Shown here: positions 1 to 64,000 of the stretch, piece by piece
Layout: every line of letters starts with the position of its first letter
How positions within the stretch are numbered: position 1 is the stretch's first letter
NCBI RefSeq assembly: GCF_000759025.1
Contig: NZ_JPOS01000090.1
Coordinates: forward strand, 1 to 64,000
From: Phaeodactylibacter xiamenensis
Lineage (GTDB): Bacteria; Bacteroidota; Bacteroidia; Chitinophagales; Saprospiraceae
Reading direction: 5' to 3'
Length of the DNA: 64,000 bases
Translations under genes and position numbers: made by a program
Notes under the pieces: generated by a model
Seen by the model: the letters and a program-made list of their open reading frames with translations, nothing else
The model's database searches: none
Told to the model about the DNA's origin: nothing

Positions 1-384
1 CGAAGTGGGGGCAAATGCAGGGGGTCTCATGCCTTTATCCATAAGCTTTAGAACGTCAAGCTCAAACAAAAGGGTAAAGGAGCTGCCCGGCTCAGCCCAG
101 GGCACAGCTACCAGGCGTACCTCTCCTGACTCCGTCTTCACCCGCGGCACACGTGCGTGCAGATAGCAGTCATGTTGGAAAAAACGCAGATGCCGCCAAC
201 TCCGCAATTGATGATCGTGCACAGGGCACAGCTCGCCCTCGTACTCAAATTTGACCCGCTTATGGTGGTCTACTTCAATATGGAGCTCCTTTTCTCCTTG
301 TGCTGCATCTCGAAAGTCAATTTTCTTGATATACCACGGTGACTTTAGCGCTAGGGCTGCTGCAAATAGTTCGGTGTCTTTCAT
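1..384 (-). CDS. ISL3-family transposase, N-terminal part (cut by window edge)
   Basis: The frame opens at an ATG (384-382) and stays open for 128 codons to the window edge, so this is a 5' fragment whose 3' end lies outside. The protein has the ISL3-family N-terminal pattern: an LFAAALALKSPWYIKKIDF start, a cysteine/histidine segment (CPVHD), the W-R-H-L-x-F-F-Q-H core, HARVPRVKT and VPWAEPGSSFTLLFE. ISL3 transposases are DDE enzymes that mobilise an insertion sequence. The usual CxxC zinc-finger pairs appear reduced here: only the CPVHD cysteine and one later cysteine are seen, and KTESGE stands where CPxCG is common. The ATG overlaps the TGA of the upstream gene as ATGA, with an in-frame TAG just upstream, so no earlier start is possible. 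Whether the element is complete cannot be seen. Confidence 0.8.
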   Translation of the reverse strand, partial: MKDTELFAAALALKSPWYIKKIDFRDAAQGEKELHIEVDHHKRVKFEYEGELCPVHDHQLRSWRHLRFFQHDCYLHARVPRVKTESGEVRLVAVPWAEPGSSFTLLFELDVLKLMDKGMRPPAFAPTS

Positions 385-1058
385 CTGCTAAAAATACAAA
401 ACCCACTATTAATGGCGAAGAGCCCTTTTTTATCGCCTCCGATTACATCGTAAGCACCACTCTTGTATTGCTCAACCACATCAGGGCAATCCTTAAGCTC
501 CTCTTCCACTTTCATATCGGCGACAAGAGTCAGCTTACCTTTGTCACCGATACGGTAGACCGGCTGCGGCGTCAAATGTGGTGTGTAATCATAATCACCG
601 CTTGTTACCGGCGGTGGTGCCGAATAATAGTGGTAGATGGTAACCTTACCGTCCTTTATCTTCCGGAAGAAACGGGTTCGGGCGATCATATTAGTTCCTA
701 CAGCAGTCATATCTGAGTACTTCGCAGATACGTATGTCAAATCCTCATAGTCGTAGCCATCAATATCTTTAGGTCCGTACTTTTCAAAATCCTTATTTTT
801 AACCTTATCCTTCTTGAGAAATTTTTCAGCCTCAATAAATTTGAAGTCGTCCTGATAAGCCCAGGGAGAAGTGTACTCCCCATTATCGCTCCGATAGGTG
901 ATCGTCTTTATATACCCCTCAGTTTTTTTACCTTTTTGGTAAATAGCGCCGGGGACAACGCCTTCTTTTTTCATTTTAGCAGCCAAATCGTCCTGAGCGG
1001 CTACATCAAAACTCATCATCAAAGCCATCAGGCTAAGCAACAAGGGTAGATACTTCAT
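381..1058 (-). CDS. secreted hypothetical protein, 225 aa
   Basis: A signal peptide is clear (residues 1-21, hydrophobic core, cleavage near DVAAQ), so the product is exported to the periplasm or surface. The mature part is lysine- and tyrosine-rich and rather hydrophilic, without a motif I can assign. A proline/tyrosine-rich stretch follows an Ile-Tyr-His-Tyr-Tyr segment about two thirds through. The stop codon overlaps the ATG of the transposase fragment, which is unusual for an insertion sequence: the last ~10 residues may be encoded by, or next to, inserted DNA, so the natural C-terminus may differ. Gene reality rests on length, the signal peptide and absence of a better opposing frame. 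Function unknown. Confidence 0.75.
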   Translation of the reverse strand: MKYLPLLLSLMALMMSFDVAAQDDLAAKMKKEGVVPGAIYQKGKKTEGYIKTITYRSDNGEYTSPWAYQDDFKFIEAEKFLKKDKVKNKDFEKYGPKDIDGYDYEDLTYVSAKYSDMTAVGTNMIARTRFFRKIKDGKVTIYHYYSAPPPVTSGDYDYTPHLTPQPVYRIGDKGKLTLVADMKVEEELKDCPDVVEQYKSGAYDVIGGDKKGLFAINSGFCIFSR

Positions 1059-1242
1059 GATAAAAATGATAATTTGGAACGCTTATCCGTTTTACTTGAA
1101 TTTTGGGAGGAAGTCAACGAGAGAAACGCATCCTAAGTTAATGAAACAATGTCAGAAGCAAAAATATAAAATATCCTCCGTTACTCAAAAGGTTCTGCTT
1201 ACATTCAGTTCCCAAAAAATGCCTTATCAAAAATAGAAAATA

Positions 1243-3309
1243 ATGCTCTTTTTCCGCTTGTTTCTGGTCCTGACCATCGCCATACCATTGCGCGCGCAGG
1301 TAGACCCCCAAAATATCCAAATCGCCCGCGACCAATGGGGGGTGCCCCACATTTTTGCCCCTACGGATGCGGAAGTCGCCTACGGGCTCGCCTGGGCTTC
1401 TGCCGAGGATGACTTTCTCACCATGCAAAAGCAGCTGCTGCCCGCTAAGGGGCTGATGGGGCAGGTCTTTGGCAAACAAGGCGCTCAGCTTGATGTCATT
1501 GTGCACCTGCTGGGCGCAAGAAAAACGACCCGGGAGCGCTACACCACCGACCTCAGCCCGGATTTCCGAAAGATTCTCGAAGCTTATGCCGATGGGCTCA
1601 ACGCCTATGCCGCCAGGCACCCAAAGGAAGTCCTCCACCGCAAGCTTTTCCCGGTGGATGGGCAAGACCTCATTCCCTCCTACATGCTCGGGCTGGCACT
1701 GCTTTCGCAAATTGATGAACCCCTGGGCGCCATTTTCAGCGGGCGCATGGGGCAGGAAGTCAATCAGGAAAGAGGCTCCAATGCCGCCGCCGTTGCCCCC
1801 CATAAAACGACAACCGGCGAAACCTTCCTGCTCGCCAATTCCCATCAGCCCCTGGAAGGGCTTTACTCCTGGTACGAGGCCCATGTGTGCAGCGAGGAGG
1901 GCTGGAATATGCTGGGCGCGAATTTCCCGGGTGGTGTCAGCCTCTTCCTGGGTACCAATCCCTACCTCGGCTGGGCACATACGGTCAATTATCCTGACTT
2001 TACAGATATCTACAAACTGAAGATGCACCCGGAACGGAAACTGACCTACCGTTTTGACGGAAAATGGCTGGAATTGCAACCTGACTTTTACAAGGCACGC
2101 ATCCGGCTACTGGGCTTTCTGCCGGTAGGCAAAAAGCAGAAGTTCTACCAGAGCAAATACGGCATTACTTTCGAAACGCCCAATGGGTTTTTCGCCCTGC
2201 GCACGGTAGCCAATCAGACCATCAAAGCACCGGAGCAGTGGTACCGCATGAATAAAGCCCAAAATTGGGATGAATTCCGGGCGGCGCTGGACCTGCAGGG
2301 CATTACCTGTACCAACATCGTTTATGCGGACCGAGAAGGGCATATTTATCACCTCGGGAATGGGCTGCTGCCCAAACGAGACCCCAACTACGACTGGTCA
2401 GGCATACTGCCCGGCGACACTTCCGCCACCCTATGGGAGAATGACTTTTACCCGGTAGACCAGCTGGTGCAGGTACTTGACCCGCCTTCAGGTTATGTCT
2501 ACAACTGCAACCACACTCCCTTCCGGAGTACCGCTCCCGAAGACAACCCTGACACCACTGCCATACCGCCCCACATGGGTTACAAACGCCCCAACGACCT
2601 CACCAACCGGGGCGCCCGCTTCCAGGCTTTGATGCAGCAATACGATCAGGTAAGCTACGAGGACTTCAAGCGCATCAAGTACGATCAGGCTTATGAGCAG
2701 CCCATGGTAGCTGTACCCTGGTTTGAGCCCATATTCCATCTCAACCCTGATGATTATCCGGATATTCAGGAGCAAATCCGGCTGCTGCGGGATTGGGACC
2801 GGGTGGCAGATGCAAATAGCGAGGCCGCTGCCACGGCCATTCTTGCCTATTACCACCTGGAATCTGCGCTAAAATCCGGACAGTCGATGCTGGAACCGGG
2901 CACCCTTCCAGAGAAAGAGCTTGCGGAAGCCCTGCGATTCGCGCAGGAGCATTTCGTTAAGCACTTTGGGCAACCTACAGTTCGTCTCGGCAAGCTACAG
3001 CAGCACCGCCGGGGCGATATCAGCCTGCCTATGGGCGGCGGCCCGGATGTGCTCGCCGCAGTACGCAGTGAACTACAAAAGGATGGCCGCCTCCGCCCGG
3101 TTTCCGGTGATTCCTATATACAGTTTGTCCGCTACAGTGAGGAAGGGGTTCAAATTGAAAGCATCAACGCCTACGGGGCTTCCGCCCGCCCCGACAGCCC
3201 GCACTATACCGACCAAATGCAGCGCTTCACCAGCCAGGAACTTAAGCCGATGACGCTGGATAAGGAGGCGGTGCTAAACGGCGCGGTTCGGATTTATCAT
3301 CCGGAGTAG
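1243..3309 (+). CDS. penicillin acylase family protein (Ntn hydrolase)
   Basis: Secreted precursor of 688 aa. The signal peptide covers about residues 1-19 (ends LRAQ). The N-terminal segment IQIARDQWGVPHIFA is typical of the alpha subunit of the penicillin G acylase / AHL acylase family. The beta subunit should start at Ser179 in the motif ERG-S-NAAAV, which in this family is exposed by autocatalytic cleavage and acts as the N-terminal nucleophile. The oxyanion-region asparagine and the GWAHTVNYPD segment are also present. Such enzymes hydrolyse amide bonds of acylated amines (beta-lactams, acyl-homoserine lactones, acyl peptides); the substrate cannot be read from sequence. It stands alone, divergent from the 381-1058 gene and convergent with the hydrolase at 3318. 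Confidence 0.88.
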   Translation: MLFFRLFLVLTIAIPLRAQVDPQNIQIARDQWGVPHIFAPTDAEVAYGLAWASAEDDFLTMQKQLLPAKGLMGQVFGKQGAQLDVIVHLLGARKTTRERYTTDLSPDFRKILEAYADGLNAYAARHPKEVLHRKLFPVDGQDLIPSYMLGLALLSQIDEPLGAIFSGRMGQEVNQERGSNAAAVAPHKTTTGETFLLANSHQPLEGLYSWYEAHVCSEEGWNMLGANFPGGVSLFLGTNPYLGWAHTVNYPDFTDIYKLKMHPERKLTYRFDGKWLELQPDFYKARIRLLGFLPVGKKQKFYQSKYGITFETPNGFFALRTVANQTIKAPEQWYRMNKAQNWDEFRAALDLQGITCTNIVYADREGHIYHLGNGLLPKRDPNYDWSGILPGDTSATLWENDFYPVDQLVQVLDPPSGYVYNCNHTPFRSTAPEDNPDTTAIPPHMGYKRPNDLTNRGARFQALMQQYDQVSYEDFKRIKYDQAYEQPMVAVPWFEPIFHLNPDDYPDIQEQIRLLRDWDRVADANSEAAATAILAYYHLESALKSGQSMLEPGTLPEKELAEALRFAQEHFVKHFGQPTVRLGKLQQHRRGDISLPMGGGPDVLAAVRSELQKDGRLRPVSGDSYIQFVRYSEEGVQIESINAYGASARPDSPHYTDQMQRFTSQELKPMTLDKEAVLNGAVRIYHPE

Positions 3310-3317
3310 GCCCTGCT

Positions 3318-4127
3318 TTATTGTTTATCCAGAAAGGCAGCCATAGCCTCACAAACCGCCTCCGGCTCTTCTACGGATGAGGTATGGCCGGCACGGGGTA
3401 TGATGAGCAATTGGGCATTTGGAATGTGCTCAGCAAGGTATTCTGATTTGGCGGGAACAGTGGCAACATCCTCCGCCCCGACCAATACCAGCGTTGGGCA
3501 CTGAATATCAGCTAAGGCCTCGGGTGGCACTGCTTCCCGCTCAATGACACCTTCCACCGCACGCGTAATGCTCCGGCTGTTGCAGGTCAGTTGCTGCTCC
3601 CAATATTTTCTGAGCGAACGCCGGTTTGGGTCCTGCAGAAAGGATGGGCCAAACATGATTTTCATGACCGGGCGCTTGACCACCCAAACCCCCAGCATTT
3701 TCACGATCCGGTTGAGCATCCGATAACGCGGGATGTTCTCTTCAGGCTCTGCCTGGGCAGAAGTATCTATAAGTGTCAATGACTGGACTCGATCCGGGTG
3801 CCGACTGGCAAGGCGCAGCCCGACAAAGCCGCCCATACTCAGCCCCGCGAAGTGGCAACGATCAATTTTCAGTGCATCAAGCAGAGCCACAGCATCCCCG
3901 GTGAGCGTGTCCATGTCGTACCCACCTTCTGTAACTGAACTCTGCCCCTGCCCCCGGTGGTCGTAGGCGATGACCCGGTATCGGTCTTTAAAAAACGTAA
4001 TTTGATCAGCAAACATGCGACTGCTCCAAAGCAAGCCATGAGCAAACAGCAGGGTTTCCGTTCCCTGACCATACTCTTCGTAGTAAAGTTCCGTTTGATT
4101 GACGTATATCCTGGGCATATTTTTCAT
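3318..4127 (-). CDS. alpha/beta-fold hydrolase
   Basis: About 269 aa, cytoplasmic (no signal peptide). The protein begins with the lid-less alpha/beta hydrolase N-terminus (YYEEYGQGTETLLFAHG, oxyanion HG), then YDHRGQGQS, the nucleophile elbow GLSMGG (Ser97), the acid in GAEDVAT (Asp220) and the base in RAGHTS (His248). This gives a full Ser-Asp-His triad as in 3-oxoadipate enol-lactonase, haloperoxidase and esterase relatives. The substrate is unknown. An upstream in-frame ATG at 4211 exists, but homology-like sequence starts at MKNMPRIYV, so 4127 or 4118 is the likely start; the longer form would collide with the divergent promoter of the lactonase gene. It is divergent from the 6-deoxysugar operon and convergent with the acylase. 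Confidence 0.85.
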   Translation of the reverse strand: MKNMPRIYVNQTELYYEEYGQGTETLLFAHGLLWSSRMFADQITFFKDRYRVIAYDHRGQGQSSVTEGGYDMDTLTGDAVALLDALKIDRCHFAGLSMGGFVGLRLASRHPDRVQSLTLIDTSAQAEPEENIPRYRMLNRIVKMLGVWVVKRPVMKIMFGPSFLQDPNRRSLRKYWEQQLTCNSRSITRAVEGVIEREAVPPEALADIQCPTLVLVGAEDVATVPAKSEYLAEHIPNAQLLIIPRAGHTSSVEEPEAVCEAMAAFLDKQ

Positions 4128-4244
4128 AAAAGATACGCATTTCTGTGGATTTCTCCGCCCCCGCAGATAATCCCGCTGCACCATAGGGTTACAAATGCCT
4201 ACCGCCCGCACACTTTAAATAGTACTTTGGCAAAAACGATAAAA

Positions 4245-5078
4245 ATGCGCATTGATGCCCACCAACATTTTTGGGAATATGACCCGGTTGCCTATCCCTG
4301 GATTTCTGAGGCGATGCCTAAACTCCGGAAGGACCACCTGCCCACCGACCTTAGCCCTTTACTGAAAGAGGAAGGCATAGGTGGCTGTGTGGCGGTACAG
4401 GCCCGGCAATCTCCCGAAGAAACTGACTTTCTGCTACATCTTACTCAACAATATGCTTTCATTAAAGGTGTGGTGGGATGGATTGACTTGCAGGCACCTG
4501 ATGTAGCACAAACACTGGGCCACTACCAAAGCAACCCTTTGCTCAAAGGGATACGCCATATTGTTCAGGACGAACCGGATGATGAGTTTCTGCTTCGCCC
4601 GGACTTTCTGCGTGGTGTGCAAAAACTGGGACAGCAGGGCTATACCTATGACATCCTCGTCTTCGAGCGCCACCTCCCGGTAGTCCTGAAGTTCCTGGAT
4701 GCCTGCCCCGATCAACCTTTTGTGCTGGACCATTTGGGAAAGCCCACTATAGAAGGAGGGCCCAGTCCGCTTTGGAAAGACCATATCCGGTCCATCGCCG
4801 CCCACCCCAACGTGTACTGCAAGCTATCCGGGCTCGTCACCGAGGCAGACTGGAACAACTGGCAACGAGAGGACTTCTACCCTTTCCTGGATATCGCAAT
4901 GGAAGCATTTGGGCCCGAGCGGCTGATGATTGGCTCAGACTGGCCCGTATGCCTGCTCGCTGCTGATTCCTACCACGAAACGGTGAATGTAGTGCAGATG
5001 TACCTTCAGCAATACGCCCCGGAAGCCCAACCGGCTATTCTGGGAGCGACGGCTACCCAATTTTACCAACTCAACTAA
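4245..5078 (+). CDS. amidohydrolase_2 family protein, probable L-fuconolactonase-type lactonase
   Basis: 277 aa TIM-barrel hydrolase of the COG3618 type. The metal-binding N-terminus is MRIDAHQHFWEY (His6, His8). The family motifs FVLDHLGKP and MIGSDWPVC follow, the latter with the conserved aspartate. Relatives hydrolyse sugar lactones (L-fucono-1,5-lactone, L-rhamnono-lactone) or 2-pyrone-4,6-dicarboxylate. The start at 4245 is chosen because the extended frame back to 3957 runs through the opposing hydrolase gene and matches nothing. It is the first gene of a three-gene operon, 6 bp before an SDR dehydrogenase, then a mutarotase. The set fits open-chain oxidation: mutarotate, oxidise to lactone, hydrolyse to aldonate. 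Fuconate dehydratase and later steps are not in the window. Confidence 0.82.
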   Translation: MRIDAHQHFWEYDPVAYPWISEAMPKLRKDHLPTDLSPLLKEEGIGGCVAVQARQSPEETDFLLHLTQQYAFIKGVVGWIDLQAPDVAQTLGHYQSNPLLKGIRHIVQDEPDDEFLLRPDFLRGVQKLGQQGYTYDILVFERHLPVVLKFLDACPDQPFVLDHLGKPTIEGGPSPLWKDHIRSIAAHPNVYCKLSGLVTEADWNNWQREDFYPFLDIAMEAFGPERLMIGSDWPVCLLAADSYHETVNVVQMYLQQYAPEAQPAILGATATQFYQLN

Positions 5079-5084
5079 AAAACC

Positions 5085-5852
5085 ATGGACTTAAACCTAA
5101 AAGATAAAGTATTCCTCGTCACCGGTGGCGCAAGCGGAATAGGAGCCGGCATCAGCCGGGCATTGGTAGCAGAAGGCGCCCTGCCCGTTATCGTTGGCCG
5201 CAATAAAGCTAAAGGGGACGCAATCCTGGAAGAACTGGGGATGGGCTTTCAAATTGTAAAAAACCTGGGCACCACAGAGAGCTGCCGCGAGGTCGTCGAA
5301 GAAGCCCTTCAACTTACCGGCAGAGTAGACGGCTTGGTGAATAACGCCGGTGCCAATGATGGCGTAGGGCTGGAAAATGGCAGCCCGGAAGCCTGGATCA
5401 ACTCCCTGCAAAAGAACCTGCACCACTATTTTTATTTGGCACACTACCTGCTCCCCGAGCTTAAGCAGCGTAAAGGCAGTATTATCAATGTCAGTTCTAA
5501 AACCGCCGTAACCGGACAGGGCAATACTTCTGCTTACGCTGCCGCAAAGGGCGCCCAACTGGCTCTCACCCGGGAGTGGGCGGTGGAACTCCTCCCCTAC
5601 CACATTCGCGTCAATGCCCTGGTACCTGCCGAGGTGATGACCCCGCTCTACCGGACCTGGCTGGACACTTTCGATGACCCGGCTGCCAAACAACGCAGTA
5701 TCGAAAGTAAAATCCCGCTCGGGCAGCGCATGACGACCTGTGAAGAAATGGCAGACATGGCCCTCTTCCTGCTCTCCGACCGCGCCTCCCACATCACCGG
5801 GCAGCATTTCTTTATCGATGGCGGCTACGTCCACCTGGACCGTGCCCTCTAA
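5085..5852 (+). CDS. SDR family oxidoreductase, probable L-fucose dehydrogenase
   Basis: 255 aa classical short-chain dehydrogenase. The Rossmann motif TGGASGIG lies at residues 13-20, NNAG at about 86-89, and the catalytic Ser138, Tyr151 and Lys155 in NVSSK...SAYAAAKG. The C-terminal GQHFFIDGGY is the usual SDR ending. The enzyme should oxidise a sugar or alcohol with NAD(P)+. The assignment to L-fucose, or another 6-deoxyhexose, rests on gene context: a lactonase-type amidohydrolase 6 bp upstream and a rhamnose-mutarotase-family gene 9 bp downstream. The N-terminal MDLNLKDKVFLVTGGA resembles SDRs seen in fucose clusters (recalled family knowledge, not searched). All three genes appear co-transcribed. 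Confidence 0.82.
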   Translation: MDLNLKDKVFLVTGGASGIGAGISRALVAEGALPVIVGRNKAKGDAILEELGMGFQIVKNLGTTESCREVVEEALQLTGRVDGLVNNAGANDGVGLENGSPEAWINSLQKNLHHYFYLAHYLLPELKQRKGSIINVSSKTAVTGQGNTSAYAAAKGAQLALTREWAVELLPYHIRVNALVPAEVMTPLYRTWLDTFDDPAAKQRSIESKIPLGQRMTTCEEMADMALFLLSDRASHITGQHFFIDGGYVHLDRAL

Positions 5853-5861
5853 ATACAGCTG

Positions 5862-6191
5862 ATGAAAACGTACTGCTATACCCTCGACCTGAAAGACGAC
5901 CCGGCACTCATCGCAGAATACGAACGCTACCACGAAGCTGTCTGGCCGGAAATCCTCGACAGCATAACAGGCAGCGGTATCCGGCATATGACCATCTACC
6001 GCTGGTCCAACCGCCTGTGCATGATCATGGAAACCGAGGATGACTTCGACCCGGCAGAAAAAGCCCGTCTTGATGCGGTCAATCCTAAGGTACAGGAGTG
6101 GGAGACCCTAATGTGGGACTACCAGCAAGCGCTGCCGGGAGTGGAGGCCGGGACGAAGTGGGTGGAAATGGAGGTGGTTTTCCAGCTTTAG
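5862..6191 (+). CDS. L-rhamnose mutarotase family protein (DUF718), sugar mutarotase
   Basis: 109 aa, the normal size for the family. It has the recognisable pattern: a tyrosine-leading first strand, EYERYHEAVWPEI with the catalytic-type His, GIRHMTIYRWSNRLCMIMET, and a C-terminal WETLMWDYQ. Members interconvert the anomers of L-rhamnose or L-fucose so that a dehydrogenase or isomerase receives the right form. Here it follows the SDR by 9 bp and closes the operon, which argues for supplying beta-anomer substrate to that dehydrogenase. No transporter or regulator for the sugar is visible nearby. The next gene is convergent. Confidence 0.87.
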   Translation: MKTYCYTLDLKDDPALIAEYERYHEAVWPEILDSITGSGIRHMTIYRWSNRLCMIMETEDDFDPAEKARLDAVNPKVQEWETLMWDYQQALPGVEAGTKWVEMEVVFQL

Positions 6192-6218
6192 TCGCTACGA
6201 ATGTACATTTACGAAACC

Positions 6219-7865
6219 TCATTCATCTACAATCCACAGTTCCGGGAGGCTTTTCTTTAGTTCGGGAAAAAAGACCTGATAGACTCCAGCTGGTATACTT
6301 AATATACTAGCTTGGTAGCGCTCCCCATGCTTGCTCACTGGGAACACGCCGATAAACCGGCCGTCAATATTATAGATTTCAATCCTACCTAAGGGTGGAA
6401 GGTTGCCTCCAAGCTCGAAAAACACAAACTCCCCGGCTGAGGGGTTAGGAAATAACCGGGCTTTTTCTTCCCAGCCATCCCATGTTGTACTCACCTCAAG
6501 AGGCACCTGTACACTGTCTACTAAGATGCATTCCGCCGCATCCGTGACTGTTAATGTGTAAGTGCCCATCTCTATTTGCAGCAGGTTAGCGGTAGTTTGC
6601 CAAACAGGATCGCCCCACTCGTAGAAAAACGGAGGTGTGCCGCCAATTACAGTAGTAAATACATTGCCACCGCTTAGCCCTGTAGCTGGCTCTACCTCAA
6701 AGGATACGGCTAGTGAGTCTGGCTGAAGCAACTGCTCTTGGGATACAAAGGTACAGCCATACGCATCTGTTACCGTGAGGCTGTAAGTGCCAGCTGGCAG
6801 GTCTTGAATAGAGCCAGAATCCTCTCCCGTACTCCATAACCAGGAGAAAGGAGGAACTCCGCCTTCTGTTTCTATCTCAATACTTCCATCTTCTCCTCCA
6901 AAACAAAAAGGTCCTTCTTTCTGCCAAATAATATCCGGTCCAGGAGAAGCCTGAACTGTAGCATTTGCGGAGATACTGCAATTATTTGCATCTGTTACTT
7001 GTAAGGTATAAATGCCCTCAGAAAGATTCTGTGCCAGTTCTCCCTCTGCCCCATGTGTCCAGGAATAATTATACGGTGGAGTACCTCCATCCACTACCGC
7101 CGCCAGCAGTCCCAGACCGGCATTACAGGTATCAAGACCATCTGCAACTTCTAGTAGCAGTGGAGAAGGCTCTTGCAGCGAAACAGGCCCAAACGTAAAA
7201 ATCTGCCCTAGTGCATCTGTAACTGTACAGGTATAGCTTCCATCCCCAATCCCGGTCAATGTAGAACCTATTGCGCCAGTATTCCAAACAAATGAAAATG
7301 GAGGGAAGAAACCCTCTGCAGTAATCGCGATACTCCCGTTGGCGTCACCAGCGCAGGTGGGGGAATCGGTCTCCACGTAAGCAACCTCTAATGCTATTGA
7401 TTCCGAAGAAAAAGAAAACACCCGGGAAGGGTCGCTATATGCAGGTATAGGTGCACCATTATTATTTATCCAGCCATCTAGTTGTACTGTTTGCCCATTT
7501 TCTGAATACACCAAAACCTGTTCTTGCGCAGGATCATAAAGCAGTAATGTGAACACATCTGTTTCCGTCATGCCCTCATCTATAGTATCCGTTGTAGCAT
7601 CATCTCCAAAAATATTGAGATTGGCATAAGTGATACCTTCAAACAGAATCACCTCCGATGCCCCGGCACAATTCCCCGCACTATCAAAAGCGGCAATCCA
7701 GCTGCCCACTGGAACAGGTGAATCATCGAGTTCTACTTGTCCCAATAGGGTACCAGAAAATATAGTTGGAGTATAGACAAAGCCAGAGGGTTGAGCCCTA
7801 AGAGATTGCGTATTGAGCAGCATACACAAACAAAGAGTAACCAAAAAGTAAAAAATTAATCTCAT
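6219..7865 (-). CDS. T9SS-exported SprB-repeat protein, 548 aa
   Basis: A signal peptide (about residues 1-25, ending LRAQ) is followed by a ~125-residue domain (LLGQVELDDSPVPVGSWIAAFD ... INNNGAPIPAYSDPSRVFSF). A clear homologue of this domain sits in the next gene (7897-12096). Three to four SprB-like repeats follow, each with a C-A/N-G...DG start, a PPFSFVWNTG-type turn and YTLTVTDA ends. The C-terminus (LFPNPSAGEF ... IYNIDGRFIG ... IPAGVYQVFF) is a type A T9SS sorting domain, so the protein is expected on the outer surface or released. Cysteines in the SprB repeats are paired. It is probably transcribed with the subtilase 31 bp upstream. Likely an adhesin or surface-matrix component; no catalytic motif is seen. 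Confidence 0.85.
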   Translation of the reverse strand: MRLIFYFLVTLCLCMLLNTQSLRAQPSGFVYTPTIFSGTLLGQVELDDSPVPVGSWIAAFDSAGNCAGASEVILFEGITYANLNIFGDDATTDTIDEGMTETDVFTLLLYDPAQEQVLVYSENGQTVQLDGWINNNGAPIPAYSDPSRVFSFSSESIALEVAYVETDSPTCAGDANGSIAITAEGFFPPFSFVWNTGAIGSTLTGIGDGSYTCTVTDALGQIFTFGPVSLQEPSPLLLEVADGLDTCNAGLGLLAAVVDGGTPPYNYSWTHGAEGELAQNLSEGIYTLQVTDANNCSISANATVQASPGPDIIWQKEGPFCFGGEDGSIEIETEGGVPPFSWLWSTGEDSGSIQDLPAGTYSLTVTDAYGCTFVSQEQLLQPDSLAVSFEVEPATGLSGGNVFTTVIGGTPPFFYEWGDPVWQTTANLLQIEMGTYTLTVTDAAECILVDSVQVPLEVSTTWDGWEEKARLFPNPSAGEFVFFELGGNLPPLGRIEIYNIDGRFIGVFPVSKHGERYQASILSIPAGVYQVFFPELKKSLPELWIVDE

Positions 7866-7896
7866 GATCTCAGTTTTTTTTGCTTCAAGGGTTCAA

Positions 7897-10800
7897 CTAC
7901 CGCTGCAGGACTACAGGCAAGGCTTCTACTTTTTTCCCATTGTGAATTAAACTGATTGTATACATACCTTCCGGAACAGATATGCTCGCCCAACTCGTTT
8001 GATAGGTTCCCCCAGAATTATGTTTTAGTTGCTGCTGATGTATGGTTCTTCCCAGCGCATCCCGAATTATGATCAGAGCCATACCACCCTCAGGCAGCGT
8101 ATACTCCAGATTTAGCACCTCTGAAAAAGGCACAGGTGAGGCGACCAAAGCTTTCCGGGCAGGTAATTTTGGGAATTGGATCGACAACTGATGTAGCAAA
8201 CGGTCGCTGTAAAAGGTAAGTAAAGTGTCAGCCAACTGGTTACGGTACCGAAAAGACAAACGGGAGCCCTCGGCAATGCCATCTACAGCATCTGTAGACA
8301 AATCGTCACCGTAGAAAGACTTCGGCTTAATTAAGCCCTCTTCACGGACTTCCAAAACTCCTACCTGTTGCTGTTCCTCGTTAAGTACCTCAATAATGGA
8401 GCCTGCTGGTGCATTGGTTTTACCCCACAAAAATGCATAATTCAGGTTCGGGCGCTGTGAAAGGTTTCGAATATCCACAGATTGAAGGGGATCAACATCC
8501 TGAAGCCTAATCCAATACCCCAGACTATTTTCCATCTCCTGTAAGCCATTAAAGATGGGCAAGAGTTCGGGATCAAAATAGACATAGTCACCATTAAAAC
8601 CCGTAGCAATTTCCAATTGGCTTTCGCTGATAAAATCACCTAAATAGTCTTGTGGAGTTCGTGTGTCCTGTGGCAAATAGGCTATTAGATTCCACCCATC
8701 GTCCATAGGCTTGAAGTAGGTATCCGGAATACGCTGTCCGGGTATGCGCAAAGTATCTTCCTGGGTGACTCGAACCCAATATCCATACCCCCTCGTCCAA
8801 TGAGTTAGCGTACTAAATAGTTGCAGGTTTGGATCATAAAAAGAAGCTTCCTGATCAAAACCCGTAACATACCTGAGGTTACCTGGTAGCAAACCGCTAA
8901 ACAAACTGACTACACTGCTATCGGTGGGCACCACATCGGTGGAAACCAAGTTCCATCCCGGTTGCAAGGGTATAATATCCATGATGGAGCGCTCGAAATT
9001 GTAAATGGCATTAGGGTTGCTGTAAGCTGGCATTGGAGCCCCATTAGTGTTAACCCAATCTGTAAAAAGAGTAGCAGCTCCAGTAAACGGATAATCCAAG
9101 ACTTCATCTTCACTAGCATCCCAAAGATGAAGGGTAAAGGCTTCACCAGCACCAACCCCCTCGTCCTCAGGGGTCTGTGTGTCGTCTCCATAAATTACCA
9201 TGTTAATATAGGCGATGCCCTGACTGATAAGTACCTGGCTGCTACCAGCCACATTGCCCTCTTCGTCAAAGGCTGCGACCCAGTCTGCCGCATTTGCAGG
9301 CACTCCTTCTACCTGGACCTGCCCAATAAAAGTACCTGCCTGATTTGTCGGTGTGGTTTCTCCCCATGGAGGCAAAATACCGGTGGTTGGCTCAGGCAAT
9401 TGTTCTACATTGATGACAAAGCTGTTCCCACCGGAGGCCATAGTAATAGTGCCAAACCTGGCTTGCCCGGTGGTGTTGTCAGATAAAGCCGAGATAGTAA
9501 GGGTAAGAGGCCCAGTTCCTGTAAATTGGCTCGGCTGTATCCAGGAAGCGCTAGGCTGGGCAGTCCAAAAAGCACTGCTACCAACTACAACATCTCCCTG
9601 TACCGAGCTCCCTTGTGTCCAGTCCAGGGTAATATTAGCTGGTGTAAAACTAATCCCGCTACCACCACTTTGACCATTTTGGGTGACGCTTAGAGTAGTA
9701 CTGGCTCCGCAGCCTGATACGGTCACGGTAGCGGTTCTGGGGCTGGGTTGACCATTGGCTGTTGCCGTTACCGAAATACTGGCATTCCCACTTCCAGAAG
9801 CCGGCTGTACCTGCAACCACGAGGGGACATTAGAGAAGGACCAATCGTTACAATTAGTAGATAAAGCGACCGATTGACTGCCTCCGGCTGGCAGGAAACT
9901 CAGCTGACCGGGAGATAAAGTTATACTTGCAGGAGCACCGATTAGCACCGAATAATCTTCCGTCTCACCGCTATGTACTGCGCAGGGCCCAGTACCCGAT
10001 TCCTGGCTTACTGTAATTCGCATACGAGTACCTCCACTGATTGCTGTAGATGGAATCGAAATACTGCTATTGTAAACTGCATCTTGAACCGGGCCACTGT
10101 TCAGTATGAGTTCACCGGGCGATTCAAATACCTGGTTTTGATTTAAGTCTATCCAAATATACCAATACACCGGCAGGAAGGCACCATCACCATTGGCAGT
10201 AAGCGTTAGGTTGAAGTTTTGTCCGGGGTCCAGGCTTACAGGAAACTCGTTTGTAAAGTCAGCATACCCATAATCTGGCCCAGAGTCTTTTAGTTGTCCA
10301 CTCAATTGCCTGCTCTGAATGAATACCTGGTTAGAGGCACTGCCCGAACCACTGCCTCCGGAAATTAACAGGCTAAAATCCTGGTTACCGCCTTGCAGTT
10401 GACCGCTGTGGAAAACCTGTACTTGATAGGAGCCTGAGTTTGTAGAAGGCAAAAATATTTGTTCTACATTGTCTACACTATTTGGCTGATTGGTCTGAGC
10501 GGGAGCTCCGGGCTGGGGAATAGTGTAAGGGAAATAAGTAGTTCCATTGTACACGATTCGAAGCTCCAGGTCATTTACCAATGCTTGCTGGCACCCTGAC
10601 GAAGAGCAGGATGGTCCCGGGGGGTCAGTCCAAACCAGCGTTACCCGGATCGGTCCACCTTCACTATCAATATTTTGAGAGAATGTGCCATTGGTATTGA
10701 GTGTTTCCTCAATGGTTGTTGCACCATCATTATCGAGGCTACTGAGTATGAAATCTGCCGCTTTCCTAGCGTTCAGCACTCCCCAACCATAGGCCATATC

Positions 10801-12096
10801 GGGCCCTGGCGCAGGGCCCGCCTCATCAGCAGTGTGAATGGCAAGCGCCTTTAGCGTTGCAGAACGCATAAAACTACCCGTCTCCCTTGCATGAAGCTCT
10901 TGCAACAGTAATAAACTCCCTGATACGTTCGGAGCCGACATAGAGGTTCCATTAAAGGAGCTATAATTGGTATCTGAACCTGCGGTAGAAGAATACAGCC
11001 CTACTCCATTGCCTACAATATCCGGCTTAATGCGACCATCATCGGCCCCACCCCAACTACTGAAAGAAGACATACTTACGTCCATGCTATTGGTATATCC
11101 ACCCGGTAAATCATTGATTGCACCTACTGTAAGGATATTTTTAGCTACACCGCCCTCAGGTATACAGTCATATCCCTCCGCTCCACCATCATCTTCCCGA
11201 AAGGCGCTGCTACTGACCCAACTACCAAAATCATTTCTAACGAAATACTCTCCAGAGGAAGGTCCGGTATCATTTCGGTCATTACCAGCTGACTTAACAA
11301 TTAGATAGTAAGGAGCATTATAGGCCACTTGATCCCATCCACGAGGCCTACTCGTATAACGACCAAAACGATCATCTTCGGTGTCGTTAAAATCACCAAA
11401 CCAATAATATCCTGTACCTAGACTCGCTACAAATTCTCCGTAGTACCAGCCCGTAATCTGACCATATGAATGATTGGATATAAGCAGATTATCATTTGAG
11501 GCAGCTGATGCCATTTCGGAATTATCAAATAGCGAGGTATAGGCATGTAGCAAAGCCTGATTAGCCATCCCTCTGGCACTAGGCTCTACTCCTGCTCCAA
11601 TCATCGTACCTGCAACATGGGTGGCATGATCATCGGCTGAGGTACTATTCTTTAGAATTACCCTTCCCTCCAACTCCTGATGCGAAACCAATGGCACCTC
11701 ACCAACCTCCCAAATACCTGCAAACATCCCATCACCATTCAGGTTATAACTCCCCCCCCAAAGCTGATCAGTAGAAGTTGTGCCGGCGGCAATGAGATTG
11801 CTGTTATTAGCCGTATAAATAAGTTTTCCTGCCTCATCAATACCGGTTACCTGCCAGCCTTCGCCCCGGGTTTTCACACCTGCCTGCTCCAGAGAATCCA
11901 GAATAATCTTTAAACGGGCATTTTCCTTCCTTTGCTCCTGAATAATTTGTTGTAACCGCTCATGGTTAGTCGCTTTTTGGACTTCTTCATAGGCTTTCTC
12001 AAAACGGTTGGAAAGCTTAACCGCTTCTGCTTGACCCTGAGCCAGGCACGGTAAAAAAAGGACCGCCAGAATGCCGAATACTATATTATTTTTCAT
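7897..12096 (-). CDS. S8 subtilisin-like protease with GEVED, BACON and T9SS domains
   Basis: 1399 aa from the ATG at 12096, where a signal peptide begins (MKNNIVFGILAVLF, cleavage after AQGQ). The longer frame to 12228 is rejected because it would run through the M43 gene's end. Domains in order: prodomain with coiled-coil-like residues 20-75; S8 catalytic domain with His157 (HATHVAG), AGND, and Ser385 (GTSMSAP); a C-terminal beta-sandwich; a GEVED domain (VYWYIWIDLNQNQ...GETEDYSV); two BACON-like repeats; the ~125-residue WVAAFDEEGNVAGSS domain shared with the 6219-7865 protein; a GWNLVSTD repeat region; and a T9SS type A ending. The position of the catalytic Asp reads Glu130 (IWEVG). Secreted protease or binding protein. 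Confidence 0.87.
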   Translation of the reverse strand: MKNNIVFGILAVLFLPCLAQGQAEAVKLSNRFEKAYEEVQKATNHERLQQIIQEQRKENARLKIILDSLEQAGVKTRGEGWQVTGIDEAGKLIYTANNSNLIAAGTTSTDQLWGGSYNLNGDGMFAGIWEVGEVPLVSHQELEGRVILKNSTSADDHATHVAGTMIGAGVEPSARGMANQALLHAYTSLFDNSEMASAASNDNLLISNHSYGQITGWYYGEFVASLGTGYYWFGDFNDTEDDRFGRYTSRPRGWDQVAYNAPYYLIVKSAGNDRNDTGPSSGEYFVRNDFGSWVSSSAFREDDGGAEGYDCIPEGGVAKNILTVGAINDLPGGYTNSMDVSMSSFSSWGGADDGRIKPDIVGNGVGLYSSTAGSDTNYSSFNGTSMSAPNVSGSLLLLQELHARETGSFMRSATLKALAIHTADEAGPAPGPDMAYGWGVLNARKAADFILSSLDNDGATTIEETLNTNGTFSQNIDSEGGPIRVTLVWTDPPGPSCSSSGCQQALVNDLELRIVYNGTTYFPYTIPQPGAPAQTNQPNSVDNVEQIFLPSTNSGSYQVQVFHSGQLQGGNQDFSLLISGGSGSGSASNQVFIQSRQLSGQLKDSGPDYGYADFTNEFPVSLDPGQNFNLTLTANGDGAFLPVYWYIWIDLNQNQVFESPGELILNSGPVQDAVYNSSISIPSTAISGGTRMRITVSQESGTGPCAVHSGETEDYSVLIGAPASITLSPGQLSFLPAGGSQSVALSTNCNDWSFSNVPSWLQVQPASGSGNASISVTATANGQPSPRTATVTVSGCGASTTLSVTQNGQSGGSGISFTPANITLDWTQGSSVQGDVVVGSSAFWTAQPSASWIQPSQFTGTGPLTLTISALSDNTTGQARFGTITMASGGNSFVINVEQLPEPTTGILPPWGETTPTNQAGTFIGQVQVEGVPANAADWVAAFDEEGNVAGSSQVLISQGIAYINMVIYGDDTQTPEDEGVGAGEAFTLHLWDASEDEVLDYPFTGAATLFTDWVNTNGAPMPAYSNPNAIYNFERSIMDIIPLQPGWNLVSTDVVPTDSSVVSLFSGLLPGNLRYVTGFDQEASFYDPNLQLFSTLTHWTRGYGYWVRVTQEDTLRIPGQRIPDTYFKPMDDGWNLIAYLPQDTRTPQDYLGDFISESQLEIATGFNGDYVYFDPELLPIFNGLQEMENSLGYWIRLQDVDPLQSVDIRNLSQRPNLNYAFLWGKTNAPAGSIIEVLNEEQQQVGVLEVREEGLIKPKSFYGDDLSTDAVDGIAEGSRLSFRYRNQLADTLLTFYSDRLLHQLSIQFPKLPARKALVASPVPFSEVLNLEYTLPEGGMALIIIRDALGRTIHQQQLKHNSGGTYQTSWASISVPEGMYTISLIHNGKKVEALPVVLQR

Positions 12097-12130
12097 CGTT
12101 TCCGATCTTTTGAATAGTTCTTTAAGAGAA

Positions 12131-15100
12131 TTAATCCAGTATCTGCAGATTGCGCGTACCATAACTGTCGCAATAAGGACCACAACCTTCGGTCTGAAAG
12201 GTAAAAGGTACTGAGAACGTATTACCACAATTGGCCATCACCCTGAATTCGTAAAATTCACAGGGGGCAAAGCCTGCCAGCTCTACCTGTGTAGTAGCAA
12301 CTGTGAAAAATTCCCAGCTGTTATTGCCCAATAGTCTCACTTCAAGCGAGTAGGCGGTGGCCCCACTGACCGCTTCCCAGGATACCGTTGCCCGAGTAGG
12401 CTTAAGAAGGGTTGCAGACAGGGCCTGTGGCGTACCACATATTTGGCTGCCTTGTTGTGTGACGCTAAGGGTTGCCGTACCGCCGCTGCTGCCAGTGAGG
12501 GTTACTGTAGCACTCCGGCTATTATGGTTGGGGTTGGGGTTACACTGTACTGTGATGGCACCGTTTCCTGTACCGCCTGTTGTAAGTACCTGAAACCAAC
12601 TTACTCCGGGCGTACCGACTAACCAGTCCTGATTGGAGGTCACGTTGACGGATGCGCTTCCACCATTTGCTCCAAAATTCAGCACGGCAGGATTGATTTC
12701 CAATAGTGGGTCTGCTGGCTGCTGAGTGACTTGAACCTGCCGGACAATCAGCCCATCAGTAGTGGCGATCGTGATTTCTGCAGTACGGGGTACCAGCCCG
12801 GTGTAAACATTACAATCTACTGTGAGGGTATTATTACCAGTATCACTGGAGGGCGTTACTGAAATCCAGCTGGCGTTGTCGGTTACCGTCCATGATGTAT
12901 TTGAACTCAATGATATGCCGGACGAGCCACCGATCGAAGAGAAGGACAAATTAAGAGGTGTAACATTTAGGAAAAAATTGGGCGCCAGTATATTAACAGT
13001 ATAGTCTTCTACATCTATAGAACTCCCTGTTTCACAGGGTAAAGAATAATTATCTCTACCCATTGCTACCCTCATTCGGGTAGTTCCGGTAACTGCAGTT
13101 GAAGGCATGTTAACGCTCCCGGTGGTAATTCCGTTGCTGAGCCCGGTAGCAGAAAACACCTGCTCACCAGCATCTGTAAAGTCATTATCATTATTGAAAT
13201 CCACCCAAACCCGCCAATAAACGCTGGAAGGTACTACATCTGTATCTGCAGTAAGATTGAGGGTGTAACTGTCGCCTTTGGTGAGATTTGCACTGATGTT
13301 TGTGTAATCCGTATAGCCATATCCATTTCCGGAGGCATTTGCGATACTAGCCACATTGACCCCGGAAATCCAATGATCCCAAGAAAGTCCATAGCTATAA
13401 CAATAGCTATCCCCACAGCCCTGTGTTGTAGCAGTGATGGTGTTACTGAAACCACTATTACTGTTACTATTACTGCAATTGGTCATAACCTGAAATTCGT
13501 AAGTGGTGCAAGGCTCGCAATTGCCCCAAATGACAGAGGATGAAGCAAAGCTATTCCCATCTTCCCACGTTGTAGTACCTTGTTTGCGCCTTCGTGTGGT
13601 ATAACTGGAAGCTTCAGTTACATTGTCCCAATCGAGGACCACGTGGGATACCCCAGTGGATTGTATATTGAAATTATCAGGCAGTGGACAAGGCGGGGCA
13701 GAAATCGTCAGTCCGTAATCCTCGACATCCAGGTTACCACCGGTACCACAAATGGATGGGTATCCATTAGGGCTCATCGCAATCCGCATACGGGTGGTAC
13801 CCAAGCTAGCACTTGCGGGGATATCTATATTGCCAGATGCCAATCCGTTACTATTGCCCGTAACAGAAAGTACTTGTTCTCCAGAGTCATTGAAGTCTCC
13901 ATCATTGTTAAGGTCAATCCAAACCCTCCAATATACTGTGGTAGCGCTAACATCAGTCTCCGCATTCAACCCTATGTTGTAACTCCCCCCTTGCTCCACG
14001 GCAGCGGATAGATTTGTAAAATTAGTGTAGCCATAACCATTTCCGGAGCTATTGTTAAGATTAGAAAAGATTACCCCATCTATCCATTGGTCCCATGAAA
14101 AGCCGTAACTATAGCAATAGTCATCTCCGCATCCTGCCGTAGTAAACAGATGGGATGAAGAATAGTCGCTAAAAATGCCATCACAGTCACTTCTGATTTG
14201 TACTTCGTAAGTGGTGCAGGGCTGTGCATTAGCCCAAACTATATTAGCTGGATTAGTGAACCAACTTCCTACCGTCCAGGATGTAGACCCTGAAGCCCGA
14301 ACCCTGGATTGGTACAAATCCGCACCTTGGACAAGATTCGCACTAAGTTGAAAATGAGAATAGCCTACAGATGATGTGGTCAACCCCGTGGGAGGCGTAC
14401 AATTAAACCCCTGAATATTCACTGAATAGTCCTCCACATCCCTTTCATTTCCGGTAGCACAATACCCGGGATAAACATTAGGGTTCATAGCGACTCTCAT
14501 CCGAGTCGTACCCAGGCTTGCAGAGGAAGGGATATCTAAACTGACCGTCACTGGTGCGAAACCGCTACCGCTAGTGGAAACAACTTGTTCGCCAGCGTCA
14601 GCAAAATCTCCATCCTGATTAAAATCTATCCAAACACGCCAGTACACGGTGGAGACGTTATTGTCCCTTTCTGGGTCCAGCGTAATGCTGTATGTTTCTC
14701 CCCGGTCGACAGTAGCAGAGAGGTTGGTGTAATTGGTGTATCCAAAACCATTTCCACTTGAATTGTTGAGATTGGCCATGCTTACTCCTTCAATCCAGTT
14801 GTCCCAGCTAATGCCATAGCTGTAGCAGTAATTATCCCCACAGCCATCTGTACTGGCGATCAGGCTGCTGCTATAGTCGCCTAAGCCACTTCCGCAGTCG
14901 GCCCGCACCTGAAACTCATAGGTTGAACAGGGGGGGATGTTACCCCAGGTCACACCAGGTGTGGAGAACACTAACCCCTCTGTCCAACTGGTATTCCCCA
15001 AAGTTCTGTAACGTGTTTGGTACCCCGTAGCTCCAGGGACTGCATCCCAGTCAAGCGAAATAAAAGCATAGCCGCTGTTGGTTTCTTCCAGCCCGGTAGG

Positions 15101-16024
15101 TGGCCCGCAAAGCACTTGGCAGTTAAGGTTGTTGCGATAGTTAGATTGGTAAAAGCTGGCTCGTCCCAGTTGCCCGTTTGACAGAAAATCGCGGCATTGT
15201 TTGCGGGAATAGGACATAATATTGGTGGGGTCAGGGTCAAATGGCTGCCCGTTGGCATCTACGAAGGTACCCGTATACTGGCAAGCGGTATTGACCTGCC
15301 ATACGTCACAGTCAATCCCCTGAAGACCAGGGTCAGCCGAAGTATCACACACGTCATCTCCGGCAAAGCTACAGTTGCTGCCGTTTACCAATTCATCGGT
15401 GATGGACCCACAGTTGATTTTTCCGTGGGTATGATAAAGCCCGAAATAGTGCCCGATTTCGTGCGCAAAAGTATTACCACTTGTCATACAGCTGGATTTC
15501 ACCACAATAAGATCAGGCGAACCTCCAAAGGGGAAGTAAGCGTAGCCGCAAAGGCTTCCTCCGGAACTGCTGATAAGATCCCCTCCCGGGATATAAATAT
15601 TTAGGACATTGCTTACCCCATGAAGACTGTGGAGCGCTCCTTCTTCGGATTGGTTGAGATCAAAATAGGTATTGCTGTTGATGATATTCGGCGGGCTGCA
15701 CTCAAAAAAGTTAAGATTGGCACCAGTATAAAGACTATTGAGGTTATTCAAAGCATTATTCCATGCACTAATACTAAGCCCACCGGTACCATTAGTACGC
15801 CTAATGATGTGCACCTGTACGGGCACACTCGCCTGAGGAGCTAAAACTTCACCGGAAAAATACTGCGCGACATAGGCATCTACTTCTTTTTGCAAACTAT
15901 CCATTATTGCAATAGATGATACGGTTGGCTCTGCACCGCAGCCCCCATCCGGCTGAGCAAGTAAAAACAGAGGGCACAGGGTAAAAACGCACCCAAACAA
16001 AAAATGGAAAGCGATTCGCTTCAT
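12131..16024 (-). CDS. M43 (pappalysin-like) zinc metalloprotease with Fn3/GEVED repeats, 3' end apparently lost
   Basis: 1297 aa, signal peptide ending about residue 23 (FLLAQ). The catalytic domain has the metzincin motif HEIGHYFGLYH at residues 188-198 and a Met-turn (NIMSYS), as in M43 cytophagalysins. Three tandem ~237-residue units follow, each an Fn3 domain plus a GEVED domain (YCYSYG ... WRVWIDFN ... RMRVAM ... VEDYSVNI). Then come two BACON-like domains and a last Fn3. The protein ends 17 residues into what looks like a fourth GEVED domain (GPYCDSYGTRNLQILD, stop), with no T9SS sorting domain. The next gene starts 34 bp downstream. This suggests a deletion or frameshift removed the 3' end, so export may fail or use another route. 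Confidence 0.85.
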   Translation of the reverse strand: MKRIAFHFLFGCVFTLCPLFLLAQPDGGCGAEPTVSSIAIMDSLQKEVDAYVAQYFSGEVLAPQASVPVQVHIIRRTNGTGGLSISAWNNALNNLNSLYTGANLNFFECSPPNIINSNTYFDLNQSEEGALHSLHGVSNVLNIYIPGGDLISSSGGSLCGYAYFPFGGSPDLIVVKSSCMTSGNTFAHEIGHYFGLYHTHGKINCGSITDELVNGSNCSFAGDDVCDTSADPGLQGIDCDVWQVNTACQYTGTFVDANGQPFDPDPTNIMSYSRKQCRDFLSNGQLGRASFYQSNYRNNLNCQVLCGPPTGLEETNSGYAFISLDWDAVPGATGYQTRYRTLGNTSWTEGLVFSTPGVTWGNIPPCSTYEFQVRADCGSGLGDYSSSLIASTDGCGDNYCYSYGISWDNWIEGVSMANLNNSSGNGFGYTNYTNLSATVDRGETYSITLDPERDNNVSTVYWRVWIDFNQDGDFADAGEQVVSTSGSGFAPVTVSLDIPSSASLGTTRMRVAMNPNVYPGYCATGNERDVEDYSVNIQGFNCTPPTGLTTSSVGYSHFQLSANLVQGADLYQSRVRASGSTSWTVGSWFTNPANIVWANAQPCTTYEVQIRSDCDGIFSDYSSSHLFTTAGCGDDYCYSYGFSWDQWIDGVIFSNLNNSSGNGYGYTNFTNLSAAVEQGGSYNIGLNAETDVSATTVYWRVWIDLNNDGDFNDSGEQVLSVTGNSNGLASGNIDIPASASLGTTRMRIAMSPNGYPSICGTGGNLDVEDYGLTISAPPCPLPDNFNIQSTGVSHVVLDWDNVTEASSYTTRRRKQGTTTWEDGNSFASSSVIWGNCEPCTTYEFQVMTNCSNSNSNSGFSNTITATTQGCGDSYCYSYGLSWDHWISGVNVASIANASGNGYGYTDYTNISANLTKGDSYTLNLTADTDVVPSSVYWRVWVDFNNDNDFTDAGEQVFSATGLSNGITTGSVNMPSTAVTGTTRMRVAMGRDNYSLPCETGSSIDVEDYTVNILAPNFFLNVTPLNLSFSSIGGSSGISLSSNTSWTVTDNASWISVTPSSDTGNNTLTVDCNVYTGLVPRTAEITIATTDGLIVRQVQVTQQPADPLLEINPAVLNFGANGGSASVNVTSNQDWLVGTPGVSWFQVLTTGGTGNGAITVQCNPNPNHNSRSATVTLTGSSGGTATLSVTQQGSQICGTPQALSATLLKPTRATVSWEAVSGATAYSLEVRLLGNNSWEFFTVATTQVELAGFAPCEFYEFRVMANCGNTFSVPFTFQTEGCGPYCDSYGTRNLQILD
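12980..15113 (-). repeat. three tandem Fn3-GEVED coding units (~710 bp each)
   Basis: Within the M43 protease gene, a unit of about 237 codons occurs three times, recognisable by repeated CGD-x-YCYSYG, WRVWID and VEDY motifs at matching spacing. The units are clearly duplicated but diverged at the DNA level, so they reflect protein repeat expansion and not a DNA-level array. Confidence 0.8.
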
Positions 16025-16139
16025 GACCGGGATTTAATGGTTAAAAAAGATGGCTTCACCTGGAAATTTGCCTCCTCCAATTGGGGCTGCTACCATTGAA
16101 TTTCCATACATTCACAATGTCAATATCAGACAAAATCCC

Positions 16140-16176
16140 AAAACGCAATCAAAAGCCGCCTTTGCAATTGCGTTTT
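16140..16176. promoter_or_regulatory. inverted repeat, candidate operator
   Basis: A perfect 10-bp inverted repeat, AAAACGCAAT (16140-16149) and ATTGCGTTTT (16167-16176), with a 17-bp spacer. It ends 19 bp before the ATG at 16196 and lies between the divergent M43 protease and YWTD-propeller genes. It is followed by two more TGCAAA words. Position and symmetry suggest a protein-binding site for one or both genes (inference). Confidence 0.45.
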
Positions 16177-16195
16177 GCAAACTTTCTGCAAACAA

Positions 16196-17557
16196 ATGAG
16201 CACAAAAACACAATTTTGGATTGATGTAGCCGAACACATCTTCAAGGACACCGGTGGAGAACCACCTGAAAAATGGACAAAGTCAGAGATCGACCCCTTT
16301 CTCACATACTTCCATCAGCAATTGCAAGAGCGTTGTGCTGAAAATCCTGCCCTGATTGAAGTCTGTGGCTGGCAACAGCCTAAAAACGGGGCAATACCTA
16401 GTGGGTCTACCATTTCCTATGATTCCTTCCGGCGGATTTTCATCACTGGTGAGAGCAAAGGCAACCGGACTACCCGAAACATGTTTGCCATATACATGGG
16501 TTACCAGTCCTACGATGATTATGGCAGAATTGCCCATGCCAAAACCAATACCCCCGAAGTTCCTGCCATCATCGATATTGCAGAAGAAGAAGCCGAGGAT
16601 ATGGAAGACAATCGAATCCCGGTAGCTGATTCTCCCCGAAATGCTTTCTTTAAGCCTGCAATCGTTGCCGTTTGTGCTATTCTTACGGTCGGTTTTCTTA
16701 TCATCATTAGTATCTCTGCACCAACTCATTCCCTCCCAGCAACTTTACTCCTCTTCAGAAATGATAATGGAATTGCAGTAATGCTTGCAGAAGAGGACCT
16801 GCCCATTCAAGTGATCTCAAACAGAAGATACCTCACCGGTATGGACTATGACCATAAAAACCACTTGCTTTTCTGGGCCAATTCCAATTCCAGCGAATCT
16901 TATCTGGGGATTTCCTGCGCCCGGTTAAACAGTACCAACTCACAAATCATCCCTGGCAGCCTAAAGGACCAGCATATTAAACAGGTAAAGTACCCCGCAG
17001 GCATTGCGCTATACCCGGACAAAGAGATGCTGTTCTGCGCTGATTATGGCGATTCTACCATTAAAGTCTTTAACTATGAGGGGCAACTTCTCGACTCCGC
17101 CTTTGGAAACCATTTGCCGGGCAAGCCCTCTTCTGTAGAGCTGGATATTGTGAACCAGAAACTTTACTGGACAGATGTGTCCAATCATAAAATAGGAAGA
17201 ATAGACTTGCTTACCTTCGAGGTAGAGCCCGACTTTATTTCCAATGCCGGGCTTTACCCAGATGGACTTTCTGTTGACAGCATCCACAACCAGCTTTTTT
17301 GGGCCAGCCCTAAGTCCCGGCAAATCGGCATTGCCGATCTTGAAACCCAAAAGTCTAAATTAATAAACGTAGATGACCCCATTGCTGCCGTAGAGGTCAA
17401 TCCTGTTGATAGTCTGCTTTACTGTTCTCTGCTTGGATCAGATGTTATAAGGAAAGGGCTCGTCATCACCCCTGACAGCGTTGTTTTTGATGCAAGAATG
17501 CCGCCTATTTATACACATGGTAGCCGACCAAGCGTTCTTAAAATCGCATTGGAATAA
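16196..17557 (+). CDS. membrane-anchored YWTD-type beta-propeller protein with unknown N-terminal cytoplasmic domain
   Basis: 453 aa from MSTKTQFW; an upstream in-frame ATG at 16175 falls inside the inverted repeat and is less likely. Residues ~1-110 form a compact soluble domain ending in a conserved-looking stretch (STISYDSFRRIFI, GNRTTRNMFAIYMGYQSYDDY) that could be helical and HTH-like. An acidic linker follows, then one transmembrane segment (about 161-182, AIVAVCAILTVGFLIIISIS). The exterior part holds at least five LDL-receptor YWTD-like repeats: LLFWANS, LFCADYGDSTI, KLYWTDVSNHKIGRIDL, LFWASPKSRQIGIADL, LYCSLLGSDVI. The layout is that of a single-pass sensor or regulator: outside propeller, inside effector. 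Function unknown. Confidence 0.75.
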   Translation: MSTKTQFWIDVAEHIFKDTGGEPPEKWTKSEIDPFLTYFHQQLQERCAENPALIEVCGWQQPKNGAIPSGSTISYDSFRRIFITGESKGNRTTRNMFAIYMGYQSYDDYGRIAHAKTNTPEVPAIIDIAEEEAEDMEDNRIPVADSPRNAFFKPAIVAVCAILTVGFLIIISISAPTHSLPATLLLFRNDNGIAVMLAEEDLPIQVISNRRYLTGMDYDHKNHLLFWANSNSSESYLGISCARLNSTNSQIIPGSLKDQHIKQVKYPAGIALYPDKEMLFCADYGDSTIKVFNYEGQLLDSAFGNHLPGKPSSVELDIVNQKLYWTDVSNHKIGRIDLLTFEVEPDFISNAGLYPDGLSVDSIHNQLFWASPKSRQIGIADLETQKSKLINVDDPIAAVEVNPVDSLLYCSLLGSDVIRKGLVITPDSVVFDARMPPIYTHGSRPSVLKIALE

Positions 17558-17667
17558 CCGTTATTTACCCAACTACTTCCTCAAGAAGAGGAATAATGCT
17601 ACTCTTCAGTCGCTTAGCTCTGGCTAAGTGATTCAAGAGTAAGTCTCTTTTTTCTCATTCTTGAATC

Positions 17668-17828
17668 TATAGTTCTCCAAGGCAGGATTTGTGCAAAGTT
17701 GACGCAGGTATTTTTTTCGCTCGCAAGGCGAAAAACGCAGGCATCCGTACGGACGGCGAGGCTTTTCAACGCAGCGAGCGGAAAAAAGAGCAAGTCAAAA
17801 TGCATTAATCTCGCCTTGGAGAACTATA
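17668..17828. repeat. 161-bp palindromic intergenic element A
   Basis: Perfect 16-bp terminal inverted repeats, TATAGTTCTCCAAGGC (17668-17683) and its complement (17813-17828). Inside is a second nested pair (TTTTTTCGCTCG / CGAGCGGAAAAAA) enclosing the boxes CAAGGCG and CAACGCAG. Much of the arm sequence between the two pairs also matches, so the element could fold as one long imperfect hairpin. It has no credible gene; a 63-codon minus-strand frame across it has no coding features. The rest of the 17558-18051 gap holds nothing I can name apart from a small IR near 18018-18035 just upstream of the next gene. Compare element B at 45138. Confidence 0.75.
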
Positions 17829-18051
17829 AGTATATCGCGCTTTGTTCAGAATGAAATTTGACCACATTCGCTCCAAAAGCGAATTCACAATAGAGTCTAA
17901 TAAAAACAAGACTCAGGTATGCGCCCAAAACACTACAGCATACGGACAGAAAATGAGCTAAAAATGAAACCCATTTTCAGGCTGTAGGTCAATTTTAAGT
18001 CTTATATTGACGATCCTCGCCAACAATATCTGGCGTTAACCCTTCGGCATT

Positions 18052-18969
18052 ATGAGATTAGTACAACACAAGCAGGAAGCGTATTGGTTTTACCGCTTTC
18101 TATCCATCTTTTACGACAAAATTGTCAATCCGCTTTTCTGGACGGTCCCCATGCGGGACAAGGCGCTGCAGCTCGGGCAATTGGAGGAAACCGGTATTAA
18201 AGTTGTGGATGTAGGGTCGGGCACCGGCTTTAACACAGAGGGGATTGTAAAGATCGTCCCTCCCCAGCAGGTCACCTGTGTGGACCAAAGCCCGCACCAA
18301 ATGTCAAAGGCGAAAGCCAAGCCTGAACTACAGGGATGCACCTTCCTTCAGGGGGATGCCGAAAATCTTCCCCTGCCTTCCAATAGCTTCGACCGCTATG
18401 TCTCTGCGGGGAGTATCGAATACTGGCCAGACCCCGCCAAAGGCATACGCGAAGCCTACCGGATAGTGAAGCCTGGCGGGCTGGCACTGATGATTGGCCC
18501 TTTGGAGCCGGCTAATCCCGTGGGGCGGTTTATCGCAGAACTTTGGATGCTCTTTCCCAAAGAAGAAGAATACTGGCAATGGTTCCGGGAGGCAGGCTTT
18601 GAGGACCTGCAAGTCTGCTATGTCAAGCCGCAGTGGGTGGATGGCAAAGGGAAATATGGCATTGCACTGGCCGGCCGTAAACCGCTGACCGCAAACACAG
18701 GGCAACCCGAACCCCCTATACCTGAAACTGAGCCTGAACCTGAAAAAATGGGCCCGGGCAGGCGTTTGCTCATGATCCTCCGGGTACTGATTGGGTCGCT
18801 GGCAGGATTCCTTTTCATACCGGCAGCCCTGCTGGGCTACGTCCGCATGGCTTTTACTGATCAGTCGCATATCCCGGAAGCCGAGCGGGAGCGCCTCAAC
18901 CGGTATCAAATTGCGGCGCTGATCGTTACAGCACTAATGATCATCCTGCTTATTGCTTTGTTTCGGTAA
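18052..18969 (+). CDS. VTE3-like MPBQ/MSBQ methyltransferase (SAM-dependent, membrane-anchored)
   Basis: 305 aa. It shows the full pattern of plant-type 2-methyl-6-phytylbenzoquinol methyltransferase (VTE3): FYRFLSIFYDKIVNP, FWTVPMRDKAL, SAM motif I VVDVGSGTGF (51-60), VTCVDQSPHQMSKAKAK, GDAENLPLP, DRYVSAGSIEYWPDP (114-128), GIREAYRIVKPGG and ELWMLFPKEEEYWQWF. A proline/glutamate-rich linker (~212-235) leads to two C-terminal transmembrane segments (about 238-265 and 285-304), comparable to the membrane anchor of the plant enzyme. The reaction would be ring methylation of a prenyl-benzoquinol. It is first in an operon of three, 5 bp before a VTE4-like gene. A weak -7-like TATATTGA lies ~42 bp upstream of the ATG. 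Confidence 0.83.
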   Translation: MRLVQHKQEAYWFYRFLSIFYDKIVNPLFWTVPMRDKALQLGQLEETGIKVVDVGSGTGFNTEGIVKIVPPQQVTCVDQSPHQMSKAKAKPELQGCTFLQGDAENLPLPSNSFDRYVSAGSIEYWPDPAKGIREAYRIVKPGGLALMIGPLEPANPVGRFIAELWMLFPKEEEYWQWFREAGFEDLQVCYVKPQWVDGKGKYGIALAGRKPLTANTGQPEPPIPETEPEPEKMGPGRRLLMILRVLIGSLAGFLFIPAALLGYVRMAFTDQSHIPEAERERLNRYQIAALIVTALMIILLIALFR

Positions 18970-18974
18970 AACAA

Positions 18975-19838
18975 TTGATTCATACCGTAAAATCACTGCC
19001 CGTGCTCAACGACAAGATCGCTCATTTTTACGACCGCTCCACTCAGGTGTGGCTTGACACCTGGGGAGAACACATGCATCATGGCTACTACGGGGATGGG
19101 GCTTCCGCCAAGGACCACCGGCAGGCGCAGCTTGACCTGGTCAATGTGATGCTGGAATGGGGCCATGTTAAACAAGCAGACCGGATTTTGGATGCCGGCT
19201 GTGGCGTAGGCGGCAGCTCCCGGTATTTGGCGGAGAAACTGCAGGCAAAGCATGTCCTGGGCTGCACCCTGAGTACCGTACAGGCGGAGCGCGGCACCGC
19301 CTACAACCGGGAAGCAGCCCTAAGCACCATTGTCAAAACCGAAGCCAGAGATATGATGTCGCTCCGAGCTGAGGACGGCCCGTTTGACCTGGTTTGGTCG
19401 ATGGAAAGCGCAGAACATATTGAGGACAAAGCCCAAATGCTACAGTTGTTTTATGACTTACTGGCGCCCGGTGGCCAACTCCTCATGGCTACCTGGTGCC
19501 ACCGCGAAACCCCGCCGCCCCTGAACTCAAAAGACGAACATATCCTAAGCCGTATCCGGCATTTGTACCACCTTCCGCCTTTGGCCCCCTTGTCCGGGCT
19601 GCGGCAGGATGCAGAAAAAGCTGGTTTCACCGGTTTGCAAACGGAGGACTGGAGTGCTCAGGTAGCTCCCTTCTGGCAGGCGGTGATCCAGTCTGCCCTG
19701 AAACTGAAAAGCCTGAGTGGGTTGCTCAAAGCCGGCCTGCCTACCATTCGCGGTGCACTGGCCATGCGGCATATGACCCGGGGGTTTAAGCAGGGGACGA
19801 TCTGCTTTGGGGTTTTGCAAGCTCAAAAACCTGTGTAA
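18975..19838 (+). CDS. VTE4-like tocopherol/prenylquinol C-methyltransferase
   Basis: About 287 aa if started at the TTG at 18975, 5 bp after the previous stop; a GTG at 19002 is an alternative, and no ATG precedes the conserved part. It carries gamma-tocopherol methyltransferase hallmarks: IAHFYDRSTQVWLDTWGEHMHHGYYG (split here: FYDRST..W and GEHMHHGYY), SAM motif I ILDAGCGVGGSSRYLA (71-86), GCTLSTVQAERG, DLVWSMESAEHIEDK and LLMATWCHRE. It probably methylates the chromanol or quinol ring made by the neighbouring enzymes. It sits between the VTE3-like gene and the UbiA-type prenyltransferase, with 5-bp and 4-bp gaps, so co-translation is likely. Sarcosine/glycine or other small-molecule methyltransferases share motif I but not the GEHMHHGYY segment. 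Confidence 0.8.
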   Translation: MIHTVKSLPVLNDKIAHFYDRSTQVWLDTWGEHMHHGYYGDGASAKDHRQAQLDLVNVMLEWGHVKQADRILDAGCGVGGSSRYLAEKLQAKHVLGCTLSTVQAERGTAYNREAALSTIVKTEARDMMSLRAEDGPFDLVWSMESAEHIEDKAQMLQLFYDLLAPGGQLLMATWCHRETPPPLNSKDEHILSRIRHLYHLPPLAPLSGLRQDAEKAGFTGLQTEDWSAQVAPFWQAVIQSALKLKSLSGLLKAGLPTIRGALAMRHMTRGFKQGTICFGVLQAQKPV

Positions 19839-19842
19839 TCTT

Positions 19843-20730
19843 ATGATGGACTTCATCCGATTCAGCCGGCCGCATACGATCATTGGTACAAGCCTGAGTG
19901 TGCTGGCCCTTTACCTGCTCGCCCTCAGCTACGCGGGCAAAGCAACCGGAGACTGGAATATCTTCCTGACTGCCTGGGTCAGCTGCCTGGGTGCCAATAT
20001 TTTCATCGTTGGGCTCAATCAGCTGACCGATATCGAAATTGACCGCATCAATAAGCCTTACCTGCCGCTCGCATCGGGTGCTTACACTGTACGTACCGGA
20101 CAAGCCATTATTGGTATTGCACTATTTATTGCGCTGGCCCTTGCCGTGTACGGAGGGCCCTATCTGATGTGGACCGTTGGGCTGAGCTTGCTGCTGGGCA
20201 TTGCCTATTCCCTGCCCCCGTTGAGGCTGAAGCGGTTTCACTTCTGGGCCGCCTTCTGCATTATTGCGGTGCGCGGGCTAATTGTGAATCTACTTCTGTT
20301 CCTCCACTTTTACAATCAACTGAGCGGAGATACGGCACTTCCGCCCATCATTATCTGGCTCACTGTTGCCATTTTCATTTACGGGCTCATTATTGCCTGG
20401 TTTAAGGACATGCCGGATACGGCAGGAGATGAGGCCCACCGTATTCAGACCCTCTCCCTGCAAGTTGGCCTCCGGCGCGTATTTTGGATTGGCAACAGCC
20501 TGTTGGGCGGACTGTTTCTCTTGCTGGCCACTCTTCCTCTATGGGCTGACCTCCAGGTACATCATTTGCTCTTTGGCCTGGGGCACCTGAGCCTGTTATT
20601 GGGTTTTCTCCTCCTGGCCAGCCGGGTAGACCTCTCGGAAAAGGCGTCCATCATGCGCTACTACCAGGCCGTGTGGGGGCTGTTCTTTTTGGAATATGGC
20701 TTGTTCGCCACAGCCGGGTGGCTCGCCTGA
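19843..20730 (+). CDS. VTE2-like homogentisate prenyl/phytyltransferase (UbiA family)
   Basis: 295 aa polytopic membrane protein with about eight to nine hydrophobic segments. The first Asp-rich motif is NQLTDIEID (59-67) followed by RINKPYLPLASG; the second is KDMPDTAGD (188-196) followed by a Gln-x-Gly-Leu-Arg-Arg-Val-Phe-Trp segment. Both closely match the homogentisate phytyltransferase subgroup (NQLYDVxID, KPYLPLASG, KDIPDxxGD, RVFW) and differ from the menA/ubiA consensus. The enzyme would attach a phytyl or geranylgeranyl chain to homogentisate with decarboxylation, the committed step of tocopherol or tocotrienol synthesis. Two adjacent ATGs (19843, 19846) are possible starts. It is last of the operon; a strong hairpin follows. 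Confidence 0.84.
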   Translation: MMDFIRFSRPHTIIGTSLSVLALYLLALSYAGKATGDWNIFLTAWVSCLGANIFIVGLNQLTDIEIDRINKPYLPLASGAYTVRTGQAIIGIALFIALALAVYGGPYLMWTVGLSLLLGIAYSLPPLRLKRFHFWAAFCIIAVRGLIVNLLLFLHFYNQLSGDTALPPIIIWLTVAIFIYGLIIAWFKDMPDTAGDEAHRIQTLSLQVGLRRVFWIGNSLLGGLFLLLATLPLWADLQVHHLLFGLGHLSLLLGFLLLASRVDLSEKASIMRYYQAVWGLFFLEYGLFATAGWLA

Positions 20731-20742
20731 TGCAAAAAATGA

Positions 20743-20779
20743 AAGGAGCGCTGGGAAATTGAATAACCCAGCGCTCCTT
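20743..20779. terminator. bidirectional hairpin terminator
   Basis: AAGGAGCGCTGGG / CCCAGCGCTCCTT, a 13-bp perfect stem with an 11-nt loop, lies between the convergent prenyltransferase and M12B protease genes. A-rich sequence on one side and C/T-rich sequence on the other suit termination in either direction. Confidence 0.7.
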
Positions 20780-20801
20780 CGATCCTTTCAATTTAATCAA
20801 T

Positions 20802-23800
20802 CTACTGCTTAATCACAGGCCAGGCACCGCGGGCTGTTGCCGTACGCAATTCCACCCAATAGATGCCTGAGGGCAGCTGTCCGAGTGAAAGCGGTAATTG
20901 CCACTGCTGATGGGCAACCGGCACCTGTCCCGATTGCAGCACCTGCCCCAGCGGGCTTACGAGCGACCACTGCAGTTCGGACACTTCAAAGCCATTGCCC
21001 TCCATCATCAAAGGACCGTTCGTGGGGTTAGGCGAAAGCCGTACAGCCCAGTCCGCCGGGAAGCTACCTACACCGGAAACCATAACGGTGACGCTTTGCA
21101 CTTCGCTCTGACAGCCGTTGCTGTCCATCACTATTACCTCGTATACGCCATTGGGCAGGCCGGTATTGGAGGATGGGCTATCAAAATTTGCCCCTCCGTC
21201 AATACTGTAGACATAGGGTGGCGTTCCACCGGAGGCTGTAATAGTAATCACATCTTCAACGACTTCAACGGTGGCCTCAAGCAGTGCGGGCGAAGTAATC
21301 TCAATTGCGGCACTATAAATAAACCCTTCGCTGTCCTGGATTTCCAGATTATAAATACCAGGATCAAGATCTGAAAATACCGGGCTGCCTCCAAAGCCTC
21401 CCTCATTGAGCTGGTAAGTGTAAGGGGCTATGCCACCGGTTACATTTTGTACCTCAATGGCCCCATCGCCTTCACCGGCACAAGATACATTTTGCACCTC
21501 AATGTTGGCCTCAACAATGATATTGACGTTAGCGCCAATCGAAACGGTGCAGCCATTCACATCCACCACAAGAGCGGTATAGTCTCCGTTGTCCAGCCCG
21601 GAGAAAACACCGGAAGGTTGAAAATTGCTCCCCCCGTCAATGCTGAAGGCGTAAGGCGGTATACCACCTGATGCCTGCAGGGTCAGGGTGTTGTCCTCCA
21701 CATTGGCGGATAGTTCCAGCACCGGGGGCTCTCCCACCACAATCTCCGTCACCTGGAAAGTACTGCCGTTGGCATCGATGATGGTTAGGGTGTAGGTACC
21801 GCCTGTCAGGTTTTCAAATATGCTGCTGCTTTGTGGGTCCCCTCCGTTCAGGCTATAGGTATAGGGAGGCAGACCACCCGATACCTCGTCCACATCAATG
21901 CGCCCATCTGCGGCACCGGCACAGCTTACCTCCACTACGGATGCAGCAGCACTTGTGATGATATTGATTGTTGCCTGTCCCGCAACCGTGCAGCCATTCG
22001 CATCTTCTATTACAATAGCATAGGTGCCGTTAGGCAGCCCGGCAAATATGAAGTCATCGCCAAATGTAGCGCCGCCATCAATGCTGTAGCTGTAGGGCGG
22101 TGTACCACCCTCAGCCAACAAGGCGAGGTCATTAAGTGTAGCCTCTTCAGATAAGGTAAGTGGGGCCGGAGCGCCAACCAATAAGCCAGCTATTTGGTAC
22201 AGATTGCCATTCGCATCCGTAATCGTAAGGGCATAATCGCCAGCGGACAAGTTTTCAAACACCGGGCTGTCCTGCGCAGCGCCGGTTCCTAACTGATAGG
22301 TGTAAGGGGCTTCTCCTCCTTCGATGGAGACGACCGTTAGGCTGCCATCGGCGGTATTGCTGCAGGAAGCATCGGTGATACTGAACTCCGCGGCAACAAT
22401 CAGGTTGATGGTGATGCTACCTGTAACCGAACAGTTATTCGCATCAAGGACTTCCAGCTCGTAGGTCTCGTTGGGCAGGTCGTTGAACGCCGAAGCTGCG
22501 CCAAAAGTGGCGCCACCATCAATACTGTATTGATAGGGCGGTGTACCACCTGTGGCGGAAAGAGTTAGATCGTTACCGGTTAGACCGGTACTGAACTGCA
22601 GCGGATCCGGTGCGCCGACCTCTATATTATCCAACTGCAACACGCTACCGTTCGCATCCGTAATCAGCAGGTCATAATTGCCGGCAGGTAAAGCCGTGAA
22701 CTCCGGGCCCGGCTGGGGGTCCCCGCCATTAAGGCTATAGCTGTAAGGCTCTACCCCACCCTGAATATTCGTAGCAGTGATACTGCCATCAGCGGCACCG
22801 GCACAACTGTTATCCGTTACCGAAAAGGCTGCACTTTGCAACAAATTCACTTCCAGGTCAAGGGAAGCCAGACAGCCATTGGCATCTTCCACCACGATAT
22901 TGTAGACGGCATTGGGCAGTCCCTCAAAGGAGGACTCCGGACCGAAGGCCACACCGCCATCCAGGCTGTATTGATAAGGCGCCGTGCCCCCCGTAGCTTC
23001 CAAAACCAGCGTATTGACCGATAAGCCTGCGGACAGCTCCAGCGGGTCGGGTTCCTGCAGATCGACTACAGGGAGGGTGATTTCCTGACCCGCATCATCC
23101 GTCACGACGATGGAGTATGCCCCCGCAGCCAGGTCTTCGAAAACCGGGGTATCCTGTGGTGCTCCTGCATTGAGCACAAAGGTGTAAGGCGGCAGCCCAC
23201 CGGCTATGGCGACTTCAATCGCACCATCCGTATCTCCGGCACAACGAAGTGGATTAGTGATGCTGGCCAGGCCTGATAATACAGCAGGCTCCAAAATCAG
23301 CAGTTCGAACGTCTCGCCCGGGCGCCATCCGCCTTCTATATCCGTGAGATCAAACATAAATTGATCGGTTGTGGCAGCGCTCCCATTGTGCTGATAGGAC
23401 AGCAGCCCGTTATTGATGTCTGCCTGACTGAACTCATCACCAATGGAAAGTACCTCGCTGCCATTCCGTTGCAGTACCCCATGCTCAGGCAGAGCGGTCA
23501 GGGTATAGAAAATGTCTTCCGGAGCAAGGGCACCCTTCTCAAAAGCCAGAAAATCAGCGGTAATGGCCTCCTGCTGTGCATAAGGGACTTCCAGTGTTTG
23601 ATTAGCTAAAACTTCTGCAGGATCTGGCACATCGGAAGGCGGGCAGGCTTCAATCGACCAGGACACCAGGTTGCCGCCATCCTGATTGAAGGCATCGCTA
23701 ATGGTGAGGGTCCAGGTACCGGAGGCTGGTAAGCCTGCAAAAGCAGACAGTGGGTCTAGAGACTGGAAGTTGCCGGAAATACCATAGGGCCCGCTTGCCT

Positions 23801-26648
23801 CACACGAATTCTCAAAATCATCAGCGGTGAGCAATGCCTCATCATCGAAACCCACCAGCATATTATCCTGAGAACACCCGAAGTCTGACCCCGGGACGCC
23901 CGGCTGATCAAACAGGGTGACGGATGGGCCACCTTCGTACGAAAGGGTCGCAGAGAGGTCGCCAAGCCAGGTATGATCGATAGCTAAGCCTATATTGAGG
24001 TCCTGTATCGTAAAGTCCCCATCAGTAGCCAGTGTGGTGGTGAATTCACCCGATCCGCTGGGTGGGATCACCAAATCAGGTTCGGCATCGGTGTAAACCG
24101 TGCAGTTGTTACCGAGGGTTTGAAAACTTGACCATACCGGATCAGGAGACCCGCCGCATTCATTAACGGGTATGACCCTCCAGTAGTAGACGGTGAATTC
24201 ATCGAGCCCTGACAGCTCATAAGTCGTATCTAAGACGGTCTCTTCGATGACTGTGTTTGCACCAAATGCCGGCGAGGTAGCGACCTCCAGCAGATAATGA
24301 TCAGCAAAAGCGGAGGCGGACCAGTTGACTGTAGGATTCAAGGGCACCGATTGGGCGCCCGCAGCCGGTGCGGCAGGAGTGGCCGCCACAGGGGCACCCG
24401 CAGCGACGTCCAGAGTAAGCTCTATGCTCTTGCTGACAGAGGGGCTGACCGCCATAAGGGAGAGTTCATACACGCCCGAAGCGGCATCCGCCAGATTGCT
24501 GATGGTAAGAATACTTGAGGCGTTTGCCCCGACCGGATTGGCACTGAAAGTAGCCGTGGCGCCATCCGGAAGCCCGGTCACCGACAAGTCCAGCATTTCA
24601 GAAAACCCGGCAACTGGAGTGGTGAAAATTTCAAACGTAGCACTTTCGTCATTGCACAGCGCCTGAGCTAAAGGTGTGGAGGCCATCAAGACTGTCGGAC
24701 TGGGCGGCAGCTGAATTTCGAAATCCTCATCTGAGATATCAAAGAAAATGCTACCGGAAGCGACCACCTGAATCCTTGCCGTGCTCGTCAGTTCAAGCGG
24801 AACGAGAATCTCCTGCTCCCCATCGTTAGGCACGCCCTGAGCCAGTAGAACCGGATAAGTGAAACCACCATCTTTGGACAGGTAAATGTCCACAGCGCTG
24901 CAATTCACCGGTGCACCATCGGTACCCGCTACATCCCAGGTGACGGTCTCCAGATCGCCTACTTCCCAGACTACACTGGTATTGGGCTGCTGTACTACAA
25001 ATGGCCCGGCGTCATCAGAAAAAACCAGCTCCACATCCGTAGCCTTCACGCATCCGCCCCCCGGGAAATTGTCCCGGACGGAACACCGGAAGCTCATGGT
25101 GCGGGAAACGGAAGGCAACACCTCCCAGGTATCTTGCGTATTGGCAACCACTGCATTCAAATTGGGAAAGTAGCGCACCGGATCAGGAGTTGGCGATAAG
25201 GACCGGAAAGCCGGCCCACCTGTACTGGCCGAAACCGGAGGCATGGTTGCTATCTCATTATCCATTTGTTCCCAGCAATAGGTCAATGCATCCCCTTCAG
25301 CATCCATCGCTTGTGCCTTGAGGAAAAAAGGCGTGGATACAGGCAGGAACAGCACGTCCTCCTCATCTGTAAGTATTGGCCCTGTATTCCCGACATCAAT
25401 CAGCTCCGGGCAGGTGCTGCCAGCGCCGAACTCTATCGTGTTGGTAACCTCCTGTATGCTGATGGCATGGAAGTGGTCGTCGCTATTGTTTTGAACGTTA
25501 GGGCTGCAAATCCCGGCGTACCCCATAATCGTGGAGGCGCTGCCAGGTTCCATGGCTGCAGCAGCCACCCGGTTACAATTATTGTTCTGGGTATGATTTG
25601 CGCCAAACTGATGACCAAACTCGTGGGCTACATAATCAATGTAAAACGGATCGTTGACTGGCGATGGTAACCCTGTAACGCCACGGGCCTTTCGGTTGGT
25701 GCAAATAGAAGCCAGAGAGGCCACACCACCTCCACTTGTACTGAACACATGCCCGACATCATAATTATCGAAGCCCACCAGGCCATCTACGACACCCTGA
25801 TTTTCACTAAGCAGCGTACCGGCGCTGTTGTTAGTAAAAGGATCTGTGGCTCCATCCAGGAAAATGACCTGATCGGTTTCGTCAATGAGCTCCATATGAA
25901 CTGTGAAGTCCCGCTCATACACGCCATTGACCCGGGTCATGGCCACGTTGTAAGCCGCAAGGACATCCGGTACCGTACCACCGTGAAACTGTGCATACTC
26001 GCCTGTACAGGCAATAGCAAGCCGGTAGTTACGCAGGGAACAATCGCCGAGCAACGCTGCGGGCGCTGTGTCTGAATGACCGGCAGTACTGGCTGCATCG
26101 GTATCCATCCGGCAGCTGAATTCATTACCGGGGATGCCGTTATAGTCAGATTTGTAATACACCTGATAGTAGCGGGTTTGCCCTTCTGAGAAGACATCAA
26201 TGAAAACCGTACTGTACAGCCCGGACAGAATCATAGCATGGAATCCCTTGTGGGTGTACCCAAAACGGGCATAAGCCGTGCCATCCTCCGGGCTATAGGC
26301 CGCAAAGGAGCGCATCCCGGGATACCGGGCGGACAAGCCTTCCGCCATCACCGGTGCCTCTACGACTTTGAAAGTCCGATTGTGCCCGTTGGGCAGAGGC
26401 AATTCCAGGGATATCGCGTTAGCTCTCGCATCAGGCGTATGCCACATTGGGGCTTCAGACAAAGCAGAGATCACCGCTTCCATATCTACATTGATGATCC
26501 GGGCCTCATCGGGCTGTATCTGACGGATGCCGCCAAGCCGCTGCGCGTCCTGCAAATGGGCATCTTTAAACCATTGTTGTGCGGATGAAAAATGAGGGAG
26601 GGTTAAAAACAGGCATAGCAATGCAAGTGGGTAGAGCGTTTTTTTCAT
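20802..26648 (-). CDS. giant T9SS-exported M12B (reprolysin-like) metalloprotease with SprB repeats, 1948 aa
   Basis: The start is taken at 26648 (MKKTLYPLALLCLFL signal peptide ending SSAQ) instead of the upstream in-frame ATG at 26672. The catalytic domain has HEFGHQFGANH at residues 342-352 and a following MGYAGIC Met-turn. Then come a propeptide-convertase-like / Ig segment, an Fn3 domain (PAAGAQSVPLNPTVNW), a P/homo-B domain (TIQDLNIGLAIDHTWLGDLSA), a CSPG/cadherin-like module (LPEHGVLQRNG ... LLSYQHNG) and five ~145-residue SprB double units. The type A sorting domain closes the protein (RLSPNPTNGP ... LPSGIYWVEL). It should be secreted and may degrade host or prey protein or build surface matrix (inference). 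Confidence 0.9.
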   Translation of the reverse strand: MKKTLYPLALLCLFLTLPHFSSAQQWFKDAHLQDAQRLGGIRQIQPDEARIINVDMEAVISALSEAPMWHTPDARANAISLELPLPNGHNRTFKVVEAPVMAEGLSARYPGMRSFAAYSPEDGTAYARFGYTHKGFHAMILSGLYSTVFIDVFSEGQTRYYQVYYKSDYNGIPGNEFSCRMDTDAASTAGHSDTAPAALLGDCSLRNYRLAIACTGEYAQFHGGTVPDVLAAYNVAMTRVNGVYERDFTVHMELIDETDQVIFLDGATDPFTNNSAGTLLSENQGVVDGLVGFDNYDVGHVFSTSGGGVASLASICTNRKARGVTGLPSPVNDPFYIDYVAHEFGHQFGANHTQNNNCNRVAAAAMEPGSASTIMGYAGICSPNVQNNSDDHFHAISIQEVTNTIEFGAGSTCPELIDVGNTGPILTDEEDVLFLPVSTPFFLKAQAMDAEGDALTYCWEQMDNEIATMPPVSASTGGPAFRSLSPTPDPVRYFPNLNAVVANTQDTWEVLPSVSRTMSFRCSVRDNFPGGGCVKATDVELVFSDDAGPFVVQQPNTSVVWEVGDLETVTWDVAGTDGAPVNCSAVDIYLSKDGGFTYPVLLAQGVPNDGEQEILVPLELTSTARIQVVASGSIFFDISDEDFEIQLPPSPTVLMASTPLAQALCNDESATFEIFTTPVAGFSEMLDLSVTGLPDGATATFSANPVGANASSILTISNLADAASGVYELSLMAVSPSVSKSIELTLDVAAGAPVAATPAAPAAGAQSVPLNPTVNWSASAFADHYLLEVATSPAFGANTVIEETVLDTTYELSGLDEFTVYYWRVIPVNECGGSPDPVWSSFQTLGNNCTVYTDAEPDLVIPPSGSGEFTTTLATDGDFTIQDLNIGLAIDHTWLGDLSATLSYEGGPSVTLFDQPGVPGSDFGCSQDNMLVGFDDEALLTADDFENSCEASGPYGISGNFQSLDPLSAFAGLPASGTWTLTISDAFNQDGGNLVSWSIEACPPSDVPDPAEVLANQTLEVPYAQQEAITADFLAFEKGALAPEDIFYTLTALPEHGVLQRNGSEVLSIGDEFSQADINNGLLSYQHNGSAATTDQFMFDLTDIEGGWRPGETFELLILEPAVLSGLASITNPLRCAGDTDGAIEVAIAGGLPPYTFVLNAGAPQDTPVFEDLAAGAYSIVVTDDAGQEITLPVVDLQEPDPLELSAGLSVNTLVLEATGGTAPYQYSLDGGVAFGPESSFEGLPNAVYNIVVEDANGCLASLDLEVNLLQSAAFSVTDNSCAGAADGSITATNIQGGVEPYSYSLNGGDPQPGPEFTALPAGNYDLLITDANGSVLQLDNIEVGAPDPLQFSTGLTGNDLTLSATGGTPPYQYSIDGGATFGAASAFNDLPNETYELEVLDANNCSVTGSITINLIVAAEFSITDASCSNTADGSLTVVSIEGGEAPYTYQLGTGAAQDSPVFENLSAGDYALTITDANGNLYQIAGLLVGAPAPLTLSEEATLNDLALLAEGGTPPYSYSIDGGATFGDDFIFAGLPNGTYAIVIEDANGCTVAGQATINIITSAAASVVEVSCAGAADGRIDVDEVSGGLPPYTYSLNGGDPQSSSIFENLTGGTYTLTIIDANGSTFQVTEIVVGEPPVLELSANVEDNTLTLQASGGIPPYAFSIDGGSNFQPSGVFSGLDNGDYTALVVDVNGCTVSIGANVNIIVEANIEVQNVSCAGEGDGAIEVQNVTGGIAPYTYQLNEGGFGGSPVFSDLDPGIYNLEIQDSEGFIYSAAIEITSPALLEATVEVVEDVITITASGGTPPYVYSIDGGANFDSPSSNTGLPNGVYEVIVMDSNGCQSEVQSVTVMVSGVGSFPADWAVRLSPNPTNGPLMMEGNGFEVSELQWSLVSPLGQVLQSGQVPVAHQQWQLPLSLGQLPSGIYWVELRTATARGAWPVIKQ
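21076..23273 (-). repeat. five tandem SprB double-repeat units (~440 bp each)
   Basis: Inside the M12B gene a ~145-codon unit occurs five times. Each unit has a CAGxxDG start, a GG(x)PPYTYxLNGG segment, TITDANG, then SGGTPPYxYSIDGG and a D-x-NGC end. Units are diverged, so the array is best seen as a protein-level repeat; unequal crossover is plausible. Confidence 0.85.
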
Positions 26649-26843
26649 GCTTACTTGTGTTTTGTGCACCATTTACAAGCGCTGCAAATGGTCAAATGGG
26701 TTATAAAAGTCTTGATATAGTGTTGCCGGTAATTGGTCGTTAGGAAGGCTCACAATTTAGGAAAAAGAAATTATATTTTCGAAACTCTGCCAGAGGAAAT
26801 ACGCCATCAGGATGGCCAGGTGAATCTTGCCTGACAAGTTTTT

Positions 26844-27263
26844 TTATTTCATATGCTTAAGGTAGGCGCCAAGGTGCTGCCTCATGAATTGTTCCGGGTC
26901 CCATACTCCTCTCAGCTGCCCTCTTTTGTCTGCACGCCAGATGTAAACACTGGCTTCAACCCTTTGATCATCCTGTAAAACAGAGACTGCCGTTTTCACG
27001 TAATCCTCACCCTCATAGGCATCTAGCACAGTATGCTCCTTCGGCGAAAGCCCATATAGCAACAATCCTCGGACTTCGGAGGCAGCCCGCGGGAACACAG
27101 CCGGGTACGGGCGGATATCAGCCCCATCGTGTATCGAAAAACGATGGTAACCATGAAGTACTGCTTCGGACGAGCCGGGCAGGCGGCCGAGCAGCAAGCG
27201 CAGGATTTCCGGAAAGAGCAAGGTACCGTAAACGAACAAGGGGCGCATTTCAGAAAGCTTCAT
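26844..27263 (-). CDS. gamma-glutamylcyclotransferase-family protein (AIG2-like)
   Basis: 139 aa cytoplasmic protein with the GGCT-fold N-terminus LFVYGTLLFPEILRLLL and the conserved acidic segment LDAYEGEDYVK, whose glutamate is the catalytic base in the family. Members release 5-oxoproline from gamma-glutamyl-amines or gamma-glutamyl dipeptides. Substrate not predictable. It lies 78 bp after secG on the same strand with a hairpin in between, so it may be separately transcribed. Met6 (MRPLFVYG) is an alternative start. Confidence 0.8.
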   Translation of the reverse strand: MKLSEMRPLFVYGTLLFPEILRLLLGRLPGSSEAVLHGYHRFSIHDGADIRPYPAVFPRAASEVRGLLLYGLSPKEHTVLDAYEGEDYVKTAVSVLQDDQRVEASVYIWRADKRGQLRGVWDPEQFMRQHLGAYLKHMK

Positions 27264-27271
27264 TAAATTAA

Positions 27272-27313
27272 AAAGGGCTGAACAAAGCGGTAAACACTTT
27301 CATTCAGCCCTTT
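27272..27313. terminator. hairpin terminator after secG
   Basis: AAAGGGCTGAA (27272-27282) pairs with TTCAGCCCTTT (27303-27313), an 11-bp stem with a 20-nt loop and A/T runs. It lies between secG and the downstream cyclotransferase gene on the minus strand. Confidence 0.6.
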
Positions 27314-27341
27314 CAACAGCAACAGATGCTGTCAGATTTTA

Positions 27342-27605
27342 TTACTGAGACTGCAGTTGCTCAATCGCACCCTCTGTACCACCTACCATCATGCTTGTTA
27401 CGATGCAAAGCACGAACAGAGCAATGGCGAGGTACCAAGTCGCTTTCTCAATAAAATCGGTAGACTTGGCTGCGCCAAACATCTGATTGGCTTGCGTTCC
27501 ACCAAAGGTGGAGTCAACGCCACCGCCCTTAGGGTTCTGGATCAAAACTGCGCCCATCAGTAGCACACAGACAAGGGCAATCAGTACAGTCATGGTAGTC
27601 AGCAT
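27342..27605 (-). CDS. secG: preprotein translocase subunit SecG
   Basis: 87 aa, two transmembrane segments (about 3-20 and 54-72) separated by the family loop LIQNPKGGGVDSTFGGTQANQMFG. SecG stimulates SecYEG-dependent protein export in the inner membrane. It follows the 27609 gene by 3 bp, so the two are co-transcribed; this pairing with a TPR-like coding gene is commonly seen in Bacteroidota (recalled). A hairpin follows. Confidence 0.92.
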   Translation of the reverse strand: MLTTMTVLIALVCVLLMGAVLIQNPKGGGVDSTFGGTQANQMFGAAKSTDFIEKATWYLAIALFVLCIVTSMMVGGTEGAIEQLQSQ

Positions 27606-27608
27606 ATC

Positions 27609-28730
27609 TTAATCGCTTTTTATATTCAAAATTTGCTGCGCAAAGTAATCACTTTTTTCTGGAAAAACCAACATCAGGCGGCGATACATTTCTTCGGCTT
27701 TTTCGTGCTGCCCCTGCTGTGCCAGCACTCTGGCCAGCGTTTCGGAGACAAGGTCGCCGTTTTCAGTTATGCTCTGCAGCACAATTTCATCTACCTTACT
27801 ATTGGGATTAGCTTTTTTCTCCTTTTTTTGCGTTTTCCGGTTGTCCTCCATTTTTTTGGACTCCATGATTTCGCTAAGCTGAGTCTGTATATCCGGGGGC
27901 TGGAACTGCGCCACCCAGCTGCTGAAGGAACTCTTGGGGCGTGGAGAGGGCTTAGGCCCATGCAATGGCTCATGTGGCGCCATACGGTCTGCACCAGGTG
28001 ACTCTTCCTGCTCGGAATAAGTAACCTGGCTGATAAGCCCCGCTATGGCTACTGCATCGGCTATGGCGTTAAAAAAGGAGGCTTCAAGTGAGGGATCGCC
28101 CACTTGTTCCTCGGCTATGCCACTGAAATATGGCTCCTCCAGTTCGGGATGAGCAGCTCCGTCCGGTGTAACTTCATTCAGAGCGGACTCTAAGGCCTGC
28201 AGTTCCTGGTTTTTCCAGGCTTCAATATCCGTTTCCTGCCAATTCAGTTCATCTGCCATTGAAAGGTTAAGTTCTTCACCCACACCAGCAGCAGGCGTAT
28301 CGCTTTCGGGGCTATGATCTGCCTCACCGGAGGCATCGGTATCGAAACCAAAATCAAGTTCCAAAACAGATTCTGAGGGTTCAGGGTTAATATCCAAATC
28401 AGAGAGCTCCAGGGCTTCTGCAGGTTTTTCTTCAAGGCTGTTCAGTTCCAGATAATCCTCTGACAGCTGAAAGACCTCTTCTTCCGGTGCCGTTTCCAGG
28501 TAGGCTTCCACTTCCGCATACAGCAGGCTCCGGTCGCTCGTGGTTGCCGCTACCCTTGCCAGGGCAGTTTCCCAGTCTTCCCGGCGGTCCTGCAGGCTTT
28601 TTCTCAGCAGCAACAATTGCAATGGCTGGCAAAAAGGATACTGCATCGCCATGGTCTTCAACTCCTCGTAGGGCAGCTGATGCAGCAAAGACCGGTCTTG
28701 CAGATATCGGCTAAAGGTTTCGGCATTCAT
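27609..28730 (-). CDS. hypothetical cytoplasmic protein with C-terminal TPR-like helices, adjacent to secG
   Basis: 373 aa. Residues 1-75 are helical (QLPYEELKTMAMQYPFCQPLQLLLL). A long, very acidic low-complexity middle (about 80-240, rich in Glu, Asp, Ser, Pro) is probably disordered. A basic segment (KKMEDNRKTQKKEKKANPN) leads to a C-terminal tetratricopeptide-like helix pair (ETLARVLAQQGQHEKAEEMYRRLMLVFPEKSDYFAQQI). The start at 28730 is the only reasonable ATG. Three bp before secG. A role in the Sec pathway or envelope is suggested only by position. Confidence 0.75.
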   Translation of the reverse strand: MNAETFSRYLQDRSLLHQLPYEELKTMAMQYPFCQPLQLLLLRKSLQDRREDWETALARVAATTSDRSLLYAEVEAYLETAPEEEVFQLSEDYLELNSLEEKPAEALELSDLDINPEPSESVLELDFGFDTDASGEADHSPESDTPAAGVGEELNLSMADELNWQETDIEAWKNQELQALESALNEVTPDGAAHPELEEPYFSGIAEEQVGDPSLEASFFNAIADAVAIAGLISQVTYSEQEESPGADRMAPHEPLHGPKPSPRPKSSFSSWVAQFQPPDIQTQLSEIMESKKMEDNRKTQKKEKKANPNSKVDEIVLQSITENGDLVSETLARVLAQQGQHEKAEEMYRRLMLVFPEKSDYFAQQILNIKSD

Positions 28731-28821
28731 GATTGAAATACATTAATGAGGCATATAAGCTCTCTGCAACAACTTAAAGTCGTTGTTCCAGCCAAACAAA
28801 TTAAGAAAAACTTCCTTTAAA

Positions 28822-29403
28822 TCAAACTTTCGTTTTCAGGAAGGCCACAAGCTTGCGCACGGCCTGCCCGCGGTGGCTGATGCTGCTTTTCTCTTCAGCA
28901 GACATTTGTGCGAAAGTGCGGTTGAAGCCATCAGGCATAAAGACGGGGTCGTAGCCAAACCCCTGATTGCCTTTTTTGTGATGGATAATCTGCCCTTCCA
29001 CGGTGCCTTCAAACTGATGCTCCTTCCCATCAATGATGAGGCTAATCACCGTATGGAAGCGGGCCCTGCGGTCCTCCTCCCCTTTCATATTGGCAAGCAA
29101 CAGGCTCATGTTAGCCTCATCGTCATGGGCAGGGCCGGCATAGCGGGCAGAATAGACCCCCGGCTCGCCATTCAGCGCGTCCACTTCCAGGCCGGTATCT
29201 TCAGAGAAACAGTCAACCTTGTAGTTATTGTGGACGTACCACGCTTTTTCTGAGGCGTTGGCGGCAATAGTTGGGCTGGTTTCCGGCAGTACTTCGTCGC
29301 AGCCGATATCCTTTAGCCCCCGGATTTCAATTTTGCCTTCCAGCAACTGGCTGACTTCAGATATTTTGTTGGGGTTGCCGGTTGCGAATACAATAGATTG
29401 CAT
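28822..29403 (-). CDS. rdgB: XTP/dITP diphosphatase (RdgB/HAM1)
   Basis: 193 aa, normal length. Signature motifs: FATGNPNKISE at the N-terminus, FSEDTGLEVDAL with the metal-binding Asp/Glu, GPAHDDEAN, GFGYDPVF and SISHRGQA near the C-terminus. It hydrolyses dITP, ITP and XTP to the monophosphates and so keeps deaminated purines out of DNA and RNA. Cytoplasmic. It is 29 bp downstream of the 29433-29891 gene on the same strand. Confidence 0.93.
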   Translation of the reverse strand: MQSIVFATGNPNKISEVSQLLEGKIEIRGLKDIGCDEVLPETSPTIAANASEKAWYVHNNYKVDCFSEDTGLEVDALNGEPGVYSARYAGPAHDDEANMSLLLANMKGEEDRRARFHTVISLIIDGKEHQFEGTVEGQIIHHKKGNQGFGYDPVFMPDGFNRTFAQMSAEEKSSISHRGQAVRKLVAFLKTKV

Positions 29404-29432
29404 GGAGTATAATTAGGTTTTGTTGATAGGAT

Positions 29433-29891
29433 TTAAACGTTGAAGCAAGCTTTGAGGGTACGCCAAAGCTGTCCGGATTTTTCTTTTCCGCCCGCCTGCC
29501 GCTCCTCGAATATATCAGCGATGCTGTCGGTAAGGATGAAGGTGGCAGCGCCAAATTGCACAGGCTGATACGGTTGCAGTTGAAAATGCAAACCCAGCCG
29601 TTTGCCACTGACTCCGAAAAGAAAAACGAATTTCGCCGTTTTGCTCCCCTCCACCCGGCTGAAACTAATGGATTCCTCTTTTGTTAAACAGATGTGTTTT
29701 GCCTGTTGTGCGAGGTCAATTTTTGCAGCACCGAACACTTTGGCCAGAAAGCCTTCTATTTCTTCCTGCTGCGCCACTTCGGCCTCGTACCATACCCAAA
29801 TGCCCTTATCTCCTGCTCCTTTGACGCCATTTTTAGGCTGAGCTTGCTCCGGAACAGGAAAAAGATGGAAATCTAAAAAGGTTGACTTCAA
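29433..29891 (-). CDS. hypothetical cytoplasmic protein, 152 aa
   Basis: No signal peptide or membrane segment. Visible features: GIWVWYEAEVAQQEEIEGFLAKVF near the N-terminus, a conserved-looking KFVFLFGVSGKRLGLHFQLQPYQPVQF core and a C-terminal helix with KSGQLWRTLKACF. The last part (short hydrophobic helix with Trp-x-x-Leu-Lys) resembles the kind of peptide that docks on a partner such as a clamp or clamp loader, but I do not recognise the family and make no functional call. Probably co-transcribed with rdgB downstream. Confidence 0.65.
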   Translation of the reverse strand: MKSTFLDFHLFPVPEQAQPKNGVKGAGDKGIWVWYEAEVAQQEEIEGFLAKVFGAAKIDLAQQAKHICLTKEESISFSRVEGSKTAKFVFLFGVSGKRLGLHFQLQPYQPVQFGAATFILTDSIADIFEERQAGGKEKSGQLWRTLKACFNV

Positions 29892-30007
29892 AATTTTTGA
29901 TTTAAATTAAGGCTTTCTACCAAATAATCAATAAGAAAAGATATGGATTTATTCCAAATATAGAATAATTATAATTTTTTCTTATTTTCGCATAAAAAAT
30001 ATTGCAG

Positions 30008-31090
30008 ATGAAATTTAATATAAAAATCACGAAAGCTCAAAATTCACAGCTCGGACAAGTGGATTTTGACGACATTCCTTTCGGACGGGTATTTTCAGAC
30101 CATATGTTTGTGGCCGACTACAAAGACGGTGAGTGGCAGTCGCCGCGGATTGTCCCCTTTGGCCGGTTCGAAATGCACCCTGCTGCTATGGTCCTCCACT
30201 ACGGGCAAGCTATTTTTGAAGGCATGAAGGCTTCTAAATCTCACGATGGCACGCCTTTCTTCCTCCGCCCCGAGATGCACGCCAAGCGGCTCAACAACTC
30301 AGCCCGCCGCATGTGCATGCCCGAAGTCCCTGAAGCGCTGTTTCTTGAAGCTCTTCATACGCTGGTCGACCTGGATAGCGACTGGATCCCTCCGCAGGAA
30401 GGCAGTGCGCTTTACATCCGCCCTTACATGTTTGCTACAGATGAATTCATCGGGGTAAAGCCATCTGCGACTTACCGGTTTATCATTTTCACCGGGCCTG
30501 TAGGTCCTTACTACCCCAAACCAGTAAGCCTGATAGCGGACAGGCAATTCGCCCGTGCAGCCGTACAAGGCGGTACCGGAGAGGCCAAAGTCGCCGGCAA
30601 TTACGCCGCTTCTCTTCTTCCTGCCAAACTGGCGAATGAGAAAGGCTACGATCAGGTCATGTGGCTTGACAGCCGTGAGTTCAAGTACATTCAGGAAGTG
30701 GGCACTATGAATATCTTCTTCGTGATCGACGGCACTGTAGTGACCCCGAAACTGGACGGCGGTATCCTGCCTGGCATCACCCGGGACACGATCCTCAAAC
30801 TGCTGCCTGAGCATGGGTATAAAGTGGAAGAGCGCCCTATCGCAATTGACGAGCTGGTAGACGCCTACAAAGCCGGCAAATTACAGGAAGTATTTGGCTC
30901 CGGTACAGCTGCGGTGGTGGCGCATGTTTCCAAGGTCGCTTACGATGGCTTTGAGATGGAGCTTCCGCCGGTGGAAGAACGCAAGGTCGGGCCGTTCATC
31001 AAAGCTCAAATCGATGGCATGCGTTCGGGCAAAATTGAAGACAAGCACGGCTGGATTGTTCCTGTACAGGGGCAGGCGGTGAATGCATAA
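30008..31090 (+). CDS. ilvE: branched-chain amino acid aminotransferase
   Basis: 360 aa PLP enzyme of fold class IV, eukaryotic-like/BCAT-II size. The ATG at 30008 is taken; the track-like TTG two codons earlier adds nothing. Features: FGRVFSDHMFVADY, HYGQAIFEGMKAS, RPEMHAKRLNNSARRMCMP, ALYIRPYMFATD, KVAGNYAASL with the PLP lysine, EVGTMNIFFV, ILPGITRDTIL and EVFGSGTAAVV. It transfers the amino group between Leu/Ile/Val and 2-oxoglutarate. It starts a + strand run; the 5' leader is extremely AT-rich. A hairpin with T-run follows. Confidence 0.93.
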   Translation: MKFNIKITKAQNSQLGQVDFDDIPFGRVFSDHMFVADYKDGEWQSPRIVPFGRFEMHPAAMVLHYGQAIFEGMKASKSHDGTPFFLRPEMHAKRLNNSARRMCMPEVPEALFLEALHTLVDLDSDWIPPQEGSALYIRPYMFATDEFIGVKPSATYRFIIFTGPVGPYYPKPVSLIADRQFARAAVQGGTGEAKVAGNYAASLLPAKLANEKGYDQVMWLDSREFKYIQEVGTMNIFFVIDGTVVTPKLDGGILPGITRDTILKLLPEHGYKVEERPIAIDELVDAYKAGKLQEVFGSGTAAVVAHVSKVAYDGFEMELPPVEERKVGPFIKAQIDGMRSGKIEDKHGWIVPVQGQAVNA

Positions 31091-31114
31091 AGTTACCTTC
31101 TTAATGGTAAAATG

Positions 31115-31148
31115 ACAGGGGCGCTGTAAAGCAGTTGCCCCTGTTTTT
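31115..31148 (+). terminator. rho-independent terminator after ilvE
   Basis: ACAGGGGC / GCCCCTGT stem (31115-31122 and 31137-31144), with a nested GCTGTAAAGCAG, followed directly by a run of T (to 31148). Good form for an intrinsic terminator. Confidence 0.7.
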
Positions 31149-31172
31149 ACGAAAAAGCTAAACCCCATTCCG

Positions 31173-31772
31173 ATGAAAAACCACTGGTCTTTCTTTTTTT
31201 TAGCACTCCTTATATATAGCTGTCAGCCGGAAGCCGCTCCGGCCGACCCGGACGCCTATCCTGCACGCACGCCCAATGGCATTAACGTGGTCGTGGAAAT
31301 CCCCGCCGGCACCAACATAAAGATAGAATATCAAAAAAATAGTCAGCGCTTCGAAGCGGATCAACGCGACGGAAAAGACAGGCAGATTGACTTTCTCCCC
31401 TACCCTGGCAACTATGGCTTCATCCCATCCACTCAAATGGACAAAGCGGCAGGTGGTGATGGAGACCCCCTGGATGTACTGCTGCTCTGTGCAGCTTTGC
31501 CTACCGGCACTGTAGTTGAGGCGCGCCCCATTGGTTCCCTGCAGCTCATAGATGAAGGCGAACTGGACACTAAGGTCATCGCTATTCCTACGGATGCCAC
31601 GCTGCAGACCATCACACCTGAGGATTTCACCGATTTCAGCATCCATTATGATGGCGCGCGCCACATTATTGAAACCTGGTTTTTGTACTACGACGGGCTG
31701 GGCACCAATACCTTTGAAGGCTGGCTGGACGAATCGAAAACTTTAGCCCTCATTGCACACTACGAACAGTAA
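31173..31772 (+). CDS. lipoprotein-type soluble inorganic pyrophosphatase
   Basis: 199 aa. A lipoprotein signal (MKNHWSFFFLALLIYSC, lipobox Ile-Tyr-Ser-Cys17) precedes a complete family I pyrophosphatase domain: IKIEYQKNSQRFEADQR, PYPGNYGFIPST, and the metal-binding GDGDPLDVLLL. Type I pyrophosphatases normally act in the cytoplasm on PPi; this one should sit in the periplasm or outer membrane. The usual active-site Tyr-Lys near the C-terminus (WFxxYK) reads WFLYYDG here, so one phosphate-contacting lysine seems missing. Role may be scavenging of PPi or related diphosphates outside the cytoplasm (inference). Confidence 0.85.
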   Translation: MKNHWSFFFLALLIYSCQPEAAPADPDAYPARTPNGINVVVEIPAGTNIKIEYQKNSQRFEADQRDGKDRQIDFLPYPGNYGFIPSTQMDKAAGGDGDPLDVLLLCAALPTGTVVEARPIGSLQLIDEGELDTKVIAIPTDATLQTITPEDFTDFSIHYDGARHIIETWFLYYDGLGTNTFEGWLDESKTLALIAHYEQ

Positions 31773-31958
31773 AGCACCGTTAGTGTTTTCTGGAAGAAAC
31801 GCAGGCTGCAGCCGTTTTTAAATAAACCCAAAATTTGACTCCGAAAAGCCAAATTTTATTTTGCGGAGTGGAAAATAAAAACGACTTTAGCCCCCGAAAT
31901 TCTATTGTCGGTAACCGGATGGGGAAATCCTAACCAAGCCAAACAAATAGGACCATTT

Positions 31959-32174
31959 ATGATCAAGAGACGCCTATCTTCAATCCTGGTCTTCCTGACC
32001 TTTTTTTCTGCGCTCCAGGCCCAAACCGGAGACACAGACTTCATGCGTAGCACGGGGAAGATCTACGTCGTAGTCGCCGTCATCCTGGCCATATTTGCCG
32101 GTCTTGTCCTTTTCCTCATTTACCTCGACAGGAAACTAACCAAATTAGAGAACCAAATTAAGGACAATGATTGA
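31959..32174 (+). CDS. ccmD: CcmD-family small membrane protein
   Basis: 71 aa from the ATG at 31959; the frame is open further upstream but has no likely start. It has a cleavable-looking N-terminal signal (LVFLTFFSALQAQ), then FMRSTGKIYVVVAVILAIFAGLVLFLIYLDRKLTKLENQI, a single transmembrane helix followed by a basic/amphipathic tail as in CcmD proteins that help heme export in cytochrome c maturation. It overlaps the following dehydrogenase gene by 8 bp. No other ccm gene is in the window. Confidence 0.75.
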   Translation: MIKRRLSSILVFLTFFSALQAQTGDTDFMRSTGKIYVVVAVILAIFAGLVLFLIYLDRKLTKLENQIKDND

Positions 32175-33603
32175 TCTCGAACCGAAATCACAAACGAGCT
32201 TCTATCAGAGTGTTCAGAACTACTTTGAAAAAGCAGCGCAGCACACAGGCCTGCACCGCGGGCTGCTGGATCAGATCCGGGAGTGCAACGCCGTTTACCA
32301 AATCCGCTTCCCCGTCAAAGTAGGCAATGAGTACAAAGTCATCGAAGCTTACCGCGTACAGCACAGCCACCACCGTACCCCTACCAAAGGCGGTATCCGT
32401 TACAGTAATCACGTCAATCAGGAAGAGGTGATGGCACTGGCAACGCTGATGACGTACAAATGTGCCATCGTTGATGTTCCCTTCGGAGGTGCCAAGGGTG
32501 GAGTAAAAATCAACCCCTGGGAGTTCACGCCTTCGCAGCTGGAGAAGATTACCCGCCGTTACACCACCGAACTGATACGCCGGAACATGATCGGCCCCTC
32601 TGTGGATGTACCCGCGCCCGATTACGGGACCGGCTCCCGGGAGATGGCCTGGATTTATGACACCTACCGCACCTTTAAGGGCGACGACATTGATGCTGCT
32701 GGTTGTGTTACGGGCAAACCCGTGAACCAAAGTGGTATCCGTGGCCGGACGGAAGCAACTGGCCGGGGTGTGTTCTACGGTATCCGCGAAGCCTGCGATC
32801 AGGTGGAGGATATGAAAAAACTGGGGCTGGAACCGGGTATTGCAGGCAAGAAGATTGTACTGCAGGGCCTTGGTAATGTGGGCTCCTACACCGCTACCAT
32901 TTCGCAGGACGAAGGCGATGCGATCATCGTGGGCGTGGGCGAAGTGGAAGGTGCCATTTATAATGAGAAAGGCATCGACATTCACGAATTGCTGAAATTC
33001 CGAAAAGAAACCGGCTCCATCCTTGGTTTTCCCGGTGCCCAAAATCTGGACAAAAAGGACCGTACCCGGGTACTGGAGTTCGAGTGCGACATCCTGATCC
33101 CTGCGGCACTGGAAAATCAGATCACGACCGAAAATGCCCACCGCATCAAGGCGAAAATCATCGCTGAGGCGGCCAACGGTCCGATTACATCTATGGCAGA
33201 GGAAGTACTTCTTAAGAATGGCAAGCTGATCATTCCTGATGTATACCTCAACGCCGGCGGTGTGACGGTTTCTTACTTTGAATGGCTCAAGAACCTGTCG
33301 CACATGCGCTTTGGCCGTATGGAGAAACGCTTCAATCAGCAAATCAACCAAAACCTGGTTGACCTGATCGAGCGGACAACCGGAAAGAGCGTGACCGACC
33401 GGGAGCGTATGATGGTTGCCCGCGGCGCGGAAGAAATCGACCTGGTCCGCTCCGGGCTCGAAGAGACGATGATCACTGCTTATCAGCAGATTCGGGAGAT
33501 CATGATGCGCAAGCGCAAGGTGGAAGATCTGCGGACGGCCTCCTTCGTAAGCGCGATCAACAAGATCAGCAGCGACTACCTGTCGCTTGGAATTTTCCCA
33601 TAA
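32167..33603 (+). CDS. Glu/Leu/Phe/Val dehydrogenase (glutamate dehydrogenase family)
   Basis: 478 aa cytoplasmic hexameric-type amino acid dehydrogenase. Motifs: HRTPTKGGIRYSNHV, LMTYKCAIVDVPFGGAKGGV with the substrate lysines, VDVPAPDYGTG with the catalytic aspartate, the dinucleotide fold LQGLGNVGS, and the C-terminal IIAEAANGP and PDVYLNAGGVTVSYFEW. It interconverts glutamate (or a branched-chain amino acid) and its 2-oxo acid using NAD(P)H; glutamate is the more likely substrate. About 60 residues longer than the shortest bacterial forms because of an insert around KKLGLEPGIAGKK. Translation is coupled to ccmD by overlap. A hairpin follows. Confidence 0.9.
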   Translation: MIDLEPKSQTSFYQSVQNYFEKAAQHTGLHRGLLDQIRECNAVYQIRFPVKVGNEYKVIEAYRVQHSHHRTPTKGGIRYSNHVNQEEVMALATLMTYKCAIVDVPFGGAKGGVKINPWEFTPSQLEKITRRYTTELIRRNMIGPSVDVPAPDYGTGSREMAWIYDTYRTFKGDDIDAAGCVTGKPVNQSGIRGRTEATGRGVFYGIREACDQVEDMKKLGLEPGIAGKKIVLQGLGNVGSYTATISQDEGDAIIVGVGEVEGAIYNEKGIDIHELLKFRKETGSILGFPGAQNLDKKDRTRVLEFECDILIPAALENQITTENAHRIKAKIIAEAANGPITSMAEEVLLKNGKLIIPDVYLNAGGVTVSYFEWLKNLSHMRFGRMEKRFNQQINQNLVDLIERTTGKSVTDRERMMVARGAEEIDLVRSGLEETMITAYQQIREIMMRKRKVEDLRTASFVSAINKISSDYLSLGIFP

Positions 33604-33632
33604 ACTGCGGAGCATTCCTCAATATACAACGT

Positions 33633-33661
33633 ACAGCGGGCACCCAAAACGTGCCCGCTGT
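33633..33661 (+). terminator. hairpin terminator after the dehydrogenase gene
   Basis: Perfect 11-bp stem ACAGCGGGCAC / GTGCCCGCTGT with a 7-nt loop, 29 bp after the stop codon. No strong T-run follows, so it may act as a 3' stabiliser or weak terminator. Confidence 0.55.
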
Positions 33662-33734
33662 CTAAACATACACCCTTAGTATATTTGGCGAAAAGCTATT
33701 TTGCAAAATATTTTATTATCAAATACCCCTATGA

Positions 33735-33769
33735 GGTTTGCAATTAGCTGTTTTTGTCAATATATTGGA
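33735..33769 (+). promoter_or_regulatory. Bacteroidota-type promoter candidate for the Lrp/AsnC gene
   Basis: A TTTG word near 33737 is followed after about 20 bp by TATATTGG (one mismatch to TAnnTTTG), close to the spacing known for the Bacteroidota -33/-7 promoter. It lies ~40 bp before the ATG at 33804. A second exact -7 match (TATATTTG, 33680-33687) sits further upstream and could be another start. Confidence 0.4.
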
Positions 33770-33803
33770 GCGGTTTTGTAAAAACTGAATAATCAACAGG
33801 AAA

Positions 33804-34277
33804 ATGTCGGACAAACTGGACAAAATTGACCTCAAAATTCTGAAAATCCTTCAGGAAAGCAGCAAAATTACTAACCTGGAGCTTTCCAAGCGTATTGGTC
33901 TTTCCCCCGCTCCCACCCTGGAGCGTGTGAAGAAGCTTGAAAACTCTACCGTAATTGAAAGCTACCACGCCAAGGTTAATCCGCAGTCAATCGGATTGAA
34001 CGTTAAGACCTTCGTACTGGTATCCCTGGCCTGGCAAAAGGAAAATGCCCTCAACCACTTCCTTGAGAAAATCAAGGAAATCGAGGAAATCACGGAATGC
34101 TACATCATCACCGGGGAAGCGGACTTCCTGATCAAGATCGTTTGCAAGGATATTCCAACCTACGAAAAACTCTTGTTCAAGACACTTTCACAGATTGATG
34201 AAATTGAGCGCCTTAAGACGCTCATGACCCTTTCCACTGTAAAAGACGCCAAAGTCCTACCTTACCGCTACGAGTAA
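33804..34277 (+). CDS. Lrp/AsnC family transcriptional regulator
   Basis: 157 aa. The N-terminal winged HTH is standard (LDKIDLKILKILQESSKITNLELSKRIGLSPAPTLERVKKLE) and is followed by the AsnC/RAM ligand-binding domain (VLVSLAWQKEN ... ITECYIITGEADFLIKIVCKDI ... TLMTLSTVKD). These proteins form octamers and respond to amino acids; the neighbourhood (aminotransferase and amino acid dehydrogenase upstream) fits control of amino acid metabolism. Followed by a perfect hairpin. Confidence 0.92.
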   Translation: MSDKLDKIDLKILKILQESSKITNLELSKRIGLSPAPTLERVKKLENSTVIESYHAKVNPQSIGLNVKTFVLVSLAWQKENALNHFLEKIKEIEEITECYIITGEADFLIKIVCKDIPTYEKLLFKTLSQIDEIERLKTLMTLSTVKDAKVLPYRYE

Positions 34278-34312
34278 GCGCCCGGCATACTATGGCATGA
34301 CACACCGATCAC

Positions 34313-34343
34313 AGCCGTTGCTGAATTACCTACAGCAACGGCT
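34313..34343 (+). terminator. hairpin terminator after Lrp/AsnC gene
   Basis: AGCCGTTGCTG (34313-34323) pairs with CAGCAACGGCT (34333-34343), an 11-bp perfect stem with a 9-nt loop, then a T-rich stretch. It ends 30 bp before the next ATG. Confidence 0.65.
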
Positions 34344-34373
34344 TTGCGTTTTGTAGTTGGCACAACTTCTATT

Positions 34374-35177
34374 ATGGCAGCAAAGCAACACCATACCATG
34401 CTGTGGTCTGTTCGGTCTCCCGACCTGATGGCACCGTCCTACCTCTTTGGCACCATGCATGTCAGAGACCACCGCGCCTATACCTTTTATGAACAAGCCT
34501 GCCGCTGCATAGACCAATGCGAAGCGATGGCGCTGGAGTTCGACCTGGGCCGTATGGATCAGGATACTCAGGCCGTTATTATGCAACAGGTGCCTGCTCA
34601 GTCTTTGGAAGCCCTGCTGCCCTCTCGTAAACTGGAGAAAATCCGGAAGTTCTTCCTGCGGGCGCTGAGCGTAGACATATTTCCGCTGCGGCATCTGTCC
34701 CCTTTGCTGGTCAGCAACATCATCAACGAGCGCCTGCTGGAAGAAGACCACCCTATAGCGCTGGATGAAATGCTATGGCAATACGCCCGTCAGGCAGACA
34801 AAACCATACTGGGCATTGAAACCTACGAAGAGCAGCTGAAGGTACTGCAAAAAATCCCACCGGAAGTGCAGGCACAGTCTATTGTCGCTATGGCACGCCA
34901 TTTCAGGCAGCACCGGCGGCATTTGCTCCGGTTGGCGGCATTGTATGCAGCAGGCAATCTCCCTCAGTTGCATCAATCCTCAAAGCGCAGCCTTTCCGGT
35001 ATGCGGTATCCCATGTTGTACCGGCGCAATGCCATTATGGCGGAGCGTATCGGAAAGATGATCGCCGGACAGCCCGTATTTTGCGCAGTTGGCGCCGGCC
35101 ACCTGTACGGCGGCAAAGGCGTGCTCCGCCTGTTGAAAAAGCAAGGGCTTAGCGTCGCTCCTGTGCCTCCTCAATAA
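34374..35177 (+). CDS. TraB/GumN family protein
   Basis: 267 aa. The ATG at 34374 is taken over a TTG at 34344 that lies in the preceding terminator. TraB/GumN motifs: SYLFGTMHVRD (GxxH) near the N-terminus, a conserved glutamate (MALEFDLG), ILGIETYEEQL in the middle and the C-terminal FCAVGAGHLYGGKGVLRLLKKQG. The family has a putative metalloprotease-like fold; bacterial members are poorly understood. No signal peptide is seen, unlike many GumN homologues. It overlaps the convergent MmcQ gene by 29 bp. Confidence 0.83.
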   Translation: MAAKQHHTMLWSVRSPDLMAPSYLFGTMHVRDHRAYTFYEQACRCIDQCEAMALEFDLGRMDQDTQAVIMQQVPAQSLEALLPSRKLEKIRKFFLRALSVDIFPLRHLSPLLVSNIINERLLEEDHPIALDEMLWQYARQADKTILGIETYEEQLKVLQKIPPEVQAQSIVAMARHFRQHRRHLLRLAALYAAGNLPQLHQSSKRSLSGMRYPMLYRRNAIMAERIGKMIAGQPVFCAVGAGHLYGGKGVLRLLKKQGLSVAPVPPQ

Positions 35178-35517
35178 ACGCCCGGTCTTTCTTAGGTAGC
35201 TTAGAAACCACAAGATCATAGGAGTGATCAATCAGTTTGAGCAACAAAGCCTCCTCCAGTCCATCTTCGAAGTAAACCGTATTCCAGTGCTTTTTATTCA
35301 TATGCCATCCCGGAATGATTTGATGATGCTCCTCCCGCAACTGCTGTGCCCACTCCGGGTCACATTTGAGGTTGACCCGAAAAGCCTCCTCGTCCAGCCC
35401 GGTAGCTGCAAACATTTTGCCCATCACCTTAAAGACCAGGGTATCCGGCCCAAAGGGAAGGGTCTCCTCCACGCCCGGTTTATTGAGACAATAGGCCCGG
35501 AAAGCTTCGATATTCAT
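35149..35517 (-). CDS. MmcQ/YjbR family DNA-binding-like protein
   Basis: 122 aa, the usual size. Motifs of the YjbR/CyaY-like fold: NIEAFRAYCLNKPGVEETLPFG, VFKVMGKMFA, FRVNLKCDPEWAQQLRE, IIPGWHMNKKHWNTV and the C-terminal LIDHSYDLVVSKLPKK. Cytoplasmic; family function unclear despite the DNA-binding name. Its 3' end overlaps the convergent TraB gene. Confidence 0.9.
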   Translation of the reverse strand: MNIEAFRAYCLNKPGVEETLPFGPDTLVFKVMGKMFAATGLDEEAFRVNLKCDPEWAQQLREEHHQIIPGWHMNKKHWNTVYFEDGLEEALLLKLIDHSYDLVVSKLPKKDRAFIEEAQERR

Positions 35518-35621
35518 GGTGTTCTTTTTCCCTCAAGTTAATCGTTTGGCAGGAAAGCACATCGACATTTTGTGGCTTGATATTTTTTTTATCTTTGGGG
35601 CGTTCAAAATCCACCCACACA

Positions 35622-35693
35622 GGCCCCGTAGTTCAAGGGATAGAATAGGTGTTTCCTAAACACTAGATCCAGGTTCGAGTCCTGGCGGGGCCA
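35622..35693 (+). tRNA. tRNA-Arg(CCT)
   Basis: 72 nt fold with acceptor GGCCCCG/CGGGGCC, D stem GTTC/GAAT, anticodon stem GGTGT/ACACT with loop TTCCTAA (anticodon CCT, reads AGG), T arm CCAGG-TTCGAGT-CCTGG and discriminator A73. CCA is not encoded. Immediately downstream is the accessory-looking PP2C block, so the 3' end may have served as an integration site (inference). Confidence 0.93.
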
Positions 35694-36070
35694 CTTCGCC
35701 ATAATGAGACGAGAAGCCCATCACAGCTCTATAACGGAATCCCTCCTTGTTCTCCCACCACACTCTCATTAGAAGACTTTGGAGAGTAACCTCCCCTCTC
35801 AATCACTAGTACATCAAGCTATAAACCCTTGACACCCCAAATTTCAGAGATCTATGACTTGAGGCACTAGGAAAGAGCACTCGCTGGAACTCATCCGGTA
35901 TTCTTTGTTGTTAGTACTTGAAATTCCTTGCCATTTGCGGTAAAATACTGGATATCCCAATAGCCTTGTTCGCTAACTTATTTTCGATCCAAGGGGGCAT
36001 AAGTGCTATTGACTCCTGAGGCAACAACACAACAGATAACGATCAAAGGCAAATATATACTTCAAAACCA
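35694..36070. other. gene-free stretch downstream of tRNA-Arg
   Basis: About 377 bp without a convincing gene, integrase remnant or RNA fold. I see no second copy of the tRNA 3' end in the window that would mark the far side of an integrated element. It contains the 5' leader of the first PP2C gene. Confidence 0.5.
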
Positions 36071-36706
36071 ATGCAATACATCGCCAAAAGCCTCCCCAAA
36101 AAAGGGAAACTTAAAAATGGAGACCACTTCGGTTTTTACGAGGACGAGCGGGTGCAGATTGCCTGTGTGGCGGACGGTGTGGGTGGAAATGCCTGCGACT
36201 GGAAAGCATCGGAACAGGCCTGTGAGGACCTGGTCTATTTTTATAAGAATGAATTTGCATCCCTTGGCGTGCAGGAAGGCATCGCACAAAGCCTGAGGAA
36301 GACCTTTGCCAGGATATACTGGACCAAAGGCAGGTGCGAGGGTATGCTGACTACCCTGGTGGCCGTTATCATTGACCGGCAGTCAGGGGAATATTTCTAC
36401 TTCGGGATTGGGGACAGCCTGATCCTTAAATTTGAAGAGGGCGCAATTGAAGAACTGACTCCGGAATGCGAATTTCGCATACAGCCGGACCTACTGCCGT
36501 CCAGGGTGAAAAGCGGAGGCTCTTTAAAGGAAGGGACCTGCTTTGCCCTAATGTCTGACGGGGTCTACACGAACCGGAAAAACTACAAGCAGGAAATTGC
36601 CCTCGTTTTGGGTTCCGATAACTGGGAGAGCAAATTTGACGAAATCATGTACCTGAACCAGTTGACCCAATTCGACGATATGACACTCCTGCTGCTGAAA
36701 GGTTGA
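36071..36706 (+). CDS. PP2C-family serine/threonine phosphatase, 211 aa
   Basis: Short, cytoplasmic PP2C-fold protein. Metal-binding motifs: NGDHF (17-21), VADGVGG (Asp35-Gly36), GIGDSLI, LMSDGVYT and the C-terminal FDDMTLLLL. After the DGVGG motif comes NACDWKASEQAC, which is shared with the next gene (SSPCDWKASMVSC), so the two are paralogues of one subfamily. It should remove phosphate from Ser/Thr residues. No kinase is in the window. It begins the block after tRNA-Arg; a 15-bp word shared with the gap before ccmD (31807-31821) lies in the following gap. Confidence 0.85.
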   Translation: MQYIAKSLPKKGKLKNGDHFGFYEDERVQIACVADGVGGNACDWKASEQACEDLVYFYKNEFASLGVQEGIAQSLRKTFARIYWTKGRCEGMLTTLVAVIIDRQSGEYFYFGIGDSLILKFEEGAIEELTPECEFRIQPDLLPSRVKSGGSLKEGTCFALMSDGVYTNRKNYKQEIALVLGSDNWESKFDEIMYLNQLTQFDDMTLLLLKG

Positions 36707-36718
36707 TTGGGATCAGCC

Positions 36719-36726
36719 TATTTTTG
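36719..36726 (+). promoter_or_regulatory. -7 promoter box candidate for the second PP2C gene
   Basis: TATTTTTG matches the Bacteroidota -7 consensus TAnnTTTG exactly and lies 96 bp before the ATG. No good -33 word is spaced correctly, so support is limited. Confidence 0.3.
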
Positions 36727-36758
36727 CAGCCGTTTTTAACGTTCAGAGCCGTTTACAG

Positions 36759-36782
36759 CAGCCGGCGGAGCAGCCGGCGGAG
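36759..36782. repeat. 12-bp tandem repeat, two copies
   Basis: CAGCCGGCGGAG occurs twice in a row, with a partial third copy (CAGCC), in the leader of the second PP2C gene, ending 32 bp before its ATG. GC-rich in an otherwise AT-rich gap. Confidence 0.7.
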
Positions 36783-36814
36783 CAGCCCTGAATCACGACC
36801 CTAAAAAACCAAAA

Positions 36815-37825
36815 ATGAAAGTAGAACTCTCGAAGCAGTCCTATAAAGACCCGGAGAAAAACAGGAACGGTGATTTTTGTACGTTTGAGCTTCTGGAAAA
36901 CGGGCACCTGGCTGTTCTGGCCCTGTCGGATGGTGTGGGGAGCAGCCCCTGTGACTGGAAAGCTTCAATGGTCAGTTGCCAAAAATTCATTGAAGCCTTT
37001 AAGGCGGATAACAATGAGGATATCACTGAGCGCTTTTTGCAAGCCCTGAAAGCCGCTAATCAGGAAGTCTTGCTCACCACAGACCGGTGCAATGGGATGA
37101 AAACCACATTCTGCGGGGTGGTATGGGACATCGGAAAGAAAAAAGTGCATTATACCAGCATTGGGGATTCCAGGATTTATGCCTTTTCGAATAACAAGGC
37201 GAGCCAAATCAGCACAGATGAAGTAAAATCCGTTATCCTCCGGAAAAAAGATGGTAAACCCATGATTGTTTCGGGCATAGCCGTTACCGCAGAAGGCATA
37301 ACCAATGTCATGGGTAGCCAACAGGTTAGTTTCGGAATTGAAACAAAAGACGCGGAGGGTATTGATGGTATGGTGTTATCAACCGATGGATTCCATGGGT
37401 TGTCCACCACCTTTGAAGAAGATATTCGCGAGGCCATCAACACCATTAGCCTGGAGCAGGGGCTGAAGCAGATTTATCATAAATACAAGGACCTGCAAAA
37501 GGATGATATGACAATCCTGGCGCTAAGAAAAGTGAAAACCGCTAATAATCATTCGGAGATCCTCGCCACTATCTTAAATAATGAAGCGATCCCGGATATG
37601 AGCAATTTTGAGCTATCCAAAGTGTTACTGCGCGGAATAGAGGAAGGGATACAGGAACAGGATGCTGACAAGGCAAGCAAGCTGATTGCCCTCTGCGAAA
37701 CAAAGCGAATCGACCTCGGAAGAGAAGAAACCGGAAATTTGATCTCCCTGATGTTCAGGGTGAATTTCCAAAACGGAGGAGTGTACCAGAAGCTCATGAG
37801 TTTGATGCGGTCCAGTAAAGCATAA
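36815..37825 (+). CDS. PP2C-family serine/threonine phosphatase with C-terminal extension, 336 aa
   Basis: PP2C domain in residues ~1-240: NGDFCTF, ALSDGVGSS (Asp39-Gly40), the shared CDWKAS motif, TTFCGVVWD, SIGDSRIYAFS, LSTDGFHGL and KDDMTILAL. Unlike the upstream paralogue it has an extra ~90-residue helical C-terminus (about 245-336) of unknown role, possibly for partner binding. No signal peptide or membrane segment. Likely cytoplasmic dephosphorylation of a Ser/Thr target. The next gene, 160 bp downstream, starts a run of exported proteins. Confidence 0.85.
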   Translation: MKVELSKQSYKDPEKNRNGDFCTFELLENGHLAVLALSDGVGSSPCDWKASMVSCQKFIEAFKADNNEDITERFLQALKAANQEVLLTTDRCNGMKTTFCGVVWDIGKKKVHYTSIGDSRIYAFSNNKASQISTDEVKSVILRKKDGKPMIVSGIAVTAEGITNVMGSQQVSFGIETKDAEGIDGMVLSTDGFHGLSTTFEEDIREAINTISLEQGLKQIYHKYKDLQKDDMTILALRKVKTANNHSEILATILNNEAIPDMSNFELSKVLLRGIEEGIQEQDADKASKLIALCETKRIDLGREETGNLISLMFRVNFQNGGVYQKLMSLMRSSKA

Positions 37826-37847
37826 GCTCTGCATCAACAAAGAAAAT

Positions 37848-37976
37848 TGCCTTTGTATTAGGTTCCAAAATCGAAAAAGCGAAGCACATGCCTCGCAACC
37901 ACTTGCAATTTACCGGGCTAAGATTGCAGTATTCTGTTGCAATTGTAATAATTTTAGGCTCTAAATTACAAAGGCA
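37848..37976. repeat. 129-bp region bounded by imperfect inverted repeats
   Basis: TGCCTTTGTA (37848-37857) and TACAAAGGCA (37967-37976) are perfect complements. The neighbouring inner sequences (TTAGGTTCCAAAAT and ATTTTAGGCTCTAA) also largely pair. It fills the gap before the exported-protein operon and ends 9 bp before the ATG, so it could be a leader hairpin, operator pair or small palindromic element. Confidence 0.5.
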
Positions 37977-37985
37977 TTAACTAAT

Positions 37986-38744
37986 ATGAGACTCTCTTTT
38001 TTATCGTTGGGGCTCTTCTTTAGCCTATCTCTGTTCGGGCAGCATAGAATTGCTATTTTTAATGTACAGACCACCGCCGGTTCTATAGCAGGCCTGGGAC
38101 AGGTCAGCAGTCAGATCGTTGCCCATTATGCAAGCGATGACCGCTTCATCGTTATCGACAAAGCCAATATACAGCTCATTAAAGATGAGCAGGACCGCCA
38201 AAAGTCTGAAGAATTCATTGACGGCTATATCGTTAATCAGGGCAAGCAGGAAGGCTTTGAGTATTGCTACTACCCGATTTATGACAAAAAGGAAAAGCTT
38301 CTTTCGGTCAAAGTGTATGATATTGAAAAAGGGACGGTCATATCAAACCAGGAAGTAGAACTGGGACACACCATCCTTGGTACACCCAAAAACCTGCAGT
38401 CTGCCATCAACAAAGTCATCGAAAAAGTAAATGCAGATTGCTTTGAATTTAGGTATGAGATCCTGAGGTGCACAGACAAAAAAATGAAGTCAAAAGCAAA
38501 AAATCTACTTTTTGCAATTGGCTACAATCAAAGAGCTAAGGAAAAAGATACCTACGAAATTTACAAGCTCGTAGTAGAGTCCGTTGGTGGCAAAGAATAC
38601 GAACGCAAAGAAGTGATTGCCATGGGCGAAATCGATGAAATTCAGGATGCCAACTTCTCTATCCTGAAAGTCACCAAAAATGGTGAAGCAGTAATGAATG
38701 CGCTGAACGCTAATGAACAGCTATACGGAGCATTAATCCGATAA
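37986..38744 (+). CDS. secreted CsgG/FlgT-like protein, 252 aa
   Basis: Signal peptide 1-18 (ends LFGQ). Residues 20-130 resemble a CsgG/FlgT-M-like alpha/beta domain: HRIAIFNVQ, HYASDDRFIVIDKANIQLIKDEQDRQ, FEYCYYPIYD. The C-terminal ~85 residues (YEIYKLVVESVGGKEYERKEV ... ILKVTKNGEAVMNAL) match the C-terminus of the next protein. CsgG and FlgT are periplasmic or outer-membrane parts of secretion or flagellar structures. First of five closely spaced genes; 34 bp to the next. The family placement is by pattern only. Confidence 0.65.
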   Translation: MRLSFLSLGLFFSLSLFGQHRIAIFNVQTTAGSIAGLGQVSSQIVAHYASDDRFIVIDKANIQLIKDEQDRQKSEEFIDGYIVNQGKQEGFEYCYYPIYDKKEKLLSVKVYDIEKGTVISNQEVELGHTILGTPKNLQSAINKVIEKVNADCFEFRYEILRCTDKKMKSKAKNLLFAIGYNQRAKEKDTYEIYKLVVESVGGKEYERKEVIAMGEIDEIQDANFSILKVTKNGEAVMNALNANEQLYGALIR

Positions 38745-38778
38745 TATTTTTATACAAACAAAAGCATTATAACAAATC

Positions 38779-40410
38779 ATGAAAAGCCAACTCACCAGCC
38801 TACTCGTCCTGGTAACTGTCTATGCTTTCTCTCAAAACTTTGGCACCGCTGTACTCATGGATACAGCTCCCAATAAGGGGGAATTCAACAAGATTTTTGT
38901 TCAGGCCATCGTAGAAAAGTACAACAATCAAAGCCCTCCACATACCGAATTTTATACCTGGAATGAAAACCCCGAATCCAATCCGGAACCCATCGAAGTG
39001 CTGAACGGCGAGGGTTTTGGTACAATCCCCATCAAACAAGCACTCTACCTCGATACCCAGTTCAGTTTTGAAAAAACACTGAAAACCAATTATCAGGTAG
39101 ATACTTTAGGCAATGTCTTGCGGATGTTTGTCTACTACCCGCATAAGATAGGGCCGCGGCTTAAGATGATTGACCTGCCTACCTCGGAAGTCATCGCGGT
39201 GCATGCCTTTGATACCAAAGACTGGGGAATTCAGGAACATTATCAGGTAACCGACTTCAAAAAGTATTTTGGAGACAACCCGAAACGACTGGAGCGCAAT
39301 AGAAAGGTCTTTAATGAAAAAATGAAGGCTTTTAAAAAGGTGGAACTCAAGCGTATTAATGAATTTTATACCAAAAAAGTCCAATCGTATGGCAAAAATA
39401 TAGACCTCGCAAGACTGGTCAAAGCTTCCGGAGACAAACGATTATTTAAAGTGGATGAATTCACGCTGGATGAAAAAGATAAATGGGGTGAGCTCTACTT
39501 AGATGCCAAATCTACCGAAAACATTGCCAAAGGCGATGTTTTGAGTATGTATCAGCTTTCTAAATATGGAGACTTTGAAATGTATACCCCGGTTTCCGGC
39601 TTTTCCATAGTGGAAGTAACCCAGGCTGGGCCGGACCGGACGAAAGCCGTACCTTCTGTATTTGCTAAGAAAAAGATGACCGAAGCCCTGCAAAGCGGAG
39701 ACGAAATTGTATTCGCAAGGAGCACGGCCTTGATCAATGAGGCGAATCGCAGGAATGAGCCTATGAAGCGTGTACAAGTCAAAGGGGAGTGCTTTATGTG
39801 CGAGCTGTACCTGGAAAGCATCCTGTTGGATGTGGCGACTACAAAGCTTATAGAACGAAACTTTGACCAGCAGCGCAGCTATTTCACAGACCAGTATACC
39901 GCTGAAAAATTCATGGACTTCAAAATGGAAGCCGTACAGGATAAACAAGAGGGTGTGGAAGTGATTTTCGAAAAAACTTCAACCGGAATGAAAGCAACGG
40001 ATGTACAAACCGGAAGGATTGTGGGATTGGAGCACGAAGAAGCCAGTGGGGTCGGCGGGCTGCTCAAGCTACCGCCTAACAGGAAAGTACAGATCGTCAA
40101 TATGTGCATGGATATCATGAATAAAGACCTGGAAATCCTGGAAATCACCAAAGAGAAAAAAGGTAAAATCAAGGAGTTTTTGGGTTACAGTGCCTTTGGG
40201 TTTGAGAATATCTCAACTTTATACATCATGAAAATCACCGAGGAAACGGTTGGCGGAAGAACGGTAGAAAGAGAAGAAGAAATAGGGCAAGTGTGGGCAA
40301 AAAGAAAGAAAACGAACACCATTGCGGAAGTTAAGGTCACGAAAGGTGAGAAGGAACTACAGCAGGCATTGGACAACGGTGATAAAATCAGATTTAAAGT
40401 CAGATATTAA
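38779..40410 (+). CDS. exported protein with repeated FlgT-C-like modules, 543 aa
   Basis: Signal peptide 1-18 (ends AFSQ). No known enzyme motif. Two regions have the same layout as the end of the preceding protein: about residues 235-315 (LYLDAKSTENIAKGDVLSMY ... FSIVEVTQ ... MTEALQSGDEIVF) and about 460-543 (STLYIMKITEETVGGRTVERE ... AEVKVTKGEKELQQALDNGD). These look like small beta-barrel modules comparable to FlgT C-terminal domains. The middle (about 340-460) has a Cys-rich GECFMCELYL segment and many Lys/Glu. It is 6 bp before the lipoprotein gene. Likely periplasmic; function unknown. Confidence 0.7.
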   Translation: MKSQLTSLLVLVTVYAFSQNFGTAVLMDTAPNKGEFNKIFVQAIVEKYNNQSPPHTEFYTWNENPESNPEPIEVLNGEGFGTIPIKQALYLDTQFSFEKTLKTNYQVDTLGNVLRMFVYYPHKIGPRLKMIDLPTSEVIAVHAFDTKDWGIQEHYQVTDFKKYFGDNPKRLERNRKVFNEKMKAFKKVELKRINEFYTKKVQSYGKNIDLARLVKASGDKRLFKVDEFTLDEKDKWGELYLDAKSTENIAKGDVLSMYQLSKYGDFEMYTPVSGFSIVEVTQAGPDRTKAVPSVFAKKKMTEALQSGDEIVFARSTALINEANRRNEPMKRVQVKGECFMCELYLESILLDVATTKLIERNFDQQRSYFTDQYTAEKFMDFKMEAVQDKQEGVEVIFEKTSTGMKATDVQTGRIVGLEHEEASGVGGLLKLPPNRKVQIVNMCMDIMNKDLEILEITKEKKGKIKEFLGYSAFGFENISTLYIMKITEETVGGRTVEREEEIGQVWAKRKKTNTIAEVKVTKGEKELQQALDNGDKIRFKVRY

Positions 40411-40416
40411 AGGCAT

Positions 40417-40872
40417 ATGAAGTACCCATTCGGTTTTTTAGTGCTTGTTCTGCTCTTATGGAGTTGCAGCAAAACCATAATCCCCTATGAGCGAACAGGA
40501 AAAGTTAACGCCATAAGCCACGAGAATGCCATCGTCGTGCTCAGCAGTCAGGGGCAGGCGGAGCACCTGGACAAATCCGTCTACCATGCGGAGCGGAATG
40601 CCTTCGAAAATTTGCTTTTCAAAGGCATTCCCAACACCAATCAGGAATCACCAATGGTCCCCAATGAATATCTGGCCCTTGAAGACAATGGTGTTATACT
40701 GGAAAGACTGCTGGTAAATCAGGGCTATAAACGGTTTATTATGGACTCCTATACCAGCCACTCCTCAGTTTCCTGCGGGGTCACCTTTGTGGATCAGGTC
40801 ATTAAAATTGACCTTCGGGGATTAAGAAACTTCTTGCAGGAAGAAGGCATCACGAAAAAATTTGGACTTTAG
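40417..40872 (+). CDS. lipoprotein of the exported-protein operon, 151 aa
   Basis: Lipoprotein signal MKYPFGFLVLVLLLWSC with Cys17 (Leu-Trp-Ser-Cys). The mature part has NAIVVLSSQGQAEHLDKSVYHAERNAFENLLFKGIP, then GYKRFIMDSYTSHSS and VIKIDLRGLRNFLQEEGITKKFGL. The pattern of a strand, then GxA...A..AF, then a C-terminal amphipathic helix is reminiscent of LPP20/FlgT-N-type folds, but the match is weak. Spacing to neighbours is 6 bp and 15 bp, so it is in the operon. Probably anchored in the outer membrane facing the periplasm. Confidence 0.7.
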   Translation: MKYPFGFLVLVLLLWSCSKTIIPYERTGKVNAISHENAIVVLSSQGQAEHLDKSVYHAERNAFENLLFKGIPNTNQESPMVPNEYLALEDNGVILERLLVNQGYKRFIMDSYTSHSSVSCGVTFVDQVIKIDLRGLRNFLQEEGITKKFGL

Positions 40873-40887
40873 CCTCAACTAAATTTT

Positions 40888-41760
40888 ATGAACCAGCTAC
40901 TGACAATCTTATCCATATGTTTCCTGACAGTAAGTCTGACTGCACAGGAACAACCGACGATTCAGCCCACGATCATGGTCATTCCTTTCGCCAAAGAGGG
41001 CAATAGCACCAGGAAAGCCTATGAGTACAGCGAGCTCAACAGGATAGCCATCACCAAAGTGAAGGAAGCCTTTGACCAAAGAGGCGTGAACACCATTGAC
41101 TTCAGGGCAAAGCTAAAGCAGCTGCAAAATTCTGAGGCACTGACAGAAGACCAGGAAATGTCGCTTAAGGATGAGGTCATTAAAATGTCCGGCGCTGATA
41201 TTTATGTGGAAATAGAGGCCAATAAAGACCGTACTAACACTGGCAACAGCGTTACCTGTATCCTGACTGCTTACGATGCCTTTTCCGGTGAGTCATTGGC
41301 GAATAAGGTATCTTCCAGTCCGAAATTCAATACTGAAAACTTCGAAAAGCTTACCCAAAAAGCCATCGAAGCCGAAGTGGACAACCTGCTCAATACCATA
41401 CAGGAAAAATTCAACGACATGGTTGAAAACGGCCGTACAATTACCATGGAAGTGGGCATTGAAATCGGTACAGACTTCAACCTGGACACAGAAGTAGACG
41501 ACAGCGGCTACTACCTCTCTGAACTGATCGAAGAATGGGTTGCTGAAAACGCCCACAACCATTATTTCCATATACAGGGGCAAAGCGAAACTAAAATGAT
41601 ATTCGATATCATAAAATTACCTCTCAAAGATGATATGGGCAGAAACTACCGGATTTCAACATTTGCGACAGACTTCAGGCGGCACTTCCGGGAAAAAGGC
41701 ATCAAAGCAGACCGAACCATCACCGGTAGCGCCATTACCATCACCCTTTCAAGCCTCTGA
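40888..41760 (+). CDS. exported DUF6175-like protein, 290 aa
   Basis: Signal peptide 1-19 (ends LTAQ). The start of the mature protein, QPTIMVIPFAKEGNSTRKAYE, and VKEAFDQRGVNTIDFRAKLKQ, match what I remember of DUF6175 proteins (not searched). The rest has SGADIYVEIEANK and TAYDAFSGESLANKVSSSP, the pattern of CsgG/curli-type or FlgO-like domains that sense or build an envelope complex. The C-terminal half has a duplicated strand set (TMEVGIEIGTDFNLDTEV). Fourth gene of the operon, 2 bp before the next. Confidence 0.65.
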   Translation: MNQLLTILSICFLTVSLTAQEQPTIQPTIMVIPFAKEGNSTRKAYEYSELNRIAITKVKEAFDQRGVNTIDFRAKLKQLQNSEALTEDQEMSLKDEVIKMSGADIYVEIEANKDRTNTGNSVTCILTAYDAFSGESLANKVSSSPKFNTENFEKLTQKAIEAEVDNLLNTIQEKFNDMVENGRTITMEVGIEIGTDFNLDTEVDDSGYYLSELIEEWVAENAHNHYFHIQGQSETKMIFDIIKLPLKDDMGRNYRISTFATDFRRHFREKGIKADRTITGSAITITLSSL

Positions 41761-41762
41761 TC

Positions 41763-42641
41763 ATGAGAATAATGGTATCCGTAATGTTGACGCTGCTCTT
41801 TGGCAGCCCTTTTGCTTTCGCGCAGGAAGCCAAACCAAGCCTCGTAATAGGACAGGTAGAAATAGAGGACAATGCCTTCGCAGCTCGCGGAGTAAAGCAG
41901 AAACTGGAAAACAGACTAAAAAAGGACTACGATGTACTATCCTCCAGCTACATCACACTGCATGTAACAGGCAACTTCGGTGAGATGCACACCATCAATG
42001 GTATGGATACCTACACCGTCGCTGATGCAGATTTGACCTACTCCCTGTCTGCTGAGGGGCTGCCAAACCGCAGCAAAACGCTTTCCATCAAATGCAAAGG
42101 CACCAATGAGAAAGACCTGGCCACCAAATTAGGCACTACCATGGCTAGAGACAGGGCGCATTATGATGAGGTCCATGCCTTTATACAGGAATACATTCAG
42201 GAAAACCTTGGAACCTGCACAAAAATAACAAGCGTCATTAATGAACGGCTCGCCAACCATGAAATGGCAAAAGCGAACAGCTTGCTGGGATACTATGATG
42301 CCCTAAGCAATTGTCAGGAAACTAAAAGCAATGCGGAGCAGGCCATACTGGATAAGCATCAGGCCTACGCCTGTGATGTCATCATTAAAAAGAGTACCAT
42401 CCTTGCCAATAGCGGCTCCCGGCAGGACCTCAGCAAAGCCATCGATATGCTCCTGATGGTCCCTCCTGATGCGCCTTGCGCAGAAAAGGCCATTTCGGTT
42501 TCAGAATTGGTCAGCAAAAAAGCCAAAGAGCTGGACGGCTACTCTACGCAGCAGCTTCAGAAACAACTCGTCATCTTTAATTCTATCACTCCCGCAGACT
42601 GGAAGACCTGGTACCGGGAAAACTACTCTAAAATCTATTAA
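41763..42641 (+). CDS. exported hypothetical protein, 292 aa
   Basis: Signal peptide 1-20 (ends AFAQ). Visible are a beta-rich N-terminal half (VIGQVEIEDNAFAARGVKQKLENRL, ITLHVTGNFGEMHTIN) and a helical, four-cysteine C-terminal half (TCTKITSVINERLANHEMAKANSLLGYYDALSNCQ ... YACDVIIKKSTIL ... PDAPCAEKAI) ending in WKTWYRENYSKIY. The cysteines may form disulfides in the periplasm. I do not recognise the family. It ends 23 bp before the DUF1853 gene. Confidence 0.7.
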   Translation: MRIMVSVMLTLLFGSPFAFAQEAKPSLVIGQVEIEDNAFAARGVKQKLENRLKKDYDVLSSSYITLHVTGNFGEMHTINGMDTYTVADADLTYSLSAEGLPNRSKTLSIKCKGTNEKDLATKLGTTMARDRAHYDEVHAFIQEYIQENLGTCTKITSVINERLANHEMAKANSLLGYYDALSNCQETKSNAEQAILDKHQAYACDVIIKKSTILANSGSRQDLSKAIDMLLMVPPDAPCAEKAISVSELVSKKAKELDGYSTQQLQKQLVIFNSITPADWKTWYRENYSKIY

Positions 42642-42664
42642 ATGATTCGTACTTTCAGCAAAGT

Positions 42665-43474
42665 ATGGATCCACGCACTCAGCAACGTTATCTCGGCTGC
42701 CTCGCCACCCCACCACTCTGGGAAGGCACGACCGTATCCCCTTTCCGGCAAATAGCGCTTTCTCTTAGCCCTGAGCCTTTGGCGGAGCAAGCTTCCTTTG
42801 ATCAGCACCGGCTTGGCAAACTGGCGGAGGCTTTTGTTTTTAATGCGCTCAAAAAGCGCCCTTCGGTCTCCTGGATTTGCGACAATCTTCAAATACAGCA
42901 GGACAAACGAACGGTGGGTGAAATCGATGCCCTGTTTTACCTCGAAGGCCAGCCCGTTCACCTCGAAGTGGCGTACAAGTTTTACCTCTTCGATACCCTT
43001 GAAAAACACGAAACACCTTTAGGTGCCTGGATTGGGCCCAACCGAAAGGACCGTTTGGTACAGAAACTGAAAAAGCTGCACCGCAAACAATTCCCCCTTT
43101 TGCACAGTGAAGTAACAAGTACGTACCTGAGACCATACGGGTTGGTGGCCGGGGCGCTGGAGCAAAGGCTATGCTTTAAGGCACAACTCTTTTTGCCTTA
43201 TCAGCAACAGGAACTTGACGTTGCCCCACTTAACCAGGACTGTATTGCAGGCTGTTACTTAACCCTGCCGGAATTAGAGGCCTTCCGGAATGCAGCTTTC
43301 TTCATCCCGCAAAAGCCCGACTGGCTGATCTCGCCTCACCCTAAGGTACAATGGCTCCCCTACCCTGAGGCCCGCCCGATTCTAAAAACCGAAACAGATC
43401 AGAAACGGTCACCCATGGTTTGGGTGCGGCAGAACAGCGGTAAAATAATCAGATGCTTTGTTGTGTTCTGGTGA
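42665..43474 (+). CDS. DUF1853 family protein, PD-(D/E)XK-like fold
   Basis: 269 aa cytoplasmic. The DUF1853 core is plain: GEIDALFYLEGQPVHLEVAYKFYLFD with the Asp and Glu-x-x-x-Lys expected of a PD-(D/E)XK nuclease-like site, then GAWIGPNRKDRLVQKLKKLHRKQFPLL. It also has FLPYQQQELD and WLISPHP near the C-terminus. Activity has not been shown for the family as far as I know. It follows the exported-protein genes by 23 bp, perhaps by chance read-through. Confidence 0.85.
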   Translation: MDPRTQQRYLGCLATPPLWEGTTVSPFRQIALSLSPEPLAEQASFDQHRLGKLAEAFVFNALKKRPSVSWICDNLQIQQDKRTVGEIDALFYLEGQPVHLEVAYKFYLFDTLEKHETPLGAWIGPNRKDRLVQKLKKLHRKQFPLLHSEVTSTYLRPYGLVAGALEQRLCFKAQLFLPYQQQELDVAPLNQDCIAGCYLTLPELEAFRNAAFFIPQKPDWLISPHPKVQWLPYPEARPILKTETDQKRSPMVWVRQNSGKIIRCFVVFW

Positions 43475-43603
43475 TCCGCTTCGGGTATTCACGCCAACCT
43501 TTTATCGGTCAAAGGATGGTGTTCGTCAAATCCTGTTGCGACAGACCGGCAATTCAGGTATTTTTAAGTGGTAATTTTTCACCATTAAATCACCTGAATC
43601 AAC

Positions 43604-45052
43604 ATGAAAAAACACTACCTCATTCTCCTTCTTTCCCTGATCACTTCATTTGCAGGCAAAGCCCAGCTACAGCCAGGCGATTGGGCAACCCCTTTCACCC
43701 TAACTGATATCTATGGCAATGACCACAGGCTCTACGATTACCTTAGCGAAGGCAAACCCGTGGTAATGATCATCTCAGCAACGTGGTGCGCGCCCTGTTG
43801 GAATTTGCATACAAGCGGTGTAATGGAAGAAGTCTATGAAACCTATGGCCCGGATGGCAGCGACGAAATCATGGTCCTTTTCATAGAGGGGGACCCCAGC
43901 ACTTCCTACGAACAACTCACCGGGCAAGCCTGGCCTTCACAAGGCAACTGGATCAATGGCACCCCCTACCCTATAATTGATGTGGAAGACTTTCAGCTTC
44001 AGGCGGCTTATGGCTTGCTGGGGTACCCCACGGTGGTCATGATCTGTCCTGATATGCAAGTAAAAGTTCCGCAGATGTGGTCTGGAATAAATACCTGGAC
44101 TGTCAACTACGTGGTCAGTCAGGCTTTTTCCTGCAATGATGAGCCTCTACTGGAACAGGACGCGGCCATTCACACCTATGAAATCGGCAACAGCTCCTGC
44201 TACGATGGTTTTGTCAGCGCTAACCTCTACAACACAGGCAGTGAACCGCTGACCGCTGCTACAATAGAACTTCGGCGCGATGGAGAACTTGTAGACACTT
44301 ACGATTGGATTGGCGAATTGCCTACCGGTGCGGAAGCCCCTGTCCTTTTTGAAAACGTAGACTTACAGCCGGGACTGAATACCTTCTCCCTGGTACTCCC
44401 TTCTGACGATGATGACCTTTCCAACAACGAGGTCCTGGTACCTTTCGTCAAAGCCCCTCTGGTCTCTGTGAATCTTGATCTTTATATCCAATCTGACAGC
44501 GATGCAGAAGACCATAACAACCGCTGGCAAATTGTCGATGAGAATGGCAATGCGGTAGCAGAAGGTACGCTGGCCAACAGTACCTATGAAGAAGTTAGCC
44601 TGTCCCTTGAAGCGGAAGGCTGCTATGAACTGCGATTCTACGATGAGGAAGGTGACGGCATCAATGAAGGCGGGTTTATTCTCGTACTGGATGAGTATGG
44701 CACCTCTATTGCCGACATCAGTAATTTTCAGGGTACAGAAGTATTTGTGAAGTTTTTGGCTGCAGCCAATGTGAGCGGTACTCCTAATGCGGAAGCGGTA
44801 GCCGGGTGGTCCGTCTTCCCAAACCCCACAAAGGATTTGGTGCAGGTGCAGTATGTGCTGAATGAAAGTAGCCCGGTGCAACTCAACTGCATCAATGCTA
44901 CAGGCCAAGCCCTCCTCACACAGGAGTTCACGACACTGCCTTCCGGCACGCATCAGGCAGCATTTGACCTGAGCGGCCTGCCAGTTGGCTTGTACCAGGT
45001 CCAAATCACGACTCAAGACGGGACGAGCACGAAAAGTGTAGTGAAGCAGTAA
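43604..45052 (+). CDS. T9SS cargo with N-terminal thioredoxin-like (TlpA-type) domain
   Basis: 482 aa. Signal peptide 1-20 (ends GKAQ), then a thioredoxin fold with WCAPCW (CxxC about residues 63-66), FIEGDPSTSYEQ and GYPTVVMICPD. A beta-sandwich domain (SVNLDLYIQSDSDAEDHNN ... GVEEVSL) follows, and the C-terminus is a type A T9SS domain (WSVFPNPTKDLVQV ... GLPVGLYQVQI). It should be released or surface bound after export and could catalyse disulfide reactions or carry cargo. Monocistronic; a strong hairpin follows. The mature start is about residue 21. Confidence 0.85.
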   Translation: MKKHYLILLLSLITSFAGKAQLQPGDWATPFTLTDIYGNDHRLYDYLSEGKPVVMIISATWCAPCWNLHTSGVMEEVYETYGPDGSDEIMVLFIEGDPSTSYEQLTGQAWPSQGNWINGTPYPIIDVEDFQLQAAYGLLGYPTVVMICPDMQVKVPQMWSGINTWTVNYVVSQAFSCNDEPLLEQDAAIHTYEIGNSSCYDGFVSANLYNTGSEPLTAATIELRRDGELVDTYDWIGELPTGAEAPVLFENVDLQPGLNTFSLVLPSDDDDLSNNEVLVPFVKAPLVSVNLDLYIQSDSDAEDHNNRWQIVDENGNAVAEGTLANSTYEEVSLSLEAEGCYELRFYDEEGDGINEGGFILVLDEYGTSIADISNFQGTEVFVKFLAAANVSGTPNAEAVAGWSVFPNPTKDLVQVQYVLNESSPVQLNCINATGQALLTQEFTTLPSGTHQAAFDLSGLPVGLYQVQITTQDGTSTKSVVKQ

Positions 45053-45065
45053 GAAAACAGCGCTA

Positions 45066-45099
45066 AAAAGCCCCGGCAGGAATTTCTGCCGGGGCTTTT
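45066..45099. terminator. bidirectional hairpin terminator
   Basis: AAAAGCCCCGGCAG (45066-45079) pairs perfectly with CTGCCGGGGCTTTT (45086-45099), a 14-bp stem with a 6-nt loop and T/A tails on both sides. Confidence 0.8.
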
Positions 45100-45137
45100 A
45101 GTTTACAATGCAACAACCTGGAGTGAGGAGCCGCTGC

Positions 45138-45308
45138 ACTAGTGGTCTGTCAAGTGTTAATTTATGGGTTGAGTGGGAGCGAATTTTGAGGCTAATCAAG
45201 GCGGATGTTCCCGCGCATAGCAGCGCTACGTAAGGGGTTATCCAACGAAGAGTAGCCTCAAAAGTCGCCGCAGGCAACCCTTAGTTTTAGCCTTGACAGA
45301 CCACTAGT
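45138..45308. repeat. 171-bp palindromic intergenic element B
   Basis: Perfect 17-bp terminal inverted repeats, ACTAGTGGTCTGTCAAG (45138-45154) and its complement (45292-45308). A nested pair (TTTTGAGGCTA / TAGCCTCAAAA) encloses CAAGGCG and CAACGAAG boxes, the same order as in element A (17668-17828) although arms are unrelated. The right arm overlaps the last codons and stop of the SDR gene at 45304, so the element may have supplied that stop codon. Confidence 0.75.
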
Positions 45309-46095
45309 TTACATCCATGCCCCGCACCACACGGGACAGTACACCTGGCAGAAAACGCTTTAGGTAAATACCCATAATTTCCTTACCGCCAATGTACGCC
45401 TCTTCTTTCTTTTTATAGATCGCCAGCAGTGCTTTGCGGGCAAAATCATTGGGCTCCAGCCCCTGCTTAGTCGTTTGTGCCATCTTGTTATTGGGAGAAC
45501 CATCACCGGTCAGCGCATTGATGCTGACATTGGTATGCACGTAGCCCGGGCAGATCAGGGTCACCCCAATGTTTTTCTCATAGACTTCAGCCCTGAGGCA
45601 GTCAAAGAACCCATGCAATGCGTGCTTGGACGCTGCATAAGCGGACCTTCTCGGTGTACCGATTTTCCCCATCACACTACTTATGGCAACAATTTGCCCC
45701 TGCTTGCGGCGCAACATGTATGGCAACACCGCCTTGGTTACCGCCACCGTACCGATGAAGTTGACATCCATGATCTTTTGGTCTACTGACAAATCTGTAT
45801 CCGCCACAAGGGAGCGCTGAGAGATACCCGCATTATTGACCAGCACATCAATCTTACCGAAATGGTTGATCGCCCGGGCAGTTATACCAGAAACCTTATC
45901 GTATTCCGTGACATCCATCGGCAGGAGCAATACCCGGCTGCTACGGGGGCAATTTTGCTGCACGCGCTCCAATTCCTGCTTATTACGGGCAGACAATACC
46001 AGATCTGCTCCGTGCTCAGCAAAAGCATACGCTAAATGCTCGCCTATCCCGGAAGAAGCCCCCGTAATCCAAATTACTTTATCCTTGAAATGCAT
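45304..46095 (-). CDS. SDR family NAD(P)-dependent oxidoreductase
   Basis: 263 aa from the ATG at 46095; an in-frame ATG at 46113 adds only a basic tail. Motifs: IWITGASSGIGEHL, NNAG, and the Ser-Tyr-Lys triad in ISSVMGK...SAYAASKHAL. The C-terminal part (YIGGKEIMGIYLKRFLPGVLSRV) is hydrophobic/basic and resembles the membrane-proximal end of DHRS7-type SDRs. Substrate unknown. Its stop lies inside palindromic element B. Divergent from the SixA-like gene. Confidence 0.88.
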   Translation of the reverse strand: MHFKDKVIWITGASSGIGEHLAYAFAEHGADLVLSARNKQELERVQQNCPRSSRVLLLPMDVTEYDKVSGITARAINHFGKIDVLVNNAGISQRSLVADTDLSVDQKIMDVNFIGTVAVTKAVLPYMLRRKQGQIVAISSVMGKIGTPRRSAYAASKHALHGFFDCLRAEVYEKNIGVTLICPGYVHTNVSINALTGDGSPNNKMAQTTKQGLEPNDFARKALLAIYKKKEEAYIGGKEIMGIYLKRFLPGVLSRVVRGMDVN

Positions 46096-46296
46096 CCCTC
46101 GTTTTTTTTGCAAATTAACCGAAAAAAGTCGAATCCTCAGATGCTGCCTCCAAAATCTCTCTTAGGGCCACCTTCGAAACCCACAAAACGACATTGCAAC
46201 TGTAAACGATTTAATCTTTTGCAAAAAGCCTTAAATTACCTTCCCATAACCCTGAGGCGCCTGCAAAAAGGCTACCTCCGATCCGCACATCAAACT

Positions 46297-46794
46297 ATGA
46301 AGACCATTTATTTTGTCAGACATGCAAAATCCAGTTGGGAGGATCCCAGTTTAAGAGATTTTCAAAGGCCCCTGAATAAGCGGGGGCTCAGGGACGCACC
46401 ATTCATGGGCAAGCTGCTGCATGCCAAGGGCTTAGCCCCTGACCGCATCATCACAAGCCCTGCCGTTCGCGCCCGTACTACTGCTAAATTCTATGCTGCA
46501 GCATTTCAATACCCGGAAGCCCAGGTGCAGGAGGAGCCCCTCATTTACGAAGCCTTCCCGGAAGATATTTTGCGGCTGATCGAAAAGTTTGATCCTGCAT
46601 GGAAAGTGGTGTACCTTTTCGGGCACAACCCTACCTGGACCACCCTTGCCAATTCCTTTGCCGAGACTTTTATTGCCAATATTCCGACCTGTGGGACGTT
46701 TAGAGTAGATGCGGAAGTGGACGACTGGGCTGCATTTACCGCTCAAACCGGCCGCCTGAGTGAATTTCATTACCCTAAACAGTATTTTTCCTGA
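46297..46794 (+). CDS. SixA-like histidine phosphatase family protein
   Basis: 165 aa. The catalytic RHA motif is at the N-terminus (MKTIYFVRHAKSSW, His9), followed by DFQRPLNKRG and the second histidine in LFGHNPTW. SixA-type enzymes dephosphorylate phosphohistidine of signalling proteins or small phosphoesters. The start is set at 46297; the frame upstream to 46036 overlaps the divergent SDR gene. Its stop codon overlaps the next start by one base (TGATG). Confidence 0.88.
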   Translation: MKTIYFVRHAKSSWEDPSLRDFQRPLNKRGLRDAPFMGKLLHAKGLAPDRIITSPAVRARTTAKFYAAAFQYPEAQVQEEPLIYEAFPEDILRLIEKFDPAWKVVYLFGHNPTWTTLANSFAETFIANIPTCGTFRVDAEVDDWAAFTAQTGRLSEFHYPKQYFS

Positions 46795-47147
46795 TGCGAT
46801 ATACTGCCTATTTATTGCTAACCTGCTTCCTTGGTTTATGGTGTTCTGGCTGTCATACCCCAGAAGAAAAACCTACTATGCCAGAGGAAAAGCTGGTTGA
46901 GGTGCTGGCTGATATCCATATTGCAGAAGCTGCCCTGCAGGCCCTCAGAGGGCAAACCAAAGACAGCATGTCTCAGGCCTATTACCAGCAAATCTACACC
47001 ATACACGGGGTAGACTCAGTGGAGGTGCAGGAAACCCTGGAAACCATGCGCGAAAAACCGGCAGAAATGAAGGACCTCTATGACAAGGTGATGGAGCGCG
47101 TGGAACAACTCAACGCCAAGGCCAAAAAACCGGAAGAGCGGGACTGA
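46794..47147 (+). CDS. DUF4296 lipoprotein
   Basis: 117 aa. Signal with lipobox-like Cys20 (LWCSGC), then EEKLVEVLADIHIAEAALQA and a helix pair ending in MKDLYDKVMERVEQLNAKAKK, the layout of DUF4296, a small Bacteroidota lipoprotein family of unknown role. Start overlaps the preceding stop by one base, so the pair is translated together. Confidence 0.82.
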   Translation: MRYTAYLLLTCFLGLWCSGCHTPEEKPTMPEEKLVEVLADIHIAEAALQALRGQTKDSMSQAYYQQIYTIHGVDSVEVQETLETMREKPAEMKDLYDKVMERVEQLNAKAKKPEERD

Positions 47148-47206
47148 CCTCCATTTCTTAACATATACTTAATGCCTCATTCGCTAAATCCAGCTTTCGA
47201 AGCCAT

Positions 47207-47214
47207 TAACTTTG
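47207..47214 (+). promoter_or_regulatory. -7 promoter box candidate for the response regulator
   Basis: TAACTTTG matches TAnnTTTG exactly and lies 58 bp before the ATG at 47272. A -33 word at correct spacing is only weakly matched. Confidence 0.35.
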
Positions 47215-47271
47215 ACGGCATGCGACTTAGGCTACTCTATATAGCCCCTTTTTCAACCAATCCTCACATAG

Positions 47272-47958
47272 ATGGACCCTGTCAAAATTCTCATTGTGGA
47301 TGATGAACCAGATATACTTGATTTCATCCGGTATAATCTCGTTAAGGAAGGATTTGAAGTCTTTACCGCATCCAATGGAGAAGATGGGATCAAGACTGCC
47401 GAACAAGTCAAACCCCGCCTGATCATCCTGGATATCATGATGCCAAAAATGGACGGCGTGGAAGTCTGCCGGCAATTGCGTAGTAAACCAGGATTTGAAA
47501 ATACCCTGGTCACCTTCCTGACTGCAAGGGAGGAGGATTACTCCCAAATTGCAGCCCTTGATGTGGGTGGCGACGACTACATCACCAAACCCATCCGTCC
47601 CAGGGTATTTCTCAGCCGGATCAAAGCACTGCTCCGGCGATCCGAACGCTGGGAGGAAGAACAGGAGGAACCGAACACCCTGTCTATCGGCGATCTCATC
47701 ATCGACCGGGACCGGGTCACGGTCACCAAAGGAGAAGACGTTATAGAACTGGCTAAAAAGGAATTCGAGCTGCTCTTCCTGCTTGTATCCAAACCCGGAA
47801 AAGTCTTTTCCAGAGAGGAAATCTTCAACAAAGTATGGGGCACCGATGTCATCGTCGGCAACCGCACCATTGATGTCCACATCCGGAAACTCCGGGAAAA
47901 GATCGGAGACCACTACATCAAAACCATCAAAGGTATTGGCTATAAGTTTGAGTTTTAG
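47272..47958 (+). CDS. OmpR/PhoB-family response regulator
   Basis: 228 aa. Receiver domain (1-120) with the acidic pair IVDDEPD, phospho-acceptor Asp54 in LIILDIMMPKMDG, and Lys of YITKPI. A C-terminal winged-helix effector domain (about 130-228) has ELAKKEFELLFLL, FSREEIFNKVWG, RTIDVHIRKLREKIG and TIKGIGYKF. It should bind DNA when phosphorylated by the histidine kinase gene 51 bp downstream. Confidence 0.93.
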   Translation: MDPVKILIVDDEPDILDFIRYNLVKEGFEVFTASNGEDGIKTAEQVKPRLIILDIMMPKMDGVEVCRQLRSKPGFENTLVTFLTAREEDYSQIAALDVGGDDYITKPIRPRVFLSRIKALLRRSERWEEEQEEPNTLSIGDLIIDRDRVTVTKGEDVIELAKKEFELLFLLVSKPGKVFSREEIFNKVWGTDVIVGNRTIDVHIRKLREKIGDHYIKTIKGIGYKFEF

Positions 47959-48009
47959 GCCCGGTACAGCCGCCTCATAATCCCCTTTAAAGATAACCAC
48001 CACAACCTA

Positions 48010-49068
48010 ATGCTGAAAAACCCTACGCCACAGCAAATCGCACAAATTGTAGCGCTGTATATTACGGTTTCTTCCCTATTGGTCTGGGGCGTGCTTGAGG
48101 GCGTCCGTGCCCGCTTTGAGCTCACCTGGATGTTCACCCTGGCACTGCTCGGCATAGCCCTTTTTGCTTCTGCTTACCTGATTACCATTTTTTACCTGCG
48201 TAAATATATCTACCGCAAGATCAAACTCATCTATAAAACCATCCATAAGCACAAAGTCTCCCCACAGGAGAAAAATAAGAACATTGATGTGCGCGAAAAC
48301 ATCATCGACGAGGTGGAAAAACAAGTCGCAGAATGGGCCGAACAACAACAGGAGGAACTGGACAAGTATAAGGCATGGGCGGAGTACCGCCGCAACTTTG
48401 TTGGCGACATCTCCCACGAGCTCAAAACACCTATTTTCAATATTCAGGGCTACCTGCACACCCTGCTCGACGGGGCACTGGAAGACCCAAACGTAAACAC
48501 TACCTTTCTCAAAAAAGCCGCCAAAAACCTGGAGCGCCTGCACATCATAGTGGAGGATCTCGAAGCCATTTCCCGCCTCGAATCCGGAGAGCTGATGCTG
48601 GAAATTCAAAGCTTCGACATACACGCCCTGGCAGCAGAGGTTTTTGAAGATCTGGAGTTCAAGGCCAAGCAGCGCAACATCACCCTGGAGTTTAAGGATG
48701 GGGCTTCTCAGGGCTTCAAGGTGCAGGCTGACCGGGAAAGCATCCGTCAGGTGCTGACCAACCTAGTAAGCAATTCCATCAAGTACGGGGAAGAAAATGG
48801 ACGCACCCGCATCGGTTTCTACGACATGGACGGTAACATCCTCATCGAAGTTGCGGACAATGGGCTGGGCATACCAAAAAAACACCTCAACCACGTCTTC
48901 GACCGCTTCTACCGGGTGGACAAAAGCCGTTCCAGAGAACGTGGCGGCTCGGGGCTGGGCTTGTCCATTGTGAAGCACATCATTGAGGCGCACAAGCAGA
49001 CCATCAATGTACGCAGTACGCCCGGCCTGGGCTCTACTTTTGGGTTCACCCTCAAAAAGGGGAGTTAG
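48010..49068 (+). CDS. sensor histidine kinase, PhoR-like
   Basis: 352 aa. Two transmembrane helices (about 10-30 and 38-62) with almost no periplasmic loop, so the input is probably membrane or cytoplasmic. The HisKA domain has FVGDISHELKTP with His136. The HATPase has NLVSNSIKYG (N box), EVADNGLGIPKKHLNHVFDRFYR (G1/F) and GGSGLGLSIV (G2). It pairs with the upstream OmpR-type regulator. No gene targets can be named; the neighbouring T9SS protein at 49077 is convergent, 8 bp away. Confidence 0.93.
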   Translation: MLKNPTPQQIAQIVALYITVSSLLVWGVLEGVRARFELTWMFTLALLGIALFASAYLITIFYLRKYIYRKIKLIYKTIHKHKVSPQEKNKNIDVRENIIDEVEKQVAEWAEQQQEELDKYKAWAEYRRNFVGDISHELKTPIFNIQGYLHTLLDGALEDPNVNTTFLKKAAKNLERLHIIVEDLEAISRLESGELMLEIQSFDIHALAAEVFEDLEFKAKQRNITLEFKDGASQGFKVQADRESIRQVLTNLVSNSIKYGEENGRTRIGFYDMDGNILIEVADNGLGIPKKHLNHVFDRFYRVDKSRSRERGGSGLGLSIVKHIIEAHKQTINVRSTPGLGSTFGFTLKKGS

Positions 49069-49076
49069 CTGACGAG

Positions 49077-51725
49077 CTACCGGATCAGATTCACCTCACC
49101 TGACCGCTCCACGGTGATGCCATTGCCTCGTTCCAGCACCAAATGATACCCGTAAACGCCTGCCGGAGCCGTTTCCCCTTTGTACATGCCTTCCCAACCC
49201 ATCTGACTGGCAGGAAGCTGGAAATCGCTTGCTTCATAAACCAGGCTACCCCAGCGGTTAAAAACGCGGAAGCTGACCCCCCGGACAAATTCCGGACCGG
49301 CGTAGGGCCGGAGCACATCATTGATACCATCGTTATTCGGTGAAAAGGCCGTAGGTACATAAATCCGCTCCACATTATTCACTTCCACTACGATCCTTGC
49401 CGTAACGGTACAGCCTTCACTCGTTAGGCCGGTAACGGTGTAGGTGGTGGTGCGCTCCGGGCTCACCCGCACCGTTGCACAACCCTGGCATACTGTCGGC
49501 TCCCAAACCAAACTATCGGGCAGCTCCGTACCCGCATCCAGCGGTTGCGCTACCAGGTCTATAGAATCGCCTGGGATAATGATAGGCTCATCCCCCTGCC
49601 CGGGCGAGAACAGCCGAAACGCCGCCGGAGCCTCTGATTCCAGGTCGAATACAGCCACGCCTTCACAGCCCCCGCCATCCTGTACAAGGAGGCTGTAGCT
49701 CCCCGCTTCCAGCCCCGAAAAAAACGGAGATTGCTGCAAGGGTTGATCATTTATGCCAAACAAATAGGGCGCCTGACCACCAACGACACTATCCACGCTT
49801 AGGCTTCCTGTACCATCTGGCGTGCAGCCCGGATTAGTGACACTGACGACCAATTCAGGGGTAGCGCGGTTGTCGGCTACAGTTATAGTGTCGGCATTGG
49901 CACATCCGGTACTCGTATTCGTAACTTCCAGCACGTAATCGCCCGCTTCAGAGGCAGTGGGGTTAGCGATGCCGGTATCGGAAAGCACGCCTCCGTCCAG
50001 GGGGGTCCATGCATAAGCAAACCCGGCCATAGCGGGACTGCCAATAACGACCTCCTCCCTATCGCAGTCGAGGCTGTATGGCCCACCGGTTTCCACCACA
50101 GGTACCGGAAGAATATCCAGATTGAAAAAGGCTGAGTCCGGCTGGCAAATGCCATTGTTTTGCAGGTAGGCAATTTGAACCGCTCCCGGAATAGCCAGTT
50201 GCGCCAGGTTTAATTGTCCGGTGGAGGCATCAAGTGCATCATCGGGCACACCTCCTCCTGTAACCGCCCATGTCCCTCCTGTGTCAGCTCCGGCCAGAAT
50301 GGCGCTCAGCTCTAACAGGCTGTCCAGTCCTGCGCAAAAGTCCAGATCTTTCCCTACTCCGGCAGCTGGAAAAGGCACGACAGTAAAGTCCAGAGCCGGA
50401 AAGAGGCCATCGTAGGTACAGGCCGGGGCGCTACTGTCAGAAAAGCTGGAAATGGCGATGCTCCCGCTGCCGGGAACCGGCACAGACAAGGTGTTCACCC
50501 CGGCTTGCAACCCCGGAAGGGTACTCGTCAGTCCGTTGTAAGTATACTCCAAAGTGAAGGGGCCCGGGCTTTCTGTCTCAATCAGCAGGGCCAGGTCCAG
50601 AGGCGACCCTTCGCAAATCTCGGTTGCCCCTTCCAGTTCCAACGTGTAACCCGGGCATTCCAGTGTGGTGCACCCTCCGGAATAAACATCACTCAGACAA
50701 CCTTCTGCTGACAAAGCAAACAACTCGTAATTGACCTGCTGATTCTCCGTCAGCCCTTCGATCAGGTAAGTCGTATCGGAAGTGAAGGTCCCTACCGGCC
50801 CGTCGAGTACATCTATTTGGTAAGTGCTTGCCCCCATCGTAGGCGACCAGGATAAGAGTATGCTGTTCGTACCAACTTCGCAAACTACATCCGTTACTGT
50901 ATCTGGCGTTTCGCCCACGGTGATGGTTAGCTCCGCAGTGGCTTCACAAACCGGCCCAAAGCTGATATCATCGAGTGCAAAGTCGTTGCCTGTAGACTCA
51001 CTGTTGACATTGGTGATACAAATTTCCACATCAGTGGCGCCCCCCGAATTCCAGGTGGCATAGAAGGGCACCCAATCGCAGGTCACCGGGGTGGCTGCTG
51101 CGGTATTGCCCAACAAAACCCCATCGAAGGAGAACTGTAGATTCGCAGGGTTTTCGATAGTCACGGAAGCGACCCAGGCCGAAAAGGCATAGTCTGTACC
51201 GGGCGTAACGCTCACCACCTGACACCAGACGTCGTTTTGCTGATCGGAGCTGTTCACCACCATCATATTGCCATTGCCGGTGGTGTGGTCGCCGCAGGGG
51301 GCAAAGTCCTCATGGGTAGACATCGGGTTGTTGCTAATCAGGTACTCACCTTCGTTATGCAGGGGCCCGTTTGGCCCGCCACTCCCCTGCCCGTAATCGG
51401 TCGTAAACCCGGCATTGCCCAGTTCAAAGTCGCCGTTGAAAATGAGGTTTTCGCCTATCGCCTGTGCGGTGATGGTATAGGTTTGAGTCGTTGCCGGGGT
51501 TGCAGTCGTCACAGCAGCTGAGGGGTCGGCCAGCCCCGCACCGGGCGACCACTGAAAATTAAATGGCGTGACCGAAAAAGAAGCAGCAACCGGCACCGGT
51601 TCGCCAGGCGTGCACAGCGTGGTGTCTCCTGATACCGTGATGGTGAAATTATCACAATCCTGAGCAAAACCTATCCTTCCAAACAGCAGCAAAAAGAGAC
51701 CAAAGCCTGCTAAGCGAATATTCAT
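49077..51725 (-). CDS. T9SS type B (gliding-motility-associated CTD) secreted protein, 882 aa
   Basis: Signal peptide 1-21 (ends GFAQ). N-terminal PKD-like segment (FQWSPGAGLADPSAAV), then a carbohydrate-binding or jelly-roll-like region (LIFNGDFELGNAGFTTDYG ... VEICITNVN), Fn3-like domains, more PKD/SprB-like modules (PGCTPDGTGSLSVDSVVGGQAPY) and a final gliding-motility C-terminal domain IYVPTAFSPNNDGINDVL ... FRVFNRWGSLVYE ... PAGVYGY. Type B cargo is usually attached to or released from the cell surface by the T9SS. No catalytic motif seen; a surface adhesin is likely. Confidence 0.87.
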   Translation of the reverse strand: MNIRLAGFGLFLLLFGRIGFAQDCDNFTITVSGDTTLCTPGEPVPVAASFSVTPFNFQWSPGAGLADPSAAVTTATPATTQTYTITAQAIGENLIFNGDFELGNAGFTTDYGQGSGGPNGPLHNEGEYLISNNPMSTHEDFAPCGDHTTGNGNMMVVNSSDQQNDVWCQVVSVTPGTDYAFSAWVASVTIENPANLQFSFDGVLLGNTAAATPVTCDWVPFYATWNSGGATDVEICITNVNSESTGNDFALDDISFGPVCEATAELTITVGETPDTVTDVVCEVGTNSILLSWSPTMGASTYQIDVLDGPVGTFTSDTTYLIEGLTENQQVNYELFALSAEGCLSDVYSGGCTTLECPGYTLELEGATEICEGSPLDLALLIETESPGPFTLEYTYNGLTSTLPGLQAGVNTLSVPVPGSGSIAISSFSDSSAPACTYDGLFPALDFTVVPFPAAGVGKDLDFCAGLDSLLELSAILAGADTGGTWAVTGGGVPDDALDASTGQLNLAQLAIPGAVQIAYLQNNGICQPDSAFFNLDILPVPVVETGGPYSLDCDREEVVIGSPAMAGFAYAWTPLDGGVLSDTGIANPTASEAGDYVLEVTNTSTGCANADTITVADNRATPELVVSVTNPGCTPDGTGSLSVDSVVGGQAPYLFGINDQPLQQSPFFSGLEAGSYSLLVQDGGGCEGVAVFDLESEAPAAFRLFSPGQGDEPIIIPGDSIDLVAQPLDAGTELPDSLVWEPTVCQGCATVRVSPERTTTYTVTGLTSEGCTVTARIVVEVNNVERIYVPTAFSPNNDGINDVLRPYAGPEFVRGVSFRVFNRWGSLVYEASDFQLPASQMGWEGMYKGETAPAGVYGYHLVLERGNGITVERSGEVNLIR

Positions 51726-51954
51726 AGCGATTCATTTTTTCGGAAACAAAAAGCATAAGGAGCCCGGCCTGTACTATAGATCAGACCGCCCGTTTCCAAT
51801 ACCTGGAAATTGATTTAAGGCTGACCGGGGTAATCAAGATTGGAGATTTGATTTGTTGCTGTAGTAGCGGCAAAGATATAACAATCTGCCATAAGTACAG
51901 CCCGGTTGAAATGAAGCTTTACGGAACGGTCGGTTTCGGCCTGTTAAAATACAA

Positions 51955-51989
51955 ATGCCCCGAAAGCCATTATTTCGCTTCCGGGGCAT
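51955..51989 (-). terminator. hairpin terminator after SusD
   Basis: ATGCCCCGAAAGC (51955-51967) pairs with GCTTCCGGGGCAT (51977-51989), with one mismatch in the stem. It lies 35 bp past the SusD stop on the minus strand. The 51726-52023 gap otherwise shows no gene. Confidence 0.6.
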
Positions 51990-52023
51990 ACTGCAATCAG
52001 TACCTAAGGCCCTTACTTGCTAT

Positions 52024-53331
52024 TTACTGATTCTCATTGAGCGGAATCGGGAACTGCTGGAATACCTGATCACCAGGCCGGTCAATCGACAGGTTATCCG
52101 CATTCAGCAAACCATAGCGGCGCAGGTCAAACATACGGTGCCCTTCCGCCCAGAAAGAATAGCGGCGGTTGTACAGCATTTCGTCGATCAGTGCATCGCG
52201 GTTAACATCTCCATCATAATCGCCTAATCCATGCGCATTGCGGATCACATTGAGTGCCGTCACTGCATCATCCAGGCTACCTTCCTGAATGCTCGCTTCC
52301 GCATAGATCAGGATCAGCTCCTCGTTACGGATGATATCGATTGACGAAAGCGCAGACTCATACAGAGCTGTCTCATGCGTACCATTCAGCCCGTCCTGAG
52401 AGGTAGCATCCACCCGTGGGCGGAACTTCGACAAACGCATATCGCCTTCCCGGATATCTTCAATGTAGGAGTCGTGGACAATAATTTGGTCGCCGCTCTG
52501 CCCGGGAATTTTGAATACCGGATTCAGTACATCACCGGAAGCGGTGCTGAAGATCATTTCCGGTCCAACAGTGATATCGCCATCCAGGTCCAGGAAGGAA
52601 TCCTCCAGGTAGCTGAGCGCATTATCGTATTGCTGTGCATAGGTAGCCGCCCGGGCTGCTATAGCGCGGTTAAACTCAGCATAACCTTCCGGTGTATCAA
52701 AGCCGCCGGCATAGCCTGCCGAGAGTGCAAAATGGAATTCGGCACCCTGAAGATCATCATAGGCATCGTCCAGCAGGCTGAAAATCTCAGTGAAAGCATC
52801 TGCTTTGCTGACAAATGGTCCCAGGTTTTCCGGATCAGCGACATCCACACGAATGCCGTTGTCGTTGAGGCGCATGAGCTCCTGCAGGAACATCAGTGCT
52901 TTAACGGTTCTTGCATAGCCACGGTAGCCGGCGAGCTCCGCTTCAGAAGCCCCCTGAGCATTGGGGAGCGCTTCCAGCAGCAGGTTTACGTTCTTCACTA
53001 CCTGATAGCGGGTCCCCCGCGGTGCAGTGAGGTAAAAGGTATTATTGTCCAGGCTGCGCCCCTCTTTGCCCAGCAAATCCTCGGTGTTACGAGGGTCTGC
53101 ATTGAAGATGTAAAGCTCTCTGGCAATCGTACCTGTGGAAGTGATATAGGTATCCCAGGCCGTCCGCATCCGGGCTTCTGCCCCGTAGACCAAGAGGTCC
53201 AGCTCATTAGGCTCTGCTTCGGAAAGAATTGCGCTCACACTGGGCGCGTTGGGATCAAACTGCTCGTCGATAGTGCAGGCACCAAGGACCAGCAGGCATA
53301 ATGTGCTTATGATCAGATTTATATTTTTCAT
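52024..53331 (-). CDS. RagB/SusD family nutrient-binding lipoprotein
   Basis: 435 aa. Lipobox LVLGAC (Cys19), then the SusD fold: PSVSAILSEAEPNELDLLVYGAEARMR, a TPR-like helix set, and the C-terminal RNEELILIYAEASIQEGS ... INVIRNAHGLGD ... LIDEMLYNRRYSFWAEGHRMFDLRRYG. SusD proteins sit over the SusC barrel in the outer membrane and capture substrate (glycan, peptide or other polymer). At 435 aa it is shorter than many SusDs. It follows SusC by 41 bp. No glycoside hydrolase is adjacent, so the substrate cannot be deduced. Confidence 0.93.
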   Translation of the reverse strand: MKNINLIISTLCLLVLGACTIDEQFDPNAPSVSAILSEAEPNELDLLVYGAEARMRTAWDTYITSTGTIARELYIFNADPRNTEDLLGKEGRSLDNNTFYLTAPRGTRYQVVKNVNLLLEALPNAQGASEAELAGYRGYARTVKALMFLQELMRLNDNGIRVDVADPENLGPFVSKADAFTEIFSLLDDAYDDLQGAEFHFALSAGYAGGFDTPEGYAEFNRAIAARAATYAQQYDNALSYLEDSFLDLDGDITVGPEMIFSTASGDVLNPVFKIPGQSGDQIIVHDSYIEDIREGDMRLSKFRPRVDATSQDGLNGTHETALYESALSSIDIIRNEELILIYAEASIQEGSLDDAVTALNVIRNAHGLGDYDGDVNRDALIDEMLYNRRYSFWAEGHRMFDLRRYGLLNADNLSIDRPGDQVFQQFPIPLNENQ

Positions 53332-53372
53332 AGGAATGTTTCCTTTTTAAATTCAACAATAGGTCGGTGTCA

Positions 53373-56243
53373 TTAAAATTCAGCAGTAACATGGAAATAA
53401 GCCTGACGTGTACTTGGGAAAGGCGTTACTTCAATACCTGTAGACAAGCCAGTTGTTCCTTTGGTGGAAACTTCAGGGTCGTAGCTGCTGTAGTCTGTCA
53501 GTGTAAGCAGGTTACGGCCGGAAACACCAACACGCAGACGGCTAATGGTATTGCTGAATTTAGGCAGGGTGTAGTACAGACCAACCTCACGCAAACGGAA
53601 GTAGGAAGCATCCTCTACAAACCCAACCAGGTCAGCGTATTCCTCAGGTGTTGTACCACCAAGGTTGGTTAGCAGGCGGGACAGATTGAGTACGTCGCCT
53701 CCTTCTTTCCAATGGGTCAGGAAGGTAAAGTCGATGTTGTTGCCAATCTTAATCTGGTTAAACCAGCCCAACTGGAAGTCAGGCTCCACATCACCAATGG
53801 TTACAGGGCCCTCTGCACCATTACCCTTTAGCTGTGTGATAGGCTCGCCTTCTTCAACAAAGAAGGTACCCAGCCCCAGACCAAAAGCAACACCGGTCGG
53901 AACAAATGGCGGTACGCCCAGGCGGGTCACTTCCGAACGGTTGTACCAGTAATTTACTGTAGAGTTCCACTGGAATTTCTCACGATTGACCGGAGTGAAG
54001 CCCAGCTGTACCTCCAAGCCTTGGTTACGAAGGTCAAAATCGCTCCGGCTTTCATCCGCCCAGCCTGTAGAAGATGGGATGTCAAAGTCATAAAGCAGGT
54101 TCTCTACATCACGGATGTAGTAAGTTACGCCAAGATTCAGTTTGTTGTTCAGGATACCAAAGTCAGCTCCAAATTCCAGTTCCTGAGAAGTTTCAGGCTC
54201 CAGGTTTGGATTACCAAGACTACCGCCTGCACGGATACCTACCTGTCCGCCAATATTAGTGGAAGCCAGCGTCGTGAACAGCGATCCAAAAGAGGCACTG
54301 CTGCCCGTTTCACCGTAAGCTACCCGCAGCTTGAACTGATTCATGCTATTGATGCTCCAGAAGTCAAAGTTGGCTACGTTGACCGCCAGCGATGCCCGTG
54401 GGAAGGCAAAAAACTGATTGGGGTCACCATTCAGGCTCGACTTGTCAAAGCGGATACCTACAGTACCAATGATTTTGTCGTCCCAGTTGACTTGCTCCTG
54501 AGCAACAAAACCAAAGTCTTCTTCTGTAGCCAAAGCCTGGCTGATTTGCTGTGCACCAGAGTTCTGCAGGTTCGTCTGTCCTGGAATCAGCTGTGTGGCC
54601 CGGTTGAGAACCAGATCACGGTCAAAATTGAGGTAAGTCACCCCTACCTGTGTGTTGAAGTTAATATTGCTCTCCGTATAATGGTCCAAAACGGCAAAAG
54701 CTTGATAATTGTAGTTCAGCAAGCCATTGCGGCCCTCACCAATAAAGCCGTTGTTGCCGCCCGCCTGTGCCTGATGGGTTTCCGGCACGTAAACGGAGGT
54801 CTCGTTCAGCAGGAAGTCAACACCCACATTACCCGTCAGCTTAAAGATCGTACGGTCGGTCTGATAAAGATTGATCTCCATATTGGCACCGGAAATGAAG
54901 CGGTTATTACGCTCTTCGTTCCAGGTATTATCGCGAACAAAAATAGGGTTACCTGCCGCATTAGGGTTCGTCGGGTAGTTGCCCAGCGCATCCGGGAACA
55001 GGTTCACCCAGTCGCGTGTAAATGCCAGGTTGTAACCGTAGCTCAGGCCACCCTCGTTTTCGTTACCGGTAAAGCTCCGGCTGGCGAAAGAGTTGATGTA
55101 GTTGGCATTAACGCCCATTTTGATCTTATCAGAAATGCGGTGGTCCACATTCAAACGCATGGAGAAGCGTTCGAAGCCGGTATTTTCAATAATACCTTCC
55201 TCATCCCGGTAGCTGGTGTTGAAGTAGAACGTCGTTTTCTCATTACCACCGGAGATGGACAAACGGGAATCTGTGATGAAACCGTCATTGCCATAAATCT
55301 CCTGCTCGTAGTCAAACACTTCACCATCTGCTACGGCTCGCTCGAAACGAGCCCGCTCATCCGGACCGAAGGCTTCTTCCACTTCAGCAGCCGTGTACTG
55401 ACGGCGGCCTACGAAGCGCTGAATGGTGTTCACACCAAAGTCCTGCTCGAAGCGGACCTTGGTTTTGCCAGCCTGCCCCTGCTTGGTCGTGATGATGACC
55501 ACACCGGCGTTGGCCCGGGTACCATAGATAGCAGCGGCTGAAGCGCCTTTCAGGACCTCGATGCTTTCAATATCTTCAGGGTTCAGGTCTGCCAAACGGT
55601 TGGAAGCATTCTCCTCAGAGCCGGAGTTCGCACCGGAAGCAAAACGCAGGCCACTCGGGATTTCCGCATTGCTGATATAGACCCCATCAATAATAAACAG
55701 CGGCTGGTTGTTGCCCGTCAGGGAGGAAATCCCCCGCAGGCGCATAGCAATACCACCACCGGGCGCACCGGAGCTGGAAATGATGTTTACGCCGGTCATT
55801 TTACCGTACAAAGCACCATCTATGGTCTGCTGAGTGGTCACCTCGGTAAGTTCCTGGCTCGAAATGGTAGATACGTTGTTCGCCAGATTGGAGCGTTTCA
55901 CACCAGAAGCAAGGCCCGTCACCACCACCTCTTCGAGATCGGCAATGTCTTCTTCCAGGGTAACATTCAGGCGGTTGTTGTCCGGAGTAGCCTCTATTTC
56001 CTGGGAGGCAAAGCCGGTGTAGGAGAACAGAAGGACTGCACGCTCCCCTTTAACATTTAGGTTGAAATCACCGTTAAAATCAGTAACGGTACCCGTTGTG
56101 GAACCTTTGACAATGATGGAAACCCCAATCAGAGGTTCCCCACTCCCATCGGTTACGTTGCCAGTCACATTGAACTGAGCCATTGCTGTTGCAGTAGTGA
56201 ACAGCAAAGCCAGCAGCATGCTGAACTTTGTAGCGTAATTCAT
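53373..56243 (-). CDS. SusC/RagA family TonB-linked outer membrane transporter
   Basis: 956 aa. Signal peptide 1-22 (ends AMAQ). A carboxypeptidase-regulatory-like domain (VTGNVTDGSGEPLIGVSIIVKGS), TonB-box region (LEEVVVTG), plug domain (IDGVYISN, LNPEDIESIEVLKGASAAAIYGTRANAGVVIITTK) and a C-terminal beta-barrel ending in aromatic Phe (FHVTAEF). It imports the substrate of the neighbouring SusD with TonB energy. No ECF sigma/anti-sigma pair or hybrid two-component gene is next to it. The 56244-56677 gap upstream holds its promoter region with a small GTGGC/GCCAC hairpin (56283-56297). Confidence 0.95.
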   Translation of the reverse strand: MNYATKFSMLLALLFTTATAMAQFNVTGNVTDGSGEPLIGVSIIVKGSTTGTVTDFNGDFNLNVKGERAVLLFSYTGFASQEIEATPDNNRLNVTLEEDIADLEEVVVTGLASGVKRSNLANNVSTISSQELTEVTTQQTIDGALYGKMTGVNIISSSGAPGGGIAMRLRGISSLTGNNQPLFIIDGVYISNAEIPSGLRFASGANSGSEENASNRLADLNPEDIESIEVLKGASAAAIYGTRANAGVVIITTKQGQAGKTKVRFEQDFGVNTIQRFVGRRQYTAAEVEEAFGPDERARFERAVADGEVFDYEQEIYGNDGFITDSRLSISGGNEKTTFYFNTSYRDEEGIIENTGFERFSMRLNVDHRISDKIKMGVNANYINSFASRSFTGNENEGGLSYGYNLAFTRDWVNLFPDALGNYPTNPNAAGNPIFVRDNTWNEERNNRFISGANMEINLYQTDRTIFKLTGNVGVDFLLNETSVYVPETHQAQAGGNNGFIGEGRNGLLNYNYQAFAVLDHYTESNINFNTQVGVTYLNFDRDLVLNRATQLIPGQTNLQNSGAQQISQALATEEDFGFVAQEQVNWDDKIIGTVGIRFDKSSLNGDPNQFFAFPRASLAVNVANFDFWSINSMNQFKLRVAYGETGSSASFGSLFTTLASTNIGGQVGIRAGGSLGNPNLEPETSQELEFGADFGILNNKLNLGVTYYIRDVENLLYDFDIPSSTGWADESRSDFDLRNQGLEVQLGFTPVNREKFQWNSTVNYWYNRSEVTRLGVPPFVPTGVAFGLGLGTFFVEEGEPITQLKGNGAEGPVTIGDVEPDFQLGWFNQIKIGNNIDFTFLTHWKEGGDVLNLSRLLTNLGGTTPEEYADLVGFVEDASYFRLREVGLYYTLPKFSNTISRLRVGVSGRNLLTLTDYSSYDPEVSTKGTTGLSTGIEVTPFPSTRQAYFHVTAEF

Positions 56244-56677
56244 ACAATTTTGAGTTTAATGAACTAATGAATGCAAAGCACGGTGGCATTAAGCCACTTT
56301 GACATAATAATAGAGCCAGGTACACATCCGTGGCACATGGTTTTTATACTGCTGAACTAAAAAAGCCAGACAGCTTCCGGTCTTATGAATCGCTAATTTT
56401 GCTTGTGTCCCAATAACCTGACGGGCTGGAACCGGGGTGCAGATTTGTGATTTAGCCCTGCTGTTAGTTGGGGGATAAATATAGTAAATTTTCTCACACT
56501 TACATTTTTCTTCTATTTTTTTCGATAAAACTGGCAATTCACCCGTCAATAATTGGCAAATACCCCTTCAAAACAAACAATACAGAATACACTCATTTTC
56601 AAAGTGATAAATATCAGCCAGGCCAAACTTTGGCATCCCGGTGAGATCACCTAATATTGGCGCTTAATTCTAAAGAG
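56244..56677. other. divergent intergenic region between SusC and the SLC13 transporter
   Basis: About 434 bp, AT-rich, no believable gene. It must hold both divergent promoters. Only a short hairpin near 56283 (SusC leader) and a near-consensus TAATATTG 14 bp before the SLC13 ATG are seen; neither decides a start. Confidence 0.5.
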
Positions 56678-58057
56678 ATGGAACTGATTTTCCAACGACT
56701 CCGACCTCACTGGCCTGCTTTAAGCATCGCAATCGCCTTTTTATTGGCCCATTCATTCGGTCTGTACCGGGCTGTCTTGGGGCTGGGGCCGGGCGAATCT
56801 GTGGCGCTGACTATTCTTCTGATCACAGCACTTTTCTGGATTACAGAAACAGTCCCCCTTTATATTACGAGTATGGGGGTACTGGCAATGAGTGTCCTTT
56901 GGTTGCTCCCTGTCCTCGAAGGACTAGGCAAAACAGCCCAAAAGGATGATTTCCTTCAAGCCTTTTTTGGGGATATCACCCTTTTATTCATGGGTGGCTT
57001 TGTGTTGTCTGCTCTGCTCAACAAATTCGGGCTGGCACGCCGCATCGCTAACTGGATGATCCAAAAGACCGGCAGTGCCCCCGAACGGGTACTCCTGGGC
57101 CTGATTGCCATATCTGCACTCTTGTCCATGTGGATGAGCAATACAGCTACGGCTGCAATGATGTTTGCCATTGTGGGGCCCCTGATTCTTCAAATCCCGG
57201 CAGGGTCTGCCTTTTCCAAAGCCATCGCTCTGGCCATTCCCTTTGCCTGTAATATTGGCGGGCTGGGTACGCCTATTGGTACGCCGCCCAACGCCATCGC
57301 CATGGAATACCTCAACCGGGCGGGCATAGAAATTTCCTTCGCCCTTTGGATGATCATCAGTATTCCGCTATTGCTACTGTTGCTTGCGGCGCTATGGCAA
57401 CTGTTGCTGCGGCTCTATCCTCCCGGAGAAATTGAAATTACCATAGATGAAGACCCGGCTTCAGCAGATAACTTTACTGTAAGGCAAAAGATTGTCATGG
57501 TCATCTTCGTTCTCACTATCCTGGGCTGGCTTACCGGTGGCATGACAGGGCTCAGTACTGGATTTGTTGGGCTGTTATGTATTATTACCAGCTTCGGTAT
57601 TGGCTTGCTCAATACGGCTGATTTCCGGAATATTTCCTGGGACATCCTCTTCATGCTCGGTGGCGGCCTCTGCCTGGGCGTGGTACTGGACGAAAGCGGG
57701 CTGACCGACACTATCGCTCATGCCATACCTATGGATCAGGGCTTTATGTTCGTCTTTGCTATTCTGCTCCTTATGGCGGCCGGCATGACTACCGTGATGA
57801 GCAATACAGCTACGGCCAACCTCCTGATACCGGTCGCAGTTTCTCTGCCCGGCAATGAGCTGCTGTTCTCCATTGCTATCGCCATCATGTGTTCCACCTC
57901 AATGGCGCTACCGGTAAGTACTCCGCCTAACGCGATTGCCTTTGGCTCCGGCCTATTGCAGGCAAAGGATATGCTAATTGCAGGCCTTATCCTAACTTTA
58001 TTGGCTTTGATCGGTACTGCGATCACAAGTATTTTCTATATTCCCCTATTCTTTTAA
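56678..58057 (+). CDS. SLC13/DASS-family sodium-coupled anion transporter
   Basis: 459 aa from the ATG at 56678; a TTG seven codons earlier is less likely. Polytopic, about 11-12 segments. The two SNT motifs characteristic of the DASS fold are present as MSNTATAAMM and MSNTATANLL, each with a downstream proline/asparagine loop (GTPIGTPPNAIA and LPVSTPPNAIAF). These transport succinate, citrate, sulfate or other anions with Na+. Substrate unresolved. It is followed 10 bp later by a small zinc-ribbon gene. Confidence 0.9.
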   Translation: MELIFQRLRPHWPALSIAIAFLLAHSFGLYRAVLGLGPGESVALTILLITALFWITETVPLYITSMGVLAMSVLWLLPVLEGLGKTAQKDDFLQAFFGDITLLFMGGFVLSALLNKFGLARRIANWMIQKTGSAPERVLLGLIAISALLSMWMSNTATAAMMFAIVGPLILQIPAGSAFSKAIALAIPFACNIGGLGTPIGTPPNAIAMEYLNRAGIEISFALWMIISIPLLLLLLAALWQLLLRLYPPGEIEITIDEDPASADNFTVRQKIVMVIFVLTILGWLTGGMTGLSTGFVGLLCIITSFGIGLLNTADFRNISWDILFMLGGGLCLGVVLDESGLTDTIAHAIPMDQGFMFVFAILLLMAAGMTTVMSNTATANLLIPVAVSLPGNELLFSIAIAIMCSTSMALPVSTPPNAIAFGSGLLQAKDMLIAGLILTLLALIGTAITSIFYIPLFF

Positions 58058-58067
58058 ACCCTAACCT

Positions 58068-58418
58068 ATGGAACTTCACGCTCAGCATTGCCAATTTTGT
58101 GATTCTACGGATATGAGGAATATCCTGGTCCGGAAAATCGGCGAGTCAGATAAGGTTTTTGTGCAGTGCCAGTCCTGCGGGTCATTCGTGGCCAGTTATG
58201 TGATTGCCCCCCTGGGCTACTACCACCACGGCAAAGGGTATGATTCCTTCCTGCGGGGCATACACCGCAGCGGCGAGTTCATGAGCGGCAGAAATATTGC
58301 CCGCATGTTCGAAGACCGAAAAGAGCAGGATATCGAAGAGTTTAAGGAGGTCCTGCGGCTAATCCAAAAGAAGGACCATATCGATGATCCAAAAGAAAAC
58401 CCCGGAGAAAAACAGTAA
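58068..58418 (+). CDS. small zinc-ribbon protein, 116 aa
   Basis: Two CxxC knuckles (Cys8/Cys11 and Cys34/Cys37) form a zinc ribbon. A conserved-looking middle (ASYVIAPLGYYHHGKGYDSFLRG) and an acidic helical C-terminus follow. No transmembrane segment. Not recognised; role may be nucleic-acid or partner binding. It likely shares a transcript with the SLC13 gene. Confidence 0.72.
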   Translation: MELHAQHCQFCDSTDMRNILVRKIGESDKVFVQCQSCGSFVASYVIAPLGYYHHGKGYDSFLRGIHRSGEFMSGRNIARMFEDRKEQDIEEFKEVLRLIQKKDHIDDPKENPGEKQ

Positions 58419-58431
58419 TCTCCGGGGTTTT
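58396..58431. terminator. hairpin terminator (convergent)
   Basis: AAAACCCCGGAGA (58396-58408) pairs with TCTCCGGGGTTTT (58419-58431), a 13-bp perfect stem with a 10-nt loop and T/A tails. Overlaps the end of the zinc-ribbon gene and serves both it and glnS. Confidence 0.78.
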
Positions 58432-58454
58432 AAACCTTTTTACACTCCGTCTGA

Positions 58455-60137
58455 CTAACCTTTGTTTTGCAGCTTCGCCCAGGTATCCCGCAGTGTCACC
58501 GTCCGGTTGAATACCCAATGGTCAGCCGTGGAGTCGGGATCAACGCAGTAATAGCCCATCCGTAAGAACTGGAACTGCTGCCCGGCTTCCATGCGCCCAA
58601 CATTCGGCTCCACATAAGCCTCTTCCAGTACCTTCAGTGATTCCGGGTTGAGAAACTCCAGGAAGTCCTTGTCCTCGTGACGGTCTGGCGTAGGATCGGT
58701 AAACAGGCGGTCATAAAGCCGCACTTCTGCCTTTCGTGCATGTGCAATGGAAACCCAGTGAAGGGTGCCTTTCGCCTTGATGCCGGAAGTGTCATCACCG
58801 GAACGGCTGTCTGGGTAGTACGTGCAGTGTACTTCCTTAATCTCGCCCGTAGCCTCATCCTTTACATAATCCTCGCAGTGCAGAATATATGCGCCTTTCA
58901 GGCGGACATCACGGCCAGGCCCCATCCGAAAGAACTTCTTCGGCGGGTCTTCCATAAAGTCTTTGCGCTCGATATAAATCTCTCTGGAGAATGGCATTTC
59001 CCGGGTGCCCATCGACTCATCCTCCGGGTTATTCTCCACTTCCATTTGCTCTACCTGCCCTTCCGGATAGTTGGTGATTACCACCTTGAGCGGATCAAGC
59101 ACCGCCATAATTCGCGGAGCGGTCTTATTCAGTTCATCGCGCACACAAAATTCGAGCAGGTTGAGATCAATAAGGTTTTCCCGCTTTGTCGTACCGGCTT
59201 TGTTGCAAAATGTCCGGATAGCCATTGGTGGATAGCCCCGGCGGCGCATACCGGAAAGCGTTGGCATACGGGGATCATCCCAGCCGTGCACGTGATCTTC
59301 CTTGACCAGCCGGAGCAGCTTTCGCTTACTTGTGATCATATAGGCCACGTTCATACGCGCAAACTCAATCTGCCGGCTGGGGAAGATTTCCAGCTTTTCG
59401 ATGAGCCAGTTGTACAATGGCCGATGGTGGAAAAACTCCAGCGAACATAAGCTGTGGGTAATGCCCTCAATGGAATCCGATTGCCCATGCGCGAAATCGT
59501 ACATGGGATAAATGTTCCAATCACTGCCAGTACGGTGGTGGTCTTCCCGCTTAATACGGTAGAGCACCGGGTCGCGGAGCAACAGGTTGTCGTGACCCAT
59601 ATCGATTTTAGCGCGCAGTACCTTGGAACCGTCAGGAAACTTCCCGTCCTTCATCCCTTCAAAAAGCTCCAGGTTTTCTTCCACGCTGCGGTTCCGGTAA
59701 GGGCTTTCCTTACCCGGCACCCCAATATCCCCTTTCTGCTCCGCAATTTCCTCAGCAGAGGAGTCGTCTACATAGGCCAGGCCTTTTCGGATGAGGTCCA
59801 CTGCAAACTGGTACAACTGCGAAAAGTAATCGGAGGTGAACAAAGCCTCCCCTTCCCAGTCAAAACCCAGCCATTTAACATCGCGCTTGATGCTTTCCAC
59901 GTATTCGGTTTCCTCCGTACTGGGGTTAGTATCGTCAAAGCGGAGGTTGGTTTTACCGCCGTACCGTTGAGCAATTTCGAAATTGACTGTTATAGCCTTG
60001 GCATGACCGATGTGCAGGTAGCCATTGGGCTCCGGTGGGAAACGGGTATGTACCCGCCCGCCGTGCTTGCCATTTTTGATATCTTCTTCAATGATTTGCT
60101 CAATGAAGTTTAGAGATTCTTTGGTTTCGTTGCTCAT
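58455..60137 (-). CDS. glnS: glutamine--tRNA ligase
   Basis: 560 aa from MSNETKESL at 60137; the longer frame adds 20 non-conserved codons. Class I synthetase signatures: [17 protein letters not shown] (HIGH), [44 protein letters not shown], and the KMSKS-like [11 protein letters not shown]. It charges tRNA-Gln. No C-terminal YqeY domain is fused. It is 37 bp downstream of argS. Confidence 0.95.
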
Positions 60138-60174
60138 ATTCTTAGAATCTAATAGTCTTTTTTGAAATCGCAAA

Positions 60175-62121
60175 TTACATCCGGGCCGGCATTTCAATGC
60201 CCAGGAGTTGCATCCCGGCCTTCAGTGTATGCGCTACCGCCTGCGACAATTTCAGCCGGAAGGCTTTAGCCGCATCCGACTCTGCATTCAGAATGCTAAA
60301 GTCATGGTAAAACCGATGGTACTGCTTGGCCAGATCATAACAGTAATTAGCAACCCCCGAAGGGTCATAATTAGCCGCAGCTTCCTGAATCACAACAGGA
60401 AAGGCATACAACTGGCCAGCCAGAGCCTTTTCGATGGTTTCCAGTGTCGCGTATTCAGCGGCAGCCTGCAGATCCTGTTCTCCGCCTTTGCGCAGCACCG
60501 ACTGAATCCGCACATAGGCGTTTTGCACATAGGGCCCGGTCTGCCCCTGCATGTCCACCGATTCCTTGGGGTCAAATACCATCCGCTTCTGCGGCTGCAC
60601 CTTGATGATGAAAAACTTCAGCGCCGCCAGTCCGATTTGCCGGATGATGGCTTCCCGTTCCTCTGTATTCAGATCATTGAGGGTATCCCGTTCTTCTGTA
60701 TTTTGCCGGGCCTCAGCAATTACTTCAGCCATCAGGTCATCCGCGTCCACCACGGTTCCTTCCCGGCTCTTCATTTTGCCGGAAGGCAGGTCAACCATGC
60801 CGTAGCTGAGGTGGTAAAGCCCTTCAGCATAGGGCTCGCCCAGCCGCTTCAGGGTCTCAAACAGGACCTTGAAGTGATAGTCCTGCTCATCGGCTACCAC
60901 GTAGACCATTTTGTCCACGCCGAAATCTTTGTACCGTTCCTGTGCCGTACCGATATCCTGAGTGATGTAAACGGAGGTGCCGTCACTCCGCAGCACCAGC
61001 TTATGATCAAGCTTGGCATCCGTCAGGTCAATCCATACCGAGCCATCCTCCTTTTCGTAGAAAATCCCCTTTTGAAGGCCCGTCTTGATCGTGTCTTTGC
61101 CAAGCAGATATGTATCAGACTCGTAGTACAATTTGTCAAATTCCACACCAAGCCGTTCATAGGTCTCATCGAAGCCTTCGTATACCCAGCCGTTCATCTG
61201 CTTCCAAAGCGCGATCACCTCTTCATCGCCTGCTTCCCACTTCAACAGCATAGCTTTGGCAGCCTGCCCGAGCTCACTGTGTTCGTTGAAGTAAGTGTTT
61301 TTATAAATCGTTCCGAAAAAATGCTTTTCCAGCGTGTATTCAGCCGGCTCAAAGCCTTTGCCTTCCCGCTCTGCTTTCGCCATAGCTTTGCGGGCTTTCT
61401 CGTCCAGCGTTTTCTCCGCTTTTTTCACAGCCTTCTCATCCGCTTTCCAGGCTGCGAATACCTGCTGTCCGGCTTCGGAAGCCTGCCAGGTTTTGTATTC
61501 TTCCTTGAAGGCCTGCTCAAACTTTACATAGAAATGCCCTACGAAGTGGTCAGGCTTCTGACCGGCGGAGGCAGGTGTGGCTGCATTTCCAAACCGCTCC
61601 CAGGCCAGCATGCTTTTGCAAATGGCAATGCCCCGGTCGTTAACCACCTGCACTTTCACCACTTCATAGCCAGCCGCGTCCAGGATTTGGGAAGTCGACC
61701 AGCCCAGCAGGATATTCCGGATGTGGCCCAGGTGCAACGGCTTGTTGGTGTTAGGGGAAGAGAACTCTACCATCACCTTTTGCCCGTTAGCCGGCAAGCG
61801 GGCAAAGTCTTCTTTCGCATAGATATCGCCTACAAAAGCTGCCCAGAAGCTATCGCTGACTTCCAGATTAAGGAAACCTTTGATCACATTGAAATCGGCA
61901 ACATGCGCCACCTGATCTTTCAGGTACTGCCCCAGTTCTTCCCCAATTTGTTCCGGCTTTTTGCGCGCTATCTTCGTGTAGGGGAATACCACCACGGTAT
62001 AGTCGCCCTCAAACTCTTTGCGTGTCGGAGACAAGGTCACGGAATCAGCGGTAACGTCAGCATCATAAAGGCTTTTAACAGCCTGTACTACGCCAGATTG
62101 AATCGTTTCTATAATATTCAT
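60175..62121 (-). CDS. argS: arginine--tRNA ligase
   Basis: 648 aa. Motifs: [16 protein letters not shown] (HIGH), [23 protein letters not shown], and the anticodon-binding all-helical C-terminus [21 protein letters not shown] ... [13 protein letters not shown] (DALR). A Lys/Ala/Glu-rich insertion of roughly 50 residues ([23 protein letters not shown] ...) lies after the first catalytic half; it makes the protein longer than typical ArgRS of ~580-600 aa. It charges tRNA-Arg; tRNA-Arg(CCT) is also in the window. Confidence 0.95.
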
Positions 62122-62208
62122 CTAATAAGGGTATTGCGGCAAAGCGCCAAAAGTATCAATTTTTGAGGAGTTTCGTGCAGCTTTCTGCAGCCCATTTGCA
62201 TAACCGTA

Positions 62209-62643
62209 TCAGGCGCGGGGAGAAGTACGCCTGAGTATGATTTTGCCGGGGATGCACTCTGAATCGCCGGTATTGCCGCTCCAGGGGCCTTCGAGCTTAT
62301 CCTCCTTACCCTGAGATACGATGAAAAGAGTGGCTTGCTTAAAGCACCACTCCATGTTTTCGTGCTTCCAGTGATCAATGATCTTACTTTCCTCCCAGTG
62401 AATGGCTTTATCGCCAACCAACTGCCCTTCCAGCTTCATTTCCGCAAAAATATCTCCATATTTAACGTAGGAACGACCGGTGATTTTATTCCCTTCCTGT
62501 TGCAGGTAAAGCGTAAAATCATACTCCGGGGCGTACCCTCCTGTATTTTGAGTGAGAGTGCCTGTCCAGGTACCCGTGAAGTCATATTGGGCTTGAGTAA
62601 GCGCCGGAAAGACCAGGATCAGTAGTAGATAAGACCATTTCAT
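62209..62643 (-). CDS. secreted hypothetical protein, 144 aa
   Basis: Start at 62643 (MKWSYLLLILVFPALTQAQ signal peptide); an in-frame ATG at 62655 is less likely. Mature protein is a small beta-rich domain beginning YDFTGTWTGTLTQ and containing YLQQEGNKITGRSYVKYGDIFAEMKLEGQLVGDK, the layout of lipocalin-like/avidin-like or DUF-type beta barrels in Bacteroidota. Ends with CIPGKIILRR. Function unknown. Confidence 0.75.
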   Translation of the reverse strand: MKWSYLLLILVFPALTQAQYDFTGTWTGTLTQNTGGYAPEYDFTLYLQQEGNKITGRSYVKYGDIFAEMKLEGQLVGDKAIHWEESKIIDHWKHENMEWCFKQATLFIVSQGKEDKLEGPWSGNTGDSECIPGKIILRRTSPRA

Positions 62644-62741
62644 AGCAGCATGCAAATTAGATTTCTTACATTTTCAGGAACCGGGCTGACTGGACAACAC
62701 CTCAGTCTGGTGGGTAGTTCCCTTCAAGCTAAAAACGAAGA

Positions 62742-63299
62742 TCAGGCTTGTTCATCCGCAGTATGGCCAAAGAAGCTGAAAATGGTTTTCCCGTAATGCC
62801 GCTCCTGCTCGTAGTTAGGGTGATCCTGATAACTATGGTTGGGGTTGTGCTCCATCACAAACAAGCCATCAGCTGCTAACAGGCCATGCTCAAATACCAG
62901 ATCAGGGATGCTGTCAGTAACGGGCAAACCATAAGGCGGGCCGGCAAAGATGTAATCGTACTGCTGGCCGTCCAGCGGCATAAATTTAAATACGTCACTA
63001 TGCACGATCCGGAGTTGGTCTTCGATTCCCAGCTCCTGTGCCGTTTTTTTAACAAACTTGACACATCCTGGAAACTTATCCACATACGTAACATCACGGC
63101 AGCCCCGGGAAATAAACTCATAGCTATGATTGCCCGTGCCACCAAAAAGGTCAAGAACCCTCAGAGATTCAAAGTCAAACGTGTTGTAAAGGATATTAAA
63201 CAACCCCTCTTTGGCAAAGTCAGTGGTAGGCCGGGTGGGCCAGTTCTTCGCTGGCGGGTTAAAGCGCCGTCCTTTAAAGGCTCCTCCTATAATGCGCAT
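62742..63299 (-). CDS. rsmD: 16S rRNA (guanine966-N2)-methyltransferase RsmD, altered catalytic motif
   Basis: 185 aa, family size. MRIIGGAFKGRRFNPPA, RPTTDFAKEGLFNIL, SAM motif LDLFGGTGNHSYEFISRG and YVDKFPGCVKFVKK fit RsmD. The motif IV, normally DPPY/DPPF, reads A-GPPYG: the Asp codon is Gly (GGC), one base away from GAC. This residue holds the target guanine amine, so activity is uncertain. RsmD methylates G966 of 16S rRNA. It is 10 bp after the DUF3822 gene, the same operon. Confidence 0.9.
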   Translation of the reverse strand: MRIIGGAFKGRRFNPPAKNWPTRPTTDFAKEGLFNILYNTFDFESLRVLDLFGGTGNHSYEFISRGCRDVTYVDKFPGCVKFVKKTAQELGIEDQLRIVHSDVFKFMPLDGQQYDYIFAGPPYGLPVTDSIPDLVFEHGLLAADGLFVMEHNPNHSYQDHPNYEQERHYGKTIFSFFGHTADEQA

Positions 63300-63309
63300 A
63301 GACAGATTA

Positions 63310-64000
63310 TTATAGCAAGCTCAGGCTGAGCAAATCAAAGTATTGGTAAGCCACCTCGCGGTCGTTTTCCAAATCAAACTTGAAAATGGCCCGGGTGTCC
63401 ATAAACTCCATGAGGGGAAGATAACGGGCAAGCAAGCGATAGATTTCGGAGGCCTCGACCAATTGGCCACTTAGATACACCCGCGTGGATTCTGCGCTAA
63501 GCCCGGCCTGTTCGAAGACCAGCATAGCGTAATAGACAAAATCTTTGGCGCTCCGGTAACGGTAGGCATTGAAAAAAGCCAGAGCCCCATTCTGCAGCAC
63601 GCTGGCAAAAAGATGCCCATCCAACAGGTGAAAATAGGCTCCATCTTTATAATTGACCAACCGGCGCTGTCCTTCCAGAAGCACATGGCCCAGATGGAAA
63701 ATCCTGCAACCCGAAAAGAGGCGGCGGGCAGCCGCTTCGAGCGAATCTTCCACCGCATAAACAAAACAGGTATGGAGTGATGCCACCTGATCGGCAAGAA
63801 CGGTATCCCGATCCGAAAGCCGGGTAGTACCTTCCAGATAAGTGAGGTGGTCATCCGGGTTGTAAAGCCGGTCCGGAACAATGACCTGCCTCGGGGTAGC
63901 AAAAGCCAGGCGGATGTTCCGAAAGGAGGCAGATAAGAGCTCATCCTTTCGGTGAAGCTGCTCCAGCATATCCGCATCTAAGGGCGTATCTTCAAGGCTA
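63310..64000 (-). CDS. DUF3822 family protein, C-terminal part (5' end outside window)
   Basis: The frame stays open to the right edge with no start codon that must be used (an internal Met at 63969 follows an open stretch SLEDTPLDAD), so the N-terminus is missing. Typical features of DUF3822: VIVPDRLYNPDDHLTYLEG, SLHTCFVYAVEDSL, FHLGHVLLEGQ, NGALAFFNAYRYRSAKDFVYYAMLVFEQAGL, VYLSGQLVEASEIYRLLARYLP. Family members are Bacteroidota proteins, actin/ASKHA-like in appearance, often next to rsmD; role unknown. Here it ends 10 bp before rsmD. Confidence 0.82.
   Translation of the reverse strand, partial: SLEDTPLDADMLEQLHRKDELLSASFRNIRLAFATPRQVIVPDRLYNPDDHLTYLEGTTRLSDRDTVLADQVASLHTCFVYAVEDSLEAAARRLFSGCRIFHLGHVLLEGQRRLVNYKDGAYFHLLDGHLFASVLQNGALAFFNAYRYRSAKDFVYYAMLVFEQAGLSAESTRVYLSGQLVEASEIYRLLARYLPLMEFMDTRAIFKFDLENDREVAYQYFDLLSLSLL

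Follow-up and report, generated by a model that had tools for sequence, protein, structure and literature searches.

Members of the Phaeodactylibacter group are not photosynthetic, and a locus in Phaeodactylibacter xiamenensis raises the question of whether such a bacterium could carry the genes for a vitamin E-type pathway. Reviews attribute vitamin E synthesis to photosynthetic organisms only (PMC5745509, PMC9515888), and a search of the CC-licensed PMC literature, with few subscription papers covered, turned up, among the papers listed, none that described Bacteroidota making tocopherols. The DNA analyzed here (the window) comprises 64,000 nucleotides, positions 1 to 64,000 of the forward strand of contig NZ_JPOS01000090.1 (assembly GCF_000759025.1).

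A compact three-gene operon

The first-pass annotation had read three co-directional, tightly packed genes at 18052-20730 as a VTE3-VTE4-VTE2-like operon that possibly directs the synthesis of a tocopherol-type prenylquinol, leaving the product open. The open reading frames were indeed found there on the plus strand, and the translations contain all the motifs quoted: SAGSIEYWPDP and MLFPKEEEYWQWF in VTE3, GEHMHHGYY in VTE4, and NQLTDIEID, KPYLPLASG and KDMPDTAGD in VTE2. Family scores, operon conservation and co-occurrence, detailed below, back the assignment as a whole, and those of the annotation's own refuting conditions that could be examined turned out in favor of it. With 347 bits for the prenyltransferase against NF009525 and the gene order kept in relatives, the operon is confirmed as a real feature and not a chance arrangement.

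The last gene (19843..20730, +) encodes a VTE2-type, UbiA family prenyltransferase of 295 amino acids from ATG 19843; its reading frame opens at TTG 19807, and the ATG start leaves a 4-nucleotide gap downstream of VTE4. The protein scored 347.2 bits (E 8e-104) against the NCBIfam equivalog for homogentisate phytyltransferase (NF009525), 121 bits above the cut-off of 226, and 121.9 bits against PF01040 (UbiA family), and NQLTDIEID and KDMPDTAGD form two Asp-rich motifs. The chlorophyll synthase model ChlG gave 54 bits against a cut-off of 313, MenA gave no match at E 0.01, and a PHROGs scan gave no match. Computation thus places VTE2 within the family, and it is predicted to be a homogentisate prenyltransferase that would use homogentisate and phytyl-PP or GGPP. 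The HPT tree was built from HPT-type rows only, without an outgroup.

The first gene (18052..18969, +) encodes a 305-amino-acid VTE3-type MPBQ/MSBQ C-methyltransferase. It has a SAM methyltransferase domain (PF08241, 81.6 bits) and ends in two hydrophobic segments (residues of about 238-268 and 282-305) that may serve as a membrane anchor; olive VTE3 has a single C-terminal hydrophobic segment, a membrane anchor in the plant enzyme (PMC11911349). The protein fell under the cut-off of every MenG, UbiE and MpqE model among the best 25 of 30 matches, and far under it for TIGR01934 (62.5 against 158 bits). It was 54% identical over 219 amino acids to an approximate Arabidopsis VTE3 sequence not taken from a database, a figure to be used as a lead only; the published identity between a red-algal VTE3 and that of Arabidopsis is 62.83% (PMC12649381).

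Between them lies the VTE4-type (gamma-tocopherol) methyltransferase gene (18975..19838, +), whose product has 287 amino acids from TTG 18975 or 278 from GTG 19002; comparison with locus L087 suggests that the GTG may be the true start. It shares 41-50% identity with its cyanobacterial counterparts encoded near HPT and, in a tree of 59 rows, clusters with those genes, six general paralogues splitting off with an SH-aLRT of 100%. The predicted activity of VTE4 is the methylation of a gamma- or delta-tocochromanol. PDB sequence searches found no close solved relative for either methyltransferase.

The operon genes co-occur across genomes

In a sample of 248 genomes from the host's family, VTE2 was present in 26, together with VTE3 in 22 of them (4 without), VTE4 in 23 (3 without) and a VTE1-family gene in 24. 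The Fisher p values for co-occurrence with VTE2 were 2e-26, 4e-28 and 6e-8, respectively, all too small because the sampled genomes are related. Seen from the partners, 22 of the 23 family genomes with a VTE3 orthologue, and 23 of the 24 with a strong VTE4 match (at least 200 bits), also carried VTE2; all four genes occurred together in 21 of the 248. Since the genome searches did not score every first-look candidate of a genome (in P. xiamenensis, for instance, 9 out of 13), single absences, here and below, may be misses. The arrangement is conserved as well: VTE4 adjoins VTE2 in 21 of the 26 VTE2-positive loci of the family sample, and in a named collection of operon-type Bacteroidota loci it lies directly upstream of VTE2 in 31 of 41.

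Related clusters were found as well. In the Calditrichota locus L106, genes for a VTE1-like protein, VTE3, VTE4, VTE2 and a geranylgeranyl reductase (GGR) share one strand within 7 kb; a second Calditrichota locus, L117, groups the VTE1-like gene with VTE3, VTE4 and VTE2. HPPD directly adjoins VTE3-VTE4-VTE2 in the Anaerolineae locus L127 and lies near the cluster in L096. A second type of cluster combines a divergent HPT with an unrelated methyltransferase-like protein and a kinase-like/DUF92 fusion.

HPPD and a VTE1-like protein are encoded elsewhere

VTE1, HPPD and a geranylgeranyl reductase had been noted as missing from the window. Profile searches of the full genome recovered HPPD and a VTE1-family protein outside it; no reductase of the pathway type was found. 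HPPD, which doubles as a tyrosine-catabolism enzyme, scored 458 bits against TIGR01263 (cut-off, 277), and the VTE1-family protein 84.5 bits against PF14249 (gathering cut-off, 26.6). The latter carries the motif YIEKDWG where photosynthetic cyclases have YxEKNWG (PMC4963081).

The VTE1-family gene by itself says less about cyclization than its presence might suggest. It was also found in 84 of the 222 VTE2-negative family genomes (81 of the 84 above the Pfam cut-off). In the 20 of these 84 that were compared, the protein was 44-61% identical to that of P. xiamenensis, against 41-66% in VTE2-positive genomes; all 20 had the YxEKDWG motif, and VTE2-positive and VTE2-negative rows intermingled in the tree. 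Because the proteins of VTE2-negative genomes are equally similar, share the motif and are mixed with the others in the tree, the VTE1-like protein may have a job other than tocopherol cyclization, and its presence is weakened as proof of that step. A PDB sequence search at E 0.1 found no relative. The structure model (pLDDT 93) gave TM-scores of about 0.5-0.6 to two-domain beta proteins, including a hydratase and [4+2] pericyclases.

The prenyl tail

In many relatives, genes for a geranylgeranyl reductase and a ferredoxin stand ahead of the operon and are joined to it. This A2-type reductase was present in 18 of the 26 VTE2-positive genomes versus none of 19 chosen VTE2-negative ones. A profile search of the P. 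xiamenensis genome at E 1e-30 did not find it, and the best GGR-like protein there scored 81.6 bits against the BchP-ChlP model, below the cut-off of 343. The genome does encode a DUF92 protein (161 bits), with no recognizable pathway genes among its neighbors; DUF92 is the family of VTE6. DUF92 was commoner with VTE2 (11 of 26 VTE2-positive versus 1 of the 19 chosen VTE2-negative genomes; p 0.005). Profile A3, which we take to represent a VTE5-like kinase and which matches no family model, was not enriched (6 of 26 versus 4 of 19; p 0.58), and in P. xiamenensis it had no match at E 0.001. Salvage of phytol through VTE5 plus VTE6 was therefore not retained as the organism's own tail route, the DUF92 protein having been found there and a VTE5-like kinase match not. 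As the A2-type reductase was not found in the genome, the tail in P. xiamenensis may stay unsaturated, owe its reduction to a different member of the GGR family, or come from salvage.

A predicted tocochromanol pathway and its alternatives

Our preferred reading, to which we assign a probability of roughly 0.7, is that this non-photosynthetic member of the Bacteroidota has a pathway to tocochromanols (vitamin E-type molecules) of which the three genes form the core, with substrates, cyclization, tail and function all predicted from sequence. HPPD would make homogentisate, and VTE2 would release its carboxyl group as CO2 while attaching a C20 prenyl chain from the diphosphate. VTE3 would then add a ring methyl group, the VTE1-like protein would close the chromanol ring, and VTE4 would supply the final methyl group on the ring. 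The expected product is alpha-tocotrienol or alpha-tocopherol, which would act as a membrane antioxidant; in the 18 VTE2-positive relatives with the ferredoxin-linked reductase, often in the same operon, tail saturation would lead to alpha-tocopherol. Ring closure and tail saturation are the steps that we can only infer, because VTE1-family genes also occur in VTE2-negative genomes and the searches of the genome found neither the operon-type reductase nor a VTE5-like kinase.

The foremost rival, which we regard as unlikely, stops short of that ring closure. The operon would yield a methylated, homogentisate-derived prenylbenzoquinol, plastoquinone-like and never cyclized, serving as an accessory redox quinone or open-ring antioxidant, with the substrate of VTE4 changed. 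It would fit a VTE1-like protein that is not tied to the pathway, being present in VTE2-negative genomes. It must be set against the chromanols that are the substrates of VTE4 enzymes, the VTE1-family gene in 23 of the 24 family genomes with strong VTE4 matches, and its proximity to VTE3-VTE4-VTE2 in the two Calditrichota clusters. In favor of the rival, non-phototrophic Nitrospira make methyl-plastoquinones (PMC12324825); against it, the VTE3 protein reached just 28.5 of the 335 bits needed for MpqE, the methyl-plastoquinone methyltransferase family. A general respiratory quinone of the family is further argued against by the occurrence of VTE2 in merely 26 of the 248 genomes.

Considerably less probable still is a different meroterpenoid route, in which another aromatic acid would be prenylated and C-methylated to give a specialized metabolite. 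Enzyme substrates are predicted from sequence, and the second cluster type, with its divergent HPT and DUF92 fusion, is evidence that this family is open to rewiring; the 121-bit excess over the NF009525 equivalog cut-off, HPPD beside or near the cluster in L127 and L096, and the grouping of VTE4 with its cyanobacterial counterparts apart from the paralogues all speak for homogentisate chemistry instead. Despite the shared UbiA and UbiE superfamilies, it is hardly credible that the VTE genes are in truth those of normal menaquinone or ubiquinone synthesis (MenA/UbiA with methyltransferases of the UbiE type). This identity was rejected on the family scores (listed MenG, UbiE and UbiG models far under their cut-offs, and the MenA and ChlG results above) and on gene rarity, since HPT was present in just 2 of the 395 genomes sampled across the phylum, which would not be expected of a core quinone gene.

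Wider implications

If the tocochromanol reading is correct, vitamin E synthesis would reach beyond photosynthetic life, and the statement in the reviews would have to be widened. Cultured carriers of the operon, among them Neolewinella aurantiaca, N. persica and Flavilitoribacter nigricans, would allow tocopherol roles to be studied without photosynthesis, the bacterial VTE3, VTE4 and GGR-ferredoxin would offer parts for production, and the origin of plant VTE3 would become testable. The plant enzyme is reportedly highly divergent from the cyanobacterial one, according to the title of a 2003 study by Cheng et al. A broader proposal is tentative, with the odds somewhat against it: vitamin E synthesis might be an old, mobile bacterial trait, with heterotrophic Bacteroidota, Calditrichota and Chloroflexota making tocopherols or tocotrienols de novo, the tail coming from a ferredoxin-linked archaeal-like GGR or from phytol salvage, and plant and algal VTE3, unlike the cyanobacterial enzyme, might derive from such an operon instead of having arrived with the ancestor of the plastid.

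Comparison with known systems

The Nitrospira methyl-plastoquinones offer a precedent for a plastoquinone-type molecule in non-phototrophic bacteria; they differ in being the sole quinones found there, that is, respiratory (PMC12324825), and MpqE is not matched by the present operon. With PF14249 and recognizable motifs, the VTE1-like protein seems to belong to the tocopherol cyclase-like proteins of heterotrophic bacteria; the report on that group gives its function as unknown, and the passages considered do not mention VTE2, VTE3 or VTE4 partners, the term VTE4 being absent (PMC4963081). With the plant pathway (VTE1 to VTE4, HPPD and GGR/ChlP, with VTE5-VTE6 salvage), the locus shares the plant layout of VTE3 with its C-terminal hydrophobic stretches. 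It differs in being a bacterial operon, in the D for N in the VTE1-like motif and in having no ChlP-type reductase over the cut-off.

Cyanobacterial tocopherol loci served as a positive control: among 21 HPT loci, VTE4 was directly upstream in 14, VTE1 nearby in 6 and HPPD nearby in 5. The VTE4-VTE2 gene order is common to both groups, and the HPT proteins are 43-50% identical. None of the 21 cyanobacterial stretches contained VTE3 of the type described here, whereas the Bacteroidota operons carry a VTE3 that may be of the plant type, often with an archaeal-like GGR and a ferredoxin, the VTE1-like gene being unlinked in P. xiamenensis itself.

Operon architecture and enzyme families

The compact three-gene arrangement reported by the first-pass annotation (co-directional, 4- to 5-bp gaps) was confirmed: the translated ORFs of VTE3 (18052-18969), VTE4 (18975-19838) and VTE2 type (19843-20730), all on the forward strand, are separated by 5 and 4 nt, given a VTE4 start at TTG 18975. 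The alternative VTE4 start, GTG 19002, corresponds to the beginning of the ORF in L087, an uncultured Phaeodactylibacter MAG that was the closest named relative (VTE2, 97% identity) among the best 80 of 150 encoded relatives analyzed in a contig scan. The VTE2 frame is open from 19807.

Upstream of the operon lies a 28-nt inverted repeat (86%; arms at 17668-17695 and 17801-17828, 105 nt apart), possibly a relict mobile element, in the region where relatives, e.g., locus L089, have a geranylgeranyl reductase (GGR)-ferredoxin pair. By eye, window positions 1243-3309 and L087 positions 201-2267 hold the same ~690-aa gene, the end of which lies 2.9 kb upstream of VTE3 in L087 and 14.7 kb upstream of it in the window, with several large secreted-protein-like ORFs in between.

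VTE2 scored 347 bits against the homogentisate phytyltransferase model NF009525 (cut-off, 226) versus 54 bits against that of chlorophyll synthase (cut-off, 313), and no MenA model matched it at E 0.01. VTE3, a SAM methyltransferase with two hydrophobic stretches at the C terminus, fell below the cut-off of every MenG/UbiE model among the best 25 of 30 matches (TIGR01934, 62.5 bits, cut-off 158); it scored only 28.5 bits with the methyl-plastoquinone enzyme MpqE (cut-off, 335). In a comparison with an Arabidopsis VTE3 query that did not come from a database, and thus to be read as a lead only, VTE3 was 54% identical over 219 aa, and 33 of 34 VTE3 rows were 46 to 55% identical (one partial row, 40%). 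VTE4 showed 41 to 50% identity to the corresponding methyltransferase near the homogentisate prenyltransferase (HPT, i.e., VTE2) gene of cyanobacteria, and in a 59-row tree a branch with an SH-aLRT of 100% set operon and cyanobacterial VTE4 apart from six paralogues in the family.

Partner genes and distribution

Phaeodactylibacter and its close relatives are not known to be photosynthetic. Of the genes noted initially as absent from the window, a search of the whole genome (7.87 Mb, 164 contigs, 99.9% completeness, 1.7% contamination) recovered HPPD (TIGR01263, 458 bits) and, on a different contig from the operon, a 326-aa VTE1-family protein (PF14249, 84.5 bits), but not a BchP-ChlP reductase: GGR superfamily matches peaked at 200 bits (TIGR02032), with 81.6 bits for BchP-ChlP against a cut-off of 343. 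The GGR type found in relatives' operons was not detected at E 1e-30. A 245-aa protein of DUF92 (161 bits), the family of VTE6, had no recognizable pathway gene among its neighbors, and the VTE5-like profile gave no match at E 0.001.

Across a phylum-wide sample of 395 genomes, HPT was found in 2 and PF14249 in 11, including both HPT genomes. The host family (248 genomes) yielded HPT in 26, VTE3 in 23 (E <= 1e-25) and strong VTE4 in 24 (>= 200 bits; next best, 110 bits). VTE2 occurred together with VTE3 in 22 genomes (p 2e-26) and with VTE4 in 23 (p 4e-28), and the VTE1 family was present in 24/26 VTE2-positive versus 84/222 VTE2-negative genomes (p 6e-8), p-values that overstate independence because the genomes are related. 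All four families coincided in 21 genomes. The exceptions were VTE2 without VTE3 (G497, G537, G597, G606), without VTE4 (G497, G537, G597) or without the VTE1 family (G537 and G529, the latter 83% complete); conversely, G512 had VTE3 and G420 strong VTE4 but no VTE2. PF14249 proteins are frequent in the family (108 genomes, 105 above cut-off), mostly without VTE2.

Gene neighborhoods in relatives

Bacteroidota supplied 41 operon-type and 12 divergent loci to the best 80 of 150; the others were 21 cyanobacterial loci and 6 from other phyla (3 Calditrichota, 1 Chloroflexota/Anaerolineae, 1 Deltaproteobacteria MAG, 1 Actinomycetota MAG). At the operon-type loci, some of whose contigs end early, VTE4 was found at 32, immediately preceding VTE2 at 31 of them, and VTE3 at 29, immediately preceding VTE4 at 25; operon GGR and a small ferredoxin were each present at 16. 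VTE2 stood alone on the examined stretch at nine, all Neolewinella/Lewinella-like; in Neolewinella aquimaris (G178), VTE3-VTE4 and GGR-ferredoxin lie ~5.5 kb apart and ~430 kb from VTE2 on one contig. The cyanobacterial control loci carried VTE4 (16/21), VTE1 (6/21) and HPPD (5/21) but never the operon's VTE3 type (0/21). The six other loci had VTE4 (5/6), VTE3 (4/6), GGR (2/6), a VTE1-like gene (L106 and L117, both Calditrichota) and HPPD (L127, Anaerolineae).

In an HPT tree (81 rows, LG+G4, quick), which has no outgroup and leaves transfer direction and the relation to MenA/ChlG outside its reach, the Bacteroidota fell together beyond a branch with an SH-aLRT of 87% (the program stars >= 95) and the cyanobacteria beyond another with 93%. 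The HPTs of L106 (Calditrichaceae MAG) and L110 (Deltaproteobacteria MAG) are close (branch lengths 0.05 and 0.09) and share the order VTE4-VTE2-GGR, which may reflect either a mislabeled bin or a recent move of the cluster.

The archaeal-like GGR, with the small 4Fe-4S ferredoxin (~70-85 aa) next after it, heads the VTE3-VTE4-VTE2 operon at L089, L092-L094, L096, L097, L099, L102, L103, L105, L109, L114 and others. The L089 GGR has the PF22578 catalytic domain. It scored 227 bits against TIGR02032 and, below the cut-off of 780, 214 bits against a model of digeranylgeranylglycerophospholipid reductase, an archaeal enzyme. Among 45 genomes, this GGR was present in 18/26 VTE2-positive and 0/19 hand-picked VTE2-negative ones (p 9e-7); therefore, tail saturation seems to be part of the pathway in many relatives. 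Within the host genus it was found in G488 and not in G625 or the window's own genome; this organism may have lost the step, substituted another for it or be able to do without it.

The divergent HPT loci (L146, L149, L150, L156, L157, L160-L166), a second cluster type in Bacteroidota MAGs that also occurs in G537 (L279), had neither VTE3 nor VTE4 on the stretch examined. Of this type, the HPTs of L156 (306 bits) and G537 (265 bits) exceed the NF009525 cut-off. A ~245-aa protein accompanies 11 of the 12; its family has almost no Pfam signal, and its structural model (pLDDT 87) matches SAM methyltransferases. Eight have a homologue of a fusion between a VTE5-like part, which no Pfam model matches, and a DUF92 (VTE6-family) domain. 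Taken together, this cluster suggests that salvaged phytol supplies tocopherol-type synthesis, in what looks like a salvage-based variant of the operon's pathway that has a separate methyltransferase. One of these loci, L163, is in a MAG labeled Chryseobacterium gleum, a label that may be wrong.

Proposed ring closure and pathway

The VTE1-like protein was 41 to 66% identical to those of VTE2-positive genomes and equally close, at 44 to 61%, to those of VTE2-negative ones (20 of 84 compared). All 20 of the latter had a version of the FPxx[WY]x[WF]xQxN motif together with YxEKDWG, as opposed to the YxEKNWG of photosynthetic cyclases described in PMC4963081. VTE2-positive and -negative rows intermingled in the tree, with the VTE2 label nonetheless clustered (11 changes needed versus a shuffled mean of ~19). 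The AlphaFold2 model is a beta protein (mean pLDDT 93) with putative AttH, kievitone hydratase and [4+2] pericyclases as top solved matches (TM-scores ~0.5-0.6), which fits ring closure but falls short of proof. We therefore infer, rather than assign, ring closure by this protein.

In the scheme we propose, HPPD would supply homogentisate, which VTE2 would join to GGPP or phytyl-PP to give MGGBQ/MPBQ quinol; C-methylation by VTE3, ring closure by the VTE1-like protein and final methylation by VTE4 would then yield alpha-tocotrienol or alpha-tocopherol, a putative membrane antioxidant. VTE4-type enzymes act on chromanols and are not known to act on open quinols, and 23 of the 24 VTE4-positive family genomes have a VTE1-family gene, which favors a cyclized product. 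The reaction order follows that of plants as outlined in PMC12649381 and PMC7999835.

Comparison with known systems

Earlier publications report methyl-plastoquinones in Nitrospira (PMC12324825), tocopherol synthesis in Leishmania (PMC6443866) and tocopherol cyclase-like proteins of unknown function in heterotrophic bacteria (PMC4963081). Among the matches listed in a search of CC-licensed PMC papers, none reported tocopherol synthesis in Bacteroidota. Known enzyme families are here newly combined in a heterotrophic phylum: a putatively plant-type VTE3, a cyanobacterial-type VTE4-VTE2 pair and an archaeal-like GGR with its ferredoxin.
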